From NCBI GenBank assembly GCA_934661195.1, contig CAKUJD010000006.1:124001-188000 (forward strand): a stretch of DNA of 64,000 bases, written 5' to 3'. The notes beneath the pieces are model-generated. The model was not told the DNA's origin, did not search any database, and saw only the letters and a program-made list of their open reading frames with translations. The translations under genes were made by a program, and so were the position numbers. Positions 1-64,000 of the stretch are shown in pieces. This DNA is from an uncultured Muribaculaceae bacterium (GTDB lineage Bacteria > Bacteroidota > Bacteroidia > Bacteroidales > Muribaculaceae). Every line of letters starts with the position of its first letter. The first letter of the stretch is position 1.

Positions 1-10
1 GGAAAAAACA

Positions 11-50
11 GAGCAAAGCCCCACTGCCCAACTGGCGGTGGGGCTTTGCT
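11..50. terminator. GC-rich hairpin at the left edge
   Basis: A 13-bp perfect stem (positions 12-24 with 38-50) encloses a 13-nt loop. The only T-run beside it (positions 3-8, six A on the plus strand) suits minus-strand termination, yet no minus-strand gene lies to its right. It may instead end a plus-strand gene left of the window. A 10-nt tandem repeat (gcctaaaaat twice, 51-70) follows it. Direction is uncertain. Confidence 0.45.
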
Positions 51-99
51 GCCTAAAAATGCCTAAAAATGAAATTACTGAAAAATATTCGGTTTTTAA

Positions 100-130
100 T
101 TTGCCGTTTCAGCAAAAACACTTATTTTTG
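100..130 (+). promoter_or_regulatory. Bacteroidetes-type promoter for the first secreted protein
   Basis: A TTTG box at 100-103 and a TATTTTTG box at 123-130 are separated by 19 nt. This matches the Bacteroidetes primary sigma consensus (TTTG, 19-21 nt, TAnnTTTG). Transcription would start near 137, leaving a leader of about 75 nt before the ATG at 214. Confidence 0.65.
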
Positions 131-213
131 CGCATACGTAGAACGTAAACCGAAGTGGAGAATTTTTTAATTCATTCTATACTAATTAAAAGTTAAACTA
201 AAAAACCAAGACG

Positions 214-1794
214 ATGAAAAAGTCATTACTTTTTGCAGGACTTTGCGCAGCCATGAGCCTCACGGCTGTTGCGCAAAACCCCTACGCCTATGGCCTTAAA
301 GCTGTCGGCCTCAACGAAGGCAAGGTCAGCGCCACGGCCACCGAGCTCAAAGTTAACTACACCCTTAATGCCCCTGCCACCACAGTGAGCGTCGACGTTT
401 ACGACGGCGAGAGCCTCGTTAAGTCGTTCCCCATCGAGGCTGGCGCCACCAAAGGCGACCACGAGGCATCTATCTCATTGGCCGATCTGCCCAAGGGCAA
501 GGCCCTCACTTGGAAGGTGAAGGTCACCAATCCCGTGCCCGAAGCACCCTCTAACACTGGCAAGGAATTCCAGTTCTGGTCGCCCTACGGCATCGCCGTT
601 GACAACAACACCGAGAGCGACAACTTCGGCCGCATCCTCGTCACCGAGACTCAGCCCAACGTGCCCGATACATACTGGACAGCAGCCGAGGGCGTGAAAA
701 ACGGCATCTTCGCATTCACTCCGCAAATGGAGCGCATCAAGAATGCCGATGGCAAGTATGGCTTCACAGCCGGCCTCAAGTTTGACAACTTCAAGTATGC
801 TGCTGGCGCAACCGCATTTGGCCCCAAGAAAATCCGCATCGCCAAAGACGGCCGCATCTTCCTGGGCGTGCAGGACTGCCTGCACATGCCAATATATGAA
901 ATTTCGCAAGACCTCACCACAGCCACTCCGCTGTTTGCCGGCACACTCGCTGCCGACACCACCGGCGTTGTGACCGATGCCGACGGCAAGTTCATTGCCG
1001 GCGCCAGCGCAGCGTTCGACATCACCGGCACAGGCGACAACCTGAAGCTCGTGAACCTCTCGTGCAAGGGCGGCCAGGTGTTCAGTTATGGCGCATACCA
1101 GTGCTATCAATACAATCTGGGCTCGGCCAAGACAATCGACAAGGCTGTGACCGACGACCAGGAAGTGCTCGACTACAGCATGCAATACACCATTTCGGGC
1201 CAGAGCGTGTCGCTGGCCTATGACGACCGCGGCGGCATTTGGTATTGCCAGTATCGCGGCGCGCCAACCGAGCAGCAGCCCGCAGTTAAGCACATCAACG
1301 CCAAGGGCGAAGAGGACTACAGCGACGTCAAGACTGTGTGCCGCGGCGGTGGCATCGCCTACAACAACGATTTCTCGATGCTGGCATTCCCCATTGCCAA
1401 CAAGAAGATCGGCGTTTACCAAGTTGACTACGACAGCGACGGCAAGCCCACCCTCACCGAGATCTACACTATCGACGGCATCACCAACGGCTGCAACGAC
1501 ATCGCATTCGACTATGCCGACAACCTCTACACTTGCTGCAACAGCAACGAGAAGTTCACTCAGTATCAGATTCCGCGTCTCGACGAATTCATCGAGACTC
1601 CCGCTGCTGCCAAGTATGCCTTCACTATCGACACCAACACAGGCGTGGCCGACAACGTTGCCGCCAAGACTGTGGCCAGCGTGAAGTATTACAACATGGC
1701 CGGCATTGAGGCCAGCGAGCCTTTCACTGGCGTTAACGTGGTGGTTACCACATTCACCGACGGTTCTAAGACTGTGGCCAAGGCCGTTAAATAA
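214..1794 (+). CDS. secreted protein with T9SS-like C-terminal sorting domain
   Basis: The 526-residue product starts with a clear signal peptide (MKKSLLFAGLCAAMSLTAVA, cleaved after about residue 20). Residues ~30-110 look like an immunoglobulin-like fold of alternating polar and hydrophobic strands, close to FlgD-type domains. The middle ~120-450 is strand-rich with repeated DxDG and GG-containing turns, suggestive of a beta-propeller. The last ~45 residues (VKYYNMAGIE, then TDGSKTVAKAVK) match the style of type IX secretion (Por) type-A sorting domains, so the protein is probably exported across the outer membrane and anchored or released. I recognise no catalytic motif and give no enzymatic function. 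Its C-terminal domain is almost identical to that of the next gene, 0.7 kb away. It has its own promoter and an intrinsic terminator, so it is monocistronic. Confidence 0.85.
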   Translation: MKKSLLFAGLCAAMSLTAVAQNPYAYGLKAVGLNEGKVSATATELKVNYTLNAPATTVSVDVYDGESLVKSFPIEAGATKGDHEASISLADLPKGKALTWKVKVTNPVPEAPSNTGKEFQFWSPYGIAVDNNTESDNFGRILVTETQPNVPDTYWTAAEGVKNGIFAFTPQMERIKNADGKYGFTAGLKFDNFKYAAGATAFGPKKIRIAKDGRIFLGVQDCLHMPIYEISQDLTTATPLFAGTLAADTTGVVTDADGKFIAGASAAFDITGTGDNLKLVNLSCKGGQVFSYGAYQCYQYNLGSAKTIDKAVTDDQEVLDYSMQYTISGQSVSLAYDDRGGIWYCQYRGAPTEQQPAVKHINAKGEEDYSDVKTVCRGGGIAYNNDFSMLAFPIANKKIGVYQVDYDSDGKPTLTEIYTIDGITNGCNDIAFDYADNLYTCCNSNEKFTQYQIPRLDEFIETPAAAKYAFTIDTNTGVADNVAAKTVASVKYYNMAGIEASEPFTGVNVVVTTFTDGSKTVAKAVK

Positions 1795-1844
1795 ACGTAG
1801 CCTAACATAATAGAGCCACCAATAGAGTATAACTCATAACCCTC

Positions 1845-1882
1845 GCGGGGCAATGCGCGCAGCATTGCCCCGCATTGTTTTT
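1845..1882 (+). terminator. intrinsic terminator after the first secreted protein
   Basis: A 12-bp perfect GC-rich stem (1845-1856 with 1862-1873) closes a 5-nt loop and is followed by ATTGTTTTT. It lies 50 nt after the stop codon of the gene at 214. Confidence 0.9.
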
Positions 1883-2074
1883 GGCATGCTCTTTCCAAGC
1901 GTGAGCACTGAAAAAGTCGCAATTCAGGCGAGTTGGTGTGTGAAGAATTGACGAAAGCTGTAGGGACGTGGCATGCCACGTCCGCCGCAATTAGTTACTA
2001 ATCAGTTGATTATATGTAAGTGATTGCGCCGATGGAGGTGTGTTTGGTGTGATTTTGCTTTTGTGCTTGAGGAT

Positions 2075-2223
2075 GGTTACGCCCGTCGGACGCGGCATGC
2101 CGCGTCCCTATACTAAATAGCTGATTTTGTGTGTTTTAGTGTGATATTATGCTTGCAGACCATGGCATCGGCCATGCCACAATTTATGCTGCTTTGTGGC
2201 AAACGACACAAATGCAATCACTC
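2075..2223 (+). repeat. dispersed intergenic repeat, copy A
   Basis: This stretch aligns end to end, at roughly 75-80% by eye, with the reverse complement of 14937-15085. Shared landmarks are the 20-nt palindrome, a conserved block reading atgccacaat, and a closing cacaaatgcaatcact. Both copies are near 149 nt and lie between genes. Translation gives similar short peptides (SAMPQFM, RHKCNH) in both copies, but neither has a plausible start or context for a gene. Confidence 0.85.
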
Positions 2224-2360
2224 ATTAAACTGGCCGAAAATCAGCTTAAGGCGATGCTTGCTTAGCAACACTGAATTTGTCGCGTTCGTCAAACATGTGC
2301 TGGACGCTGATGTAGTTGCCGCTCAATCAAATATTTGAACGAAAAAAATGTGCAATTTTG

Positions 2361-2392
2361 TTTGGCAATTATCGCGCGAATGACTATATTTG
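2361..2392 (+). promoter_or_regulatory. Bacteroidetes-type promoter for the second secreted protein
   Basis: TTTG at 2361-2364, a 20-nt spacer and TATATTTG at 2385-2392 form a full match to the Bacteroidetes consensus. The predicted leader before the ATG at 2522 is about 120 nt. Confidence 0.7.
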
Positions 2393-2521
2393 TAGCTGAA
2401 AACGATAAGCCATTCGACCTCTGACTGTGAAACCAGTTATACAATTATCTTGCAACCAGAGCATTAAGGCACTAATCGGATGAAGAAAAAAATTATTATT
2501 AACATTAAACATAAACGCAAA

Positions 2522-3667
2522 ATGAAGAAATTTTTACTTCTCGCTGCTACAGCAGCAATGGTTGCTTCGGCAACAGCACAGGTTCCCTGTGAAGGTACTC
2601 TGAAATTAGACTGGAAAGTGGCTAAGGACAAACTTCCCGCATGGGCCGATGCTCGTCAGGGCTTTGGCTTGAATGGTAAGATTTATATCCAAAACAAAGG
2701 CACAAAATCTATCGAGGTTTACGACCAGAACGGCAAGACCAGCGAAGTGCTGCCCACAGGCGGCCAGAACACAGCCATCTCTTACGACGAAGCCGGCAAC
2801 ATCCTGGTGTGCAACTCAGCATTCCCCAACGCGTGGAGAACTGACTCCACTAACTTCAAGATTATCGCTGCCGACGGCAAGAGTTTCAAGGACATTACAA
2901 TCAAGGCCGACGGTGCAGTGATCAATGGCCGTTGCGACTTCCTAGGCAAGGCCAGCGGTAACCTCCTGAGCGAGGACGGCGGTGTGCTTTGGGTGGTAGG
3001 CGCTACCAACACTGGCGTTGTGAAAGTGCCCGTTGCTGAGGGTGCTATCGACACCGACAATGTGTTTGAGGCAACAGTAGATGGTGCAGCTGTGGCTGCC
3101 TCATCAAGCACAGTTGTGAATGCCTTCACCGATGCTGAGGGCAACGCTAAGATGCTCTATGTGTCTCGTAGCGCCGCCCCCGTGATGCTCGAAGGCGATG
3201 AGACCCTCACCGGCACTGCAATCACTCTGCCCAACAAGGGCGCTTGCAACGGCGCATTCCCCTTCACTCTTGGCGGCTACAACCTGGTGGCTTATCCCAC
3301 TCTGCCAAACTACCTGGACGGCTTTGCAATTGCCGAGGCTGGCGCAGAAGCTCCTGTCGTTTCACATGAGGCTGAGTTCGCTGTCAATCCCAATGCAGCC
3401 CAAGTAAACTGGGTTAACGTTGAGCCCGTTGACGCACTCACTGCCAACGTTTACCAATATGTGCCCGGTGGCTACATTGCAAAATACACTTTCACCCTCA
3501 ACAAGAGCATCACTGGCGTTGACAACGCAGTGGCTGCCAAGACTGTTGCCAGCGTTAAGTATTACAACCTGGCCGGCATCGAGAGCGCAACTCCGTTCAG
3601 CGGCGTTAACGTGAAGGTTGTCAACTACACCGACGGTTCGAAGCAGGCCGTTAAGGTGGTTAAATAA
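2522..3667 (+). CDS. secreted protein with T9SS-like C-terminal sorting domain (paralogue)
   Basis: The product is 381 residues from the chosen ATG. An upstream in-frame ATG at 2480 would add a lysine-rich stretch ahead of the signal peptide (MKKFLLLAATAAMVASATAQ), so I reject it. After cleavage near residue 19 the chain is strand-rich with many GG and NG turns, consistent with a propeller-like or other all-beta fold. The last ~50 residues (TGVDNAVAAKTVASVKYYN, then TDGSKQAVKVVK) are a near copy of the tail of the preceding gene, whereas the mature domains are not obviously alike. This points to a shared export route (type IX-like) with different cargo. No catalytic residues are recognised. 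It has its own promoter and terminator. Confidence 0.85.
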   Translation: MKKFLLLAATAAMVASATAQVPCEGTLKLDWKVAKDKLPAWADARQGFGLNGKIYIQNKGTKSIEVYDQNGKTSEVLPTGGQNTAISYDEAGNILVCNSAFPNAWRTDSTNFKIIAADGKSFKDITIKADGAVINGRCDFLGKASGNLLSEDGGVLWVVGATNTGVVKVPVAEGAIDTDNVFEATVDGAAVAASSSTVVNAFTDAEGNAKMLYVSRSAAPVMLEGDETLTGTAITLPNKGACNGAFPFTLGGYNLVAYPTLPNYLDGFAIAEAGAEAPVVSHEAEFAVNPNAAQVNWVNVEPVDALTANVYQYVPGGYIAKYTFTLNKSITGVDNAVAAKTVASVKYYNLAGIESATPFSGVNVKVVNYTDGSKQAVKVVK

Positions 3668-3721
3668 TCAGGCCTAACCATCAAGGCTACGCGCAACTGA
3701 GCGCGGCCTGATCGCATACAC

Positions 3722-3760
3722 AGCGGCACTGCCCACAGCGGGCGGTGCCGCTTTTGTTTG
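3722..3760 (+). terminator. intrinsic terminator after the second secreted protein
   Basis: A 13-bp stem (3722-3734 with 3740-3752, one G:T wobble) closes a 5-nt loop and runs into TTTTGTTTG. It lies 55 nt after the stop codon at 3667. Confidence 0.9.
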
Positions 3761-3854
3761 TGCGCCGCTGGAGGGTGCCGGCAGGTTTTAAGGTTTCTAA
3801 CGTAATATATTAATAATTAACGCGTGTTTGGCGCTTGGGTTAGTCATAAAAAAT

Positions 3855-3862
3855 TAATTTTG
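3855..3862 (+). promoter_or_regulatory. -7 element upstream of the moxR/Bat operon
   Basis: TAATTTTG matches the TAnnTTTG element. The nearest TTTG upstream (3827-3830) is 24 nt away and a TTG (3835-3837) is 17 nt away, so the -33 box is imperfect. It sits about 90 nt before the moxR start. Confidence 0.45.
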
Positions 3863-3953
3863 CACCGATATAAAAAAGCAGTGTGCGGCCACCGAATTCC
3901 AGTGGCCGCGTGCGTCGTTAGATTTTGACAAAAAACAATAATAAATATCAGCT

Positions 3954-4949
<996 letters not shown>

Positions 4950-5043
4950 TGCCCACTCCTGTGGCGCGGGCCTTTTTGACCCAAGTGGCGCCATTGTTTG
5001 TTACTTTACACACACAGGAAACACTCAATAGAGATTTTGTTAT

Positions 5044-5922
5044 ATGGACACCAACGAACTGCTGAAAAAGGTACGCAAAATTGAGATCAAGGCCAAGGGC
5101 CTGTCGCAAAACATATTCGCGGGCGAATACCACTCGGCCTTCAAGGGCCGCGGCATGACCTTCAGCGAGGTGCGCGAATACCAGTATGGCGACGACGTGC
5201 GCGACATCGACTGGAATGTGACCGCGCGCCACAACCGCCCCTACATCAAGGTGTATGAGGAGGAGCGCGAGCTCACGGTGATGCTGCTCGTCGACGTCTC
5301 TGGCAGCAAAAACTTTGGCGCTGTGGGCATCGACAAGAGCGACATGATGACCGAAATTGCGGCCACGCTCGCCTTTTCGGCCATTGAAAACAACGACAAG
5401 GTGGGCGTGCTGCTCTTCTCCGACAGGGTGGAGAAGTTCATTCCGCCGCAAAAGGGCCGCAAGCACATTTTGCTGCTCATCCGCGAGTTGCTCAACTTCA
5501 AGCCCACCGGCCGCGGCACCGACCTCAACATGGCTCTTGAATACCTCACCAAGGTGATTAAAAAGCGCTGCTCGGCATTCCTGATTTCCGACTTCATCGA
5601 CTCGGGCGACTACAGCCGCTCAATGACTATTGCCAACAGCAAGCACGACCTGATTGCCATTCAGGTGTATGACAAGCGCGAGGCGCAGATGCCCAACGTG
5701 GGCTTCATGAAGGTGGCCGATGCCGAGACCGGAGCCGAGCGCTGGATCGACACCGGCTCGAAGCGTGTGCGGCAGGCCTACGACAAGTGGTGGTACCAGC
5801 GCCAGCTGGCCATGAGCGGCACTTTGCAGCGCTCCAAGGTCGACCTGGCATCCATATCCACCAGCGACGACTATGTGAAGGCGCTAATGGTGCTGTTCAA
5901 GCGCCGGGCCGTGGCCCACTGA
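5044..5922 (+). CDS. DUF58 domain protein of the Bat locus
   Basis: The 292-residue protein belongs to the DUF58 family. The signature region reads GRGMTFSEVREYQYGDDVR (36-54) followed by DIDWNVTAR, and a MIDAS-like DVSGS (84-88) begins a VWA-like fold. No signal peptide or membrane segment is visible, so it is cytoplasmic or membrane-associated. It lies 94 nt after moxR and 36 nt before the next gene, as in other MoxR/Bat operons where DUF58, MoxR and VWA proteins are thought to act together. The molecular role in Bacteroidales is not settled; Bat proteins were linked to oxygen tolerance in Bacteroides fragilis and to envelope stress in other bacteria. Confidence 0.93.
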   Translation: MDTNELLKKVRKIEIKAKGLSQNIFAGEYHSAFKGRGMTFSEVREYQYGDDVRDIDWNVTARHNRPYIKVYEEERELTVMLLVDVSGSKNFGAVGIDKSDMMTEIAATLAFSAIENNDKVGVLLFSDRVEKFIPPQKGRKHILLLIRELLNFKPTGRGTDLNMALEYLTKVIKKRCSAFLISDFIDSGDYSRSMTIANSKHDLIAIQVYDKREAQMPNVGFMKVADAETGAERWIDTGSKRVRQAYDKWWYQRQLAMSGTLQRSKVDLASISTSDDYVKALMVLFKRRAVAH

Positions 5923-5958
5923 GGGAGGCGAATGTGAAAACTTTTTTACTGCGAAACG

Positions 5959-6954
5959 ATGAAAAATAAATTTACGATAACACTGCTGCTGTTTGTCATG
6001 GCTCTTGCGTGCCCGGCGTGGGCCGCAGCCGCGCCCACCACAGTAAAGGCGCGGCTCGACTCGGCCGTGCTGCTCATGGGCAACGTCACCACGCTGCACA
6101 TCGAGGTGGTGCAGGACAAGGGGGTGAAGGGTTATTTCCCAGTCGACAGGCTCGACACGCTCATGGCTGCCGTCGAGGTGGCCGCCCGCCCCAAGCCCGA
6201 CACCGTGGACCTTGGCAACAACCGCATCCAAATCAATAAAAGCCTCATAATCCAGTCGTTTGACTCGGGCATGTACATGCTGCCACCGGTGGCCTACATC
6301 ACCGGGGCCGACACTGTGAAGTCGGCAGGCGTCACCCTCAAGGTGGTGCCCGTAAAGGTCAATCCTCAAGGCGGCGTACAAGACTTCAAGCCTGTGGAGC
6401 AGGTGCCCTTCAAACTGTTTGACTGGGTGCCCGACTTCATCAGCGACTACTGGTGGATCTATCTGCTGGTGTTCCTGCTGGTGGCCAGCGGCATTGCCGC
6501 CTACTTTGTGTGGTTCCGCAAGGGCATCAACCCGCTTAAGCCGGCCAAAAAGCGCCTGCCGCCCTACGACGAGGCCATGCAGGGCCTTGCCGAACTCAAG
6601 CAGCGCCAGCTGTGGCAAAACGGTGAGGAGAAGGAATACTACACCGTGCTCACCGACATTTTGCGCGTCTACATATTCCGCCGCTTCAAGGTGAACGCTG
6701 TGGAGATGACTTCGAGCCAGATTGTGGACACGCTTAAGAAAAACGAGGAGACCAAGGCTGTGAACGAGCAGCTGAGCGAAATCCTTGCCATGGCCGACTT
6801 CGTGAAGTTTGCCAATGTCAAGCCCATTGCCGACGACAACGACATGGCCTACCAGCGCGCCCTGCACTTTGTGGAGGCCACACGGCCCGTCGAGGCGCCC
6901 GCCGACGGCAACAAACCAAAGGCTGGTGAGCAGCGAAAGGAGGCCGCGAAATGA
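5959..6954 (+). CDS. membrane protein of the Bat operon, N-terminal beta domain
   Basis: The 331-residue product has a signal peptide (about residues 1-24), a periplasmic strand-rich domain (~28-155) resembling the repeats of BatD, one transmembrane helix (~166-188, WWIYLLVFLLVASGIAAYFV) and a cytoplasmic helical domain (~200-315) with DEAMQGLAELKQRQLW and a YYTVLTDILRVYIFRRF stretch. This layout is that of the DUF4381-like proteins that accompany MoxR, DUF58 and VWA genes. Its stop overlaps the next start (ATGA at 6951), implying translational coupling to BatA. It may link the periplasmic BatD-type sensor to the VWA proteins; that role is inference. Confidence 0.85.
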   Translation: MKNKFTITLLLFVMALACPAWAAAAPTTVKARLDSAVLLMGNVTTLHIEVVQDKGVKGYFPVDRLDTLMAAVEVAARPKPDTVDLGNNRIQINKSLIIQSFDSGMYMLPPVAYITGADTVKSAGVTLKVVPVKVNPQGGVQDFKPVEQVPFKLFDWVPDFISDYWWIYLLVFLLVASGIAAYFVWFRKGINPLKPAKKRLPPYDEAMQGLAELKQRQLWQNGEEKEYYTVLTDILRVYIFRRFKVNAVEMTSSQIVDTLKKNEETKAVNEQLSEILAMADFVKFANVKPIADDNDMAYQRALHFVEATRPVEAPADGNKPKAGEQRKEAAK

Positions 6955-7940
6955 ATCAGCTCATGCATCCAGGCTACCTGTGGCTGTTTTTGCTCTATGT
7001 GCCCCTCATTGCGTGGTATGTGCGCAAGCACCGCGTTGCCCAGCCGTCGCTGCGCCTGTCGTCGACCCAAGCCTTCAGCTCGCTCGGCTTCAGCTGGAAG
7101 ATGGCTCTGCGCCACGCCATGTTTGGCGTCAGGCTGCTGGCCATAGGCTGCCTGATAATAATTCTGTGCCGCCCGCAGACGCACGACAGCTGGTCGACGT
7201 CGGAGACCGAGGGCACCGACATCGTCGTGGCCCTCGACGTGTCCACCAGCATGCTGGCGCGCGACTTCAAGCCCGACCGCTTCACCGCCGCCAAGGAGGT
7301 GGCCGCGCAGTTTGTGGGCGAGCGCCCAAACGACAACATCGGCCTTGTGATTTTCGCCTCCGAGGCGTTTACGCAGGTGCCTATGACCAACGACCAGACG
7401 GCCATAATCAACGCCATCAACGACATCACCATAGGTGTGCTTGAAGACGGCACGGCCATTGGCGACGGCATAGCCACCGCCATCAACCGCATCAAGAGCG
7501 GCAAGGCCAAGAGCAAGAGCATAATCCTGCTCACCGACGGCAGCAACAACACCGGTGTGGTGGCCCCCATCACTGCAGCCCAGATAGCCCGCAAATATGG
7601 CATCAAGATCTACACCATAGGCGTGGGCACCAACGGCAACGCCCCATACCCCGTGGCCATGTACAACGGCGCGCTGCAATATCAAACCATGCCCGTGGTC
7701 ATCGACGAGGCCACGCTGCGCAAGATTGCCTCAATCACCGGCGGCACCTATTTCCGCGCCACCGGCAATGGTGTGCTTAAGCGCGTGTTCAAAGAAATCG
7801 ACAAACTTGAGAAGACCCGCATGGACGTGCGCAACTTCAGCCACACCGAAGACGCCTACATGCCTTGGGCGCTGCTGCTGTTGCTGCTGGTGGCCATCGA
7901 GTTCACGGCGCGCTACACGGTGCTGCGCAATGTGCCTTAG
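6951..7940 (+). CDS. batA: BatA-type VWA domain membrane protein
   Basis: The 329-residue protein has an N-terminal membrane anchor pair (~8-24 and ~58-74, consistent with the N-terminal aerotolerance-regulator domain), a VWA domain with intact MIDAS residues (DVSTS at 96-100, EDGTAIGDG near 165, LLTDGSN near 194) and a C-terminal transmembrane helix (~305-325). It matches BatA of the Bacteroides aerotolerance operon. It is translationally coupled to the gene before it and followed 58 nt later by a second VWA gene. An intact MIDAS predicts metal-dependent binding to a partner protein, plausibly BatB or a MoxR-remodelled complex. Confidence 0.92.
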   Translation: MNQLMHPGYLWLFLLYVPLIAWYVRKHRVAQPSLRLSSTQAFSSLGFSWKMALRHAMFGVRLLAIGCLIIILCRPQTHDSWSTSETEGTDIVVALDVSTSMLARDFKPDRFTAAKEVAAQFVGERPNDNIGLVIFASEAFTQVPMTNDQTAIINAINDITIGVLEDGTAIGDGIATAINRIKSGKAKSKSIILLTDGSNNTGVVAPITAAQIARKYGIKIYTIGVGTNGNAPYPVAMYNGALQYQTMPVVIDEATLRKIASITGGTYFRATGNGVLKRVFKEIDKLEKTRMDVRNFSHTEDAYMPWALLLLLLVAIEFTARYTVLRNVP

Positions 7941-7998
7941 CTGCCACAGCAGGGTGTTGTTTTCATAAAACTATAGATATACACACACAAGTTAGATT

Positions 7999-9063
7999 AT
8001 GTTCAGTTTTGCAAATCCGCAATATTTATATCTGCTGCTGCTCATCCCGCTGTTTGTGGGGCTGATGCTGCTGTCGCGGCTCATGCGCCGCCGCAGCCTG
8101 GCGCGCTTTGGCCGCCCGGCCGAGGTGCAGAAGCTGATGCCCGACGTGTCGGCCTACAAGCCGTGGGTGAAGCTCGGCATCGAAATGCTGGCGCTGGCCA
8201 TGGTGGTGATAGTGCTGGCGCGCCCGCGCGCCGGCGCCATGAAGACCTCCAGCAACCTAAACGGCATTGAGGTGATGATAGCCGTCGACGTGTCGAACTC
8301 GATGAAGGCATCAAGCACCGACGACCCCCAGGGCGTGAGCCGCCTGCAGCAGGCCAAGCTGATTCTTGAGAAGCTCATCGACCGCTTCAACAACGACAAG
8401 GTGGGCCTCATCGTGTTTGCCGGCAACGCATATATGCAGATGCCGCTCACCGCCGACGCCCAGTCGGCCAAGCTCTTCCTCAACGACATCAACACCAGCA
8501 TGGCCCCCACGCAGGGCACAGCCATTGGCGCTGCCATAGGCATGGCTATGAAGTCGTTTTCACACAACTCAAAGGCCCAGAAGGCCATCATCGTGATCAC
8601 CGACGGCGAAAACCACGAGGACGACGCCGTTGAGGCCGCAGCCGAGGCCCGCAAGGCCGGCGTGCAGGTGAATGTGATGGGTGTGGGCTCGACCAAGGGC
8701 GCCCCGATTCCCGACGGCGATGGCGGATACATGCGCGACGACGCCGGCCAGGTGATAAGCACCGCCCTCAACGAGGACATGGCGCAGAAGGTGGCCGACG
8801 CCGGCAAGGGCATTTGCCTCAACGGCAACGACGCCGATGCCGTGGAGCAGCTCACCGAGGCCCTGTCGAAACTGTCGAAGACGAGTCTGGCGCAGGTTAG
8901 CTACAGCAAGCACGACGAGCTGTTCCCCATATTCGCCTGGATTGCCCTGGTGCTGATAGTGGCCGGCACTTTTGTGCTCGATCGCAAGAACCAGCTGCTC
9001 AAAAAGTATAATTTCTTCTCTAAAACCACCGAAAGGAAGTCAAGCAATGAAACTAAAAAATAG
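7999..9063 (+). CDS. batB: BatB-type VWA domain membrane protein
   Basis: The 354-residue protein shares BatA architecture: N-terminal membrane segments (~9-27 and ~58-75), a VWA domain with MIDAS motif DVSNS (97-101), a GTAIGAAIGMA threonine loop and IVITDGENHEDDA, and a last membrane helix (~311-331). The overall divergence from BatA is high, so this is an old duplication. Its 3' end overlaps the start of batC by 17 nt, implying coupled translation. Family knowledge places BatA and BatB together in the cytoplasmic membrane. Confidence 0.92.
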   Translation: MFSFANPQYLYLLLLIPLFVGLMLLSRLMRRRSLARFGRPAEVQKLMPDVSAYKPWVKLGIEMLALAMVVIVLARPRAGAMKTSSNLNGIEVMIAVDVSNSMKASSTDDPQGVSRLQQAKLILEKLIDRFNNDKVGLIVFAGNAYMQMPLTADAQSAKLFLNDINTSMAPTQGTAIGAAIGMAMKSFSHNSKAQKAIIVITDGENHEDDAVEAAAEARKAGVQVNVMGVGSTKGAPIPDGDGGYMRDDAGQVISTALNEDMAQKVADAGKGICLNGNDADAVEQLTEALSKLSKTSLAQVSYSKHDELFPIFAWIALVLIVAGTFVLDRKNQLLKKYNFFSKTTERKSSNETKK

Positions 9064-9814
9064 CATGATGGCCGTGATGGCCGTGGCCCTGCTGGCCGCG
9101 GCCCCGTGCGAGGCAGGCGCGGCAGCATCGCAGCAGCAGTCGGCCTCGGCTGCCGCCACGGTCAAGAAGGAGCGCAACCACATTCGCAGCGGCAACAAGC
9201 TCTACAATGCCAAGCGCTATGCCGAGGCCGAGGTGGAATACCGCAAGGCACTGCAGGCTAATCAGCGCTCGGTGATTGCGCAATACAATCTGGCCCTGTC
9301 GCTAATTCGCCAAAGCGGCGCCTCGCAGCAGGGCAGCAAGGACAATCCAGCCTCGCAGGCCGCACAGCTGCTGCAAAACGTGGTGAAGACCGCCGGCAAC
9401 GACAAACCGCTGCAGTCGCGTGCCTACTACAACCTGGGCAACATAGCCTATGGCGCGCAGGACTACAAAAACGCGGCCGAGCTCTACAAGTGGGCGCTGC
9501 GGCTCAATCCGGCCGACAACGAGGCCCGCTACAACCTGCGCATGGCCCAGCTGAAGATGAAGGACAACAACCAGAACAAGAATCAAAACAAGCAGAACCA
9601 GAATAAGGACAAGGATAAAGACAAGGATAAAAACAAGCCGCAGCCGCAAAATCAAAAGCAGCAGCCCCAGCCGCAGTCCGACATGAGTCAGCAAAACGTC
9701 GACCAGATTTTGAAGACCATGCAAGACGAGGAGCGCGCCACGCAGCAGAAAATGAATGCCGCCAAGCAGCGCATGCAGCAGGCCGAGCGCATGCGCACGC
9801 GCAACAAGTGGTGA
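9047..9814 (+). CDS. batC: BatC-type tetratricopeptide repeat protein
   Basis: From ATG 9047 the product is 255 residues. An N-terminal signal peptide (~1-23) precedes two or three TPR units (NKLYNAKRYAEAEVEYRKAL near 45, ALRLNPADNEARYNL near 140). A very polar, low-complexity segment built from NQNK, KDKD and QPQ units (~160-205) follows, then a Gln/Arg-rich helix. This is the BatC pattern: a periplasmic TPR scaffold expected to bind Bat partners. A longer in-frame start at 8972 lies inside batB and lacks a signal peptide, so I reject it. Confidence 0.9.
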   Translation: MKLKNSMMAVMAVALLAAAPCEAGAAASQQQSASAAATVKKERNHIRSGNKLYNAKRYAEAEVEYRKALQANQRSVIAQYNLALSLIRQSGASQQGSKDNPASQAAQLLQNVVKTAGNDKPLQSRAYYNLGNIAYGAQDYKNAAELYKWALRLNPADNEARYNLRMAQLKMKDNNQNKNQNKQNQNKDKDKDKDKNKPQPQNQKQQPQPQSDMSQQNVDQILKTMQDEERATQQKMNAAKQRMQQAERMRTRNKW

Positions 9815-9837
9815 TGCCGGCACACATTATAGTAAAT

Positions 9838-11694
9838 ATGGATATGATGACTACAAGCAGATATAAATCATTTGCACTGGCACTGGCCGCGGCACTGCTC
9901 ACGGCCTTTGCCGTGAGCGCCGCACGCTTCACGGCTCACGCTCCGCGCCAGGTGGAGGTGGGCAGCGTGTTCAATGTGGTGTTTGCCCTTGAAAACGGCA
10001 GCGGCAGCGGCGTGCAGGTGCCGTCGGTGAGCGGCTTGCGCCTGCTCTATGGGCCGGCCGTGTCGCGCGGCTACTCGTCGGTCACCGTCAACGGCCGCAC
10101 CACCAGCAGCACCTCGGAGGAATACACTATGACCTACACGGCCAAGTCGCCGGGCACCTACCGCATTGGCTCGGCCTCGATCACCGTCGATGGCCGCCGC
10201 ATGACCACCAGCCCCATCACCATTCAGGTGGTGGGCAAGGGCCAGGCCGCATCGCCAGCCCGGCAGCAGGCCGCCCCGTCGGGCGCCATGGCCGGCATGC
10301 CCGCCCTCAGCAACCCCATGACGCAGTCGGCCGGACGCGAGGTGAAGGGCAGCGACCTGTTTGTGCGCATATCCATGTCGAAGGAGCATGTGTATGAGCA
10401 GGAGGCAGTGGTGTGCACCATAAAGCTCTACACCAAATATCAGGTGTCGGAGTTCATGTGCACCAAGCAGCCGTCGTTCAACGGCTTCCTCATCGAGGAA
10501 TTGCCGCTGTCGCCCTCGCTCAACAAGGTGGAGCGAGTCAACGGCCAAAACTACATGGTGGCCGAGCTCAAAAAGTGCATTCTGTATCCGCAGCAGTCGG
10601 GCCGGCTCACCATCACCTCGGGCAACTACGATGTGAAGGTGGTGCAGTACGACAACTTCCACACCCAGTTTGGCAGCATATCGCAGCCAGTCGAGAAGAA
10701 ACTGCAGGTGATGAGCAACCAGGCCTCGGTCAACATCTCGCCGCTGCCGTCGCCCAAGCCCGCCAACTTCAGCGGCGCCGTGGGTGTGTTCACCGTCACC
10801 TCGTCGGTGACCCCCTCGGCACTCAAAACCTACGCCCCGGCCACCTACAGCCTGGTGGTGAGCGGCACTGGCAACCTTAAGTACATCAAGAGTCCCGAAG
10901 TCAAGTTCCCATCGCAGTTCGACACCTACGACCCGCAGAGCAAAATCTCGGTTCAGCCCAACGGCGGCAACGTGAGTGGCACCGTACGCTTCGACTACAT
11001 GTTTATTCCGCAGTTTGTGGGCAGCTTCAAGGTGCCTGGCTTCGACTTCACATACTTCAACACCCAGTCGCAGTCCTACGTCACCGTGCACGTGCCCGGC
11101 CACAGCCTCAGCGTGGCCAAGGGAGCGGGCAAGCCGTCGAGCCACTACAAGCTGCAGAATTCCGACATACACGGCATTTTTCCCGCCTCCGACCTTGGCC
11201 TCAGCCACAGCCAGAGCCACTATGTGGCCAGTGTGGGCTACTGGCTGCTCTACGTGCTGCCGCTGCTGGCATTTGCCGCGCTGCTGGTGATGTACCGCAA
11301 GATGCTGCGCGACCACAGCAATGCCACGCTCATGCGCACGCGCCGTGCCAGCAAGGTGGCCCAGCGCCGCCTCAAGGCCGCCCGCCGCTTTATGCAGCAG
11401 GCCGACTCCAATGCCTTCTATGCCGAAGTGCTCAACGCCACTTGGGGCTATCTGAGCGACAAACTCAGCATCCCTGGTTCGGAGCTTAACAAGGACAATG
11501 TGCAGGCCGAACTTGAGGCCTATGGCGTGCCTGCCGGTATCACCGCGCGCACCCTGGCTCTGCTCGACAAGTGCGAGTTTGCGCAATATGCGCCCGAACT
11601 GGCCGGCGGCGACATGCAGCCGCTGCTCGACGAGGCCGCCGCCGTGATGGACGCGTTGGAAAGTGTGAAACGTAAAAAAACACAGCAATCATGA
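9838..11694 (+). CDS. batD: BatD-type aerotolerance protein
   Basis: The 618-residue protein has a signal peptide (~1-24 from ATG 9838), several extracytoplasmic beta domains (~25-430, including the BatD-like FVRISMSKEHVYEQEAVVC near 175), one transmembrane helix (~460-480, YWLLYVLPLLAFAALLVMY) and a basic cytoplasmic helical tail (~490-610). This is the BatD/DUF-type sensor arrangement. Its size and position between batC and batE fit the Bacteroides locus. The final ATGA overlaps the batE start at 11691. The in-frame start at 9808 would add ten residues ahead of the signal peptide and is less likely. Confidence 0.9.
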   Translation: MDMMTTSRYKSFALALAAALLTAFAVSAARFTAHAPRQVEVGSVFNVVFALENGSGSGVQVPSVSGLRLLYGPAVSRGYSSVTVNGRTTSSTSEEYTMTYTAKSPGTYRIGSASITVDGRRMTTSPITIQVVGKGQAASPARQQAAPSGAMAGMPALSNPMTQSAGREVKGSDLFVRISMSKEHVYEQEAVVCTIKLYTKYQVSEFMCTKQPSFNGFLIEELPLSPSLNKVERVNGQNYMVAELKKCILYPQQSGRLTITSGNYDVKVVQYDNFHTQFGSISQPVEKKLQVMSNQASVNISPLPSPKPANFSGAVGVFTVTSSVTPSALKTYAPATYSLVVSGTGNLKYIKSPEVKFPSQFDTYDPQSKISVQPNGGNVSGTVRFDYMFIPQFVGSFKVPGFDFTYFNTQSQSYVTVHVPGHSLSVAKGAGKPSSHYKLQNSDIHGIFPASDLGLSHSQSHYVASVGYWLLYVLPLLAFAALLVMYRKMLRDHSNATLMRTRRASKVAQRRLKAARRFMQQADSNAFYAEVLNATWGYLSDKLSIPGSELNKDNVQAELEAYGVPAGITARTLALLDKCEFAQYAPELAGGDMQPLLDEAAAVMDALESVKRKKTQQS

Positions 11695-12470
11695 TGATCA
11701 GCATTATCAAGACCACAATAGCAGCCGCCGCCATCATTCTGGGATCGGCCACCGCCTGGGCCGGAAGCAACGCAGCCACCGAGGCCGGCAAGGCCTATGC
11801 GGCGCAAGACTACAACAAGGCCCTCGAACTCTATGGGCAGGCTGCAAAGGCCGACGGCGTGTCGGGCAAGCTCTACTACAACATTGCCAACACGCACTAC
11901 CGCCTCAAGGACCGCGGTCAGGCCATTCTCTACTACGAGCGGGCGCTGATGCTCGACCCGTCGAACTCGCAGGCGCGCGCCGACCTTGAGTTTGTGCGCG
12001 AAAAGTGGCAAATCAGCGAGGACACAGGCGCCTCGGTGGTGGCCGACACCGTGGGCCGCCTCTCCACCAACACCTGGGCCACAATTGCCGTGGTTGCATT
12101 CCTGCTGACGCTGCTGCTGGCGGCCGCCTATGTGGCCGCGCCATCGGTGGCGCTGCGCAAGGTGGGCTTCTTTGGCGCCGGCGCTACGCTGGCCGTGTGT
12201 GTGGTGGCCAATGTGTGCGCCATCTATATGTATGGCCGCGCCACATCGCACGATTGCGCCATAGTCACCGTGCCCCAGGCCACACTCGGCACCGCTCCGC
12301 GCCAGCCCAAGGGCAAGGAGGTGGCATTCAAGCTCAAGGAGGGCTACAAGGTGCAGCTGCGCGACTCTGTGAGCTCGCGCAACGGCCTGGTCACCGAGAA
12401 ATGGTACGACGTTGAGACTTCCGACTCGCGCCGCGCGTGGGTCAGCGCCAAAAGCATAACCATAATCTGA
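11691..12470 (+). CDS. batE: BatE-type TPR and SH3-like membrane protein
   Basis: The 259-residue protein starts with a signal peptide (~1-24), followed by TPR units (KAYAAQDYNKALELYGQAA and KLYYNIANTHYRLKDRGQA, ~30-105), two transmembrane helices (~126-148 and ~160-182) and a C-terminal SH3-like beta domain (~190-259). TPR plus SH3 is the published BatE layout. The start overlaps the batD stop and the stop is 9 nt before the PAP2 gene, so all are one transcript. The likely role is assembly of the periplasmic Bat complex; this is inferred from family context. Confidence 0.9.
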   Translation: MMISIIKTTIAAAAIILGSATAWAGSNAATEAGKAYAAQDYNKALELYGQAAKADGVSGKLYYNIANTHYRLKDRGQAILYYERALMLDPSNSQARADLEFVREKWQISEDTGASVVADTVGRLSTNTWATIAVVAFLLTLLLAAAYVAAPSVALRKVGFFGAGATLAVCVVANVCAIYMYGRATSHDCAIVTVPQATLGTAPRQPKGKEVAFKLKEGYKVQLRDSVSSRNGLVTEKWYDVETSDSRRAWVSAKSITII

Positions 12471-12479
12471 CCCCGCGCC

Positions 12480-13148
12480 ATGACTGGACTACTCAGTTCT
12501 CTCCAGCAAATCGACGCTTCGGCCCTGCTGGCTGTCAACGGCGCCAATTGCCCCTATGCCGACAGCCTGATGTGGCTCATTTCGGGTAAATTGGCATGGC
12601 TGCCCATGATAGCGGTTCTGTTGTGGGTGCTGTGGCGGCGCGGCTGGCGGCAGATGCTGCTGGCGGTGCTGGCCCTGGCTCTGGCCATAGCCCTGGCCGA
12701 CCAAGTGTCGTCGTCGCTCATCAAGCCGCTGGTGCAGCGTCTGCGCCCCACCCGCAACCCCGACCTCATGCAGCTGGTGCACATCGTGCACGACTACCGC
12801 GGCGGCATGTATGGCTTCGTGTCGAGCCATGCGGCCAACGCCTTCGCCTCGGCAGTGCTGCTGGCCTTGGTGGTGCGCCGCCGCCACACTGCCGCGGCCT
12901 TGGTGGGGTGGGCAGCCGTGGTGTCGTACAGCCGCGTCTATGAGGGCGTGCACTATCCGGGCGATGTAGTGTGTGGCGCCGTGGTGGGCGTGGCCGCCGC
13001 CTTGGTGGCCGCCTGGGCCTACCGCCATGCTTGCCGCAAGTGGCTTGCAGGCCGCGAGTCGGCCGTGCCCCCTGCCGACGCAAAATTGCTTACAATTGCT
13101 ATCTTCGCTAACTTGTTGATACTGGCTATTGTAGCTTTTTTTAATTGA
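12480..13148 (+). CDS. PAP2-family membrane phosphatase
   Basis: The 222-residue integral membrane protein carries the three PAP2 signatures: KPLVQRLRP (~81-89), SSHAANAFA in place of the usual PSGH, and SRVYEGVHYPGD (~157-168). It has about five hydrophobic helices. Members dephosphorylate undecaprenyl pyrophosphate, phosphatidic acid or lipid A substrates on the periplasmic face. The substrate cannot be read from sequence. It is the last gene of the moxR-bat transcript, 9 nt after batE. An undecaprenyl-diphosphate phosphatase role is the most likely guess. Confidence 0.88.
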   Translation: MTGLLSSLQQIDASALLAVNGANCPYADSLMWLISGKLAWLPMIAVLLWVLWRRGWRQMLLAVLALALAIALADQVSSSLIKPLVQRLRPTRNPDLMQLVHIVHDYRGGMYGFVSSHAANAFASAVLLALVVRRRHTAAALVGWAAVVSYSRVYEGVHYPGDVVCGAVVGVAAALVAAWAYRHACRKWLAGRESAVPPADAKLLTIAIFANLLILAIVAFFN

Positions 13149-13176
13149 TTTTTGCAATAAAAAGTGGCTAAAAAGT

Positions 13177-13207
13177 TTTGCTATATCAAACTTTGTGGCT
13201 ACATTTA
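13177..13207 (+). promoter_or_regulatory. promoter for the small DNA-binding protein
   Basis: TTTG at 13177-13180, 19 nt spacing, and TACATTTA at 13200-13207. The last base deviates from TAnnTTTG. The ATG at 13247 follows by 39 nt. Confidence 0.5.
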
Positions 13208-13246
13208 TACCAAATTAATAACTCAACTTTAAAAACAAGTATTATC

Positions 13247-13522
13247 ATGCCCAGGACAATTTCATTTAACGAGCTTCGTCGCATCAAAGACAGCTTACCC
13301 GAGGGTTCAACCCATGTGATTGCCGACAAGTTGAACGTAACAGTTCAAACAGTGAGAAACTATTTTGGAGGATCAAACTATGACTTTGGTTCGCATATGG
13401 GCGTTCACATAGAGCCCGGACCCGACGGAGGTGTGGTGATTCTCGACGACCCCAAAATTTTGGATATGGCGCTCGAAATCATCGAAAAGAGCAAGAAAAA
13501 GGCTGAGGCCGAGGAAGTCTGA
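13247..13522 (+). CDS. small helix-turn-helix DNA-binding protein
   Basis: The 91-residue protein begins MPRTISFNELRRIKDSLPEG and contains a helix-turn-helix-like segment (HVIADKLNVTVQTVRNYFGG, ~26-45), then an acidic and glycine-rich middle and a charged C-terminal helix. Proteins of this type are conserved in Bacteroidales and annotated only as DNA-binding. It stands alone with its own promoter and a strong structured terminator, consistent with high expression. Targets are unknown. The earlier TTG start at 13178 overlaps the promoter and is rejected. Confidence 0.75.
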   Translation: MPRTISFNELRRIKDSLPEGSTHVIADKLNVTVQTVRNYFGGSNYDFGSHMGVHIEPGPDGGVVILDDPKILDMALEIIEKSKKKAEAEEV

Positions 13523-13600
13523 TTAATGCAGAACTGAAAAGTAAACAGCAAAGCTATTTTTATTGCTCACAGAGTAATTAACGTTAAAGTAACAGTACAA

Positions 13601-13671
13601 GCGCGGGTCACGTGAGGCAGGACGCCGGCCACCAAACCGGAGTGCCACCACGATGCCCGCGCATTTTTTTT
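13601..13671 (+). terminator. long interrupted hairpin with eight-T tail
   Basis: Four stacked helices nest in one 62-nt stem: GCGCGGG/CCCGCGC (13601-13607 with 13656-13662), CGTG/CACG (13611, 13649), GGCA/TGCC (13616, 13643) and CCGG/CCGG (13625, 13637). Eight T follow (13664-13671). It should end transcription from the small DNA-binding gene, 79 nt upstream. It lies only 54 nt before the next start, so it could also act as a leader attenuator for the stress protein. Confidence 0.8.
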
Positions 13672-13725
13672 GCGCAAGTGTCCTGGAAAATGTGTAGCTT
13701 GTGTGCAATTAACTAACAGATTACA

Positions 13726-14829
13726 ATGACAGACAAACACGATAACAGCAGCAGTGCCGACAGGCTGATAACGCTGGCCATACACACCTACGACCGCGCC
13801 GTGGAGCTCAAACGGCTGCTGCAGGAGGCCGGCGTCGAGGCCGTGCTCCACAATGTGGACCTTCAGGAGGCTTCTGTGGCCTCGGGCGTGAGGGTGCGCA
13901 TCCACGAGCGCGACCTGCCGCTGGCCCTAACCGTGGCCGAAGACACCCACGCCCAGCATGCGGCCCGCCACGCGGGCAGCGTGCTCATTCCCGTTGACTT
14001 CAGCGACTACTCGGCCAAGGCCTGCAAGGTGGGCTGCGAGTATGCCCGCAAGGTGGGCGGGTCGGTGATTCTGCTGCATGCCTACATGAACGAAAGCCAC
14101 CGCTTTCTGCTGCCCCTGTCGGGCGGTGACGGCAGCGACGAGCGTCAAATGAAGCTGCTGGCCCGCCAGCGAATGGCCGCTTTTGTGGCCACGGTGCGCC
14201 AGCGCATGGCCTCGGGCGAGCTGCCTCAGGTGGGTGTCGGCTCGGAGGTGTGCGAGGGCATCCCCGAGGAGAGCATCCTCAGTTGCGCCAGCTCCAACGA
14301 TGTGTCGCTCATAGTGATGGGCACGCGCGGCATACACCAAAAGGAGCACGACATGCTGGGCAGCGTCACCGCCGAAGTGCTCGACGCCTGCCGCTTCCCC
14401 ATATTCACCGTGCCCGAGAACATTGCCCTCAGCAGCGTGGCCGCCATACGCAATGTGGCCTTTTTCAGCAACCTAATCCAGCAAGACGTCATCTCGTTCG
14501 ACATATTCCAGCGCCTGTTTGGCGGCGACGGCCTCAACGTGACCATCATCCCCGTGGTCGACAAGAAGGATGCCGCCTACGTCGACAAGTCGCTGCGGCA
14601 GCTCACTGCATACTGCAAGGAGCACTACCGCGGCTGCACGTTCAAGACCAAGCGACTGAGCCCGACGCGGTTTCTCGACCAGTTTCAGCAATACGTGGAG
14701 CAGAACCACATCGACCTCATAGTGGTGCCCAACAAAAAGAAGAGCATCTTCTCGCGCCTGTTCAATCCCAGCATTGCCCACCGCGTGCTGTTTCAGAGCG
14801 ACGTGCCCATGCTCGTGGTGCCCGTGTGA
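13726..14829 (+). CDS. tandem universal stress protein with DUF2007-like N-terminus
   Basis: The 367-residue cytoplasmic protein has three parts. Residues ~12-65 (AIHTYDRAVELKRLLQEAG, EAVLHNVDLQE) resemble the DUF2007 putative signal-transducing domain. Residues ~85-225 form a canonical UspA domain with the ATP-binding pattern G-x2-G-x9-G-S (GTRGIHQKEHDMLGS). Residues ~235-367 form a second, degenerate UspA domain lacking this loop but ending in the typical QSDVPMLVVPV strand. One active and one degenerate Usp domain is common in tandem Usp proteins. DUF2007 fusion suggests a sensory input. A role in stress or energy-state signalling is inferred. Confidence 0.88.
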   Translation: MTDKHDNSSSADRLITLAIHTYDRAVELKRLLQEAGVEAVLHNVDLQEASVASGVRVRIHERDLPLALTVAEDTHAQHAARHAGSVLIPVDFSDYSAKACKVGCEYARKVGGSVILLHAYMNESHRFLLPLSGGDGSDERQMKLLARQRMAAFVATVRQRMASGELPQVGVGSEVCEGIPEESILSCASSNDVSLIVMGTRGIHQKEHDMLGSVTAEVLDACRFPIFTVPENIALSSVAAIRNVAFFSNLIQQDVISFDIFQRLFGGDGLNVTIIPVVDKKDAAYVDKSLRQLTAYCKEHYRGCTFKTKRLSPTRFLDQFQQYVEQNHIDLIVVPNKKKSIFSRLFNPSIAHRVLFQSDVPMLVVPV

Positions 14830-15187
14830 GGCAAGTGCTCTGAAAAAAAGGAGGCTATCACGGCGAATTGGCGGTTGTAAATGCGCCATACAGTGACGAA
14901 TGCTGTAGGGACGTGGCATGCCTACAGCACTGAAAAAGTGATTGCATTTGTGTCGATTGCAACAAAACCGCATGAATTGTGGCATAGCTGAGACCATAGT
15001 TTGAAAGTGCAATGTTACACTAAAATGCACAAAATAAGCCATTTAGTGTAGGGACGCGGCATGCCGCGTCCGACGGGCGTAGCCATATTCCAGCGCGAAA
15101 GTTAAATTACACCAAATAACCTATATTGACTGTAATTAGTAGAAAGCAAATCAATTTTATCATAATAAATTCAAGAAAATATTTTTC
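14830..15187. other. intergenic spacer dominated by a dispersed repeat
   Basis: This 358-nt gap contains a 9-bp inverted repeat (TGCTGTAGG at 14901-14909 with CCTACAGCA at 14921-14929), repeat copy B at 14937-15085 with a perfect 20-nt palindrome at 15053-15072, and ~100 AT-rich nucleotides before the FKBP gene. I see no full promoter match or gene. Confidence 0.7.
14937..15085 (-). repeat. dispersed intergenic repeat, copy B
   Basis: This is the inverted partner of copy A at 2075-2223. The palindrome GGACGCGGCA plus its mirror (15053-15072) is identical in both copies, whereas the remainder has diverged. The neighbouring short block gcactgaaaaagt is also shared with the region left of copy A (near 1905), so the full repeat unit may be larger than 149 nt. 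Confidence 0.85.
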
Positions 15188-15586
15188 ATGGCAAAGCAAG
15201 AATACATCGAAAAAAATCGGCAGTGGCTCGAGCAGAAGGCCGCCGAGCCCGGAGTCACCGCCCTAGGCGGAGGAGTGCTGGCGCGCGTCATTGCCAGCGG
15301 TAACCCCGAAGGGCCGCAGCCCAACCTGGGCAGCGTGGTGGTGGTCCACTACACGGGACGCACCATCAACGGCCGCAAGTTTGACAACAGCCTTGGCGGC
15401 ACACCGCCAGCACTGCGCGTGCGCGAACTCATCGAGGGCTGGGTTATAGCCCTCACGCGCATGCACGTGGGCGACAAGTGGGAAGTCTGCATCCCGGCCG
15501 AAAAAGGCTACGGCAAGCGCGGAGTGCCAGGCATACCCGGTGGCTCCACACTCATTTTCGAAATCGAGCTGATAGGGGTGGCCTAA
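15188..15586 (+). CDS. FKBP-type peptidyl-prolyl isomerase
   Basis: The 132-residue protein has the FKBP core: GSVVVVHYTGRTINGRKFD (~54-72), then VIALTRMHVGDKWEVCIPAE and YGKRGVPGIPGGSTLIFEIE near the end. Aromatic and hydrophobic active-site positions (Y, F-D, V-I, Y) are present. The short helical N-terminus has no signal peptide, so unlike Mip or FkpA it should be cytoplasmic. It would catalyse proline cis-trans isomerisation in folding proteins. It stands alone; its stop overlaps by two bases with the stop of the convergent gene on the other strand. Confidence 0.92.
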   Translation: MAKQEYIEKNRQWLEQKAAEPGVTALGGGVLARVIASGNPEGPQPNLGSVVVVHYTGRTINGRKFDNSLGGTPPALRVRELIEGWVIALTRMHVGDKWEVCIPAEKGYGKRGVPGIPGGSTLIFEIELIGVA

Positions 15587-15858
15587 ATGGCGCTTCCCAC
15601 TCCCGCGAAAGCCAGCAGCACCAGCCACAGCACCCACAGGCAAAGGCACACCGCAGCCACCATGCACAGCTGCCGCCTCACAGCCTTCTGCGCAGGCGCC
15701 GTGAATGCGGCCCGTGCCCATGTGAACGCGGCCATAAACGCAAAGAAGTCGTCGGCATAGCCCAGCACACCCTCGCGGTCGAAGTCAAAGGGCATGATGG
15801 TGTAGGCCACAGCGGCAATCACAGCCGCCACGGCCAGAATCTTGCAAGTCTTGTCCAT
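15583..15858 (-). CDS. DUF1232 (YkvA-like) small membrane protein
   Basis: The 91-residue protein has two hydrophobic helices (~7-24 and ~68-88). Between them the segment IMPFDFDREGVLGYADDFFAF matches the YkvA/DUF1232 core (normally IPDxIPxxGxxDD). The function of the family is unknown. It is 14 nt downstream of the VOC gene and probably cotranscribed with it. The stop overlaps the stop of the FKBP gene. Confidence 0.75.
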   Translation of the reverse strand: MDKTCKILAVAAVIAAVAYTIMPFDFDREGVLGYADDFFAFMAAFTWARAAFTAPAQKAVRRQLCMVAAVCLCLWVLWLVLLAFAGVGSAI

Positions 15859-15872
15859 AAGGCGTCACGGCA

Positions 15873-16250
15873 TCACTTCAGTGGCAGCACCTCAATCCAG
15901 TATCCGTCAGGATCCTCCACAAAGTAGAGCCCCATCTGCTCATTCTCAAAGCACACGCAGCCCATGGCCTTGTGATACTCGCGCCACTTGGCGTAGTCGC
16001 CCGCCACGCGCAGGCACAGGTGAAACTCACACTCGCCCAGGTCGTAGCGCTGCGGGTGGTCGCGCAGCCACGTCAGCTCCAGCAGAAACTGGCTGTTGCT
16101 GTCGGTGAGATACACAAGCGTGAACGAGCCGTCGGCAGCCTCCTTGCGGTGGTGCTCCTTGAGCCCGAAAGCCTTGTCGTAGAACTCAATGCTCTTGGCA
16201 AGGTCGCTCACATTGAAGTTGAAGTGGTCAAATCGTGCTTTCAGTTCCAT
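15873..16250 (-). CDS. VOC-family protein, glyoxalase I-like
   Basis: The 125-residue protein from ATG 16250 shows the vicinal oxygen chelate fold: FDHFNFNVSDLAKSIEFYDK at the start and YFVEDPDGYWIEVLP at the end. The putative metal ligands are H near residue 9, E near 59 (FLLELTWL), H near 79 (ECEFHLCLRV) and E near 120, as in lactoylglutathione lyase. Methylglyoxal detoxification is the usual annotation, but VOC proteins are diverse and the substrate is unproven. A TTG start four codons upstream (16262) is possible. Confidence 0.88.
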   Translation of the reverse strand: MELKARFDHFNFNVSDLAKSIEFYDKAFGLKEHHRKEAADGSFTLVYLTDSNSQFLLELTWLRDHPQRYDLGECEFHLCLRVAGDYAKWREYHKAMGCVCFENEQMGLYFVEDPDGYWIEVLPLK

Positions 16251-16334
16251 TTTTGATGTCAATTAAAAAATTAATGTTGATGTCACTAAACAATTTAACG
16301 GCCGCGCAGCGTCACTTATTACCCGCGTATTGAT

Positions 16335-16342
16335 TAAATTTG
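16335..16342 (+). promoter_or_regulatory. -7 element upstream of the acetyltransferase/SMC operon
   Basis: TAAATTTG matches TAnnTTTG and lies 31 nt before the ATG at 16373. No TTG is found at the expected -33 spacing. If real, this is the only visible promoter for the whole 7-kb cluster to 23300. Confidence 0.45.
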
Positions 16343-16372
16343 CATAAAAGAACCAACCACTACAGTAGAAAA

Positions 16373-16960
16373 ATGAAAAGCGAACTCGAAAAATGCCTTG
16401 CCGGCGAGGTGTTCAACGGCAGCGACCCCGAGCTGGCCGCCATGACCCTCACGGCCAAGCGGCTCACGCGCCAGCTCAACGACACCGACTATGCCGACGT
16501 CGAAACCCGCACCGCACTGTTGCGCCAGCTGTTTGGCAGCATGGGCAGCCGCGTGCACGTCGACACCGACTTCCACTGCGAGTACGGCCGCCACATCAGG
16601 GTGGGCAGCAACGTGATAATAAACATGAACTGCACCTTTGTCGACAACAACATAATCACCATAGGCGACAACGTGCTCATTGCCTCCAACGTGCAGATCT
16701 ACACCGCCACCCACTCGGTGATGCTCAGCGAGCGCGTCACGCCCGAGCGCCCCGCATTTTGCAACACCTACGCCCTGCCCGTGCGCATCTGTGACGGTGC
16801 CTGGATAGGCGGAGGCTCGATATTGCTGCCCGGAGTCACCATAGGCGAGGGCAGCGTGGTGGGTGCCGGCAGCGTGGTCACCCGCTCCATTCCGCCCCAC
16901 TGCGTGGCCGTGGGCAACCCCTGTCGCGTAATCCGCCACCTCCCCATCGAGCAGCCATGA
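16373..16960 (+). CDS. maltose/galactoside O-acetyltransferase family protein
   Basis: The 195-residue protein has the LbH_MAT_GAT layout: a helical N-terminus (KCLAGEVFNGSDPELAAM) and a left-handed beta-helix of hexapeptide repeats (HIRVGSNVIINMNCTFVDN through GGGSILLPGVTIGEGSVVG). The catalytic histidine is in YTATHSV. It would transfer an acetyl group from acetyl-CoA to a sugar hydroxyl. Its TGA overlaps the ATG of the next gene (16957), so it is translationally coupled to the SMC-like cluster although it has no known link with such systems. A TTG start at 16340 is possible but less likely. Confidence 0.92.
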   Translation: MKSELEKCLAGEVFNGSDPELAAMTLTAKRLTRQLNDTDYADVETRTALLRQLFGSMGSRVHVDTDFHCEYGRHIRVGSNVIINMNCTFVDNNIITIGDNVLIASNVQIYTATHSVMLSERVTPERPAFCNTYALPVRICDGAWIGGGSILLPGVTIGEGSVVGAGSVVTRSIPPHCVAVGNPCRVIRHLPIEQP

Positions 16961-18192
16961 CCCAGACAGCCCACTTCACATCGCTCGACGAGCTTCTGCG
17001 AGCCCTCCACCGCGAGCGCGCTCTGCTCGGTGCCTTGTTCAAGGACCGGAAAAAGATGTCGTTCCGCTACGACCTGGCTCGTGAACTCTCGAGCCACAGC
17101 GACGAGAGCCTCGACTTCCTTAACCGATACGGAGTGATTCGCGACTGCAACGGCCTGGTGGAACTCAGCGACGTGTATATGCGCTTCTTCGAAGAGGTGC
17201 TTGAGGTTAATGAGGAAATCAGCGTGGCCGGTGTCAAGGAGCACATCGACAGCCTCAATGCCAACATCGACTACTATTTGAGCGAAAACAACGCCGAGCG
17301 CAAGCGCGGCTATCTGCGCAGCGTGGAGCGCACGCTGCAAAACATTGCCCGCGTCACCCGCCGCAATGTGGTTGATTTGAAGCGTAACATCGACAACACG
17401 TACAAGAATGAGCCAAATTTTGTGGTTAAGCGCAAGAAGCTTGTACACCTCGACGAGAAGCGGCGGCACATAGCCTCACTCATCAGCGAATGCGAGCGCG
17501 TGATCGACGAGAAGCAGACCACTTTTTTTGCTGTAGCCATGGATGTGCAGCTAAAGTACACTGTGACCGATGTGAAATTGCAACTGCGTGAAGTGTACCA
17601 TAACCTGCTTGAACTCGACCGTCAAATCATCAACTATCTCAATCTTATTGAGTATCAAAGCCGCTTGCTGCAAAAGGTGCACCGGCTTAAGTATCTGCGC
17701 GACCAGCTGCTGCTCGACACCGGCACCAGTGTTTGTACGGTGATGGCGGCCCGCAACCCTGTGTGGCTCGAGCCCCGCAGGCGATATTCGCTCAAGGTGT
17801 CGCTGTCGGTGCTCCGCAACTCCGACGTGGGGCTGCGTGCGTTGCGCGATGCCGCCAGCGGACGGGTGAAAGACCGCTTGCGCAAGGGCAACCTTGCCGC
17901 TGCGCTTACCAGCGACGAGTTGCTTGAACAGCGGCAGCCCGTTGCCGTGGTTGATGTGGGCGAAGTGAAGAATGCCTTCATGGCCTCTGGCGACCACCTG
18001 TTTCACTTTGTGATGAACTTCTCGGGCTACAACAAGCCCATGACCACCGAAGACAAGTTGGTGGTGTTTTGCCAAATCGCAGCCCAGTATCTCGACGAAC
18101 TAAACGTGAGCGGTGAGCTGCGCGTGTGCGACGACGGCACAGAGTATTCAGTGATTTATCCTAAAAACAGCATAAACGATGCGCTACACTAA
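16957..18192 (+). CDS. JetA/MksF-like kleisin subunit of a Wadjet-type SMC system
   Basis: The 411-residue protein is largely helical with a winged-helix-like start (LRALHRERALLGALFKDRK) and long amphipathic helices from ~95 to 255, then a second globular end. No catalytic motif is seen. Its size and position as first of four genes (this, a 179-residue MksE-like protein, a 1222-residue SMC-like ATPase and a Toprim protein) fit JetA/MksF, the kleisin that bridges the SMC heads. I assign it by architecture and synteny, not by a recognised signature, so the call is weaker than that of the ATPase. It overlaps the acetyltransferase stop by 4 nt and the next start by 14 nt. Confidence 0.7.
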   Translation: MTQTAHFTSLDELLRALHRERALLGALFKDRKKMSFRYDLARELSSHSDESLDFLNRYGVIRDCNGLVELSDVYMRFFEEVLEVNEEISVAGVKEHIDSLNANIDYYLSENNAERKRGYLRSVERTLQNIARVTRRNVVDLKRNIDNTYKNEPNFVVKRKKLVHLDEKRRHIASLISECERVIDEKQTTFFAVAMDVQLKYTVTDVKLQLREVYHNLLELDRQIINYLNLIEYQSRLLQKVHRLKYLRDQLLLDTGTSVCTVMAARNPVWLEPRRRYSLKVSLSVLRNSDVGLRALRDAASGRVKDRLRKGNLAAALTSDELLEQRQPVAVVDVGEVKNAFMASGDHLFHFVMNFSGYNKPMTTEDKLVVFCQIAAQYLDELNVSGELRVCDDGTEYSVIYPKNSINDALH

Positions 18193-18718
18193 AGAAATTT
18201 TCGACATCCTCAGCCGCGGCGGCTTTGTGTCGCAGAACTCAATCGACCCTCAGCGCTCGCGCTACTACGACGCCATTGAGGACGACTTTCAAAGCTATCA
18301 GGAATACTATAGCGGCATAGGACTTGTGCTTGAGGGCGGCAACGGTTACTACTACTTTTCGCGTCCCGAGAGCAAGGTGGAGCTGACCGACAAAATTCAG
18401 CGTCTGGCGCAGTGGATCGACCGCGTTGATTTCCTTAAGACGTTCAATGGCACGTTTGGTGCCGGCTTCACATTCCGCAAGTCGAACATACTCGAGAGGT
18501 TTTCAAGCGACATCGAGCTCAAAGACAAGGCCCGCGCCCTCTATCCAGATGTGAAGACCAATGAGGAGAAAATCGACAAACTTGTGGCCGACTTGGAGCG
18601 CCAGGGGTTTGCCGAACTCGAGAATGAGCTCGACGGCACCTACAAGGTGACTTCGGCTTTCCACTACATCGAGGAGCTGATCGACTGCATCACCATCATC
18701 GACACCGAAGAAGAATAA
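18179..18718 (+). CDS. JetB/MksE-like accessory subunit
   Basis: The 179-residue acidic protein begins MRYTKEIFDILSRGGFVSQN and is predicted helical with a winged-helix character. It carries YYDAIEDDFQSYQEYYSGIG (~28-47), a YYYFSRPES hairpin and ends ITIIDTEEE. This is the form of MksE/JetB (KITE-type) subunits: an N-terminal short wHTH, a beta wing with aromatic residues and a C-terminal wHTH. The start overlaps the preceding gene by 14 nt, consistent with fixed stoichiometry. Domain identity rests on shape and position rather than strong motif matches. Confidence 0.7.
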   Translation: MRYTKEIFDILSRGGFVSQNSIDPQRSRYYDAIEDDFQSYQEYYSGIGLVLEGGNGYYYFSRPESKVELTDKIQRLAQWIDRVDFLKTFNGTFGAGFTFRKSNILERFSSDIELKDKARALYPDVKTNEEKIDKLVADLERQGFAELENELDGTYKVTSAFHYIEELIDCITIIDTEEE

Positions 18719-18754
18719 ACTCTCAACATTAAACACATTCATCAACATAACACA

Positions 18755-21700
18755 ATGAGAGCCTTACGCAAGATAGTTTTTGTTAACAGTGCGCACATCC
18801 GCTATGCCGAGGTGAAACTCGATGGCAATGTGCATTTCATAGGCACGCAGGGCGTGGGCAAGAGCACCCTGCTCAGGGCAGTGCTGTTTTTCTACAATGC
18901 CGACAAGCAGCACTTGGGCATACCCAAGGAAATGAAGTCGTTCGACGAGTTTTACCTGCCTAACGCCAATTCATATATAGTATATGAGGTTGACCACGAG
19001 CATGGCCCGTTCTCCATACTGGTGTTCCGCTCATCGGGCAGGGCCTGCTTCCGCTTTGTCGATGCACCCTACAGCCGTGAGTGGCTCATCGACGGCCATG
19101 GCGAGGTCACAGCCGATGGCAAAGTGATTCGCGAGCGTCTGGACGGCGCCCACATGAGCCGCATCATCGACCGCTACGAGCAGTACCGCGACGTTCTGTA
19201 TGGCAACCGCCAAGCTGCCGTGGGCCGTGAGTTCAAGCGGTTCGGCCTCATGGAGTCGGGCAGCTACCAGAACATTCCGCGCAGCATCCAGAATGTGTTT
19301 CTCAATTCGCGCCTCGATGCCGGCTTTATTAAAGATATCATAATCAAGTCGAAGGGCGATGATGAATCGAAAATCGACCTTGAGTATTTTCGCGGTCAGG
19401 TGTCGGGTTTTGAGCAGCAATATAAGGACATTTCATGCTGGTATAAAACCAACGCCAAGGGCTTGTCGCCAGTTAGGGTGCAGGCCGATGCCGCCGTCGA
19501 CGCCTTTCACGCGCTGATGGGCGGCAAGCGCCGTATAAGCGAGTTGTGCGGCTGTTTAAACTACTGCCTGAGGATGTCGCGTGAGCGCCTGCCCGAGGTG
19601 GAGAAGCAAATTGGTGAACTCAACGCGGCCCTCACCAGGCAGCAGCGGCTGCTCAGCGAGGAGCAGGGCAAGCATGAGAGAGAAAAGTCTAAACTCAACC
19701 AAGAGCAGGGTGTGGCCAACGACCGGCTGAAGCGCCTAAAGAGCCGCCGCGACTATTACGAGGCGCAGCACATTGCCGATGTGCTTAAGCGGTTTGGCAT
19801 GGAGGAGGTGCTTCGAAGCCGGCTCAACAGTCTTAATGGCCAGCTCAGCGGCCTCACTGAGCGCCACCGCGACATCACAGCAAAGTATGCCGACCTCATT
19901 CTGAAACTTGAATCGCAATTCGAGTCTGAAAGTCAGAAGCTCAATGCCCAAATAATTGCATTCAACGATGAGCGGCAGCGTGCCGTCGAGCGCCTTGTTG
20001 AGGCATGCGAAAAGAAAAAGACCGATGAGGAAAAGGCTTTTACCGACAAAATAGGCATAGCCCGCACTGTAATCGACGACGCTAAGAGCGCGCTGGCCGA
20101 GTGCGACAAAGAGTTGCTGAAACTGGATTATTTCGAGCCGTTCAAGGCCGATGAGGATGCCCTTGTGGCCGATATGGACAAAATGAGGCTCAGAGAAAAG
20201 GAATTGGATGGAGCGATTGCCACATGCGAGGCGCAAATAAGCCAAATCCGGGCCGAATATGAAAAGCTTGAAGCCAACGCCAATGCCGGCTTTAGCCGCC
20301 AGAAAGATGAAAAGCGACAAGAGGCCGAAGCCGTCAGGCTTGAAATTGACGAATTGGACGGGTTGCTGTCCAAGGTTGGCGGGTCGCTGTATGAGTGGCT
20401 TGAAGAGAACAAGAGCGACTGGATGCAGAGCATTGGCAAGGTGATCGATGACAAAAGTGTTCTCTACAGCACAGGGCTCAGCCCGCAGATGTCGGCCGAT
20501 GGTGGTGATTCGCTGTTTGGCGTGCAGCTCGACCTGTCGGTGCTGCCGCTGAATGTGCGCCGCCCGCAAGAGTTGAAGCAGCAAAAGGTGCGGCAAGAGA
20601 AACTGCTGCAGCAGCTCGAAGTCGAAATCACCGCCATAGGCCTGCGCCAGAAAAAGGCTGTTGACGATCTCAAGCGGCAATATGCCCCAAAGGTTAAGGA
20701 GCAGAATGCGCGCAAATCGGAATATGAAGCCGAGCTGCACGCCTTGCCACAAAAAATCAAGGCAAAGCAGCTGCAACTCGACGACCTTGTGTGCCGGTCC
20801 GAAAAATATCTGGCCGACCGACGCCAGGAGCAGATCAACATAAAGCGTGAACTCATCGAGCGTCTCAGCAAAGCCAATGGCGAACTCGACAAACTGACGG
20901 ATGAAAAGAATAAACGCCTAAAGGCCGTCGACAAGCAGTGTGCCGACGGCAAGCAGGCAGCTGCACGCCACTGCCAGCAGCGCACGGCCGATGTCGAGGC
21001 CGAGATAAAGCGGCTGAGGCTCGGCACTGAAGACGAAAAGCGTAAATTGCATCGGCAAGAGGTTGAAGAGCTCGAGGGCCGCGGCGCCAACACCGCCATG
21101 GTTGAGGAGTGCCGAGATAAAATCAAGGCCGTGCAGGACGAGTTGCAATACATTGATGGCGTGCGCGGCTTGGTTTATAAATACCGCAGCGACAAAGAGG
21201 AACTGTTCGACCACGAGCAGGACATCAAGGCTGACGTCAAGACTCTGCGCGACAAAATAGAGCTGCTTGAAGAGAAGTACCGCAAGCGCAGGCAAAAGCT
21301 CGACGGGCACATCGCCGACATTCGCAGGCAGGCAGGTGAGTTCTTGGGCGTGAAAGACCGCTTGCAGGCCGACATGCGCAAGGCTGAAGCATTCACGGGC
21401 GACGCGAAACTCTGTCCGCCGTCGCTCGAGTCGGCGCCCGAGCTGCCCACGCAAGACTCCCTTGGCGACACTGTTGATGGCCTGAAGAATGAAATCATTC
21501 TCGACCAGTCGCGCTTCGACAAGCTTAAGCGCTGCGTGAACGCGTTTAAGGCCAATTTCTCGGCCAAAAACACGTTTAACTTTCGCATGGAGCTTGACTC
21601 CGAAACCGACTATACTGCGTTTGCCAGCAATCTTGAAGATTTCATGGTAAACAACAAAATTGAGGAGTATCGCAGCCGCACCAGCGCGCGCTACGTCGAC

Positions 21701-22423
21701 ATCCTTAATCGGCTTTCTAACGAAATGGGCGAGCTGTCGCGCCACGAGTCGGATGTTGACAAGGTAATCAACGACATCAACCGCGACTTCCGCGAGCGCA
21801 ATTTCGTGGGTGTGATAAAGCAGATTTCAATCAGAAATGTGCCTTCGTCCGACAAAATGGTGCAGCTAATGAGGCTTATCAAGGACTTTAGCGACAACAG
21901 CAGTTTAGACATGGGTGAGATGAATCTGTTTTCCACCGCCAACCGCGACGACACCAACCGTAAGGCTGTGGGCCACTTGCTCGACTTCATGAAGGCTCTA
22001 AACGACGAGCCGCAACGCAACGCGCTCTCGCTGTCCGACTTGTTCCAGCTGCAATTCCGCATAGTGGAGAACGACAACGACACCGGCTGGGCCGACAAAC
22101 TGTCGCACGTGGGCAGCGAGGGCACCGACACGCTGGTGAAAGCCATGATCAACATTATGCTTATCAATGTGTTCAAGGACAAAGCCTGCCGCCGCTTTGG
22201 CGACTTCCGCATCCACTGCATGATGGACGAAATTGGCAAGCTGCACCCGCAGAATGTGAAGGGCATACTCGACTTCGCCAACGCGCGCAACATTTTGCTC
22301 ATCAACTCTTCGCCCACCACCTATAATGTGTCGAACTACCGATACACCTATTTGCTTAGCAAAGATGCCAAGTCGCAAACCAAGGTTCAACTGTTAGTGT
22401 CATCAAGCAACAATGAAAATTAA
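18755..22423 (+). CDS. JetC/MksB-like SMC ATPase
   Basis: The 1222-residue protein has the SMC plan: an N-terminal ATPase half with Walker A GTQGVGKST (30-38), a long coiled coil (~280-520), a short globular hinge (~545-615, SLYEWLEENKSDWMQSIGKV), a return coiled coil (~620-930) and a C-terminal ATPase half. In the latter, the Walker B equivalent ends MMDE (D1158, E1159). The ABC signature is unusual: HVGSEGTDTL (~1118-1127) rather than LSGGE/Q. The gene follows jetB-like by 36 nt and overlaps the Toprim gene by 11 nt. In Wadjet systems JetC with JetA/B extrudes DNA loops and triggers JetD to cleave small circular plasmids. DUF3584-type ATPases are the closest family I can name. Confidence 0.88.
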   Translation: MRALRKIVFVNSAHIRYAEVKLDGNVHFIGTQGVGKSTLLRAVLFFYNADKQHLGIPKEMKSFDEFYLPNANSYIVYEVDHEHGPFSILVFRSSGRACFRFVDAPYSREWLIDGHGEVTADGKVIRERLDGAHMSRIIDRYEQYRDVLYGNRQAAVGREFKRFGLMESGSYQNIPRSIQNVFLNSRLDAGFIKDIIIKSKGDDESKIDLEYFRGQVSGFEQQYKDISCWYKTNAKGLSPVRVQADAAVDAFHALMGGKRRISELCGCLNYCLRMSRERLPEVEKQIGELNAALTRQQRLLSEEQGKHEREKSKLNQEQGVANDRLKRLKSRRDYYEAQHIADVLKRFGMEEVLRSRLNSLNGQLSGLTERHRDITAKYADLILKLESQFESESQKLNAQIIAFNDERQRAVERLVEACEKKKTDEEKAFTDKIGIARTVIDDAKSALAECDKELLKLDYFEPFKADEDALVADMDKMRLREKELDGAIATCEAQISQIRAEYEKLEANANAGFSRQKDEKRQEAEAVRLEIDELDGLLSKVGGSLYEWLEENKSDWMQSIGKVIDDKSVLYSTGLSPQMSADGGDSLFGVQLDLSVLPLNVRRPQELKQQKVRQEKLLQQLEVEITAIGLRQKKAVDDLKRQYAPKVKEQNARKSEYEAELHALPQKIKAKQLQLDDLVCRSEKYLADRRQEQINIKRELIERLSKANGELDKLTDEKNKRLKAVDKQCADGKQAAARHCQQRTADVEAEIKRLRLGTEDEKRKLHRQEVEELEGRGANTAMVEECRDKIKAVQDELQYIDGVRGLVYKYRSDKEELFDHEQDIKADVKTLRDKIELLEEKYRKRRQKLDGHIADIRRQAGEFLGVKDRLQADMRKAEAFTGDAKLCPPSLESAPELPTQDSLGDTVDGLKNEIILDQSRFDKLKRCVNAFKANFSAKNTFNFRMELDSETDYTAFASNLEDFMVNNKIEEYRSRTSARYVDILNRLSNEMGELSRHESDVDKVINDINRDFRERNFVGVIKQISIRNVPSSDKMVQLMRLIKDFSDNSSLDMGEMNLFSTANRDDTNRKAVGHLLDFMKALNDEPQRNALSLSDLFQLQFRIVENDNDTGWADKLSHVGSEGTDTLVKAMINIMLINVFKDKACRRFGDFRIHCMMDEIGKLHPQNVKGILDFANARNILLINSSPTTYNVSNYRYTYLLSKDAKSQTKVQLLVSSSNNEN

Positions 22424-23300
22424 ACTCACACCCTCACTTGTCGAAAAACTGATTCTGCTGCGCGATGGCGGCACCCTGGCGGCCAGCTCGCTGCGTGGCG
22501 AGTGGGTGGAGTCGCTACTGCGCGAAGGCGTGCTCGCCAGCATCAACAATGGCAGCCGTCGGCAGTTGCGCTCATCGGCGAGTCCCGCAGCCTTCCAGCA
22601 GGCGCTGGCCGGCATCGACGACGCTCTTGGCAACCTGGATATGGCGCGCAGTATCTTGTCGGCCGATAGCGCATCGCGCGCCAGCCAGGCTGCCGGCACC
22701 GGCAACTCCAAAATAAAGAAGTCGCGCTCTTGCCCCGGTTTCCCCGTCAACTCCTACCAGCCGATAGCATGCAGGCTCAACGGCCGCGGCATAACTGTGT
22801 GCCCCGCCGAAGGCAGTTTCCTTTTCATTGCCGACTGGGAGCGATTCGAGATTTCCCGCGATGCGGTGGTAGTGGGCGTTGAGAACATGGACAATTTCCG
22901 CCTCATTGCCCGTCAGCGCCAGCTTATGGAGGCCGAAGTGTCGGCCACTGCTCCGCTGTTGTTCGTGTCGCGCTATCCGCAATCCAAGGACTTGCACAAA
23001 TGGCTGCAGCGCATACCTAACCGATACGTCCATTTCGGCGATTTCGATCTGGCCGGCATCAATATCTTCATCACCGAGTTTCAGCACCATTTAGGCTCTC
23101 GCGCCTCACTCTTAATCCCAGCCGACATCAGCAGTCGCCTTGCGCACGGTTCGCGCGACCGCTACGTGGACCAGTATGCGCGCTTCGCCCGCCTGACTTC
23201 CAGCGACCCGCGCCTCCAGGCGCTCATCACCCAAATCCACACCCACGGCCGCTGCTACGACCAAGAGGGCTACATCAGCGAAGCCGGTGACGCCGGTTAG
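22413..23300 (+). CDS. JetD/MksG-like Toprim nuclease, compact form
   Basis: The 295-residue protein starts with a winged-helix-like domain (~1-65, TPSLVEKLILLRDGGTLAAS), a low-complexity linker (~85-110) and a Toprim domain. The Toprim acidic residues are E157 (GVENMDNF) and D210/D212 (GDFDLAG), and the C-terminal YDQEGYI (E285) matches the last motif of JetD proteins. JetD is the topoisomerase VI-like nuclease of Wadjet. This copy is much shorter than the usual ~380-400 residues, apparently lacking part of the N-terminal arm. It overlaps the ATPase gene by 11 nt. Its stop overlaps that of the convergent hydrolase by two bases. Confidence 0.82.
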   Translation: MKIKLTPSLVEKLILLRDGGTLAASSLRGEWVESLLREGVLASINNGSRRQLRSSASPAAFQQALAGIDDALGNLDMARSILSADSASRASQAAGTGNSKIKKSRSCPGFPVNSYQPIACRLNGRGITVCPAEGSFLFIADWERFEISRDAVVVGVENMDNFRLIARQRQLMEAEVSATAPLLFVSRYPQSKDLHKWLQRIPNRYVHFGDFDLAGINIFITEFQHHLGSRASLLIPADISSRLAHGSRDRYVDQYARFARLTSSDPRLQALITQIHTHGRCYDQEGYISEAGDAG

Positions 23301-24031
23301 TCGGGGAGGGTGAGGGTGGTGCCGGGGGGCACGTGGTGGCACTCGCCGTGGGCGGGGTTGCGGTAGAGGTCGAACCGGGTGGCCTCGCTGTCGCGGCCCC
23401 ACATGTGCATGGGCACGAAGTGGTCGACTTGCACGGCCTGCAGAAATTCGCGCGCACCGCGGGCGAAGTCTGTGCCCATGTTGGGGTCTATTGGGAACAT
23501 GGCCAGCTGCATGTGTGGCGCGCGGGCGGCGATGGTGCGCAGAATGGCGCGGAAGTCGCCGTCGGCCTTCTTCACCTCTTGCGGTGTGCTTTCGTCGCTC
23601 CAGTGCCAGTCGTTGAGGTCGCCGGCGTGCATCACCAGTTCGCCGGCGGGTAGCGTGGCAAGGTAGCTCACGCCTATGTCGGTGGAGCCGAAGCTGTGTA
23701 TATGCACGCGGCTCAGAGGGCACAGGGTGTCTTCATCGCGGTGCATGAATGTGATGGGCAGCGACTCCAGGTCGAGGCCTTTTACGCGCCGCAGTTTGCG
23801 CCGCGACTCGGCCGACACCACGTAGCGCTCCACCTTGCCTGAGGCCATCCACTTGAATATGTCGGGGTTGAGGTGGTCGGGGTGGCTGTGCGACACCATC
23901 ACCACCATGCGCCTGGCTCGCCCGATGATGGCCGGCATCACGCCGCACTGGTCGGTGTAGTAGTCAAACACCAGTGTCACGCCCTGCGCCTCGAGGGCGA
24001 ATCCGCTGTGGCCTATGCACGTCAGCCGCAT
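23297..24031 (-). CDS. UlaG/YtnP-like metallo-beta-lactamase-fold hydrolase
   Basis: The 244-residue protein starts MRLTCIGHSGFALEAQG and has the MBL metal motif VSHSHPDHLN (HxHxDH) near residue 49, H at MHAGDLNDWHW near 139, D at MFPIDPN and a last H in VPMHMWG. This is the L-ascorbate-lactonase/UlaG-like branch of small hydrolases. The substrate is unknown. I chose the ATG at 24031 because AAAGGA lies about 11 nt upstream; an ATG at 24043 is also possible. It overlaps the 3' end of folK on the same strand and ends against jetD-like. Confidence 0.88.
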   Translation of the reverse strand: MRLTCIGHSGFALEAQGVTLVFDYYTDQCGVMPAIIGRARRMVVMVSHSHPDHLNPDIFKWMASGKVERYVVSAESRRKLRRVKGLDLESLPITFMHRDEDTLCPLSRVHIHSFGSTDIGVSYLATLPAGELVMHAGDLNDWHWSDESTPQEVKKADGDFRAILRTIAARAPHMQLAMFPIDPNMGTDFARGAREFLQAVQVDHFVPMHMWGRDSEATRFDLYRNPAHGECHHVPPGTTLTLPD

Positions 24032-24396
24032 ATCTGGTGCCATCCTTTCTGAAAATATTGCTGGGCATAGTCGGCGGGGCGCACCACCTCGCCGTTCCAC
24101 ACCACTATGTCGAGGTCGATGGGCACTATGCCCCGCGCGCGGCAGTCGGCGTCGCGCCCGCACTGGCGCTCGTAGCTCTTGAACCGCGCGTTGAGGGCGG
24201 CCAGGCTGCAGGCGCACTCGCCGCTGGCCACCGCGTTCATGTAGTCGCCGCCGTGGCCGTTGAGGGCCGCCGTGGCATACACGCCCGACTGGCGGCAGCC
24301 GTCGAGTGTGGCCTGAAGCCACTTGAGGCACTGCGCCACCTGCGCGGCGCGGTCGGCGCTGTTGCTGCCTATGCTCACTGTAATGCTGTTGCTCAT
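24022..24396 (-). CDS. folK: HPPK-like pyrophosphokinase (FolK)
   Basis: The 124-residue product starts with SITVSIGSNSADRAAQV (HPPK SIGSN/DR motif) and has DCRARGIVPIDLDIVVWN near residue 85, matching the R-x-IDLDLL signature of 6-hydroxymethyl-7,8-dihydropterin pyrophosphokinase in folate synthesis. It is short compared with the usual ~155-165 residues: the region after IDLD is truncated to ~30 residues. It may be a compact Bacteroidales form or a non-folate relative. The gene lies 8 nt after tex. Confidence 0.78.
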   Translation of the reverse strand: MSNSITVSIGSNSADRAAQVAQCLKWLQATLDGCRQSGVYATAALNGHGGDYMNAVASGECACSLAALNARFKSYERQCGRDADCRARGIVPIDLDIVVWNGEVVRPADYAQQYFQKGWHQICG

Positions 24397-24403
24397 TCTT
24401 TTT

Positions 24404-26554
24404 TTATTGGTTGATGTCTTGCTTCACGCCTTTCATCGACAGGGCTATGCGCTTGCGCTCGAGGTCGACCGACTTCACCCGCACCCTCACCGGCTGGCTG
24501 ATGCGCAGGTAGCGCTCGGGGTTGTGCACGCGCTTGTTGCTCATTTCGCTCACGTGCACAAGGCCGTTTTCGTGAATGCCTATGTCCACAAAGGCTCCGA
24601 ATTGTGTTATGTTAGTCACTATGCCGTTAAGCTCCATGCCCTGGCGCAGGTCTTTGATGTCGCGCACGTCGTCGTCAAACTCCACCGCCTGCACCTTGTC
24701 GCGCGGGTCGCGTCCCGGCTTTTCAAGCTCTTTCATTATGTCGAGCAGGGTGGGTTCGCCCACCTCGCCGCCTACATAGCGGCTTATGTCTATCTTTTTG
24801 CGCATTTCCTTGTCGGCAATCAGCTGCTCCACGCTGCAGCCGCAGTCGCGCGCCATCTGCTCCACCAGGGCGTAGCGCTCGGGGTGCACCGCCGAGTTGT
24901 CGAGCGGGTTGGCGCTGCCAGGCACGCGCAGGAATCCAGCCGCCTGCGTAAATGTCTTGGCGCCCATCTTGGGCACCTTCAGCAGCTCGCGGCGCGAGGC
25001 GAAGGCTCCGTTGCGGGTGCGGTAGTCCACTATGCTTTGCGCCAATGCGGGACCGAGGCCCGACACGTAGGTCAGCAGCTGGCGCGAGGCGGTGTTCACG
25101 TTCACGCCCACGCTGTTCACGCAGCTCTCCACGGTGAAGCTCAGGGTGTCTTTCAGCTTGCCCTGGTCCACGTCGTGCTGGTATTGGCCCACGCCTATCG
25201 ACTTGGGGTCGATTTTCACCAGTTCGGCCAGCGGGTCGAGCAGGCGGCGGCCAATCGACACGGCGCCGCGCACCGTCACGTCCTGGTCGGGAAACTCGTC
25301 GCGGGCCGCCTGCGACGCCGAGTAGATCGACGCCCCGTTTTCGCTCACCACATACACTGCCACCTCGCGGCCCTCGTGCCTGATGCGCTTCAGGAATCGC
25401 TCGGTCTCGCGGCTGGCCGTGCCGTTGCCCAGGGCAATGGCGTCGATCGAGTGCCGCTGCACCAGTTCCTTGACGGTGGCTGTGGCCCCCTCCACGTCGT
25501 AGTGCGGCGCGGTGGGGTATATCACCGTGTGCTCAAGCAAGTTGCCCTGCTCATCGAGGCACACCACCTTGCAGCCTGTGCGGAAGCCGGGGTCCACGGC
25601 CATGATGCGCTTGCGCCCCAGCGGCGGGGCAAACAGCAGCTGGCGCGCGTTTTGGGCAAACACCTCGATGGCCGACTCGTCGGCCCGGCCTTTCGACATG
25701 GCGGCAAACTCCGTCTCAATCGTGGGCCTGATCAGGCGCTTGTAGCTGTCGGCGGCGGCCTCCTCCACCAGGTGCGACGCCTGCCCCTGGCCTTTGACCA
25801 CTATGCGGCAAATGTTGTCGGTGGCGCGGTCGTCGTCGATGCCTATGCCCACCTTCAGGAAGCCCTCCTTCTCGCCGCGGCGCATGGCCAGCAGCTGGTG
25901 GCTCGACACGCGGCTCAGCGGCTGGCGGTAGTCGTAGTAGTTCTCGTAGTTGCGCCCTTCAATTTCCTTGCCTTTCACAAAGGTGGACGTGAGCACCGCG
26001 CTGTGGCGGAAGGCGCGGCGCACCGAGTTGCGCACGGCCGTGTTCTCGCTTATCCACTCGGCAATTATGTCTTTCGCCCCGGCTATGGCGTCGGCCACGG
26101 TGGGCACCGCCTCGCCGTCGGCAAACTGCACGGCTCGCGCCTCCACATCGGCTGTGCGCTGCGCCATTATTATCTTGGCCAGAGGCTCGAGTCCGCGCTG
26201 CCGTGCGGCCTCGGCGCGCGTGCGCCGCTTGGGCTTGTAGGGCAGGTAGATGTCTTCGAGCGCGGTGGCGTCCCAGCAGTTCATTATGCGGGTCGACAGC
26301 TCGGGGGTGAGCCGCTCCTGAGCCTCGATGGTCTTCAGTATTGTGGCTTTGCGCTTCTGCAGGTCCTGGTAGTACTTAAGCCGCATGTCGATCGACTGAA
26401 TCTCCAGCTCGTTCATTCCGCCAGTGGCTTCCTTGCGATATCGGCTGATGAACGGAATCGAGTTGTCGTCTTTTAGCAGGCTCACGGTGTTGTGCACCGG
26501 GTCGAGCGGCAGGTTAAGCTCCTGCGATATTAGCGTTGAAATCTTGTCGGCCAT
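24404..26554 (-). CDS. tex: Tex-family RNA-binding transcription accessory protein
   Basis: The 716-residue protein is a complete Tex. It has an N-terminal helical region (ISRYRKEATGGMNELEIQ), a YqgF-like RNase H fold with IMAVDPGFRTGCKVVCLDE (~315), helix-hairpin-helix repeats (ALAQSIVDYRTRNGAFASR near 510, then LKVPKMGAKTFTQAAGFLR) and a C-terminal S1 domain (VTNITQFGAFVDIGIHENGL near 650). Tex binds nucleic acids and influences transcription; in several pathogens it affects toxin expression. It lies 63 nt downstream of the phosphoesterase and 8 nt before folK. Confidence 0.96.
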   Translation of the reverse strand: MADKISTLISQELNLPLDPVHNTVSLLKDDNSIPFISRYRKEATGGMNELEIQSIDMRLKYYQDLQKRKATILKTIEAQERLTPELSTRIMNCWDATALEDIYLPYKPKRRTRAEAARQRGLEPLAKIIMAQRTADVEARAVQFADGEAVPTVADAIAGAKDIIAEWISENTAVRNSVRRAFRHSAVLTSTFVKGKEIEGRNYENYYDYRQPLSRVSSHQLLAMRRGEKEGFLKVGIGIDDDRATDNICRIVVKGQGQASHLVEEAAADSYKRLIRPTIETEFAAMSKGRADESAIEVFAQNARQLLFAPPLGRKRIMAVDPGFRTGCKVVCLDEQGNLLEHTVIYPTAPHYDVEGATATVKELVQRHSIDAIALGNGTASRETERFLKRIRHEGREVAVYVVSENGASIYSASQAARDEFPDQDVTVRGAVSIGRRLLDPLAELVKIDPKSIGVGQYQHDVDQGKLKDTLSFTVESCVNSVGVNVNTASRQLLTYVSGLGPALAQSIVDYRTRNGAFASRRELLKVPKMGAKTFTQAAGFLRVPGSANPLDNSAVHPERYALVEQMARDCGCSVEQLIADKEMRKKIDISRYVGGEVGEPTLLDIMKELEKPGRDPRDKVQAVEFDDDVRDIKDLRQGMELNGIVTNITQFGAFVDIGIHENGLVHVSEMSNKRVHNPERYLRISQPVRVRVKSVDLERKRIALSMKGVKQDINQ

Positions 26555-26617
26555 GATGATGTTCGTTTTTTTTAATTGGTTAAGGTGTTACCGTTATGTG
26601 ATGTGGAAAAGAGTTGG

Positions 26618-27811
26618 CTAATGTTTCTTTTTGAGGGTTATGAGGGTGATTTCGGGCGTGGCGCCTATGCGCATGGGCATGGCCACCATGCCCAGCCCAA
26701 TGTTGACGTACAGCGCCTGGCTGCCCTCGGCATACATGCCGCCCCACTCGCGGTAGCGCAGCCGCGCGGGCGACAGGCGCCGGTGCCCTATGGTGAGCAT
26801 TATCTGCATGGCGTGGGTGTGGCCCGACAGCGTCAGGTCCACAGGCGTCTTGCCGGCCACGTCGGCCCGCCACTCATAGGGATTGTGCTGCAGCAGCAGC
26901 TTGAAGCGGCCGTTGGACAGGTCGTTGTGGGTGGCAGCCAGGCTGCCGTAGGTGTGAAACGGCGGGTCGCCGTAGTTCTCGGCGCCAATCACGTCGATGC
27001 TGTCGCCGCGCAGGCCAATGGGACGGGTCACGTTGTTTAGCACCGTCCAGCCCATGCCGCGCTCCAGCTGCACCAGAGCCTTGCGGTCGGCCTCCTTCTG
27101 CGCCTGTGTGGGCCATGTGCGGTAGTCGTCATAGTCGTGGTTGCCAAGCACGGCCATCACCCCGTGGCGCGCCTTGAGGCGGCTCAGCACCTGCCTGAAC
27201 GGCTCGGCCTCGCTCGTCTGGCGGCTCACCAGGTCGCCGGTGAAGCATATCAGGTCGGGCTTGAGCGCGTTCACCGAGTCGACAAACATGCTCACCGCCG
27301 TGGTGTCGGTGCCATACGTGCCCAGATGCAGGTCGCTGATCTGCACCACGCGGTAGCCGTCGAAGCTGGCGGGCAGTTTGGCCGAGGCAAAGCCTACGCG
27401 CTCCACGCGCACGGTGTGCGGCGTCACCAGCGCGCCCCACCACATGGCGCCGCACAGCGCCACGCCCGCAGCCACCGCCGCGGCGCGCACCGCGCCCCTT
27501 CCGCGCCGCCCAAGGCAGTGCAGGCGGCCCAGCTGCCACAGCAGCAGCGCCACCCACCGCGGCACGCACACCGAGAAGTAGGCCATCAGCATCCACATCA
27601 CAGCCACCAGTGTGGGGTTGCCCACCCGGCGGTTGGGAATGCTGATTGCCGTCACCACCAGCGCCAGCATAGCCACGCTAAGGGCGGCGTGCAGCCCGCA
27701 CTTAAGCCCGCAGTGCCTGCCGCCACGGCGCCGCAGCCACCGCCACAGGGCGGCGTCGATGCCGAGGTTGGCAATGATGATGGCTATTATGGGAATCCAC
27801 TGTATGCGCAT
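26618..27811 (-). CDS. membrane-anchored metallophosphoesterase
   Basis: The 397-residue protein has about four N-terminal transmembrane helices (~6-140) and a C-terminal calcineurin-like phosphoesterase with all metal motifs: QISDLHLGTYG (~170), FTGDLVSRQ (~203), LGNHDYDD (~234) and LSGHTHAMQ (~340). Family members of this architecture (YaeI/YkuE-like) have been linked to lipid phosphate cleavage, such as UDP-diacylglucosamine hydrolysis, but the substrate here is not established. It lies 9 nt after the acyltransferase, so it shares its transcript. Confidence 0.92.
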   Translation of the reverse strand: MRIQWIPIIAIIIANLGIDAALWRWLRRRGGRHCGLKCGLHAALSVAMLALVVTAISIPNRRVGNPTLVAVMWMLMAYFSVCVPRWVALLLWQLGRLHCLGRRGRGAVRAAAVAAGVALCGAMWWGALVTPHTVRVERVGFASAKLPASFDGYRVVQISDLHLGTYGTDTTAVSMFVDSVNALKPDLICFTGDLVSRQTSEAEPFRQVLSRLKARHGVMAVLGNHDYDDYRTWPTQAQKEADRKALVQLERGMGWTVLNNVTRPIGLRGDSIDVIGAENYGDPPFHTYGSLAATHNDLSNGRFKLLLQHNPYEWRADVAGKTPVDLTLSGHTHAMQIMLTIGHRRLSPARLRYREWGGMYAEGSQALYVNIGLGMVAMPMRIGATPEITLITLKKKH

Positions 27812-27820
27812 GTGCAGCCG

Positions 27821-28996
27821 CTACTTTTGCGCCTCAAGCTGGTTGGTGAGCGGGTTGGAATACATCTCAAGCATCTTCTTGAACATATAGTTGCGGTCAA
27901 GCTCGTTGAGCTGCATTCCGGCCTTGTCGATTTGCTTGTTGAGGTAGCCCACAAAGGCGTCGCGCTCGGCCTCGGTGTACTTGTCGGCAAACTCCTTGTC
28001 GTCAAACAGCAGGTCGCGGGCAATGTAGTTGGTCTTGAATATCTTGTAGTGGGTGTGGATGCTGTGGTCAATCAGATGGCACACGGCGCGCACCGTCAGC
28101 AGCTTGTCGAGGTCGGCCGGAATGTTGCTGAACTCGTCGTTGAGGCAGGGCGTGAAGGCATAGTGTATGTGGCCCTTGTAGCCCATGATGCCCGTCTGCA
28201 TGCTCAGCAGGTCGTCGGCCGGCGACTTCTTGAAGTTGGGGTCCTTGCTCTTGAGCAGGAATTCCTTGGCCTTCAGATAGTCGTTGGGGTCATATTCATA
28301 GCTTATGGCCACGGGCGCCAGGTTCAGCTCCTTGATGCTCTCGATGAACGACTTGTCGCGGTTGCCATACGACAGCATCTTCAGCAGGCTCTCCTGCGTG
28401 CGGTCGTTGCTGTCCTTGCAGCGGCCCTCGCGCTGCGCAATCCACACGGGGTTCTTCTTCTGCTTAATCACAAAGTGGATGTAGCCGCTCAGCTGTATGG
28501 CGGCGGCCAGAGTCTGCAGGCGGCCCAGGTTGCGCTTCACAATGAAGCACTTGTTGAGGCGCACCAGCTTGTTGATCCAGTCATATATCAGCAGATTGTT
28601 GCCAATGGCGATCTCGGCTGCCTCAAAGCCGTTCGACACCAGGTTGTAGCTCAGCAGAGCCGAGTCGAGCACAATGTCGCGGTGGTTGGTGATGAACACA
28701 TTGGGCACATCCTTCTTCACATTTTCAAATCCGCTTATGGTGAGGCCCTTCGACGTCTTGGCCAGCACGCCCTCGATGAAAGGCTTCATGATTTTCACCT
28801 GCAAGTCGTGCTTCGAGTTGAGCGACTGCAGCACGCGCACCAGTTGCGAGTATTTGTATTCAGGCAGCACAAGGCTTATGATGTGCTGGAAAGCCGGCTC
28901 CTGCACCAGTATCGACATTTCGTTGTGGAAGTCCTTGTCCGAAATCGGGCAAATGTCGAAATACTCAGCCGGAACAGTTATGTTTTTGTCCTCCAT
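27821..28996 (-). CDS. glycerophosphate acyltransferase-like protein
   Basis: The 391-residue protein has the acyltransferase block I NHRDIVLD (~104-111; usual NHxxxxD), a glycine-containing block with EGRCKDSND (~187; block III EGxR) and an SYEYDPNDY segment near block IV. There is no signal peptide or strong transmembrane segment. It likely acylates glycerol-3-phosphate or lysophosphatidate for membrane lipids. It is larger than PlsC and may be a PlsB-like family member confined to Bacteroidetes. It heads a five-gene minus-strand operon. Confidence 0.88.
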   Translation of the reverse strand: MEDKNITVPAEYFDICPISDKDFHNEMSILVQEPAFQHIISLVLPEYKYSQLVRVLQSLNSKHDLQVKIMKPFIEGVLAKTSKGLTISGFENVKKDVPNVFITNHRDIVLDSALLSYNLVSNGFEAAEIAIGNNLLIYDWINKLVRLNKCFIVKRNLGRLQTLAAAIQLSGYIHFVIKQKKNPVWIAQREGRCKDSNDRTQESLLKMLSYGNRDKSFIESIKELNLAPVAISYEYDPNDYLKAKEFLLKSKDPNFKKSPADDLLSMQTGIMGYKGHIHYAFTPCLNDEFSNIPADLDKLLTVRAVCHLIDHSIHTHYKIFKTNYIARDLLFDDKEFADKYTEAERDAFVGYLNKQIDKAGMQLNELDRNYMFKKMLEMYSNPLTNQLEAQK

Positions 28997-29033
28997 AAGA
29001 ATGTGTGGTTAAATAGAATTATTATTGTGTATC

Positions 29034-29066
29034 CAAAGTTATGCAAAAAAACTTGTCTCGCCCAAT
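29034..29066 (-). promoter_or_regulatory. promoter for the acyltransferase-tex operon
   Basis: On the minus strand TAACTTTG (29041-29034) lies 21 nt downstream of ATTG (29066-29063). It is about 38 nt upstream of the start codon at 28996. Confidence 0.6.
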
Positions 29067-29189
29067 TTTTTCAGCAATAATAACCCCCGCGGCCGCCATT
29101 TGTCCCGCCAAAAACCGCAAAAATCACACACCTTACCACACCGCAACACTATTTCACACCTCACGCTGTCTGGCTGCAGGGCGGGGAAG

Positions 29190-30311
29190 TTACTTGGCGT
29201 TTTGGGAGAAGTCTTCCCACTTGGCTATGAGCTGGGCCATGTCGGCGGGAATCTCGCTGTTGAAGTCCATCTGCTGGTGGGTGACGGGGTGCACAAAGCC
29301 CAGCGTCTTGGCGTGCAGGGCCTGGCGCGGGCATGTCTTGAAGCAGTTTTGCACAAACTGCATGTATTTGGCCGAGGTGTTGCCGCGCAGCACCTTGTCG
29401 CCGCCATAGCGGGCGTCGTTGAACAGCGGATGGCCTATGTGGCGCATGTGCACGCGTATCTGGTGGGTGCGGCCTGTCTCCAGCACGCACTGCACCACGG
29501 CCACGTGGCGCAGGTTTTCGATGGTGTGGTAGTGCGTCACGGCGTGTTTGCCCTGGTCGCCGTCGGGAAACACAGCCATCTGCAGGCGGTCGCGCAGGCT
29601 GCGGCCTATGTTGCCCTCCACCGTGCCGTCGGGCTGCTTCATCTCGCCCCACACCACGGCCACGTATTGCCGCTTGGTGGTCTTGTTGAAAAATTGCAGG
29701 CCAAGCGACGTCTTGGCGCGTGGCGTCTTGGCCACCACCAGCAGTCCCGATGTGTCTTTGTCGATGCGGTGCACCAGGCCCATGCGCGGGTCGGTCACAT
29801 CGTAGTCGGGGTCGTCCTTGAAGTGCCATGCCAGGGCGTTGACCAGCGTGCCGTCGTAGTTGCCGTGGCCGGGGTGCACCACCATGCCGGCGGGCTTGTT
29901 CACCACCAGCAGCTCGCTGTCTTCATACACTATGTCGAGCGGAATGTCTTGGGCAATGATTTCGTTTTCATAGCGCGGGCGGTCCATCACTATGCTAATC
30001 ACGTCGTCGGGGTGCACGCGGTAGTTCGACTTCACTGGCCGCCCGTTCACTCTGATGCACTGTGCCTCGGCGGCGTTTTGGATGCGGTTGCGCGAGGTGC
30101 CCTTGATGCGCTCGGCCAGATACTTGTCGATGCGCAGCAGCACCTGTCCCTTTTCCACCACATAGCGGTAGTGCTCCCAATAGTCGCGCCCGTTTTCGCT
30201 GAAGTCGGGGTCGCTGAAGTCGTTCTGTATTTCGCTGCCGGCCCCGTCGCAGGCCGTGCGGCCGTTGGGCGCGGTGGCCGCGTCCTCAATCATATCTTCG
30301 TCAAAAGCCAT
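29190..30311 (-). CDS. rluD: RluA/RluD-family rRNA pseudouridine synthase
   Basis: The 373-residue protein from ATG 30311 has an S4 RNA-binding domain (LLRIDKYLAERIKGTSRNRI, ~55-100), the catalytic block MGLVHRIDKDTSGLLVVAK (~190; D of HRIDxxTSG) and the C-terminal GRTHQIRVHM block. It would isomerise uridines in 23S rRNA (positions 1911/1915/1917 in the RluD case). The acidic N-terminal extension of ~45 residues is typical of Bacteroidetes members. In-frame starts further upstream reach into the PASTA gene and are rejected. It lies 58 nt after the PASTA gene. Confidence 0.93.
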   Translation of the reverse strand: MAFDEDMIEDAATAPNGRTACDGAGSEIQNDFSDPDFSENGRDYWEHYRYVVEKGQVLLRIDKYLAERIKGTSRNRIQNAAEAQCIRVNGRPVKSNYRVHPDDVISIVMDRPRYENEIIAQDIPLDIVYEDSELLVVNKPAGMVVHPGHGNYDGTLVNALAWHFKDDPDYDVTDPRMGLVHRIDKDTSGLLVVAKTPRAKTSLGLQFFNKTTKRQYVAVVWGEMKQPDGTVEGNIGRSLRDRLQMAVFPDGDQGKHAVTHYHTIENLRHVAVVQCVLETGRTHQIRVHMRHIGHPLFNDARYGGDKVLRGNTSAKYMQFVQNCFKTCPRQALHAKTLGFVHPVTHQQMDFNSEIPADMAQLIAKWEDFSQNAK

Positions 30312-30369
30312 ATTGTTTCTCTTGTTCTCCTTGTTTGATTTTAAAAAAACGCAGGTCTTGGCTGCGGCG

Positions 30370-31086
30370 TCACTCGTCGAGGTTGCCCGCCGGCTCGGGC
30401 GTGTCGCTGCTCTTGGCTTCCTGTACCTCAGCCTTGGCTCGGGCGCGCGCTTCCTGCATAGCCTTGCGCCGCTGAATTTCCTGCAGCGAGTCGAGCGTGG
30501 ATGTGGGCAGCACCTGGGTGGGGTCGAGGTCTTCCTGGCCGTCGCCCACACTGAGGCGTATCATCGAGTTCACCGACACGCGCGTGCCGGCCTTCACTTG
30601 GCGTCCGTTCACCTTCACAGTCAGTATCAAGCCCTCGTAGGGCGACGGCACTGTGTCGACGCCCACATTCTTGAATCCGAGCGACTTGAGCATCGACAGA
30701 CCCTGGCGCACCGAAATCTCGGTGAGCACCGGCAAGGCCACGGCGCGCGGATAGAATGAGTTGATGTTGAGGTAGATGGTGCGAATGGCCTTCACATAGG
30801 AGTTGGGCTTGGGGTCTTGCGAGAGCACCGTGCCGGGCTTTATGCTCTCGTTGAATGTGGAGTCGCTTATCTCCCACTTGAAACCCTCGCTTTCAAGCAC
30901 CTCCACTGCTTTGTCGAGCGGCAGGTTGCACACGTTGGGCACCTTCTTCTCCTGCCCGTGGGCGGTGAACACGTCGATTAGCATCAGTGCCGCATAGCAT
31001 ATGGCCACAAAGGCCACCGCTATGAGCAGTGCGTTGTAGGCAATGGGGTGATTGGCCTTGAATCCGCTGAAAAAGCTGTTGTTCAT
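30370..31086 (-). CDS. PASTA-domain membrane protein without a kinase domain
   Basis: The 238-residue protein has a single N-terminal transmembrane helix (~17-37) and three extracytoplasmic PASTA-type repeats (VPNVCNLPLDKAVEVLESEG ~50; LPVLTEISVRQGLSMLKSLG ~118; TVKVNGRQVKAGTRVSVNS ~165), then a charged Ala/Glu tail. In Firmicutes and Actinobacteria PASTA domains bind peptidoglycan fragments on Ser/Thr kinases or penicillin-binding proteins. Here no kinase is fused, as is common in Bacteroidales. Cell wall sensing or anchoring is inferred. It is cotranscribed with the pseudouridine synthase. Confidence 0.9.
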   Translation of the reverse strand: MNNSFFSGFKANHPIAYNALLIAVAFVAICYAALMLIDVFTAHGQEKKVPNVCNLPLDKAVEVLESEGFKWEISDSTFNESIKPGTVLSQDPKPNSYVKAIRTIYLNINSFYPRAVALPVLTEISVRQGLSMLKSLGFKNVGVDTVPSPYEGLILTVKVNGRQVKAGTRVSVNSMIRLSVGDGQEDLDPTQVLPTSTLDSLQEIQRRKAMQEARARAKAEVQEAKSSDTPEPAGNLDE

Positions 31087-31127
31087 ATATTAATGTTGTG
31101 AGTGTGTAACGTTTTTGACTTTTGTTG

Positions 31128-31159
31128 CAAAGTTAGCATTTTGCCCCCAATTGCCCAAA
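31128..31159 (-). promoter_or_regulatory. promoter for the PASTA-rluD operon
   Basis: On the minus strand, TAACTTTG (31135-31128) lies 20 nt after TTTG (31159-31156), a full consensus match. The start codon at 31086 follows by 41 nt. Confidence 0.7.
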
Positions 31160-31316
31160 CGACCGGCGCAAAACGTGCATTTGCTTGCCATAAAAATGTA
31201 AACTAATTTTAAAAGCAGTTCGTTTATTGCTGGTAGTATGAAATAAAAGTTAAATATGGGTGATTTTCCATCGGTTTTATATGTTGCATAACATATTTGT
31301 ATTACTTTTGCATCGG

Positions 31317-31465
31317 TTTTTCATGGTATTAGTTTTTAAGGTTATGAAATTCACGGGCGTCGGGATGACGGCTATGAAAATCATTGTTTAAGGTTTATGT
31401 TAATGGTATTAGAAGGTTAATTAGTTAAGCAATCCTGGACGCTGAGTCTGGGATTTACTTTTTTA
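31317..31465 (+). ncRNA. candidate small RNA
   Basis: A -7 element TACTTTTG (31303-31310) predicts a start near 31317; no well-spaced -33 box is seen. Within the transcript, atggtattag occurs twice (31323-31332 and 31403-31412), each followed by AAGGTTA, and a small CGTC/GACG hairpin lies at 31358-31370. A 10-bp stem with two wobbles (31431-31440 with 31446-31455) and TTTTTT at 31459-31464 ends it. There is no open reading frame of note. The shape is that of a stand-alone RNA; a match to a Bacteroidales Rfam family (for example Bacteroidales-1 or 6S) is possible but untested. Confidence 0.5.
31431..31465 (+). terminator. intrinsic terminator of the candidate small RNA
   Basis: A 10-bp stem (31431-31440 with 31446-31455, two G:T pairs) and 5-nt loop are followed by TAC and six T. 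Confidence 0.75.
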
Positions 31466-31534
31466 TGCACTTGGCCATGTGCCGCAGGGTGCAATATCGC
31501 GGGAAAAAAGGCACGGTTTTCGATATAATTTTAT

Positions 31535-31542
31535 TAAATTTG
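31535..31542 (+). promoter_or_regulatory. -7 element upstream of the dxs operon
   Basis: TAAATTTG matches the TAnnTTTG element; no TTG is found at the expected -33 distance. The first start codon (31622) follows by 79 nt. Confidence 0.5.
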
Positions 31543-31621
31543 CAAATTGCATGATTGCTGGCTGCGGGCTTTGACGCCTGCGCCGCAACCGGCAGGTTAT
31601 TTTATTATTTCAATAGCAAAA

Positions 31622-31798
31622 ATGGATTCAGGCAAATCGATAAGGTTCATATTCATTCTGGCCCTGTGGCTGTGCTTGTGCTACCTGCTTGTGACGCGGG
31701 CCAGGCAAATCGACTTCATGGTGATTTTCTCGATTGTGGCCTCGGGCATAATCGTGTTTGTGCCGCTCTACAAGCGCTATTATAAGAATAAGGAGTAA
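31622..31798 (+). CDS. 58-residue membrane protein upstream of dxs
   Basis: The small protein begins MDSGKSIRFIFILALWLC. It has two hydrophobic helices (~7-25 and ~31-50) and a basic tail (YKRYYKNKE), a helical-hairpin membrane protein with positive ends. It is not recognised. It lies 27 nt before dxs with no terminator between, so it is cotranscribed. The TTG start at 31547 would add 25 residues of low quality and is rejected in favour of ATG 31622. Confidence 0.65.
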   Translation: MDSGKSIRFIFILALWLCLCYLLVTRARQIDFMVIFSIVASGIIVFVPLYKRYYKNKE

Positions 31799-31825
31799 CA
31801 AGACGATAATAGAGAGATAGGAGCT

Positions 31826-33766
31826 ATGTCAGACAAAGAATACACCGAGCAGCACTTTCCGCTGCTTGCAAGCATAAATTCGCCGGCCGACCTCAAGCGG
31901 CTGCCAGTGGAGCAGCTGCCTGAGGTGTGCAGCCAGATGCGCGGATTCCTCATCCACGAGCTGGCGTCCAACCCCGGGCACTTCGCCTCGAGCATGGGCG
32001 CGGTGGAGATCAACGTGGCGCTGCACTATGTGTTCAACACCCCCGACGACCGCATTGTGTGGGATGTGGGCCACCAGGCATATGCCCACAAGGTGCTCAC
32101 CGGACGCCGCGACCGCTTTTGCCAGAATCGCAAGCTTGGCGGCCTCAGTGGCTTTCCCAACCCCGACGAGAGCCCCTACGACACCTTCACCGCCGGCCAC
32201 GCCTCCAATTCCATTTCGGCCGCCTTAGGCATGTCGATAGCCGCCGAGCTCGAGCACTGCCCCGAGCGCAAGGTGGTGGCCGTGATTGGCGACGCCTCGA
32301 TAAGCGGCGGCCTTGCCTTTGAGGGGCTCAACAACGCCTCGATTCACAAAAACAACCTGATGATTGTGCTCAACGACAACGACATGTCGATTGACGCCAA
32401 CGTGGGCGCGCTGGGCGAGTATATGACCGACCTCACCACCTCGCCCCGCTACAACAACGCGCGCTACCGCGCCTATCAGTTTCTGCGCCGGCACAAGGTG
32501 ATCGACGACAGCCGCAAGGGCGCGCTGCTGCGCTTCAACAACGCTATGAAGTCGCTGCTCACAGGGCAGCAAAACATATTTGAGGGCCTCAACATACGCT
32601 ACTTCGGTCCATTCGACGGCCACGACGTGGTGAAACTGGTGAAGCTGTTTGGCGACATAAAGAATATGAGCGGGCCAAAAATTGTGCACCTGCACACGCG
32701 CAAGGGCAAGGGCTACGCCCCGGCCGAGCAGGATCCCGCCACGTGGCACGCCCCCGGCCGCTACGACGAGGCCACGGGCCGCCGCATCACCGAGAGCAGC
32801 GAGGGCAAGCCGCCCAAATACCAGGACGTGTTCGGACACACGCTGGTGGAGCTGGCAAAGGCCAACGACCGCATTGTGGGCATCACGGCGGCCATGCCCA
32901 GCGGCACGTCGATGTCGATGATGCAGCGCGAGTTCCCCGACCGCACCTTCGACGTGGGCATATCGGAGGGCCACGCCGTGACATTCTCGGGCGGTCTGGC
33001 AAAGGACGGCATGCGCCCCTACTGCTGCATCTACAGCTCGTTTCTGCAGCGCGGCTTCGACGAGATTATCCACGACGTGGCCATACAGCGGCTGCCCGTC
33101 ACCTTCTGCATCGACCGCGCCGGCATTGTGGGTGAGGACGGCGTGACCCACCACGGCGCCTTCGACCTGGCCTATCTGCGCCTCATCCCCAACATGGTGG
33201 TGAGCGCCCCCATCAACGAGCACTGCCTGCGCAACCTCATGTACACCGCCCAGGCCGCCGACTGCGGCCCCATGGCCATACGCTATCCGCGCGGCCGCGG
33301 TGTGCTCACCGACTGGCGCAACCCCATGCACGCCCTGCCCATAGGCCGCGGGCGCAAGCTCTCCGACGGCGACGGCCGCGTGGCCCTGCTAAGCATAGGC
33401 CACATAGGCAACGAGGCCGCCAAGGCCGTGGAGCAGTTGCGGGCACAGGGCATCATGGTGGCACACTACGATATGATATTCCTTAAGCCCATCGACGAGC
33501 AGATACTCGCCGAGGCCACATCGGGCTACAGCCATGTGGTCACTGTGGAAGACGGCACCGTGTGCGGCGGCCTTGGCTCGGCAGTGGCCGAGTGGATCGC
33601 CTGCCACGGCTCGCGCGCCCGCCTCACGCGACTGGGCATGCCCGATGAGTTTGTGCACCAGGGCACAGTGGCCCAGCTGCGCGCCATGTGCGGATTCGAT
33701 GCCGACGGCATAGTGCGCTGCGTGCAGCGGCTGCTCAACAATGAAAACAATCAGCAAGACTCATGA
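31826..33766 (+). CDS. dxs: 1-deoxy-D-xylulose-5-phosphate synthase
   Basis: The 646-residue enzyme makes DXP from pyruvate and glyceraldehyde-3-phosphate with thiamine diphosphate, the first step of the MEP isoprenoid pathway. It has the DXS histidines (IVWDVGHQAYAHK ~77; GHAS ~124), the ThDP motif GDASISGG (155-162) with N in FEGLNNA, and the transketolase pyrimidine domain (AMPSGTSMSMMQREFPDR, EDGVTHHG). A purine-rich GAGAGATAGGAG precedes the ATG, a stronger ribosome site than most genes here. Its stop overlaps the trkA start. Confidence 0.97.
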   Translation: MSDKEYTEQHFPLLASINSPADLKRLPVEQLPEVCSQMRGFLIHELASNPGHFASSMGAVEINVALHYVFNTPDDRIVWDVGHQAYAHKVLTGRRDRFCQNRKLGGLSGFPNPDESPYDTFTAGHASNSISAALGMSIAAELEHCPERKVVAVIGDASISGGLAFEGLNNASIHKNNLMIVLNDNDMSIDANVGALGEYMTDLTTSPRYNNARYRAYQFLRRHKVIDDSRKGALLRFNNAMKSLLTGQQNIFEGLNIRYFGPFDGHDVVKLVKLFGDIKNMSGPKIVHLHTRKGKGYAPAEQDPATWHAPGRYDEATGRRITESSEGKPPKYQDVFGHTLVELAKANDRIVGITAAMPSGTSMSMMQREFPDRTFDVGISEGHAVTFSGGLAKDGMRPYCCIYSSFLQRGFDEIIHDVAIQRLPVTFCIDRAGIVGEDGVTHHGAFDLAYLRLIPNMVVSAPINEHCLRNLMYTAQAADCGPMAIRYPRGRGVLTDWRNPMHALPIGRGRKLSDGDGRVALLSIGHIGNEAAKAVEQLRAQGIMVAHYDMIFLKPIDEQILAEATSGYSHVVTVEDGTVCGGLGSAVAEWIACHGSRARLTRLGMPDEFVHQGTVAQLRAMCGFDADGIVRCVQRLLNNENNQQDS

Positions 33767-35094
33767 AGATAGTGATTGCCGGAGCCGGCGAGGTGGGGTC
33801 GCACCTGGCCAAAATGCTCTCTAACGAAAATCAGGACATCGTGGTCATCGACAACGACCAGGCCAAGCTGGCCAACCTCGACACCTACAACCTGATGACC
33901 ATGCTCGGCGACCCTGTGTCGTTCTCGGCTCTCGAAAATGCAAGGGTGGGGGAGGCCGACCTGTTCATTGCAGTCACCCCCCACGAGACGCGCAACATCA
34001 TATCGTGCTCCATGGCCAAGGACATGGGGGCTAAGAAGACGGTGGCGCGCATCGACAACGACGAGTTTCTCAACAAGCGCAACGCCGACTACTTTCACCA
34101 TCTGGGCGTCGACGACCTCATATACCCCGAATATTTCGCAGGACTCGAAATAATGGGAGCGCTGAAGCACACCTGGGCCCGCAACTGGTTTGAGATGCTG
34201 GGCGGCGAGCTGATAGTGGTGGGCGTGAAGCTGCGCCAAAACGCCAAGATAGTGGGCAAGCGCTTCAAGGAGATAGGCGGCGTGAGCAACTTCTTGCACG
34301 TGAGCGCCATAAAGCACAACCGAGAAATCATCATCCCCCGTGGCGACGACATGATAAGCGAAAACGACATCGCCTACATCTCCACCACGCGCGACCACCT
34401 CGACGATGTGATTGACATCTGCGGCAAGCGGCGCATCAGTGTGGAGCACCTGATGGTGATGGGCGGCACGCCCATAGCTGTGCAGCTGGCCAAGATGCTG
34501 GGCCACAAGGCACGCATCAAGCTATTCGACCGCGACCCCGAGCGCTGCCGGGTGCTCAGCGAGACGCTGCCCAACTGCAACGTGGTGTGCAGCGACGCCA
34601 CCAACACCGACGTAATCGAGGAAGAGGGCATAGGCGACTGCGATGTGTTCATCGCCCTCACCGAGCATTCCGAGAGCAACATCCTCAGCTGCATCATGGC
34701 CAAAAACCACGGCGTGCGCAAGACCATAGCCGAAGTGGAGAACATCCAGTTCATACCCGAGGCCGAGAGCCTGAACATAGGCACCGTGATCAACAAGAAG
34801 CTGTTGGCATCGAGCCGCATCTTCCAAATCATGCTCGACAACGATGTGGACAACAGCAAGTGCCTGGCCCTGGCCGACGCCGAGGTGGCCGAACTCGAAA
34901 TCAAGCCCGGCGCCAAGGTCACCCGCGGGCAGGTGAAAGACCTTAAGCTCAACCGCGACATGACCATTGCCGGCCTCTCGCGCAACGGCGTGGGCATGCT
35001 CGTCAAGGGCGACACCCAGTTGCAGGCGGGCGACCGTGTGGTGGTGTTCTGCCTGTCGGGCTCGCTGCACAAAATTGAAAAGATATTCGGCTAA
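33763..35094 (+). CDS. trkA: Trk potassium uptake NAD-binding protein TrkA
   Basis: The 443-residue cytoplasmic protein contains two RCK units. Each has a Rossmann fold (KIVIAGAGEVGSHLA at residue 1 with GxGxxG at 7-12; a second, LMVMGGTPIAVQLAKML near 228, with a less regular glycine loop) and a C-terminal RCK_C domain (MLGGELIVVGVKLR and AELEIKPGAKV). It binds NAD(H) and gates the TrkH channel encoded next. It starts inside the dxs stop codon (ATGA) and ends 16 nt before trkH. Confidence 0.95.
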   Translation: MKIVIAGAGEVGSHLAKMLSNENQDIVVIDNDQAKLANLDTYNLMTMLGDPVSFSALENARVGEADLFIAVTPHETRNIISCSMAKDMGAKKTVARIDNDEFLNKRNADYFHHLGVDDLIYPEYFAGLEIMGALKHTWARNWFEMLGGELIVVGVKLRQNAKIVGKRFKEIGGVSNFLHVSAIKHNREIIIPRGDDMISENDIAYISTTRDHLDDVIDICGKRRISVEHLMVMGGTPIAVQLAKMLGHKARIKLFDRDPERCRVLSETLPNCNVVCSDATNTDVIEEEGIGDCDVFIALTEHSESNILSCIMAKNHGVRKTIAEVENIQFIPEAESLNIGTVINKKLLASSRIFQIMLDNDVDNSKCLALADAEVAELEIKPGAKVTRGQVKDLKLNRDMTIAGLSRNGVGMLVKGDTQLQAGDRVVVFCLSGSLHKIEKIFG

Positions 35095-35110
35095 ACACTC
35101 CATACGCACG

Positions 35111-36595
35111 ATGCACAACCAACAAATCACAACGCAAAGCCTCAACTTCCCCATAGTGCTGCGCTTCATGGGCTGGCTGCTGATGATAGAGGCCGGATTC
35201 ATGGTGCTGCCCGCCGTGGTGTCGCTCATCTTCAGCGAGACGGCCACCGCCATGCAGTTTGCCTGCTCGGCGGCCGTCACAGTGGCCTGCGGCGCACTCA
35301 TGACGTTCGGCATCCGCCCCTCGTCGATGACCATGCGCAAGCGCGAGGGCATATTCCTCACAGCCATAGTGTGGGTGCTGTTCTCGGCCTTCGGCATGCT
35401 GCCGTTTCTGCTGAGCGGCACCATCACCAACGTCACCGACGCCTACTTCGAAACCATGTCGGGCTTCACCACCACCGGCGCCACGGTGATCCGCCACCTC
35501 GACAATTTGCCCCACGGCATACTCTTCTGGCGCTCGCTCACCCACTGGATAGGCGGCATGGGAATCATCCTGTTCACGCTGGCCGTGCTGCCCATGCTCA
35601 ACTACAAAGGCGGCATATCGCTGTTCAACGCCGAGGTCACCGGCATCACCCACGAGCGCATGCGCCCCCGCATCAGCCAGACGGCCAAAGACCTGTGGCT
35701 CGTGTACATAGTGCTCACCGTGGCCATGACGCTGCTGCTGATTCCGCCCATGGGCTGGTTCGACGCCCTGTGCCACACGCTGGCCACCGTCAGCACCGGC
35801 GGCTTCTCGACCAAGGACAACGGACTCATCTACTGGAGCAACCACTACATCGACGCCGTGGTGCTGGTGTTCATGTTCCTTGGCGGCATCAACTTCACCC
35901 TGCTGTGGGCCGCCGCATGTGGCAACTTCAAGCCACTGCGCCACAGCGACACCTTCAAGTGGTACACCTGGGTGGTGATTGGCACCTCGGTCGTCATCAT
36001 TGCGCGCATGGCCTATGAGGGTTTCTGCCCATCGTGGCTCGACCGCGTGATGCTGGCCACCTTCGACACCGTGTCGGCCATCACCTCCACAGGCTTCTCA
36101 ACCATCAACTATGAGCAGTCGGGCGAGTTCATCTCGTTTCTGCTGATGGTGGTCATGTTTTTCGGCGGCATGGCTGGCTCTACTGCCGGCGGCGCCAAAA
36201 TCGACCGCATGATAGTGATGCTGAAAAACACCAAAAACGAGTTCTACCGCGTGCTGCACCCCAACTCGGTGCGCAGTGTGTGGGTCGACAACCGCGCCAT
36301 CTCGCACGACGTGGTGGCCAAGTGCGTCGCATTCCTGGCCATATTCGTGCTCATAATAGTGGCCGGAGCCCTGCTGCTGGCCCTCATGGGCATGCCCATA
36401 TTCGACTCCCTATTCACCAGCATGTCGGCCATCAGCAACATAGGCATGGGCTATGGCGTGACAGGCGTCGACGGCTCGTTTGCCAACGTGCCGTGCCTCG
36501 GCAAGTGGCTGCTGGTGTTTGAGATGCTCATAGGCCGCCTCGAGCTGTTCACCGTGCTGGTGGTGTTCACCCGCGGCTTCTGGGTCAAAGAGTAG
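35111..36595 (+). CDS. trkH: Trk potassium transporter membrane subunit TrkH
   Basis: The 494-residue integral membrane protein has four MPM pore repeats with selectivity glycines: TMSGFTTTGATV (~117), ATVSTGGFSTKDN (~225), AITSTGFSTINY (~322) and SAISNIGMGYGV (~440). About ten to eleven helices are seen. With TrkA it imports K+. The ATG at 35111 gives the natural N-terminus; an in-frame start at 34967 lies within trkA and is rejected. Confidence 0.96.
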   Translation: MHNQQITTQSLNFPIVLRFMGWLLMIEAGFMVLPAVVSLIFSETATAMQFACSAAVTVACGALMTFGIRPSSMTMRKREGIFLTAIVWVLFSAFGMLPFLLSGTITNVTDAYFETMSGFTTTGATVIRHLDNLPHGILFWRSLTHWIGGMGIILFTLAVLPMLNYKGGISLFNAEVTGITHERMRPRISQTAKDLWLVYIVLTVAMTLLLIPPMGWFDALCHTLATVSTGGFSTKDNGLIYWSNHYIDAVVLVFMFLGGINFTLLWAAACGNFKPLRHSDTFKWYTWVVIGTSVVIIARMAYEGFCPSWLDRVMLATFDTVSAITSTGFSTINYEQSGEFISFLLMVVMFFGGMAGSTAGGAKIDRMIVMLKNTKNEFYRVLHPNSVRSVWVDNRAISHDVVAKCVAFLAIFVLIIVAGALLLALMGMPIFDSLFTSMSAISNIGMGYGVTGVDGSFANVPCLGKWLLVFEMLIGRLELFTVLVVFTRGFWVKE

Positions 36596-36661
36596 CCACA
36601 CAGCCCAGCACAGAAGCAAAAAAACAACCAAGGTGTGAACGATTTGGGCCCTCCCCACCAC

Positions 36662-36669
36662 TATTTTTG
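36662..36669 (+). promoter_or_regulatory. possible -7 element upstream of ftsK
   Basis: TATTTTTG matches the consensus, but the nearest TTTG (36643-36646) is only 15 nt upstream. A second candidate, TATCTTTA near 36743, is closer to the ftsK start. Which is used cannot be decided. Confidence 0.35.
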
Positions 36670-36799
36670 CTTCCAGTAAAACCCAAGGCATTTTAATCTG
36701 GCATTACGGGCGCTAATCGCTTCTGTAACCCAATTAAAATCGCTATCTTTACACTCCCGTTTGCGCCACGCGGCGCTTGAAGACAGAATTTTTTAGATC

Positions 36800-39331
36800 A
36801 TGAAACAAAATAAAGAAAAGGAATTACACGACTTCACCCCCGACACGTCGGGCCTGACCGAGAGCGAAGAGTATAAGCGCAAAAAGCGGCTCGAAGAGGA
36901 GCGCAAGGCTGCCAACACCACCGTTGGACAGCGCCTGTCGGCCTTCTTTGGCAGTTATCGCACGCGGCTGGCCGCGGGCGTGGCCATGCTGTTGGCCGGC
37001 ATCTACTTCTTTCTGTCGTTTTTCAGCTACATGTTTCTCTCGGCCGGGCAGGCCGACCAGAGCCGCGTGGTGCAGTATGGCGTGATGCAGAACGCCGCCG
37101 ACGCCTCGCAAATCCACAATGCCGGGGCAGCCATCGGCGCCTCGGTGTCGGAGTTCTTTATTTCCGATGGGGTGGGGGTGGCGGCCTTCATCATGGTGCT
37201 GTGGTTCATCACCATAGGCGTGCGCCTTTTGCGCCAGGGCAAGCGTGTGTTCTTTTTCTCCTACACGCTGCTGTGCCTCTACGGCACCTTTGCCTGCTCG
37301 ATGCTGGTGGGCGTGTTCACCAAAGACATTCCGGTCACTTTCTTCCAGCTTGGCGGTGCGTTTGGCTATTTTGCCAATATTTGGCTCGAGCGGTTAGTGG
37401 GCATGTATGGCATGTATGCCGTCAACCTTATCATCGCCCTTGTGTGGGTGCTGCTGTGCTACAACACCATCAGCCTCATCTACTTCAGAGCGCGCAAGCG
37501 CCTTAGCAAAATCAACGACCGTCTGCGCGACGACGCTTCGGAAGAAGGTCAGCAGCAAGGCATGAAGACGTTTCTCGGCGACAGCCACAAAACCACTGCC
37601 AAGCGGCAGCCCGAGCAGCCCTCAGCCCCCGAGCCGCATCCATTGCCGCTCGACCATGCTGCACCCGCACCAGTGCAGCCAAAGCGCCGCCGTGCCAGTG
37701 CGGTGCCTGAGCCTGTGAAGCCCGAGCCTGAGCCCGCTGGCGAGGCCGAGCAGATGAAGGACTTTGCCAAGACCAGCCACCCCAGCGGCGAGCGCTTCAA
37801 CGACCCCACCTATGAGTACACCGACTACCACTTTCCCACGCTCGACCTGCTGCAAAAAATTGAGATGCGCACCGACCGCGTTGATGTGGAGGAGCAGGAG
37901 AGCAACAAGCGCCGCATCACCGACACGCTGCGCAACTATGGCATCGAGATAAAGAACATCGAGGTGCACGTGGGGCCCACGGTCACCCTGTTTGAGATTG
38001 TGCCGCAAGATGGTGTGCGCATCTCAAAAATCCGCGGCCTTGAAGACGACATAGCCCTGAGCCTCGCAGCCCTGGGCATACGCATAATCGCGCCTATGCC
38101 GGGCCGAGGCACCATTGGCATCGAGGTGCCAAACCGCGACCCGCAGGTGGTGCCCATGTACGAGGTGCTGCGCTCCAAGGCTTTTCAGGAGTCGCGCGCC
38201 GCGCTGCCCATGGTGCTTGGCTGCACGGTGAGCAACGAGGTGTTTGTGGCCGACCTCACCAAGATGCCCCACTTGCTGGTGGCCGGTGCCACAGGTCAAG
38301 GCAAGTCGGTGGGCCTTAACGCCATCATCACATCGCTCCTCTACAAAAAAGGCCCGTCGGAGCTTAAGTTTGTGCTTGTCGACCCCAAGAAGGTGGAGTT
38401 CAGCCTGTATGCCGACCTCGAAAAATACTTCTTTGCCAAGGTCCCTGGCGAAGACCGCTGCATAGTCACCGACACCGACAAGGTGGTGCTCACACTCAAC
38501 TCGGTGGTGCAGGAGATGGAAAACCGCTATCAGGTGCTCGAAGAGGTGAAGGTGCGCAAGGTGGAGGACTACAACGCCAAGTGGCGCGGCGGCCTGCGCA
38601 ACGAGAAGGACTCAAGTGGCGAATACTACAAGTATATGCCCTACATAGTGGTGATAGTCGATGAGTTTGCCGACCTCATCATGACGGCCGGCAAGGAGGT
38701 GGAGACCCCCATAGTGCGCATTGCCCAAAAGGCCCGCGCCGTGGGCATCCACATGATCATCGCCACCCAGCGCCCGTCGTCTAACGTCATCACGGGCTTA
38801 ATCAAGGCCAACTTTCCGGGCCGCATAGCCTTCCGCGTGACGCAGGGCATCGACAGCCGCATCATCCTCGACCGTCCAGGCGCGCAGCAGCTCATTGGCC
38901 GCGGCGACATGCTGTTCTCGGCCAACGGCGAGATCACCCGCTTGCAGTGCCCGCTGGTCGACACGCCCGATGTGGAGCGCATATGCGACTACATCAAGGA
39001 GCAGGAAGACGCCGACAAGAACATTAATCACGAGGAGCCATTCATGCTGCCTGAGGGCCTTGCCGGCAGCGACTCCGACGGCGCAGTGGGAGGCGGCAAC
39101 GCATCCGACCGCGACCCCCTCTTCGAAGAGGCTGTGAAGTGGATTGTGCAAGGCGAGACGGCCTCCACGTCGTCGCTGCAGCGGCGCTACCAGATAGGCT
39201 ACAACCGGGCAGGCCGCATAATGGACCAGATGGAGTCGGCGGGCATCGTGGGAGCCGCGCAGGGCGGCAAGCCGCGCAAGGTGCTCATCGACCCCATGCA
39301 GGCCGACATGATGTTTTCAAAGCAACAATAA
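36800..39331 (+). CDS. ftsK: FtsK/SpoIIIE DNA translocase
   Basis: The 843-residue protein has four transmembrane helices (~53-75, ~118-140, ~150-170, ~195-215), a proline- and glutamate-rich linker (~240-325), the FtsK alpha-beta motor with Walker A GATGQGKS (496-503) and Walker B YIVVIVDEFADLIM (~614-627), and a C-terminal gamma winged-helix domain (SLQRRYQIGYNRAGRIMDQM). It pumps chromosomes at the division septum and activates XerCD at dif through KOPS-like sequences. The linker is short compared with E. coli (1329 residues), as is usual in Bacteroidetes. It starts a three-gene transcript with lolA-like and trxB. Confidence 0.96.
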   Translation: MKQNKEKELHDFTPDTSGLTESEEYKRKKRLEEERKAANTTVGQRLSAFFGSYRTRLAAGVAMLLAGIYFFLSFFSYMFLSAGQADQSRVVQYGVMQNAADASQIHNAGAAIGASVSEFFISDGVGVAAFIMVLWFITIGVRLLRQGKRVFFFSYTLLCLYGTFACSMLVGVFTKDIPVTFFQLGGAFGYFANIWLERLVGMYGMYAVNLIIALVWVLLCYNTISLIYFRARKRLSKINDRLRDDASEEGQQQGMKTFLGDSHKTTAKRQPEQPSAPEPHPLPLDHAAPAPVQPKRRRASAVPEPVKPEPEPAGEAEQMKDFAKTSHPSGERFNDPTYEYTDYHFPTLDLLQKIEMRTDRVDVEEQESNKRRITDTLRNYGIEIKNIEVHVGPTVTLFEIVPQDGVRISKIRGLEDDIALSLAALGIRIIAPMPGRGTIGIEVPNRDPQVVPMYEVLRSKAFQESRAALPMVLGCTVSNEVFVADLTKMPHLLVAGATGQGKSVGLNAIITSLLYKKGPSELKFVLVDPKKVEFSLYADLEKYFFAKVPGEDRCIVTDTDKVVLTLNSVVQEMENRYQVLEEVKVRKVEDYNAKWRGGLRNEKDSSGEYYKYMPYIVVIVDEFADLIMTAGKEVETPIVRIAQKARAVGIHMIIATQRPSSNVITGLIKANFPGRIAFRVTQGIDSRIILDRPGAQQLIGRGDMLFSANGEITRLQCPLVDTPDVERICDYIKEQEDADKNINHEEPFMLPEGLAGSDSDGAVGGGNASDRDPLFEEAVKWIVQGETASTSSLQRRYQIGYNRAGRIMDQMESAGIVGAAQGGKPRKVLIDPMQADMMFSKQQ

Positions 39332-39359
39332 ATAGCATTCATAGAAATATAGTTTTATT

Positions 39360-39974
39360 ATGAGAAAAGTTTTATTTGCACTGATAATGCTGGTGGTCGC
39401 AGCGGCCGGAGCCGGCGCACAGACCCCGGCCGCCATGCTCGACAAGGCTGTGGCCTCGCTCCGAGCCAGCGGCACGGTGAGCGCCGCCTACAGCGTCAGC
39501 TCGCCGCAAGGGTCATATTCAGGCACCATAGTGATGAGCGGGTCGAAGTTCCGCATGCTCTCACGCCCCGTGAAGTGCTGGTACGACGGCCGCACGCAGT
39601 GGTCATATTCTGTGGCCACTGGCGAGGTCAACGTCACTACCCCCACTGCCGCCGACCTGCAGATGGTGAACCCCTATGCCGCTGCGCAGGGCTTCAAGAC
39701 CAACTTCAATATGTGGAAAGCCCGCACGCAAGTGGCCGGCTCATACACCATCAAGCTCATGCCCAAAAAGCGCAGGAGCAACATCCGTCAGATACTGCTC
39801 TACATCGCCAACGGCTCGTGCCAAATCAAAAAGGCCCGATTCGAGATGACCAACGGCACCGCCACCACGGTGACCATAAGCAACTACAAGACACACGTCA
39901 GCTATCCCGCAAGCACGTTCACATTCAGCAAAAAACTGGTGCCCGCAGGAGTGCAGGTGGTGGATCTGCGCTGA
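39360..39974 (+). CDS. LolA-like periplasmic lipoprotein carrier
   Basis: The 204-residue protein has a signal peptide (~1-21) and a LolA-like beta domain: VSAAYSVSSPQGSYSGTIVM (~40), KFRMLSRPVKCWYDGRTQWSY (in two parts near 64-84, with the aromatic DGRTxW motif) and a VTISNYK strand near 178. It would carry lipoproteins across the periplasm or act as a related hydrophobic carrier. It lies between ftsK and trxB, with gaps of 28 and 34 nt. Bacteroidetes often have divergent LolA here. Confidence 0.85.
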   Translation: MRKVLFALIMLVVAAAGAGAQTPAAMLDKAVASLRASGTVSAAYSVSSPQGSYSGTIVMSGSKFRMLSRPVKCWYDGRTQWSYSVATGEVNVTTPTAADLQMVNPYAAAQGFKTNFNMWKARTQVAGSYTIKLMPKKRRSNIRQILLYIANGSCQIKKARFEMTNGTATTVTISNYKTHVSYPASTFTFSKKLVPAGVQVVDLR

Positions 39975-40008
39975 CACACACACAATTTCAATTAACAACA
40001 CAAGCATT

Positions 40009-40944
40009 ATGACAACGAAAGTAAAAACACTCATCATAGGCTCTGGCCCCGCAGGCTATACGGCGGCCATCTATCTGTCGCGCGCTGGTGTCAGCAGCGT
40101 GCTCTTTGAGGGTCAGCAGCCCGGTGGACAGCTCACACAGACCACCACCATCGAGAATTTCCCCGGTTTCCCCGACGGCGTCGACGGCTTCCAGCTGATG
40201 GACTACATGCGCCGCCAGGCCGTGAACGTGGGCGCCGATCTGCGCAACGGTGTGGTCACCTCCATCCGCCTTGACCAGTGCCCGTTCGTTGCCACTCTCG
40301 ACAGCGGCGACACCGTTGAGGCCGACACCGTGATAGTGGCCACAGGAGCTTCGGCCAAATACCTCGGCCTGCCCGATGAAAAGAAATATGCAGGGCAGGG
40401 TGTGAGCGCATGCGCCACCTGCGACGGCTTCTTCTACCGCAAAAAGGTGGTGGCAGTCGTCGGTGGCGGCGACACTGCCTGCGAGGAGGCACACTACCTC
40501 AGCAACCTCGCCAAAAAAGTGTATATGATAGTGCGCAAAGACCACCTACGCGCCTCGGCCGCCATGCAGCGGCGCGTCAACGAAAAGGACAACATCGAAA
40601 TCCTCTATAACACCAACACCCTCGGCCTCTTTGGCGATGGAGGGGTGCAGGGCGCCCACCTCGTGCGCCACAAGGGCACTCCTGAGGCGCAGGAGTTCGA
40701 CATCGCCATCGACGGCTTCTTCCTGGCCATCGGACACCGTCCCAACACCGACTTCCTCGGCGGCCAGCTAGAGCTCGACGAGCAGGGCTACATCCTCACC
40801 CAGCCCGACGGCACCACGGCCACCAGCGTGCCTGGCGTGTTTGCCGCCGGCGACGTGGCCGATCCGCGCTACCGCCAGGCCGTAGCCGCCGCCGGCACCG
40901 GCTGCCGCGCCGCCCTCGACGCCGAAAAATACCTCGCCCGCTAA
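40009..40944 (+). CDS. trxB: thioredoxin reductase
   Basis: The 311-residue flavoprotein has the FAD motif GSGPAGYTAA (~11-20), the redox-active CATC (135-138), the NADPH motif GGGDTACEEA (~151) and the second FAD motif VFAAGDVADP. It reduces thioredoxin with NADPH. In anaerobic Bacteroidales it is a main line of oxidative defence. It is the last gene of the ftsK transcript; a strong bidirectional hairpin follows at 40970. Confidence 0.97.
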   Translation: MTTKVKTLIIGSGPAGYTAAIYLSRAGVSSVLFEGQQPGGQLTQTTTIENFPGFPDGVDGFQLMDYMRRQAVNVGADLRNGVVTSIRLDQCPFVATLDSGDTVEADTVIVATGASAKYLGLPDEKKYAGQGVSACATCDGFFYRKKVVAVVGGGDTACEEAHYLSNLAKKVYMIVRKDHLRASAAMQRRVNEKDNIEILYNTNTLGLFGDGGVQGAHLVRHKGTPEAQEFDIAIDGFFLAIGHRPNTDFLGGQLELDEQGYILTQPDGTTATSVPGVFAAGDVADPRYRQAVAAAGTGCRAALDAEKYLAR

Positions 40945-40969
40945 TCCCGCCACTTGGCAATAACGCAAA

Positions 40970-41003
40970 CAGGGCCTTGGGAGTCATGATTCCCAAGGCC
41001 CTG
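40970..41003. terminator. bidirectional hairpin between trxB and the CobW-family gene
   Basis: A 13-bp perfect stem (40970-40982 with 40991-41003) with an 8-nt loop lies between the convergent genes ending at 40944 and 41033. T-runs are weak on both sides. Confidence 0.75.
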
Positions 41004-41032
41004 TCTTACTCTATGTGGGTGGAGTGTGAGGA

Positions 41033-42175
41033 TTACTCTTTCAGCAGGCACTTGTCGAGGTCGGCCTCGATGGCGGCGCGGTCCATGTTCTGGCCTATGA
41101 ACACCAGCTTTTGCATGCGGTCGCCATACTTGGGGTCCCAGTCGCGCAGCACGCCGGGGTTCTGCTTCGAGAACTCGGCAAACTCGTCGGCCGGCATGGT
41201 GGCATACCACTGGCCGGCATTGCGCATCGATATCTGCTTGCCGGCCTGCTCAAACACGTAGCACGTGTCGCGCTCGTCGCCGAAGTAGCACATGCCCTTG
41301 CAGCGAATCACGCTCTTGGGCCACTTGCGCGCCACAAACTGGTCAAACTCCACCATGTCCATGGACTTGCGGCGGTAGTACACGAATGTGCCTATGCCAT
41401 ATTCCAGCGCTTCGCCCTCTTCCTCGTTTTCGAGGTCGTCTTCATCGGCCTCTACGGCCTCAATCCAGCGCGCCGACGTGGCCACGCGCTCGAAGTTGAA
41501 GAGGTGGGTGTTGAGTATCTTGTCGAGGTCCACGTCACCATAGTTGCACGGCACTATTTCGGCCTGCGGCTGAATCTGGTGCAGAATCATGGTGATGCGG
41601 TCGAGCTCTTCGGGGCTCACCTCGGCGGCCTTGTTGAGCAATATCATGTTGCAGAACTCCACTTGCTGAATCACGAGGCTGGCCAGGTCGTCCTCGCCAA
41701 GGTCTTTGCGCTTCAGGTCGTTGCCCTCGGCAAACTCGTCGCGCAGGCGCAAGGCGTCGCACACGGTGACTATGGCATCGAGCCGCGCGCGGCCGTTTTC
41801 GGCCAACTTTGGATACATTTGCGGATAGGCGCTAATGGTCTGCGCAATCGGTGCCGGCTCGCAGATGCCGCTGGCCTCAATCACGATGTAGTCGAAGCGG
41901 TGCTGGTTCACGATATCGCTCAGCTGCTGCACGAGGTCCATCTTCAGTGTGCAGCATATGCAGCCGTTTTGCAGCGGCACGAGGCTGTCGTCCTTTTTGC
42001 CCACCATGCCGCCTTGCTCAATAAGGCTTGCATCGATGTTCACCTCGCCTATGTCGTTGACAATCACGGCAAACTTGATGCCCTTTTTGTTGGTGAGGAT
42101 GCGGTTGAGCAGTGTGGTTTTGCCGCTGCCCAGATAGCCTGTGAGCAGCAGCACAGGAGTTTCGTTTATTTCCAT
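41033..42175 (-). CDS. CobW/COG0523-family GTP-binding metallochaperone
   Basis: The 380-residue protein has the G1 motif GYLGSGKTT (13-21), the family metal motif GCICCTLK (C72, C74, C75), a G3-like EASGICEPAPIA and NKAAEV (G4-like). A C-terminal CobW_C domain (~260-375) follows an acidic insert (EADEDDLENEEEGE). COG0523 GTPases deliver metals such as zinc, cobalt or iron to client enzymes. The client is unknown. It appears monocistronic. Confidence 0.93.
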   Translation of the reverse strand: MEINETPVLLLTGYLGSGKTTLLNRILTNKKGIKFAVIVNDIGEVNIDASLIEQGGMVGKKDDSLVPLQNGCICCTLKMDLVQQLSDIVNQHRFDYIVIEASGICEPAPIAQTISAYPQMYPKLAENGRARLDAIVTVCDALRLRDEFAEGNDLKRKDLGEDDLASLVIQQVEFCNMILLNKAAEVSPEELDRITMILHQIQPQAEIVPCNYGDVDLDKILNTHLFNFERVATSARWIEAVEADEDDLENEEEGEALEYGIGTFVYYRRKSMDMVEFDQFVARKWPKSVIRCKGMCYFGDERDTCYVFEQAGKQISMRNAGQWYATMPADEFAEFSKQNPGVLRDWDPKYGDRMQKLVFIGQNMDRAAIEADLDKCLLKE

Positions 42176-42287
42176 AACTATGTAAGTGTTTTTTGTCTCT
42201 ATTTATATTGATTAGCTGCCGCAAAAATCGTGCCGCGCAGCTTGGCACTGACGCTGTGTCAGTCCACTCCCGCTGCAGCAGCCGGCA

Positions 42288-42331
42288 AAAAAGCAATGCC
42301 CCGCGCTGTGCATGGTGGGCGCGGGGCATTG
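42288..42331 (-). terminator. intrinsic terminator of the S9 peptidase gene
   Basis: On the minus strand a 13-bp stem (42331-42319 with 42306-42294) with 12-nt loop is followed by GCTTTTTTG. It lies 26 nt after the stop at 42357. Confidence 0.9.
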
Positions 42332-42356
42332 GGCTTATTGGTGGAGTAATGCTTTG

Positions 42357-44468
42357 TTACTTCTTGGGCTTGAGCCACTGGTCGAACCACTTGAAGAATT
42401 CGCGCTGCCACAGCACGGAGTTCTGCGGCTTCACAATCCAGTGGTTTTCGCTGGGGAACGACACGAAGCGCGCGGGCAGGCCCATGAGTTTGGCTGCGTT
42501 GAACGCCTGCATGCCTTGGGTGAACGAAATGCGGTAGTCCTTCTCGCCCACGGTCACCATGATGGGGCTGTTCCAGTTTTGCACAAACTTGTGGGGGTCG
42601 GCCGTCTTAAATGTGTTCTGGGCTGCGGCGTTGTCCTTGTCCCAGAATGCGCCGCCCATGTCCCAGTTGGCAAACCACATCTCCTCGGTTTCGAGATACT
42701 GAGCCTCGAGGTTGAAGATGCCGGCGTGGGCCAGGAAGCAGGCAAAGCGCTTGTCCTGGTTGTGTCCGGCCAGCCAATAGGTGCTGTAGCCGCCATAGCT
42801 GGCGCCGGTGCAGCCAATGTGCTCGCCGTCGACGTAGGGGAACTTCTTCATGTAGTCAACCGCGCTCATGTAGTCCTTCATGTTCTGGCCGCCGTAGTCT
42901 TTCGAGATTTGGGCGTTCCACTCGGTGCCGAAGCCAGGCAGGCCGCGGCGGTTGGGGGCAATCACTATGTAGCCGTTGGCGGCCATCAGGCGCAGGTTCC
43001 AGCGGTAGCTCCAGAACTGGCTCACGGGCGACTGCGGGCCGCCCTCGCAGAAGAGCAGCGCGGGATACTTCTTGTTGGGGTCGAAGTTGGGCGGCAGCAG
43101 CACCCAGGTGGTCATCTGCTTGCCGTCGGTGGTGGGCACCATGCGCTTCTCCACGGTGATGTCGGCCAGCTGGCCCATCAGGTCGTCGTTCACGCTGGTT
43201 ATCTTCAATGGCTCCTTGCCGGCCTTGGCCACCACATACAGCTCATCGGGCTGCTTCATCGAGTGGCGCATGGTCAGCACTCCGCCCTTGGCCATGGGCA
43301 CGATGGCGGCGTAGTCCCACTGGCCATCGGCCACCGTCTCCACCTTGCGGGTGGCCACGTTGATGCGGAACAGCGGAGCCGCGCCCTGGTAGGCGGCCAG
43401 GAAGTAGATGTACTTCTCATCGGCCGACCATGCAATGGCGTCGGCCGTGTAGTCCCAGTCCACAGTGATGTCCTGCTTCTGGCCGGTGGCCATGTCCATC
43501 ACCATAATGCGGTTTTTGTCGGCCTCATAGCCGTCGTGCTCCATCGATAGCCATGCCAGTTTGCGGCCGCTCTTGGAAAACACGGGGTAGGTGTCATAGC
43601 CCAGGTTGCCCTCGGTGAGGTTCTTCACCGTCTTGCCCGTGGCCACGTCCCACTGGTAGAGGTCGCTGTTGGTGGATATGGCGTAGGCCTTGCCCGTCTT
43701 TTTGCGGCACACATACACCAGACTCTTGCCGTCGGGCGCCCATGCCAGCGACTCCACGCCGCCCCAGGGTTTCATGGGGCTTTCATAGGGCTCGCCCTCA
43801 AGCACGTCGCGCAGGTTGCTCACGGCATTGCCGTCGAAGTCGCCCACAAAGGGGTGGGGCACTGTGGCCACCCACTCGTCCCAGTGGCGATACATCAGGT
43901 CGTCGATGATGCGGCCGTCGGCCTTAGGCAGGTCGGGATACACGTCCTGAGCCGTCTGGCCATACTTCACCTGGCTTATCACCACTATCTTCTTCTGGTC
44001 GTCGCTCAGCTTAAAGCCGTCCACACCGCCCTTCACCGCGCTCACGCAGCGGCGGCCCGTGCCGTCGGCATTCATCGTCCACACCTGGTAGTCGCCGTTG
44101 TCGTCGGGATAGATAAAGGCGATGCGGCTGCCGCCGTCAATCCACACGGCGTTTTGCTCCGAGCTCTTGGTGCGTGTGAGCTGGCGGGCGTTTTTGCCGT
44201 CAATGTCCACCACCCATAACTCGCGGTTGCTCTTGTTCTGTTCCACGCTGGGATACGACACGCCGTAGAGCACGCGCTTGCCGTCGGGCGACAGCTGCGG
44301 GTCGCTGACGCGGCCCAGAGCATTCAGCAGCTCGGGCGTGAACTGGCCGTTCTCCACCTTCACCACAGGCTTCTCGATGAGCGGAGCCTCGGCCTCGGCG
44401 GCCTGTGCGCCCGACACGGCGGTGAGGGCCGTGAGCGAAGCCATTACAGTTTGCTTGAAATAGTTCAT
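42357..44468 (-). CDS. secreted S9-family prolyl oligopeptidase-like serine peptidase
   Basis: From ATG 44468 the product is 703 residues, with a signal peptide (~1-23, ASLTALTAVSGAQA). A WD40-like beta-propeller (~40-420, with GKRVLY, DGKNARQL and SPDGK-type blades) is followed by an alpha/beta hydrolase with GASYGGYS (nucleophile S557), EKDYRIS and a C-terminal ENHWI histidine. This is the DPP-IV/acylaminoacyl peptidase group, used by Bacteroidales to release dipeptides in the periplasm. A longer in-frame start at 44657 lies in a repeat and is rejected. Confidence 0.95.
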   Translation of the reverse strand: MNYFKQTVMASLTALTAVSGAQAAEAEAPLIEKPVVKVENGQFTPELLNALGRVSDPQLSPDGKRVLYGVSYPSVEQNKSNRELWVVDIDGKNARQLTRTKSSEQNAVWIDGGSRIAFIYPDDNGDYQVWTMNADGTGRRCVSAVKGGVDGFKLSDDQKKIVVISQVKYGQTAQDVYPDLPKADGRIIDDLMYRHWDEWVATVPHPFVGDFDGNAVSNLRDVLEGEPYESPMKPWGGVESLAWAPDGKSLVYVCRKKTGKAYAISTNSDLYQWDVATGKTVKNLTEGNLGYDTYPVFSKSGRKLAWLSMEHDGYEADKNRIMVMDMATGQKQDITVDWDYTADAIAWSADEKYIYFLAAYQGAAPLFRINVATRKVETVADGQWDYAAIVPMAKGGVLTMRHSMKQPDELYVVAKAGKEPLKITSVNDDLMGQLADITVEKRMVPTTDGKQMTTWVLLPPNFDPNKKYPALLFCEGGPQSPVSQFWSYRWNLRLMAANGYIVIAPNRRGLPGFGTEWNAQISKDYGGQNMKDYMSAVDYMKKFPYVDGEHIGCTGASYGGYSTYWLAGHNQDKRFACFLAHAGIFNLEAQYLETEEMWFANWDMGGAFWDKDNAAAQNTFKTADPHKFVQNWNSPIMVTVGEKDYRISFTQGMQAFNAAKLMGLPARFVSFPSENHWIVKPQNSVLWQREFFKWFDQWLKPKK

Positions 44469-44524
44469 AATGATGTAGTGTTTATTTTTGTTACGTCTTT
44501 TTGCCAATTGATGCAATCCAATGG

Positions 44525-44556
44525 CAAAATTACCCAAATCCGCCCACCCCGCCAAA
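44525..44556 (-). promoter_or_regulatory. promoter for the S9 peptidase
   Basis: On the minus strand TAATTTTG (44532-44525) follows TTTG (44556-44553) by 20 nt, a full consensus match. The start codon at 44468 is 57 nt downstream. Confidence 0.7.
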
Positions 44557-44620
44557 CATTGCCGCCCCCAAAATGCCGCCTCCCTCCGACAAGGCGCGCA
44601 GCGCCATCCCCGAAAAAAGA

Positions 44621-44687
44621 CGACAATAGAGACAATGTCAGACAAAATCCTGTGCAAAAAATTGTCTCCTAGTTGTCTCTATTGTCG
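44621..44687. repeat. hairpin repeat, copy 1
   Basis: A perfect 15-bp inverted repeat (CGACAATAGAGACAA at 44621-44635 with its complement at 44673-44687) encloses 37 nt. A related copy lies at 46304-46375, in the same orientation, so the two flank the serpin gene as direct repeats. The left flanks also match (ccgaaaa). This copy lies 27 nt after the serpin stop and could act as a terminator. Confidence 0.85.
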
Positions 44688-44713
44688 TTTGATTAATGAG
44701 TGCGCTGCTGGCG

Positions 44714-45940
44714 TCACTGCATTCCGGCCATGGTCTGCACCTTGCCGATGGCCAGAATCACGCCCGTCGACCGCTCGCGAATCAGATACACAAACGGGCT
44801 GTCCACAGTGAACTTTCCGCCAATGTAGGCTATGTCGCCGAGCACGGTGCCAGTGGCGGCAGCCACTTTGGTGCCGTTTTCGTCAACTTTCACCCAAAGC
44901 TGTTGCACGCACTGCGTCACCGTCAGTTGTTTATTTGCAATGCCGCTGAAGTCTGCATCGCCAAAAGCCTTGCTAATGCCTAATGATTTCAGCTGCTCGA
45001 TGAGATTGTAGCTGTATTTAGCCTCGAACTTTGGCATTTGCACAATCACCGATTTCGATGGTGTGATGGCCGAGATTAAGTCACTTATGCGCTTGTGGGT
45101 GAGCGAGGCGGCAAATTCATTGATTTTGTGCTTGTCTTTGGGCACTATCACATCCATCACAAACGAGCCGTTGCCGTAGTCCAACTCAAGCACGTCGGCC
45201 TCGTCGGTTGAGGCTATGCCGGCGTCCATAGTACCGTGCATCATCATGCACTGCTCCTTTTCTCCCTGCCAATTGCTGAATTCACCGCTTTTTGTGGCTT
45301 TTGTCTCGAAGCGTTTGGCCCACTTGCCGTCAAACATCATTGTGTTGACTAGGCACACTGAAGATGTTGGGTCGATTTCATCTAACAGCTTGCTGATTTT
45401 TCCTCCAGTAGCATCGCTTGCCCACTGGTTGATTTTTGTGAGGGCGTTCGGGCCGCTAAAGTCAATGGTCGAAACTGTTGCCCCATAGTAGCTGTGCAGC
45501 GCCTCGATGTAATTTGCCATTGGCGAGGTGGTGTTAGACACCCATAATGCATTGGCAGTATTCAGACTTACTTTGCTGTCGGCTCCCGTGAGGCCTGATG
45601 TCACGGTTTTGTAAAACTCGTTGATGTCATTAATCGATGCCTTGCCGGCAAAGTGCATGGCATTCATGATTTCATCTAAAGTCTCCCCTTTGGCCCCGTT
45701 GGCAAGCATCGCCAGCGACAGCTGTGTGCTGTATGGAGCTATTAGGGCGTTCTCTTTGGGGTCGTTGGCAGCCTTAAAGGCGTCGATGGCAAACTCGTTG
45801 CCATCTTCCGCCAGCATGTGCTGCTCCTGAGTGAGCTGTATCTCAGCCCGTGGCTCTTGCTGTTCATTGTTGTCGTCGTTGCAGGCCGTCAGTGCCACCA
45901 TGGCCAAAACTGCGGCCACAAAAATCTTGTAAACTTTCAT
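44714..45940 (-). CDS. lipoprotein serpin (serine/cysteine protease inhibitor)
   Basis: The 408-residue protein has a lipoprotein signal with lipobox LTAC (C20), an acidic spacer rich in D, N and E, and a full serpin fold. Landmarks are NALIAPYSTQLSLAMLANGA (serpin NxxxSPxS region), NTMMFDGKWAKRF and TVDSPFVYLIRE near the C-terminus. The reactive-loop hinge is E354-N-G-T followed by small residues KVAAAT, the pattern of inhibitory serpins. By counting from P17, P1 would lie near the Ile of LGDIAYIGG; that is approximate. An outer-membrane serpin could protect the cell from host or rival proteases (compare Tannerella miropin). The gene is visibly less GC-rich than its neighbours and is flanked by direct repeats, suggesting acquisition. 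Confidence 0.93.
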   Translation of the reverse strand: MKVYKIFVAAVLAMVALTACNDDNNEQQEPRAEIQLTQEQHMLAEDGNEFAIDAFKAANDPKENALIAPYSTQLSLAMLANGAKGETLDEIMNAMHFAGKASINDINEFYKTVTSGLTGADSKVSLNTANALWVSNTTSPMANYIEALHSYYGATVSTIDFSGPNALTKINQWASDATGGKISKLLDEIDPTSSVCLVNTMMFDGKWAKRFETKATKSGEFSNWQGEKEQCMMMHGTMDAGIASTDEADVLELDYGNGSFVMDVIVPKDKHKINEFAASLTHKRISDLISAITPSKSVIVQMPKFEAKYSYNLIEQLKSLGISKAFGDADFSGIANKQLTVTQCVQQLWVKVDENGTKVAAATGTVLGDIAYIGGKFTVDSPFVYLIRERSTGVILAIGKVQTMAGMQ

Positions 45941-46003
45941 AATGCGTAGTTTTATTAAGTTGATAGTCATGTTTATTTCTTTGAGATATATGTTGCACTT
46001 ATG

Positions 46004-46114
46004 TCATACACGGCGTGCTGCCATTGCAGGCTCCGCGTTTTGGTCGTAGCTGCACGAGTTGAAGCACGCTATGCCAATTGCTGCAGTGATTAGTGTTAAT
46101 AGCTTACCTTTCAC
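46004..46114 (-). CDS. possible tiny lipoprotein-like peptide
   Basis: A GTG-initiated frame encodes 36 residues: a basic start (KGK), a hydrophobic segment (LLTLITAAIGIACFNSC) and a short polar tail ending in AARRV. It resembles entericidin-type small lipoproteins, with IGIAC or FNSC as possible lipoboxes. The GTG start, small size and lack of clear promoter make it uncertain. It lies 63 nt upstream of the serpin start on the same strand. Confidence 0.35.
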   Translation of the reverse strand: MKGKLLTLITAAIGIACFNSCSYDQNAEPAMAARRV

Positions 46115-46303
46115 AATTAATGGTTTTTGTTAATAAAGTGTCTGATAGCCATTATTATTGGCGCTCCAGAGTTAATGCTTTAAAATGTTAAAATCAATAG
46201 GTTGCGTAACATTTTGTAAAAAGTTACGGAATGTGTGCATCCAAGCCACTAATCTTGAACAAAGCCCCGCAAGCCATATAGTAGCAATCCCCGAAAAGCA
46301 CAA

Positions 46304-46375
46304 CGACAATAGAGACAATATTAGACAAAATGCCGTAGGCATTGGCCTATTTCCCAACCTTTGTCTCTGTTGTCG
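46304..46375. repeat. hairpin repeat, copy 2
   Basis: The inverted repeat (46304-46318 with 46361-46375) has 15 bp with one G:T pair and a 42-nt loop. Its left arm is identical to that of copy 1. Both copies share gacaatagagacaat and agacaaaat. Confidence 0.85.
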
Positions 46376-46443
46376 GTTAATCGAAGCTGCCACACCGCGC
46401 TATCGGTGTAGCGTGGCCGACTTGAGCGATGACGGGGAATGCG

Positions 46444-46482
46444 GCGAGGGGCTGTGACCGGGATTCGGTCGCAGCCCCTCGC
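46444..46482 (-). terminator. strong hairpin ending the glycine cleavage operon
   Basis: A 17-bp stem with one G:T pair (46482-46466 with 46460-46444) and a 5-nt loop lies 21 nt after the lpd stop. No T-run follows on the minus strand, but the stability makes a terminator or transcript-stabilising role likely. Confidence 0.8.
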
Positions 46483-46503
46483 ATATGGGGTGTGTGGCGC
46501 GCG

Positions 46504-47850
46504 TTAGAACTGGCGGGCAACTGCCTGCACTGCCTCGCTGAGGGTGGGGTGGCCGTGTATGGCGGCCGCAAGGTCGCCCACGGTGCTGCCGGCGTTCATT
46601 GCCATCACCACTTCCTGTATCAGGTCGCTCGCATGCGGGCCGCAAATGTGGCAGCCAACTATGGTGCGGTCGGCATTGCTAACTATCATCTTCACAAGGC
46701 CGTCGGTCTCGCCCATCGACAGGGCTTTGCCGTTGCTACGGAAGAAGCCTTTCTTCACGGTCACGTCGAGCTCTTGCGCCTTGCACAGCTCTTCGGTGAG
46801 TCCCACCATGGCCAGCTCGGGCTGGGTGAACACCGCGCTCGGCACTATGCCGAGCTTCACGGAGCTCTCCTTGCCGGTGATGTGGGCCAAGGCCACCATG
46901 CCCTGGGCTGTGGCGGCGTGGGCCAGCATGCACTGGCCGTTGACGTCGCCAATGGCGTAGATGCTGGGCACGCTGGTCATCATGTGGCTGTCGACCTCGA
47001 TGCCGCGGCGGCCCACAGCCACTCCGGCCTGCTCAAGGCCCTCGGGCAGCACGGGCTTGCGCCCCACGGCCATCAGGGCCTTCTGGCACTCCAGCTGTTG
47101 TGGCTTGCCCTTGAGGTCGTAGCTCACCGTGAGGCCTGACGCCGTGCGCTCGATGGCGGTGACTGCCGCCTGGGTGATGAACTTCACGCCTTGCTTTTGC
47201 AGCACTGTGCGCAGGCGCTTGGCCACGTCTTTGTCAAACGGGGGCAGAATCTCTTTGCAGTATTCCACCACCGTCACTTCCACGCCGTAGGCCGCGAATA
47301 TGCCGGCAAACTCCATGCCTATCACTCCGCCGCCTATCACGCACATTTGCCGCGGCAGGCTGGTCATGGCCAGTGCCTCACCGCTGCTCATGGTCAGGTC
47401 GGCGCCTGGAATGGTCAGGTTGCGCGGCTCGCTGCCTGTGGCTATCACTATGTGGCTTGCCGTGAGGGTCTGCTTGCCGCCGTCGATGCTCACCGTGTGG
47501 GCATCGGCTATCGAGGCCTCGCCATTGATGAGCGTGATGCCGGGTGCCGACATCAGCTGTGTCACGCCTTGGCGCAGCTGCTCGACCACGGCGGCCTTGT
47601 GGCGCGCGGCGGCCGAGTAGTCGGCCGTGACAGCGCCGCAGTCGATGCCGTAGGCCGAGGCCGAGCGCACCGTGCGCAGCACTTGCGCGCAGTGGCACAG
47701 CGCCTTGGTGGGTATGCAGCCGTGGTTCAGGCATGTGCCGCCCACAAATCCGCGCTCCACAATGGCTGTGTTCAGCCCTTGGCGGGCAGCCTCGGCGGCC
47801 ATCTCATAGCCGCCGGGGCCGGCTCCTATTATAAGAATGTCGTAGTCCAT
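46504..47850 (-). CDS. lpdA: dihydrolipoyl dehydrogenase
   Basis: The 448-residue flavoprotein has the FAD motif GAGPGGYEMA (9-18), the redox disulfide GGTCLNHGC (C40, C45), the NAD motif GGGVIGMEFAG (~174) and the C-terminal catalytic HPTLSEAV (His-Glu dyad provided by the dimer partner). It reoxidises dihydrolipoyl-GcvH with NAD+. It is the last gene of the gcv operon, 22 nt after gcvPB, so this copy is the L-protein of glycine cleavage rather than of a 2-oxoacid complex. Confidence 0.96.
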   Translation of the reverse strand: MDYDILIIGAGPGGYEMAAEAARQGLNTAIVERGFVGGTCLNHGCIPTKALCHCAQVLRTVRSASAYGIDCGAVTADYSAAARHKAAVVEQLRQGVTQLMSAPGITLINGEASIADAHTVSIDGGKQTLTASHIVIATGSEPRNLTIPGADLTMSSGEALAMTSLPRQMCVIGGGVIGMEFAGIFAAYGVEVTVVEYCKEILPPFDKDVAKRLRTVLQKQGVKFITQAAVTAIERTASGLTVSYDLKGKPQQLECQKALMAVGRKPVLPEGLEQAGVAVGRRGIEVDSHMMTSVPSIYAIGDVNGQCMLAHAATAQGMVALAHITGKESSVKLGIVPSAVFTQPELAMVGLTEELCKAQELDVTVKKGFFRSNGKALSMGETDGLVKMIVSNADRTIVGCHICGPHASDLIQEVVMAMNAGSTVGDLAAAIHGHPTLSEAVQAVARQF

Positions 47851-47872
47851 ACCGAAAAATGCTAAGTGTGTG

Positions 47873-49345
47873 TTATGCCTCGGCTGCCAGCTCGCGCCAT
47901 GTGACTATGGGGTGCAGAGCAGCCTTGGTGTCGTCGAGGCGGCGCACAGGGGTGTTGTGCGGCGCGCCCTTCACCAGTTCGGGCTGCTCTTTGGCCTCTT
48001 TGGCAATCTTGCGCATCACCTCGATAAACGAGTCGAGTGTCTCCTTGCTCTCGTTCTCGGTGGGCTCAATCATCATAGCCTCGTGGAACAGCAGCGGGAA
48101 GTAGATGGTGGGTGCGTGATAGCCATAGTCGAGCAGACGCTTGGCCACGTCGAGGGTGGTGACGCCAGTGCTCTTGTCCTTGAGGCCGTCGAACACAAAC
48201 TCGTGCTTGCATACGCCCGTCAGCGGAAGTTCGTAGCAGTCTTTCAGCTGCTCCTTCACATAGTTGGCGTTGAGCGTGGCCAGCGGGCCCACGTGCTTAA
48301 TCTGGTCGCGGCCAAGAGTCAGGATGTAGGCGTAGGCACGCATTATCACGGCAAAGTTGCCTGTGTGCAGCGATATTGAGCCAAGCGAGTCGGCGCCCAT
48401 CTCCACACTGAGTGTGCCGTCGGACTTGCGCACCACCTGCGGGTTGGGCAGAAACTGCTCAAGCCCCTTGCGCACGCCCACGGGGCCCGAGCCGGGACCG
48501 CCGCCGCCGTGAGGGGTCGAGAATGTCTTGTGCAGGTTGATGTGCATTATGTCGAAGCCTATGTCGCCGGGACGCACCTCGCCCAGCATGGGGTTGAGGT
48601 TGGCTCCGTCGTAATACATCAGGCCGCCGCACTTGTGCACCATCTGCGCAATTTCGGCTATGCTGTGTTCGAATATGCCCAGCGTGTTGGGGTTGGTCAT
48701 CATCATGCCGGCCACCGTGTCGTCGAGCTTGGTGGCAAGGTCGGCAGTGTCGACAGTGCCGTCGGGCAGGCTCTTCACCTGCACCACATCGAGGCCGCAC
48801 ACCGCAGCGCTGGCGGGGTTGGTGCCGTGTGCCGAGTCGGGCACAATCACCTTGGTGCGCTTGTCGTCATGGCGGCTGCGGTGGTAGCTGCGCATCACCA
48901 TCAGGCCGGTGAGTTCGCCGTGGGCGCCTGCGTAGGGGTTAAGGGTGAAGCGGCTCATTCCCGAAATCTCGGCCAGGCTGCGCTGCAGGCCGTCGTACAC
49001 CTCAAGCGCGCCCTGCACAGTGGCGGCAGGCTGCAGCGGGTGAAGCGAGGCGAACTGCGGCATGGCGGCAATCTCTTCGTTGATTTTGGGGTTGTACTTC
49101 ATGGTGCATGAGCCCAGCGGATAGAATCCGGTGTCTACGCCAAAGTTGTTGTTGCTCATGTTGGTGTAGTGGCGCACCACTGTCAGCTCGTCCACCTCGG
49201 GCAGGGCCGGTGCCTCACCGCGCATCAGCGTGGCGGGCAGCTCGCTCAGCTTGTGACCCTCAAATTCGTTGCGAGGCAGCGAGTACCCCCTGCGTCCTTC
49301 TTTCGAAAGCTCGAAAATCAGTTTTCCGTAATATGTATTGTTCAT
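47873..49345 (-). CDS. gcvPB: glycine dehydrogenase (decarboxylating) subunit 2
   Basis: The 490-residue protein is the C-terminal half of P-protein. The PLP-binding lysine is K273 in NLHKTFSTPHGGGGPGSG. FYPLGSCTMKYNP (~74-86) and SAHGTNPASA (~171) are family blocks. With GcvPA it decarboxylates glycine and passes the aminomethyl group to lipoyl-GcvH. It lies 34 nt after gcvPA. Many Bacteroides carry a fused GcvP, so the split form here is informative. Confidence 0.97.
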   Translation of the reverse strand: MNNTYYGKLIFELSKEGRRGYSLPRNEFEGHKLSELPATLMRGEAPALPEVDELTVVRHYTNMSNNNFGVDTGFYPLGSCTMKYNPKINEEIAAMPQFASLHPLQPAATVQGALEVYDGLQRSLAEISGMSRFTLNPYAGAHGELTGLMVMRSYHRSRHDDKRTKVIVPDSAHGTNPASAAVCGLDVVQVKSLPDGTVDTADLATKLDDTVAGMMMTNPNTLGIFEHSIAEIAQMVHKCGGLMYYDGANLNPMLGEVRPGDIGFDIMHINLHKTFSTPHGGGGPGSGPVGVRKGLEQFLPNPQVVRKSDGTLSVEMGADSLGSISLHTGNFAVIMRAYAYILTLGRDQIKHVGPLATLNANYVKEQLKDCYELPLTGVCKHEFVFDGLKDKSTGVTTLDVAKRLLDYGYHAPTIYFPLLFHEAMMIEPTENESKETLDSFIEVMRKIAKEAKEQPELVKGAPHNTPVRRLDDTKAALHPIVTWRELAAEA

Positions 49346-49379
49346 TGTTTCTTACGCTGTTTTTATAAGGGGGTGTGAA

Positions 49380-50705
49380 TTAAAACTCTTTTACTAACTG
49401 CACCAGGCGGTCGATTTCCTGCTTGCTGCGCATTTCGGTCACGCACAACATCAGTTTGCCGTCGGCCACCTTGACGCCAGCCAGCACGCCCTTGTCGGCG
49501 CAGTGCTTTATCAGTGCGTCCACGTCGAGGCTGGTGCTCATCACAAACTCGTTGAGGAATGGCTTGCCGGGGTAGGCCAGCTGCATCTTTCCGGTTTTGT
49601 CCAGCTCGTCGGCCAGGTAGTGTGCGCCGCCGTAGCCCAGCTCGTTCACCTCGCGCAGGCCCTGCTTGCCCATGAGCGACATGTACACCGTCACATACAG
49701 TGCCATGAGGCTCTCGTTCGAGCAAATGTTGCTTGTGGCCTTCTCGCGGCGAATGTGCTGCTCGCGCGCCTGCAGTGTGAGCACGAATGTGCGCTTGCCG
49801 TCGAGGTCGGTGGTGGCTCCCACTATGCGGCCCGGCATTTTGCGTATCAGCTTCTTGCTGGTGCACATGAAGCCCACGTATGGGCCGCCGTAGCTCATGG
49901 GTATGCCCAGGCTCTGGCCGTCGCCCACGGCAATGTCGGCGCCCCACTCGCCAGGGGTCTTTATCACTCCCAGCGCCGAGGCGTTGCAGTTCATTATCAG
50001 CAGGGCCTTGCTTGCGTGGCAGGTGTCGGCCCAGCCTGTGTAGTCTTCCAGAATGCCATAGTAGTTGGGTGCGGCCACAATCACGCCGGCGGCATCGCCG
50101 CGTCCCACCTTGGCCTCAAAGTCGGCACGGCTTGTCACGCCGCCTTCTTCGGCAATCATCTCCACCTCCACGCCGTGATAGCTGGCGTAGGTCTTTACCA
50201 CGCGCAGCACGGCGGGGTTGACGGTGGCCGACACCAGCACGCGGCGGCGCTTCTTAGCATTGGCCACGGCCATCATCATAGCCTCGGCGGTGGCGGTGGC
50301 GCCGTCGTACATCGACGCGTTGCTCACCTCCATGCCTGTGAGTTCGGCCATCATGCTCTGGTACTCGAATATGTATTGCAGAGTGCCTTGCGAAATTTCG
50401 GCCTGATAGGGCGTGTAGCTGGTGAGGAACTCACTGCGCTCCACTATGTTGCTCACCACGGCTGGCGAGTAGTGGTCTTGCACTCCGGCTCCGGCAAAGC
50501 ATGTGAGCGGCGAGTTTTTGGCAGCCAGCTGCTTGAAGAAGCGGCGCACCTCCACCTCGCTCATCGACTGGGGCAGGTCGTAGTCGCGGCCCAGGCGCAG
50601 CTCTTGCGGCACGTCGCCATACAGGTCGTCGAGCGACTTCAGTCCGCTTGCCTCCAGCATCTGCTTCACATCGGCCTCGGTGTGCGGAAAATATTTGTAA
50701 GTCAT
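49380..50705 (-). CDS. gcvPA: glycine dehydrogenase (decarboxylating) subunit 1
   Basis: From ATG 50705 the product is 441 residues. It begins MTYKYFPHTEADVKQML and has the conserved FAGAGVQDHYSPAVV (~75), YTPYQAEISQGTLQYIFEYQ (~103-122) and SYGGPYVGF (~270) blocks of the N-terminal half of P-protein. It lacks the PLP lysine, which is on GcvPB; the two form a heterotetramer. An in-frame start at 50780 overlaps the gcvH stop and gives a poor N-terminus. Confidence 0.96.
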   Translation of the reverse strand: MTYKYFPHTEADVKQMLEASGLKSLDDLYGDVPQELRLGRDYDLPQSMSEVEVRRFFKQLAAKNSPLTCFAGAGVQDHYSPAVVSNIVERSEFLTSYTPYQAEISQGTLQYIFEYQSMMAELTGMEVSNASMYDGATATAEAMMMAVANAKKRRRVLVSATVNPAVLRVVKTYASYHGVEVEMIAEEGGVTSRADFEAKVGRGDAAGVIVAAPNYYGILEDYTGWADTCHASKALLIMNCNASALGVIKTPGEWGADIAVGDGQSLGIPMSYGGPYVGFMCTSKKLIRKMPGRIVGATTDLDGKRTFVLTLQAREQHIRREKATSNICSNESLMALYVTVYMSLMGKQGLREVNELGYGGAHYLADELDKTGKMQLAYPGKPFLNEFVMSTSLDVDALIKHCADKGVLAGVKVADGKLMLCVTEMRSKQEIDRLVQLVKEF

Positions 50706-50769
50706 TATGTGATTATTCAAATTATGTGTGAAAAAAGAGTCTTTTTTTACTGTATGCGCTCCGCTTGTG

Positions 50770-51150
50770 TCACTCGCCAATGAACTTGGTGTAGGCCTCG
50801 GCGTTCATCAGCTTGTCGAGCTCGCTGGCGTCGCTCATCTTCACTTTTATAATCCAGTTGGCGAAGGCATCCTTGTTGATCAGGCCGGGTTCGTCTTCCA
50901 GAGCCTCGTTTATCTCAACCACAGTGCCGCTCACCGGGGTGTTGAGGTCGCTTGCGGCCTTCACGCTCTCCACTGCGCCAAACTCCTCGCCGGCTTCCAC
51001 CTCGTCGTCAACCTCGGGCATGTCCACATACACCACGTTGCCCAGTTCCTTCTGCGCATAGTCGGTGATGCCAATGTAGCCATATTCGCCCTCAACCTTC
51101 ACATATTCGTGTGATTCGCTATAATATAATCCTTCAATTACCTTGCTCAT
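50770..51150 (-). CDS. gcvH: glycine cleavage system H protein
   Basis: The 126-residue lipoyl carrier has the lipoylation lysine K64 in AVESVKAASD and the typical hybrid-motif beta sandwich (VIEGLYYSESHEYVKVEGE at the start, EPGLINKDAFANWIIKVK near 93). It shuttles the aminomethyl group between P, T and L proteins. It lies between gcvT (52 nt) and gcvPA (64 nt). Confidence 0.97.
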   Translation of the reverse strand: MSKVIEGLYYSESHEYVKVEGEYGYIGITDYAQKELGNVVYVDMPEVDDEVEAGEEFGAVESVKAASDLNTPVSGTVVEINEALEDEPGLINKDAFANWIIKVKMSDASELDKLMNAEAYTKFIGE

Positions 51151-51201
51151 AGTAGTCTTTTGTTTGTTATTTTGTTATGTAAAAAAATTTGAGTCTCAGT
51201 A

Positions 51202-52296
51202 TTATTTTTTGTAGCTCTTTTTGTAGAACTTCTTCTTCACCACCACTGCGGGGAACGTCTTTTTGCGGATGCGCACGCTCAGCGGCGTGTCAAGCGCGGC
51301 ATACTGCGGCTTGACAAACGCCATGGCGATGCTCTTGTCCACCGAAATGGCGTGGTAGCCGGTGGTGACGCTGCCCACCGTTTCGCCCTCGGCGTTAAGC
51401 ACGTCGTAGCCGTGGCGCGGAATGGCCCTGCCCTCAAGCTCCAGGCCCACGAGCTTCATGGGTGCGCCCTCGGCCTTTTGCTTGGCCACAGCGTCCTTGC
51501 CTATGAACTCGTCCTTGTCGAGCTTCACAAAGAATCCCAAGCCCGCCATGATTGGGGTGATGTCGGCGCTCAGCTCGTCGCCATACAGCGGCAGACCCAC
51601 CTCAAAGCGCAGTGTGTCGCGGCAGCCGAGTCCGCACGGCTGCACGCCGGCCGAGATCAGCAGGTTCCACATTTTCACAATGGCCTTGTGGCTGGCGTAG
51701 ATTTCAAACCCGTCCTCGCCAGTGTAGCCGGTGCGGCTCACGATAATGGTCTCGCCGTCATATTCAGTGGTCTTGAAGGTGTAGAATGTGAGCTCGGCGC
51801 AGCCTATGCCCAGCACCTTCTCGACGGTGGCCTCGGCCTCGGGGCCCTGCACGGCCAGCTGGCCGTAGTAGTCGCTCTGGTGGTCAACCTTCACGTCGTA
51901 GCCCTCGGCCTGCTCGTTGATCCAGGCCACATCCTTGTCGATGTTGGCTGCGTTTATCACCAGCAGCAGGTCGTTGTCGCCCATCTTGTACACCAGCAGG
52001 TCGTCGACGGTGCCGCCATTGGGGTAGAGCATCATTCCATAGAATATTTTGCCCTTCTCGGCACCCTTGATGTCGTTGGTGAAGATGTGGTTCACAAACT
52101 TTTCGGCATCGGGTCCGGTGATTTCCACCTCGCCCATGTGCGACACATCAAACACGCCTACGCTGTTGCGCACCGCATTGTGCTCCTCCACTATGCCCGC
52201 ATACTGGATGGGCATGTCAAAGCCGCCAAACGGGCTCATGAGCGCACCCAGAGCCACGTGCTTGTCATAGAGGCAAGTTCTTTTGTTTTCTGCCAT
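51202..52296 (-). CDS. gcvT: glycine cleavage system aminomethyltransferase (T protein)
   Basis: The 364-residue protein from ATG 52296 has the T-protein blocks GVFDVSHMGEVEITG (~46), GRTGYTGEDGFEIY-like SRTGYTGEDGFEIYA (~188) and LGCRDTLRFEVGLPLYG (~222), including the folate-binding aspartate of LGCRDTLR. It transfers the methylene to tetrahydrofolate and releases ammonia. A lysine-rich tail (KKKFYKKSYKK) is unusual but short. It starts 4 nt after the lplA stop. Confidence 0.96.
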   Translation of the reverse strand: MAENKRTCLYDKHVALGALMSPFGGFDMPIQYAGIVEEHNAVRNSVGVFDVSHMGEVEITGPDAEKFVNHIFTNDIKGAEKGKIFYGMMLYPNGGTVDDLLVYKMGDNDLLLVINAANIDKDVAWINEQAEGYDVKVDHQSDYYGQLAVQGPEAEATVEKVLGIGCAELTFYTFKTTEYDGETIIVSRTGYTGEDGFEIYASHKAIVKMWNLLISAGVQPCGLGCRDTLRFEVGLPLYGDELSADITPIMAGLGFFVKLDKDEFIGKDAVAKQKAEGAPMKLVGLELEGRAIPRHGYDVLNAEGETVGSVTTGYHAISVDKSIAMAFVKPQYAALDTPLSVRIRKKTFPAVVVKKKFYKKSYKK

Positions 52297-52300
52297 ATCG

Positions 52301-53275
52301 TTAGTCAAATAAAAGGTGTATGAATTGTTTGTTATTTAAGTTCATTATTATTTCGCTCACGTCCACCCCGGCCAGCGCGCGTGCCACGTCGAGCTTGGTG
52401 TAGGGCACACCCTCCAGCCGCTTGGCTATGCCGCCGTCGAAGTCGCCCACCAGAAAGTAGTCGCCGCCAATGTTGATGCGCTTTATCACGTTGTGGTAAA
52501 GCTCCAGGGCCACCTCAAACTCGCCGCAGCCCTCGATGCGCACAGTGCGGCGCACGTTGCAGCGCGGGTTGCTGCCCATTATGAACTCGGGCTTCAGGTA
52601 TGTCTGCATTATCTCTTCTATCTTGGCCACATCGGCCGGGCCAAGCTCAATCTCGCCCGAGCACATGGTGCGCCTCACGTAGTCCTTAAACTCCTCAATG
52701 CTGATGCCGAGGTGCTGGCTGAGGGTGGTTATGTGGTTGCGCACCGACTGCACGCCCTTGGCCTGCAGCTTGGCTGCCGACGGGGTGATGGCGTTCATCA
52801 TGTTGGCCATGTCGGTGTCGTAGAGCATGGTGCCGTGCACAATGCTGCGGCCGGGCAGGTGATAGAAGGCGTTGCCCGACACCTTCAGACCGTCCACCAG
52901 AATGTCGTTGCGGGCTGTGTCGCTGGCGTTCAGCCCCAGCCCCTTGAGCATGGCCACCACCGCATGGGTGTAGGCGGCGTAGGTGAACTGCACGTTGTCG
53001 CTGCGCGTTATGTATGAGAACATGATGTTGCTCATGTCGGCATACACGCATCCGCCGCCGCTCTTGCGCCGGTAGGTGTGGATGCCGTGCTCGCGGCAGT
53101 AGTCCAAATTCACTTCGTTTTCAATCAGCTGGTTGCGCCCGAAAATCACGGTGGGCTCCACCTGCCACATAAAGAATATGTCGTCTTCGCCAATGATTTG
53201 CGCCGCATATTCCTCCATGGCCAGATAGAACGGGAGTATTCGCGTTTTGCCGTCGGGGAGCTTTAGATATTTCAT
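52301..53275 (-). CDS. lplA: lipoate-protein ligase
   Basis: The 324-residue protein has the LplA signature RKSGGGCVYADMSN (~69-82), a family lysine-containing VDGLKVSGNAFYHLP (~128) and a C-terminal accessory domain (~240-324). It attaches lipoate to GcvH and other E2-type proteins. It is the first gene of the gcv operon, so lipoylation capacity and glycine cleavage are made together. Confidence 0.93.
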   Translation of the reverse strand: MKYLKLPDGKTRILPFYLAMEEYAAQIIGEDDIFFMWQVEPTVIFGRNQLIENEVNLDYCREHGIHTYRRKSGGGCVYADMSNIMFSYITRSDNVQFTYAAYTHAVVAMLKGLGLNASDTARNDILVDGLKVSGNAFYHLPGRSIVHGTMLYDTDMANMMNAITPSAAKLQAKGVQSVRNHITTLSQHLGISIEEFKDYVRRTMCSGEIELGPADVAKIEEIMQTYLKPEFIMGSNPRCNVRRTVRIEGCGEFEVALELYHNVIKRINIGGDYFLVGDFDGGIAKRLEGVPYTKLDVARALAGVDVSEIIMNLNNKQFIHLLFD

Positions 53276-53300
53276 TAGTCAACTATTGTGTATTACTTTC

Positions 53301-53332
53301 CAAAGTTACGCAAATTATCTAAACCTTTCAAT
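53301..53332 (-). promoter_or_regulatory. promoter of the lplA-gcv-lpd operon
   Basis: On the minus strand TAACTTTG (53308-53301) lies 20 nt after ATTG (53332-53329). It is 26 nt from the lplA start codon. No terminator is seen until 46482, so the whole 6.8-kb cluster is likely one transcript. Confidence 0.6.
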
Positions 53333-53368
53333 GATTTCAAATAATTTTAGCTTTTAAGTCTGCGGCTT

Positions 53369-53399
53369 TTTGCATTACCGCACATTTGCAGTAATTTTG
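53369..53399 (+). promoter_or_regulatory. promoter of the EamA transporter gene
   Basis: TTTG (53369-53372), 19 nt, TAATTTTG (53392-53399): full consensus match. The start codon at 53434 follows by 34 nt. Confidence 0.7.
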
Positions 53400-53433
53400 C
53401 GGCGTTTTTTCGGATTTAGGCTATTTAAAATTT

Positions 53434-54369
53434 ATGGAAAAATTCTCGTTAAAGGGCCACGGCTCGATGCTGCTCGCCAATGTGAGTTGGGGGCTGATGT
53501 CGCCGCTGGCCAAGGTGGTGATGGCAGGCGGTGTGGTCACTCCGCTCGTGCTCACCGACATGCGCATTTTCGGCGCCATGGTGCTGTTTTGGATAGTGTC
53601 GGCCTTTCGCAAGCCCGAGCATGTGCCTCCGCGCGACATGCTGCGCCTGTTCACGGCCTCGCTGCTGGCCATTGTGCTCAACCAGGGCAGCTTCATTATG
53701 GGCGTGGGGCTGTCGTCGCCGGCCGACGCCTCAATCATCACCACCAGCATGCCGCTGTGGGCCATGATACTGGCCGCCGTAGTGCTCAAAGAGCCCGTCA
53801 CGGGCAAGAAAGTGGCCGGTATAGCCCTGGGGGCATGCGGCGCGCTTATGCTGATATTGGGCAGTGGCGGAGGCAAAGCGTCGGCCCTCGACGCGCGCCA
53901 TGTGGCCGGCGACCTGCTGGTGCTATTTGCCCAGCTGAGCTATGCCAGCTATTTGGTGCTGTTCAAAAACTTCGTGTCGCGCTACTCGCTGGTCACCGTC
54001 ATGAAGTGGATGTTCACCTACTCATTCCTGTGCACGCTGCCGTTTTCCTACACATCGCTCGCCGCCATGCAGTGGACTGCCCTCGATGCAGCCACGTGGG
54101 CCTCTGTGTCATTCATTGTGGTGATGGCCACATTTGTGAGCTATATGCTCATAGTGGTGGGCCAGAAGTGCCTGCGCCCAACGGTGGCCGGTATGTACAA
54201 CTACGTGCAGCCCGTGGTGGCCTGTGTGGTGGCCGTGTGCCTGGGCCTCGACACGTTTAACGCCATGAAGGGCGTGGCCGTGGTGCTGATATTCGGCGGC
54301 GTGTTTCTGGTCACGGCCAGCAAGAGCCGCGCGCAGGAGGTCAGCGAGCGGCAGTCGGCCGGCCGCTGA
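53434..54369 (+). CDS. EamA-family (DMT) transporter
   Basis: The 311-residue protein has ten transmembrane helices in two EamA repeats (LANVSWGLMSPLAKVVMAGG at ~12; GDLLVLFAQLSYASYLVLF at ~155). DMT carriers export amino acids or metabolites or import nucleotide sugars; the substrate cannot be read. It is monocistronic, and its last 29 nt overlap the 3' end of the convergent MATE gene. Confidence 0.92.
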   Translation: MEKFSLKGHGSMLLANVSWGLMSPLAKVVMAGGVVTPLVLTDMRIFGAMVLFWIVSAFRKPEHVPPRDMLRLFTASLLAIVLNQGSFIMGVGLSSPADASIITTSMPLWAMILAAVVLKEPVTGKKVAGIALGACGALMLILGSGGGKASALDARHVAGDLLVLFAQLSYASYLVLFKNFVSRYSLVTVMKWMFTYSFLCTLPFSYTSLAAMQWTALDAATWASVSFIVVMATFVSYMLIVVGQKCLRPTVAGMYNYVQPVVACVVAVCLGLDTFNAMKGVAVVLIFGGVFLVTASKSRAQEVSERQSAGR

Positions 54370-55723
54370 ACCTGGCCTCGGCCTTGCGCATGACGCGTAG
54401 GTAGGCCACCACCACCATCACGCCCGTCAGCGTCCACGATATGGGATACACGGCCATCAGCACGTCAAATCCGTGCCACGCGGGGCACACCAGCGAAACC
54501 CACGCCACGCGCAGCAGGCAGGTGCCTATTATGGTGAGCACGGCAGGCGTCATCGACTTGCCCATGCCGCGCAGCACCGAGCCGGTGATTTCATAGCTGC
54601 ACGCAATGAATTGCAGCGCCAGCGCTATGTGCATGCGCGTGGCGCCATACTGCATCACGGCAGGGTCGGTCGAGAACAGGCCCAGGAAAAACTTGTTGAA
54701 TATTACAAATGTCCAGTTGAGCACGCCGCACAGCGTCACGCCAAGGCACATGCATATCCAGAACACACGCTTCACGCGCGGCAGCAGTCCCGCTCCATAG
54801 TTCTGGCCCACGAAGCTTATGGCCGCGCCGTTGAACGCCGCTATCACAAAATAGCAGTAAAACTCAAAGTTGAGCGCGGCCGCAGAGCCGGCGATGGCGT
54901 CGGCCCCATAGGTGTTGATTGTTGACTGCACAAACACGTTGGATATTGAGAACACCATGCCCTGTATGCCGGCTGGCACACCTATCTGCAGCATGCGCCG
55001 CAGTTGCGGCTTGTGTATCTTCAGCTCCTTAAGGTGCAGGCGGTAGGGCTCCTCCTCGCGGAGCAGCATGCGCACTATTATGGCTGCCGCCACAGCGTTG
55101 GCAATGCCAGTGGCTATGGCAACGCCCTCAACGCCCATGCCGAAGCACAGCACAAACACAAGGTTGAGCATGGTGTTCACCACGCCCGCTACGACAAGAA
55201 TGTATAGCGGGCGACGCGTGTCGCCCGTGCTGCGCAGAATGGCCGAGCTGAAGTTGAACACCATGAAGAAAGGCATGCCCAAGAAGTACACGCGCAGGTA
55301 GAGCACGGCCATGTCGAGCACATCGTCGGGCGTGCCCATAAGTTCAAGAATGGGGCGCGCCACCACATTGCCCAGCACCATCAGAAACACGCCGCTCGCC
55401 ACAGCCACCAGCATCGACGTGGCCACAGCCTTGCGTATGCCATCCTTGTCGTTGCTGCCAATGTAGTTTGAAATCACTGAATTGGCACCCATCGAGATGC
55501 CCACAAACAAGTTGATGAGCAAGCTGATTACAGGCGTGTTGCTGCCAACGGCCGCAAGAGCCTTGCTGCCCACAAACTGGCCCACCACGGCCACGTCTAC
55601 CGAGTTGAAAAGCTGCTGCAATATGCTGCTGGCGGCCAGCGGAAGGCTGAATATGAGTATCTTCATCAGCAGTGGCCCGTGCAGCATGTCCACAGAATTG
55701 CGTCCCTGTTTAGTATTATCCAT
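54341..55723 (-). CDS. MATE-family multidrug efflux protein
   Basis: The 460-residue protein has twelve helices and the MATE start ILIFSLPLAASSILQQLFNS with FNSVDVAVVGQFVG and GISMGANSVISNYIGSND. It is the DinF/NorM-like type that exports cationic compounds using Na+ or H+. The start (ATG 55723) lies 31 nt from a TAACTTTG -7 box (55762-55755, minus). The 3' end overlaps the EamA gene by 29 nt. Confidence 0.94.
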   Translation of the reverse strand: MDNTKQGRNSVDMLHGPLLMKILIFSLPLAASSILQQLFNSVDVAVVGQFVGSKALAAVGSNTPVISLLINLFVGISMGANSVISNYIGSNDKDGIRKAVATSMLVAVASGVFLMVLGNVVARPILELMGTPDDVLDMAVLYLRVYFLGMPFFMVFNFSSAILRSTGDTRRPLYILVVAGVVNTMLNLVFVLCFGMGVEGVAIATGIANAVAAAIIVRMLLREEEPYRLHLKELKIHKPQLRRMLQIGVPAGIQGMVFSISNVFVQSTINTYGADAIAGSAAALNFEFYCYFVIAAFNGAAISFVGQNYGAGLLPRVKRVFWICMCLGVTLCGVLNWTFVIFNKFFLGLFSTDPAVMQYGATRMHIALALQFIACSYEITGSVLRGMGKSMTPAVLTIIGTCLLRVAWVSLVCPAWHGFDVLMAVYPISWTLTGVMVVVAYLRVMRKAEARFSGRPTAAR

Positions 55724-55754
55724 TTTCCCTTAGTTAATTCAATCTTTCTGCATG

Positions 55755-55762
55755 CAAAGTTA
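55755..55762 (-). promoter_or_regulatory. -7 element for the MATE gene
   Basis: TAACTTTG on the minus strand matches the consensus; the best -33 candidate (ATTG, 55789-55786) is 23 nt away, slightly too far. Confidence 0.5.
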
Positions 55763-55860
55763 CACAAAATCCGCAAAACTGGCCGCAATGCCGTGCCACA
55801 CACTGCCGCATTTTGCTGAGCCGGTTGCAGAGTGCAATGCGTGCCTGACTGTGAAAATTG

Positions 55861-55903
55861 CGGCGGGGACTGGATATCGAAACAATGAATCCAGTCCCCG
55901 CCG
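55861..55903 (-). terminator. terminator of the sigma/anti-sigma operon
   Basis: A 15-bp perfect stem (55903-55889 with 55875-55861) with a 13-nt loop lies 36 nt after the stop at 55940 and is followed on the minus strand by CAATTTTC. Confidence 0.85.
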
Positions 55904-55939
55904 TGTTATGTTTTTATGCGAGTATAGGGAGGGGCATGC

Positions 55940-56869
55940 CTACTTTTGGCCGCCGAGGCGCTTGGCCGCCTGGGTGAGCATGCCGCTCATGAAGTTGTCG
56001 CTTAGCTTGGTGGCAAGCTCGTTGAGCGACTTCACGCACAGGCTGCGCTCATCGTCATTCAGCCGCTTTTTGTCGGCCTCGTCATTGCAAATCTTGTACA
56101 TTGTGGTCACATACAGGTTGAGCGCCGCCTCGTTGCCCTTTTGGCCGTTGAACTGCATTATCTGCTGCCGGCAGAAGCCGAACATGCGCATGAAGTCCAC
56201 ATTGTTGTTGATGTCGCTTCCCGACGTCATCTGGCCGTTGCTGCTATATGATGTGATGCCGCCGTTGCCTATCATTGTGGTGGTGCCGTCGGCCGAGGTG
56301 GCCACTATGTTGTTGTCGCCAAGCTTAACCGTGGTCTTCTTAACCGTGGTGGTCGGCCGCTTTGAATACACGCGCGCCACATAGCCTGTGTACAGCGGCT
56401 TGCCGTTGTCATCGTCATCATCGTCGTCGCTCCACTCCAGCACGTAGCAGTAGCGGTAGTCCTTGTTGGACGGGTCTTTGTAGCACAGCACCCGCGAATA
56501 GTAGTCATCGTCCTTGCCTACGGTCAGTTTTGATCCGTCAGGCAACCCAACAAGCATGCGCTTGTAGTTGTCATCGTCTTTCTCTTGGAACTCCGAGAAG
56601 TATGCCTCCGGGCGTCCTTGCTTAAACAGCTTGTCGATGTTAAGCACCACATCCTTCTTGCCCTTCGGCAGGCTGAAGTAGTATATTTTGTAGTCGACCG
56701 AGCGGCCGTCGTCGTTGGTGGTTTCGCTTGTGGTTGAGCGCACCACGAAGTTCGACTTGGCTAGGCCGTTGATGGCATTGTCGATGCTTGCGTTTTGGGC
56801 GGCTGCAGTCACACCGGTGAGTGCGGCCATTGCGGCAACAGCTGCCGCTGCTATTACTGAATGTTTCAT
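55940..56869 (-). CDS. secreted protein of the ECF sigma operon
   Basis: The 309-residue protein has a signal peptide (~1-24). The mature part begins ASIDNAINGLAKSNFVVRST and carries acidic Asp clusters (DDDDDD near 155) between strands. A C-terminal helical segment has two Cys (MFGFCRQQIM, MYKICNDEA). Proteins starting with a short SIDxAIxxLxK motif often follow ECF sigma genes in Bacteroides and are annotated with DUF numbers only. It is the third gene of the operon after the sigma factor and putative anti-sigma protein. It may be an effector or a periplasmic regulator. I do not recognise the family. Confidence 0.72.
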   Translation of the reverse strand: MKHSVIAAAAVAAMAALTGVTAAAQNASIDNAINGLAKSNFVVRSTTSETTNDDGRSVDYKIYYFSLPKGKKDVVLNIDKLFKQGRPEAYFSEFQEKDDDNYKRMLVGLPDGSKLTVGKDDDYYSRVLCYKDPSNKDYRYCYVLEWSDDDDDDDNGKPLYTGYVARVYSKRPTTTVKKTTVKLGDNNIVATSADGTTTMIGNGGITSYSSNGQMTSGSDINNNVDFMRMFGFCRQQIMQFNGQKGNEAALNLYVTTMYKICNDEADKKRLNDDERSLCVKSLNELATKLSDNFMSGMLTQAAKRLGGQK

Positions 56870-56914
56870 TGTTGCGCTATATTTTATAATTGGTTGTTGC
56901 TTTGTCTCATATTG

Positions 56915-57595
56915 CTACGGCACTTCGGGCGCATCGCCATAGTCGCTGCACATCACGGCCACCGCCGCGCCTTGCTCCATCAGAGCCATGGCCTGCTGGG
57001 CGTTGATGTCGCTATCGAGGCGCGACACCCACTGGTCGTAGTCGGCCGCCACCACCATGTGGCTGTATTCGGCCACGCCGTCGGCTGAGGCCGCCAGTGC
57101 TTCATGGGCTTGCGGGCGGCGGCTGTGCTCCGATTTGGCCTTTGCCTTGACAGCTTGGGCAATGTGTGGCTCACCCTTGATGCCGGCCGCCTTGGCAGCC
57201 TCCATAGTTGTGCCTGCCGGCTCGGCCGCCTCGGTCTGGGCCACGGTGGGCCTTTGAGGGCTGCCTGCACCTGCATTGCCGCTGTCGGTGGTGAGGCCCA
57301 CATGCAGCGCCGCTGCCGCCACAGCCGCAATCACAGCCGCCGCGGCTGCCCACCGCGCCGCTTTGCGCCACCATGGCACTATGGCAACTGTCGCAGCAGC
57401 CTTGCCGCTCCCTGCCGCATTGCCGGCAGGCATGCCTGCATCAAAGTAGGCAAACATGGCCTTGTAGTCGGCCCATTCTTCAGGCACATCGTGCGTCCTG
57501 AAGTATGCGGCAAGCCGCGCCTCCTCGTCAAGCGAGGTTTTGCCGCTCATGAAGCGGTCAATCAGTCGTTGTATGTCAGCGTTGCTCGTAGTCAT
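56915..57595 (-). CDS. putative anti-sigma factor
   Basis: The 226-residue protein begins with a helical domain (NADIQRLIDRFMSGKTSLDEEARLAAYF, in two segments ~5-32) typical of the cytoplasmic part of Bacteroidetes anti-sigma proteins. One transmembrane helix (~84-103, AAAAAVIAAVAAAALHVGL) and an Ala-rich extracytoplasmic tail follow. It lacks the FecR domain of polysaccharide-utilisation systems. It lies 35 nt after the sigma gene. Binding to the sigma factor is inferred from position. Confidence 0.75.
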   Translation of the reverse strand: MTTSNADIQRLIDRFMSGKTSLDEEARLAAYFRTHDVPEEWADYKAMFAYFDAGMPAGNAAGSGKAAATVAIVPWWRKAARWAAAAAVIAAVAAAALHVGLTTDSGNAGAGSPQRPTVAQTEAAEPAGTTMEAAKAAGIKGEPHIAQAVKAKAKSEHSRRPQAHEALAASADGVAEYSHMVVAADYDQWVSRLDSDINAQQAMALMEQGAAVAVMCSDYGDAPEVP

Positions 57596-57630
57596 ATATC
57601 GTCATTCCTTTACAAAAAAAAGTTTCAATT

Positions 57631-58137
57631 TCACACCAGGCGCTTGCGCCTAATCTCCTCAAGCATCTTGTGGCGCGCCCTGGCCAGCAGTGTGCTCACC
57701 GACGCCTCGCCTATGCCCAGCATCCGGGCAATCTCGGCATTCGACCGGTGCTCCACCTGCCTCATCACCAGCACGCTGTGCTGCGTGCTGGGCAGTCTCT
57801 GCACCATGTCGGCCACCTCGCGCTCAAGCTCCTGGTATTCCAGCCGCTGCTGCGCATTGCGCACGGTGCTCTCCGAGTCAAAGTTGTCGGCCAAGGCCAC
57901 CGTGCGGCGCGCCGCGCTGCTGCGCATTGCGCTCAATGTGAGGTTGCGCGCCATTACTGCCGTCAGCGCCTCCACCGAGCAGTAGCGGTCCAGCTGCCGC
58001 CGCATCGACCACAACTTGAGCATCACATCCTGCGCCAGGTCGTCGGCCTCGCAAGCCGTGGCCCCGCAGTTGCGGCACACAGCCACGGCTTTCAGCCGCA
58101 GCGACGGTGCCAGTTGCTCAAAAGTGGTTTCGTCCAT
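57631..58137 (-). CDS. ECF sigma-70 factor
   Basis: The 168-residue protein from ATG 58137 has region 2 (DDLAQDVMLKLWSMR, ~37-51) and region 4 with a helix-turn-helix (RSNAEIARMLGIGEASVSTL near 136). It drives stress- or surface-responsive transcription with the adjacent anti-sigma protein. An in-frame start at 58272 would add 45 residues without sigma homology. Upstream sequence contains no clear housekeeping promoter, consistent with self-regulation. Confidence 0.92.
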   Translation of the reverse strand: MDETTFEQLAPSLRLKAVAVCRNCGATACEADDLAQDVMLKLWSMRRQLDRYCSVEALTAVMARNLTLSAMRSSAARRTVALADNFDSESTVRNAQQRLEYQELEREVADMVQRLPSTQHSVLVMRQVEHRSNAEIARMLGIGEASVSTLLARARHKMLEEIRRKRLV

Positions 58138-58554
58138 CAGATGTCCTTTTTTTACTTCGTCTTCACCAACAAGACGCAAATAAAACCCATTTTCAAACAC
58201 CCCGCAACCATTTTTTCGAAAAAAACTTCGCCTAATCCCAACAAAATTGTATTCTGAAATGGCAAAACACAATGCCGCTATTTTGCAGGCGCTGCGGGCT
58301 GTAGTATGTGGCCAAAGCGCACCTTAGAATGGATTTTGGATGCCCCGTTATCACTTTTTTGCACAAAATGGCGGGCAGAGTGCAAGTTTTGATGTAACTT
58401 TGCCGCAATTATGACGTCGGCTTGCCGTCGCACCCCGAGAGGCGGCAAGCGGCACTCTACATCTATTATAAAACATATTGTTGTGAGAAAACACTGTTGC
58501 TCTCTCGCGGCAAACGAGAAATTTTGAATTTTATAAATCACAAAGAAAACAGTT
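58138..58554. other. divergent intergenic region between the sigma gene and fabI
   Basis: The 417-nt gap holds a TAACTTTG -7 element at 58395-58402 (plus), and an 8-bp hairpin at 58420-58450 within the predicted ~146-nt fabI leader. No gene or repeat is recognised. No -33 box is seen at the standard spacing. Confidence 0.6.
58395..58402 (+). promoter_or_regulatory. -7 element for fabI
   Basis: TAACTTTG matches the consensus. It predicts a leader of about 146 nt before the ATG at 58555, long for this window. The leader contains the stem GCTTGCCG/CGGCAAGC (58420-58427 with 58443-58450). Confidence 0.5.
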
Positions 58555-59415
58555 ATGTCTTTTAATTTGTTGAAAGGAAAGCGCGGTATCATCTTCGGCG
58601 CATTGAACGACGCATCGATTGCGTGGAAAGTTGCAGAACGCGTGGTGGAAGAGGGCGCGCAGATTGTGCTCACCAATACAGCGGTGGCATGCCGCATGGG
58701 CACCATCGATGAGCTGGCCAAGAAGACCGGAGCCACCATAATTCCCGCCGACGCCACGTCGGTTGAAGACCTCACCAACCTTTTTGTGGAGGCACAGAAG
58801 GCCCTTGGCGGAAAAATCGACTTCGTGCTCCACTCTTGCGCCATGAGTGTGAATATGAGAAAGAAGCGCACTTACGACGACCTCGACTACTCTTTCCTGA
58901 GCAAGACGCTCGACATATCGGCCATCTCGTTCCACAAGATGCTGCAGGCCGCCAAAAAGCTCGACGCCCTCAACGAGTGTGCCTCGGTGCTGGCTCTCAC
59001 CTACATAGCCTCTCACCGCACATTCTTTGGCTACAACGACATGGCCGACGCCAAGTCGCTCCTGGAGTCGATTGCCCGCAGTTTCGGCTACATCTACGGC
59101 CGCGAGAAGCAGGTGCGCATCAACACCATCTCGCAGTCGCCCACGTTCACCACTGCCGGTAGCGGCATCAAGGGCTTCGACGGCCTCTATGACTTCTCCG
59201 ACCGCATGTCGCCTTTGGGCAACGCCAGTGCCGACGAGTGCGCCGACTACTGCGTGGTGATGTTCTCCGACCTCACCAAGAAGGTGACTATGCAGACGCT
59301 GTTCCACGATGGCGGATTCTCGAGCATGGGCATGTCGCTGCGTGGCATGACGCAATACAACAAGTCGTTTATCGACGAAAACCGCGACGAGAACGGCAAG
59401 ATCATCTACGGATAA
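58555..59415 (+). CDS. fabI: enoyl-ACP reductase FabI
   Basis: The 286-residue SDR enzyme has the FabI nucleotide loop (IIFGALNDASIAWKVAERV, ~14-32), DFVLHSCAMS (~87), and the catalytic Y-x6-K as GYNDMADAK (~159-167) within ALTYIASHRTFFG context. It reduces trans-2-enoyl-ACP with NAD(P)H in fatty-acid elongation and is the triclosan target in other bacteria. It is monocistronic and well terminated. Confidence 0.96.
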   Translation: MSFNLLKGKRGIIFGALNDASIAWKVAERVVEEGAQIVLTNTAVACRMGTIDELAKKTGATIIPADATSVEDLTNLFVEAQKALGGKIDFVLHSCAMSVNMRKKRTYDDLDYSFLSKTLDISAISFHKMLQAAKKLDALNECASVLALTYIASHRTFFGYNDMADAKSLLESIARSFGYIYGREKQVRINTISQSPTFTTAGSGIKGFDGLYDFSDRMSPLGNASADECADYCVVMFSDLTKKVTMQTLFHDGGFSSMGMSLRGMTQYNKSFIDENRDENGKIIYG

Positions 59416-59453
59416 TCGGTGTTCTGCGCTACGCAGTACATTATATATAATAA

Positions 59454-59513
59454 CGAAGCATCGGCAACGGGCGGCCAGGCCGCTCATGTGTTGTCGATGC
59501 TTCGTGTGTTTTG
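59454..59513. terminator. bidirectional terminator between fabI and the DUF4878-like gene
   Basis: A 15-bp stem with one G:T pair (59454-59468 with 59490-59504) encloses a loop that itself contains GCGGCC/GGCCGC. TGTGTTTTG follows on the plus strand and an AT-rich run on the minus side. Confidence 0.85.
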
Positions 59514-59524
59514 CCGAGTGTGGC

Positions 59525-59929
59525 TCACTTGCCCACGCTTATGCGCCACTCGCCCTTTTTGTTGAGGCGCAGCTTTATGCTTTCGCTTGTGGAGTCGCTT
59601 TTTTCATAGGCCACTCTCATCTTCACCACGGCGCTGCTGTCGCTCACTTCCTCCGACACCACGCGGTAGCCGGTGATTTCGCCCTTCTGCGCCAGCGATG
59701 TGGCGTATTTGCTTTGCAGCATTCCAGCCATGGCCTCCTGCTCGCTCTTCAGCTTGTCGCCGCTGAGTGTGTCGTTGTAGTACATCAGCTTGCTGTAGCC
59801 CTCAAAATCTTTTTTCTGCAGGCACTCGATTGACTTTTCGGCCACGCCTGTCGGAGTGTTGCCCTTGCCGCAGCTCACGGCCACCAGCGCCATCAGGCAG
59901 GCGGCCACAATGGTTAGAATCTGTTTCAT
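59525..59929 (-). CDS. DUF4878-like lipoprotein
   Basis: The 134-residue protein has a lipoprotein signal with lipobox AVSC (~C20) and a cystatin/NTF2-like domain: GVAEKSIECLQKKDFEGYSK (~28-47), a long helix (LKSEQEAMAGMLQSKYA) and paired strands ending KLRLNKKGEWRISVGK. DUF4878 proteins share this fold and have no known function. It lies 33 nt after the YiiX-like gene and may share its transcript. Confidence 0.85.
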   Translation of the reverse strand: MKQILTIVAACLMALVAVSCGKGNTPTGVAEKSIECLQKKDFEGYSKLMYYNDTLSGDKLKSEQEAMAGMLQSKYATSLAQKGEITGYRVVSEEVSDSSAVVKMRVAYEKSDSTSESIKLRLNKKGEWRISVGK

Positions 59930-59962
59930 TGTCGTTTTTTTGCGTTATTAAAAATTGGTGGA

Positions 59963-60592
59963 TTAAAACTCTGTTACTGTGGTTAGGCGGTGCGACTCGC
60001 CGAAGTCGCTTGGCAGCCAGCAGCGGGTGTGCAGCCCAGGCAGGTTCACATCGTGGGCGGGAGGCCCGGCAATGTCGAGTCCGGCTTTGGCATATGCGCG
60101 CGCCACCAGCTCGGTGCAGTAGAGGCGCGTTGTGTCGGCCGAGTCATAGTCGTGGTCAAATGCCGTGCCGCGCCTGTAGGCGGCCATGGCCCAAGCCGCC
60201 GCCTTGTGCGCAGCAGCCCGGTTGGCTGGGCGGCGCACCGATCCGCAAGAAGCCATCATCGAACTGAAAAATTTTTCCGGAGAGTCCATTTTCACACGGT
60301 CGATGTCGCCGGCAAAGTCGGGCTCGCCAGGCACCGCATGCACTATCATGGGGTGGCCGCACGAGTCCACCACTATGCCCACGTGTGAATACCGCCCCCC
60401 GCGGTCGGCCGCAGCCACAGCGTGGCTGGTGGCACCGCCGCCCATGCGCAGCACCACATCGCCCTCGCGCAGCTTGGTGCCTGAGGGCAGAATGCACCTT
60501 GGCCTATCCTGCCGGGTGCCGTGGCCGGCGCAGGCCACCGTGGCGGCAAGCAGCGCCGTGAAGCATGCTATTATGACCATAACTGCCTTCAT
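59963..60592 (-). CDS. YiiX-like permuted NlpC/P60 cysteine hydrolase
   Basis: From ATG 60592 the product has 209 residues with a hydrophobic signal segment (~5-22, ending VACAG, perhaps a lipobox). The catalytic His lies in RYSHVGIVVD (~65) and the Cys in RLYCTELVARAY (~170), the order of permuted papain-like (YiiX/YebB) amidases. REGDVVLRMG precedes the His as in the family. It probably cleaves an amide in the envelope. A promoter at 60601-60632 places the transcript start within a few bases of this ATG, so translation may be leaderless or begin at the next ATG (60580). Confidence 0.85.
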   Translation of the reverse strand: MKAVMVIIACFTALLAATVACAGHGTRQDRPRCILPSGTKLREGDVVLRMGGGATSHAVAAADRGGRYSHVGIVVDSCGHPMIVHAVPGEPDFAGDIDRVKMDSPEKFFSSMMASCGSVRRPANRAAAHKAAAWAMAAYRRGTAFDHDYDSADTTRLYCTELVARAYAKAGLDIAGPPAHDVNLPGLHTRCWLPSDFGESHRLTTVTEF

Positions 60593-60600
60593 AAGTGCTG

Positions 60601-60632
60601 CAAATTTAGGCATTTGCTCCCACTGCTGCAAC
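60601..60632 (-). promoter_or_regulatory. promoter of the YiiX-like gene
   Basis: On the minus strand TAAATTTG (60608-60601) follows GTTG (60632-60629) by 20 nt. The predicted start is near 60595, almost at the ATG (60592). Confidence 0.6.
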
Positions 60633-60662
60633 ACCCCTCCATGTGTTGTGCAACATGTGCCG

Positions 60663-62624
60663 CTACCGTTTCGGGCGGTTGTCCTTGCCGCGGCCGGGGC
60701 GGCGCGGGGCTCCGTGGCCCTTGGACTGCTGGTCGCGGCGCGATGGACCCATGTAGCCCACGCCGTGCGGATACAGCTTGTCGATAAGGTCGGGGCGGCG
60801 CATGCGGCGCAGGGCCTGCACTATGCCGCGCTTGTATTCGCTCTCATACCAAAAGAAGAATTGCCGCTGCGCCAGCTTCTCCTCGGGCGTGTGGGCCGTG
60901 TACACCGGCTCGAGAGTGTAGGGGTTGAGCCCCGTGTAGTAGGCTTCGGTCGATACCGTCATGGGCGTTGGGGTGAAGTCCTGCACCTGCTCAAGGTGGA
61001 AGTCGAGCTCTTTGGTGATCACGGCCAGTTCGGCCATGTCCTCCTCGTGGCAGGCGGGGTGCGACGAGATGAAGTAGGGTATGAGCTGCTCTTTTAGTCC
61101 ATAATGTGCGTTGATGCGGTCGAACAGACGCTTGAACTGCCTGAACAGCTCAAACGACGGCTTGCGCATCATCATCAGCACGGCGTCGCTGGTGTGCTCG
61201 GGTGCCACCTTGAGGCGGCCCGACACGTGGTGGCGAATCAGCTCCTCGTTGTACTGGGCGTTCACCTTGTCGGTTTCGGGGTCGCCAGTGCGGTGCATCG
61301 ACAGGTCGTAGCGCACGCCGCTGCCAATGAACGACTTCTTCACCAGCGGATTGGCGTCGACAGAGTGGTAGATGTCGAGCAGGCGGCTGTGGTCGGTGTT
61401 GAGGTTGGGGCACGGCTTTGGGTGCAGGCACGAGGGGCGCGCGCACCGCTTGCACCGCTCCAGGTCGCGGCCGTGCAGCGAATACATGTTGGCGCTGGGG
61501 CCGCCCAGGTCGCTTATGTAGCCCTTGAAGTCGTCCATGTGTGTCACCTGTTCCACTTCGCGCATAATGCTGCGCTTGCTGCGCGAGGCTATGAACTTGC
61601 CCTGATGTGCGCTGATGGTGCAGAAGGCGCAGCCGCCAAAGCAGCCGCGGTGCATGTTCACCGAGTGGCGTATCATCTCGTAGGCGGGAATGCGCTTGCC
61701 GTTGTAGCGCGGGTGGGGCAGGCGGGTGTAGGGCAGGTCGAACGAGGCGTCGATCTCCTCGGTGGTCATTGGCGGATTGGTGCGGTTCACCTTTATGGCC
61801 ATGCCGCTGGTGGCCTGCCACAGGTCGCGCCCGTTCCAGCGGTTGCTTTCCACCTCCACATACTTGAAGTTCTCGGCTTGGCACCGCTTCGAGTGCAGGC
61901 ATTCCTCGTAGGAGTGCAGCACCACGTTGTGGGCGTCGGTGGCGTCGGGCATCTCGCTCAGCGGGCGGCGCACCACCGTCTGCGGTATGCTGGTGAGCTC
62001 GGCCACGCTGCGCCCGGCGCTCAGCGCCTCGGCCACCTCAATCACGGGCTTCTCGCCCATGCCGTAGATTATGATGTCGGCCTGGCTGTCGGCCATTATC
62101 GAAGGCCGCAGGCGGTCTTGCCAGTAGTCGTAGTGGGCCACGCGGCGCAGCGAGGCCTCGATGCCGCCGGCCACTATGGGCACGTCGGGAAACAGCTTCT
62201 TCAGCGCGTCGGCATACACAATGGTGGGGTAGTCGGGCCGCTGTCCGGCCCGGCCGCCGGGGGTGTAGGCGTCGTCGCTGCGCCGGCGGCGGTTGGCGGT
62301 GTAGTGGTTCACCATCGAGTCCATGGCGCCGGCGCTGATGCCGAAAAACAGCCTCGGCCTGCCCAGCTTGGCAAAGTCGCGCAGGTCATCGCGCCAGTTG
62401 GGCTGCGGCACTATAGCCACATTGTAGCCGTGTGCCTCAAGGGTGCGGCCAATCACGGCCGGCCCCATCGACGGGTGGTCGATGTAGGCGTCGCCCGAAA
62501 ACAGGATCACGTCGATGTGGTCCCATCCCAGGTGCTCAATCTCCTTTTTTGTGGTTGGCAGCCACTGGCGGTCGATGTGGTGGCTGCGGTGCTGTGTGTC
62601 GGTAGCGTTGTGTTGCTGCTTCAT
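60663..62624 (-). CDS. YgiQ-family radical SAM protein
   Basis: The 653-residue protein has the N-terminal YgiQ domain (PTTKKEIEHLGWDHIDVILF, SGDAYIDHPSMG at ~43) and a radical SAM core with C328, C332, C335 in GCFGGCAFC. A further Cys-rich segment (RCKRCARPSCLHPKPCP, ~405) may bind a second cluster. The tail is basic and low complexity (RRPGRGKDNRPKR). The reaction is unknown. Its ATG overlaps the uvrB stop (ATGA at 62621). Confidence 0.94.
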   Translation of the reverse strand: MKQQHNATDTQHRSHHIDRQWLPTTKKEIEHLGWDHIDVILFSGDAYIDHPSMGPAVIGRTLEAHGYNVAIVPQPNWRDDLRDFAKLGRPRLFFGISAGAMDSMVNHYTANRRRRSDDAYTPGGRAGQRPDYPTIVYADALKKLFPDVPIVAGGIEASLRRVAHYDYWQDRLRPSIMADSQADIIIYGMGEKPVIEVAEALSAGRSVAELTSIPQTVVRRPLSEMPDATDAHNVVLHSYEECLHSKRCQAENFKYVEVESNRWNGRDLWQATSGMAIKVNRTNPPMTTEEIDASFDLPYTRLPHPRYNGKRIPAYEMIRHSVNMHRGCFGGCAFCTISAHQGKFIASRSKRSIMREVEQVTHMDDFKGYISDLGGPSANMYSLHGRDLERCKRCARPSCLHPKPCPNLNTDHSRLLDIYHSVDANPLVKKSFIGSGVRYDLSMHRTGDPETDKVNAQYNEELIRHHVSGRLKVAPEHTSDAVLMMMRKPSFELFRQFKRLFDRINAHYGLKEQLIPYFISSHPACHEEDMAELAVITKELDFHLEQVQDFTPTPMTVSTEAYYTGLNPYTLEPVYTAHTPEEKLAQRQFFFWYESEYKRGIVQALRRMRRPDLIDKLYPHGVGYMGPSRRDQQSKGHGAPRRPGRGKDNRPKR

Positions 62625-64000
62625 TTTGCTGCTGATTGTTCGTTTCTCTGTTGGTCGAGGCGCTCTTGCATTTTCAGCATCTCGTCGCGGTATTGCGCTG
62701 CCTCGATAAAGTCCATACGCTTCGATGCCTCCAGCATTTGCTGGCGCAGGTGGTCGATGGCTTTCTCAAGGTTGGCGGGCTTCATGTAGGCCACCACGGG
62801 GTCGGCCGCTATGCCCGCGCTCTTGTCAAATTCCGCCTCGCACTGCTGCCGCAGCGACGAGAAGTCGGCCACATTGTTCTCATATTTGCGCGCGTGCTTG
62901 GCTGCCTTGTCGCCGCCGGCGGGCGCAATGTCGGTGTCGACGCCGATAATCGAGTTGCGCGCCTTCACTATGGCTTGCGGCGTGATGCCGTGCTCCTCGT
63001 TGTATTTCAGCTGAATGGTGCGTCGGCGGTCGGTCTCGTCGATGGTGCGCTGCATCGAGTCGGTGATCTTGTCGGCATACATTATCACCTCGCCGTTGAG
63101 GTTTCGCGCCGCGCGGCCGGCCGTCTGTGTCAGAGCCCTGTGCGAGCGCAGGAATCCCTCCTTGTCGGCATCTAGAATGGCCACCAGCGACACCTCGGGC
63201 AGGTCAAGGCCCTCGCGCAGCAGGTTCACGCCCACCAGCACGTCGATGTTGCCGGCGCGCAGGTCGTCGAGAATTTGGATGCGGTCGATGGTCTCAACAT
63301 CGCTGTGCATATAGGCGCACTTGATGTTGATTTTCGCCAGATAGTCGGTCAGTTCCTCGGCCATGCGCTTGGTGAGCGTGGTCACCAGTGTGCGCTGCTT
63401 CAGCTCCACGCGCTTCTGTATCTCCTCCACCAGGTCGTCCACCTGGTTGAGGCTGGGGCGCACGGTGATTTTTGGGTCGAGCAGCCCCGTGGGCCTTATC
63501 ACCTGCTCCACCACCACGCCCTCGCTCTGCTGCAGCTCGTAGTCGGCAGGTGTGGCGCTCACATAAATCGTCTGGTGGGTCAGCGCCTCAAACTCCTCGA
63601 AGCGCAGCGGGCGGTTGTCGCGCGCCGCGTCGAGGCGGAAGCCGTATTCCACCAGCGTGTTTTTCCGGCTCTGGTCGCCGCCATACATGGCCCGCACCTG
63701 CGGAATGGTGGCGTGACTCTCGTCGATTATTGTCAGAAAGTCCTTTGGCATGTAGTCGAGCAGACAGTAAGGGCGCGCGCCGGGGGCGCGCCCGTCGAAG
63801 TATCGCGAATAGTTTTCAATGCCCGAGCAGTAGCCCACTTCGCGTATCATCTCCAGGTCGTAGGTCACGCGCTCATACAGCCGCTTGGCCTCGGCAGGCC
63901 TGCCCTCGCGCTTAAACATCTCCACCTGCGTGCCCAGGTCCACATCGATCTGGCCCAGCGCGCTGTTCATCTTGTCCTTGGTGGTGACAAACACGTTGGC
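62621..64000 (-). CDS. uvrB: excinuclease ABC subunit B, 3' part
   Basis: The frame is open to the window edge; the N-terminus lies beyond 64000. The visible ~459 residues include DYMPKDFLTIIDESHATIPQ (helicase motif II, DESH), VSATPADYEL (motif III), LVTTLTKRMAEELTDYL (motif IV), NLLREGLDLPEVSLVAILDAD (motif V, quoted in two halves LLREGLDLPEV and SLVAILDAD), QTAGRAARN (motif VI), and a C-terminal UVR domain (DHLRQQMLEASKRMDFIEAA). UvrB verifies damage in nucleotide excision repair with UvrA and UvrC. It is coupled to ygiQ downstream. Confidence 0.97.
   Translation of the reverse strand, partial: ANVFVTTKDKMNSALGQIDVDLGTQVEMFKREGRPAEAKRLYERVTYDLEMIREVGYCSGIENYSRYFDGRAPGARPYCLLDYMPKDFLTIIDESHATIPQVRAMYGGDQSRKNTLVEYGFRLDAARDNRPLRFEEFEALTHQTIYVSATPADYELQQSEGVVVEQVIRPTGLLDPKITVRPSLNQVDDLVEEIQKRVELKQRTLVTTLTKRMAEELTDYLAKINIKCAYMHSDVETIDRIQILDDLRAGNIDVLVGVNLLREGLDLPEVSLVAILDADKEGFLRSHRALTQTAGRAARNLNGEVIMYADKITDSMQRTIDETDRRRTIQLKYNEEHGITPQAIVKARNSIIGVDTDIAPAGGDKAAKHARKYENNVADFSSLRQQCEAEFDKSAGIAADPVVAYMKPANLEKAIDHLRQQMLEASKRMDFIEAAQYRDEMLKMQERLDQQRNEQSAAK

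Follow-up and report, generated by a model that had tools for sequence, protein, structure and literature searches.

A divergent MksBEFG-like SMC operon with an intact Toprim nuclease in a Muribaculaceae genome is a probable plasmid defence system

The stretch of DNA analyzed, referred to here as the window, comprises 64,000 nucleotides from an uncultured Muribaculaceae bacterium. An initial annotation had proposed a cluster of four genes in the order kleisin, KITE, SMC ATPase and nuclease. We recovered four open reading frames in this order and of the sizes given, all on the forward strand, and each is uninterrupted and complete, with conserved motifs. The operon and the motifs discussed below are as follows.

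16957–18192, + strand: gene 1, 411 aa, MksF/JetA-like kleisin (top Foldseek matches JetA, then MukF; AF2 pLDDT 77)
18179–18718, + strand: gene 2, 179 aa, MksE/JetB-like KITE protein (Pfam MksE PF21980)
18755–22423, + strand: gene 3, 1222 aa, MksB/JetC-like SMC ATPase (Pfam DUF3584 PF12128)
18842–18868, + strand: Walker A of gene 3, GTQGVGKST, residues 30–38 (alignment A4)
22115–22129, + strand: ABC-signature-like S-x-GTD stretch of gene 3, residues 1121–1125 (S1121, G1123, T1124 and D1125 invariant in A4)
22226–22231, + strand: Walker B of gene 3, D1158 and E1159 (invariant in A4, 20 SMCs)
22413–23300, + strand: gene 4, 295 aa, compact MksG/JetD-like nuclease with N-terminal winged helix and Toprim
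22881–22883, + strand: Toprim catalytic Glu of gene 4, E157 (109 of 109 sequences)
23040–23048, + strand: D210-x-D212 metal-binding motif of the Toprim domain (both Asp in 109 of 109)
23262–23267, + strand: C-terminal Q284-E285 of gene 4 (both residues in 109 of 109)

The genes had been described as overlapping, which holds for genes 1 and 2 (14 nt) and for genes 3 and 4 (11 nt) but not for genes 2 and 3, which are separated by a 36-nt gap. Additionally, the acetyltransferase gene that precedes the operon shares 4 nt with the kleisin gene. The surroundings are indeed of the housekeeping type, as the initial annotation had stated, with a maltose-type acetyltransferase, glyoxalase, FKBP and Usp on one flank and a metallo-hydrolase, HPPK and Tex on the other. 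No signs of mobile elements were seen around the operon within the window.

The ATPase encoded by gene 3 had been proposed to be of the SMC type, and a profile search places it in Pfam DUF3584 (E = 4.9e-60, covering residues 18–1189), within the SMC/MksB/DUF3584 superfamily; MksB was reportedly defined by Petrushenko et al. in 2011. In alignment A4, which contains 20 SMCs, residues G30, T31, Q32, G33, V34, G35 and K36 of Walker A are invariant, and S37 and T38 are nearly so. The stretch at residues 1121–1125 probably represents the ABC signature motif. At E ≤ 1 the Pfam scan of gene 3 returned DUF3584 and weak general P-loop families and no MukB family match, and against SMC_prok_B, by which SMC-ScpAB is recognised, gene 3 scored 12.1 bits, far below the cut-off of 567. 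Profiles of alignments A2–A4 matched no Wadjet chain in the PDB, yielding only chance or coiled-coil matches.

The two small subunits were assigned by different means. Gene 2 matches the Pfam MksE family strongly (E = 2.9e-41; 142 bits, cut-off 27), while the Pfam scan of gene 1 returned no family above cut-off. The AF2 model of gene 1, which is of moderate confidence, has a long helical middle flanked by two helix/strand parts, a short one at the N terminus and another at the C terminus, and its best Foldseek matches are the JetA chains 8q72_E and 8as8_E, with MukF next. The VIA-align list for the same model does not identify a kleisin, because STAT and syntaxin bundles also match.

Gene 4 matches Pfam DUF7281 (E = 3.9e-11) and, below threshold, JetD_C (E = 0.02; 14.7 bits, cut-off 22), a family matched by four of 32 nuclease sequences (best E 0.0053). 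The Pfam scan found no DUF3322 in gene 4. The protein therefore carries DUF7281 in place of the DUF3322 and DUF2220/JetD_C domains by which MksG/JetD proper is defined. Its predicted model (pLDDT 93.8) has the Toprim fold of MksG, topoisomerase VI-A, JetD and Spo11, in agreement with the proposed Toprim identity, with a winged helix at residues ~1–90 and the Toprim domain at ~105–291; the protein is shorter by 70–85 residues than the JetD chains compared. The three residues singled out by the initial annotation (E157, D210 and D212) lie at the positions it had given; none of them varies in the 32 aligned nucleases or in the 109 members of a wider set that includes the window, counts a few genomes twice owing to two retrieval routes, and excludes four homologues cut by contig ends. 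The C-terminal motif takes the form [DE]-Q-E in 107 of these 109 sequences. It is a possible counterpart of MksG E349/E351.

The first two proteins had been thought too divergent to name, and a Bacteroidales-specific branch had been suggested. The divergence is borne out by PADLOC, whose type I–III models hardly recognise the operon. The SMC reached JetC1 at 5.3e-6 (best stretch residues 1–54), ATPase-Toprim_I-B at 6.3e-5 and AriA at 0.0013, the nuclease reached JetD1 at 6.8e-4, and the JetA and JetB models did not match genes 1 and 2 at E ≤ 1. Thus, the window operon lacks the set of JetA–JetD model matches by which PADLOC catalogues Wadjet types I–III. Among the 32 nuclease sequences, 31 reached the JetD1 model at E ≤ 0.1, the best at 1.5e-5. 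As a positive control, a type I locus of the Bacteroidaceae (L160) matched JetA1 at 8.1e-191, JetB1 at 1.4e-58, JetC1 at 0 and JetD1 at 2.7e-147. Five more loci with weak MksE matches (L161–L165) show 47–82% identity to JetA, JetB and JetC of L160; JetD was matched in L161 alone, and the five ORFs 3' of JetC in L162–L165 gave no JetD match. PADLOC confirmed JetA1, JetB1 and JetC1 in L162. By sequence, L162–L165 resemble JetABC operons that have no recognised JetD next to them. The four genomes concerned also carry a window-type operon. The window type is thus a distinct branch, able to coexist in one genome with type I genes.

To follow the operon across species, we searched a single genome of each species for six exact peptide patterns from the SMC, which gave 79 loci selected by similarity. 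By tblastn, all four genes are present in the same JetA–D-like order in 66 of the 79, and this recurrence is far beyond chance. The remaining 13 loci keep this order with two or three genes present (five without nuclease, three without kleisin, five with SMC and nuclease only), and in most of them a contig ends inside the operon. By length criteria, 56 of the 79 are intact. Two of the five "no nuclease" loci end with their contig and retain the nuclease start (L040, L061), two are cut within the SMC (L062, L071), and in L073 the nuclease is reduced to a 25-residue remnant past the SMC gene. Nearly all close relatives found are labelled Bacteroidales, and related ATPases occur in Persicobacter at 27–33% identity.

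Frequencies were estimated from two samples drawn independently of the query, each again with a single genome per species: 121 genomes from the family of B. xylanisolvens (G001), taken as Bacteroidaceae, and 198 genomes from the order of the Muribaculaceae MAG (G011), taken as Bacteroidales. MksE was found in 30 of the 121 Bacteroidaceae genomes (28 strong, 2 weak only) and DUF3584 above cut-off in 28. DUF7281 was found in 18 (15 above cut-off); divergent members, that of G001 among them, escape this profile. The strong matches correspond to 31 MksE loci, of which 26 have the nuclease, four lack it (L129, L139, L144, L146) and one is cut by the contig (L159); three genomes (G256, G270, G318) hold two window-type operons each. 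In the Bacteroidales sample MksE occurs in 24 of 198 genomes, 22 of them above cut-off. We examined 20 of the 29 MksE places listed there and found 14 to be window-type: ten with nuclease, one without (L171), two cut in the SMC (L168, L172), and one with kleisin and KITE and no SMC on its short contig (L170). The other six (L180–L185) are not window-type, and L183–L185 match type I JetA–C. The operon is accessory in its clade.

The window's flanking block is common to none of the 79 loci, and a single distant match to one window neighbour was found in five. Flanking genes, for which ORF length served as a crude criterion, seldom recur; the commonest cluster is in eight loci, and some of the recurrences are between close relatives, for example within the Bacteroides group. 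Family profiles were scanned on 120 of 127 chosen nearest-neighbour proteins, and the leading counts, which lack a random-neighbour background, were RhuM (6), Schlafen AlbA_2 (5), HIT (5) and type III restriction ResIII (4). Schlafen-helicase genes are also among the nearest neighbours, as are, among the first 25 of 180 PADLOC families, the candidates PDC-S05 (6) and PDC-S23 (5); HIT, methyltransferases and Hsp70 among the flanks are not defence genes. In the SMC tree, Prevotella-labelled rows fall in several deep clades. Together, the pattern of sites and the tree would fit a defence operon exchanged by horizontal spread.

One branch retains a conserved site. The window's adjacent genes were missing from 30 Bacteroidaceae Tex loci (~1.5 kb on each side, best identity 63%), so no empty site is demonstrable. 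A plasmid-borne system was considered and rejected: tblastn on plasmid records matched Phocaeicola and Parabacteroides "plasmids", which we treated as misassembled chromosome. "Plasmid 9" carries rplU, rpmA, gcvT and dapF, and the two loci on the Phocaeicola "plasmids" have near-identical counterparts on a G270 contig of 3.1 Mb. The same search also matched B. finegoldii, Persicobacter and others. Phage records gave no match to the operon.

JetABCD and MksBEFG extrude DNA loops and stall on small circles, whereupon the Toprim nuclease is released. By analogy, we consider it likely that the window encodes an accessory, horizontally spread operon whose SMC motor and dedicated Toprim nuclease would destroy plasmids as these systems do. 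The kleisin, KITE and SMC proteins would load on DNA as a motor and use ATP hydrolysis to extrude loops. If the DNA is a small circle, extrusion would run to completion and the motor would stall, and the nuclease, inactive until then, would make a double-strand break; plasmids would be lost, and the long chromosome would escape. We infer complex formation, loop extrusion, cleavage and the plasmid target of the window operon from these counterparts. The defence reading is supported by the family assignments, the nuclease fold, the invariant catalytic residues, the four-gene order, the patchy distribution, the few shared flanks with their Schlafen, RhuM and restriction genes, the scattered Prevotella-labelled rows of the SMC tree, and the genomes that hold two window-type operons or one beside type I-like JetABC genes. 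The faint sequence links to characterised JetABCD and MksG weigh against it, as do the short nuclease without a DUF3322 match, the housekeeping setting of the window with no mobile-element signs and the 4-nt acetyltransferase overlap, the flank families unrelated to defence and the conserved site of one branch.

Plasmid depletion in operon carriers was predicted, and the opposite was found. Rep_3 plasmid-replication genes (E ≤ 0.001, with two of 14 positive genomes under the family cut-off) are commoner in Bacteroidaceae with the operon (8/28) than in those without (6/93; Fisher p = 0.004). This excess may be confounded by lineage and assembly quality, with plasmid-rich lineages carrying more defence. 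It would also suit an unlikely alternative, in which the same machinery defends against other circular or closed mobile DNA, such as integrative-element circles or phage replication forms, instead of or besides plasmids: Rep_3 genes coexist with the operon, which leaves room for a main target other than plasmids, and some neighbours are candidate phage-defence genes. However, the characterised relatives target plasmids, according to the excerpts available of PMC10123090 and PMC10586767.

The hosts raise the question of a chromosomal role. ScpA was found in 0 of 121 Bacteroidaceae and 0 of 198 Bacteroidales genomes, compared to 170 of 198 in a phylum sample, where MksE occurs in 28 of 198 genomes and 25 of these also have ScpA. 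No SMC scored above cut-off in 178 Bacteroidales genomes in a scan with a threshold of 1e-100 and three candidates scored per genome, for which 10 of 14 control genomes were positive. Similarly, none scored above cut-off in the 12 genomes of the first loci, all of which gave weaker coiled-coil or head matches (best 49.8 bits versus 567). Bacteroidales seem to lack the usual chromosome condensin SMC-ScpAB. The available portion of PMC10197239 states that neither B. caecimuris nor Muribaculum intestinale has a known condensin homologue; its Hi-C of Bacteroides caecimuris shows a weak secondary diagonal, or arm-alignment signal.

The initial annotation had allowed for a resident condensin. In this reading the complex would organise the chromosome, since Bacteroidales lack SMC-ScpAB, and the nuclease would be a regulatory or repair subunit. 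The missing ScpA and SMC favor this, as do the weak arm alignment without a known condensin (in the portion of PMC10197239 cited above) and the existence of nuclease-less operons, in four of the 31 Bacteroidaceae loci and in Parabacteroides distasonis, where housekeeping genes flank the operon, with an oxidoreductase gene on one side and the NAD synthase gene on the other. However, the operon is present in only 28/121 and 22/198 genomes, its sites mostly differ, and the window copy has an intact nuclease, which makes this role quite unlikely here. As a general condensin of the clade the operon is ruled out, since it is accessory, with strong MksE in 28/121 genomes and mostly differing neighbours, and is missing from most sampled genomes; the Mks operon does not generally replace SMC-ScpAB in the sampled Bacteroidales. 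What is left of the proposal is a possible role in single, especially nuclease-less, lineages.

The apparent loss of the nuclease was followed in a tree of 68 SMCs, in which nuclease-less rows are nested among armed ones; the seven nuclease-less operons need five changes, and the starred branches force at least four. One nuclease-less locus (L139) is near-identical to, and syntenic with, two that have the nuclease (L147 and L127), with ~89% DNA identity that extends through the upstream genes and F-E-B and breaks off in the final bases of the SMC gene. A short match to the nuclease (G) in L139 coincides for the most part with the 3' end of the SMC gene, and we did not count it as a relic. The excerpts available of PMC10586767 describe P. 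aeruginosa MksBEF as likely derived by JetD loss, and the nuclease-less copies in Bacteroidales may likewise have been disarmed and reused as condensins. A broader version of this idea, which we regard as unlikely, is that in Bacteroidales, after their loss of SMC-ScpAB, armed operons are repeatedly disarmed and reused in this way, and that armed copies such as that of the window, as the cell's only recognised SMC loop extruder, already serve the chromosome as well as policing plasmids, so that both jobs would fall to one complex. That the operon is a decayed or selfish island, currently functionless, is very improbable: some relatives have shortened genes (L066, L067, L014, L054, where assembly errors are possible) and L073 lacks most of its nuclease, but in the window every gene is uninterrupted and full length and keeps its conserved motifs, and two protein searches returned at least 4118 and at least 2247 homologues at E ≤ 0.001.

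Taken together, the window holds a real, intact, nuclease-armed SMC operon from a branch barely recognised by PADLOC, and plasmid defence is, by analogy, most likely its role. PADLOC barely sees an operon found in about one tenth to one quarter of the genomes in the Bacteroidales and Bacteroidaceae samples, usually with its nuclease. These are dominant gut bacteria, and their uptake of plasmids bears on both gene transfer and engineering. The chief interest lies in the combination of hosts without SMC-ScpAB and repeated nuclease loss. Within the clade, operons that keep the nuclease and operons that lack it form a natural series, in one case at a single locus (L139 versus L127/L147), in hosts where SMC-ScpAB was not found. 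With this series two questions become testable: the possible origin of condensin-like MksBEF from Wadjet through JetD loss, raised in the accessible part of PMC10586767, and how chromosomes are organised in Bacteroides, raised in that of PMC10197239. In the open full-text literature we found nothing on MksB with Bacteroidetes and Wadjet, on MksBEF with Bacteroidales, or on DUF7281, and the available sections of PMC13342612, PMC12153180 and PMC9523054 do not describe the system.

Compared with known systems, the window operon resembles Wadjet type I JetABCD in gene order and roles, in the JetA chains that top the Foldseek matches of its kleisin model, and in weak JetC1 and JetD1 profile matches. 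It differs in that the JetA and JetB models find no match at E ≤ 1, whereas L160 matches all four models at E ≤ 1.4e-58. Unlike C. glutamicum MksBEFG (as covered in the excerpts of PMC10123090), it has a 295-aa nuclease with a short winged helix and DUF7281 and no DUF3322/DUF2220 match, and its host order lacks the SMC-ScpAB that C. glutamicum has. It shares its KITE and SMC families with Pseudomonas aeruginosa MksBEF, which has no nuclease, as some Bacteroidales relatives also do not, but the window operon retains an intact one. Unlike topoisomerase VI-A/Spo11, the nuclease lies in an SMC operon with no topoisomerase B partner there. In general terms, the operon has the make-up of MksBEFG/Wadjet, with four adjacent genes, an SMC of the MukB/DUF3584 type whose ATPase motifs are intact and a Toprim domain with Glu and DxD, and gene 2 provides the MksE-type KITE of MksBEFG. 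By comparison with these systems, it appears to be a separate MksBEFG branch, apart from PADLOC Wadjet types I–III, that would work like Wadjet.

The operon (window 16957-23300) is preceded by one gene whose end it shares:

16340-16960 of the window, acetyltransferase gene, whose 3' end overlaps the first 4 nt of the kleisin gene

Given this 4-nt overlap, the operon may therefore be translated together with the host acetyltransferase gene. The G+C content of the kleisin, KITE and SMC genes is 53–55%, compared with 61% for the nuclease gene and 59–60% for the surroundings.

At two related loci, the second a short contig with kleisin and KITE genes, an additional gene was found within or beside the operon:

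L030, 8439-9983, Schlafen AlbA_2 and HATPase_c_4 gene, between the KITE and SMC genes
L170, 2727-3950, Schlafen AlbA_2 and HATPase_c_4 gene, immediately downstream of the KITE gene

A third locus, L031, has a gap of 1.6 kb at the position corresponding to the L030 gene, and gaps of ~1 kb likewise separate the KITE and SMC genes of L176 and L177. Additionally, AlbA-like genes flank the operon at 8 loci. The Schlafen AlbA_2/HATPase_c_4 gene is a possible accessory module.

Three loci (L125, L126 and L127) come from strains designated TSDC17.2-1.1, whose sequences are filed in PLSDB as 'plasmid' records. These records look like chromosomal pieces, and one of them carries ribosomal protein genes. 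A close relative of the operon, with an SMC ~50% identical, was also observed on a MAG contig labelled Lentisphaeria (L012); either a mislabelled bin or transfer would explain it.

Among sampled Bacteroidales genomes, ScpA was detected in 0 of 198 and an SMC over the cut-off in 0 of 178, and MksE was likewise absent from most. Within the phylum sample, about 20 Bacteroidota genomes (e.g. L086–L093) encode both ScpA and a longer MksE relative; the open frames of these longer relatives span 223–262 aa.

No recognised JetD was found adjoining the type I-like JetA-JetB-JetC genes of four loci (L162, L163, L164 and L165), and the genomes carrying these Wadjet-like genes also have a window-type operon.
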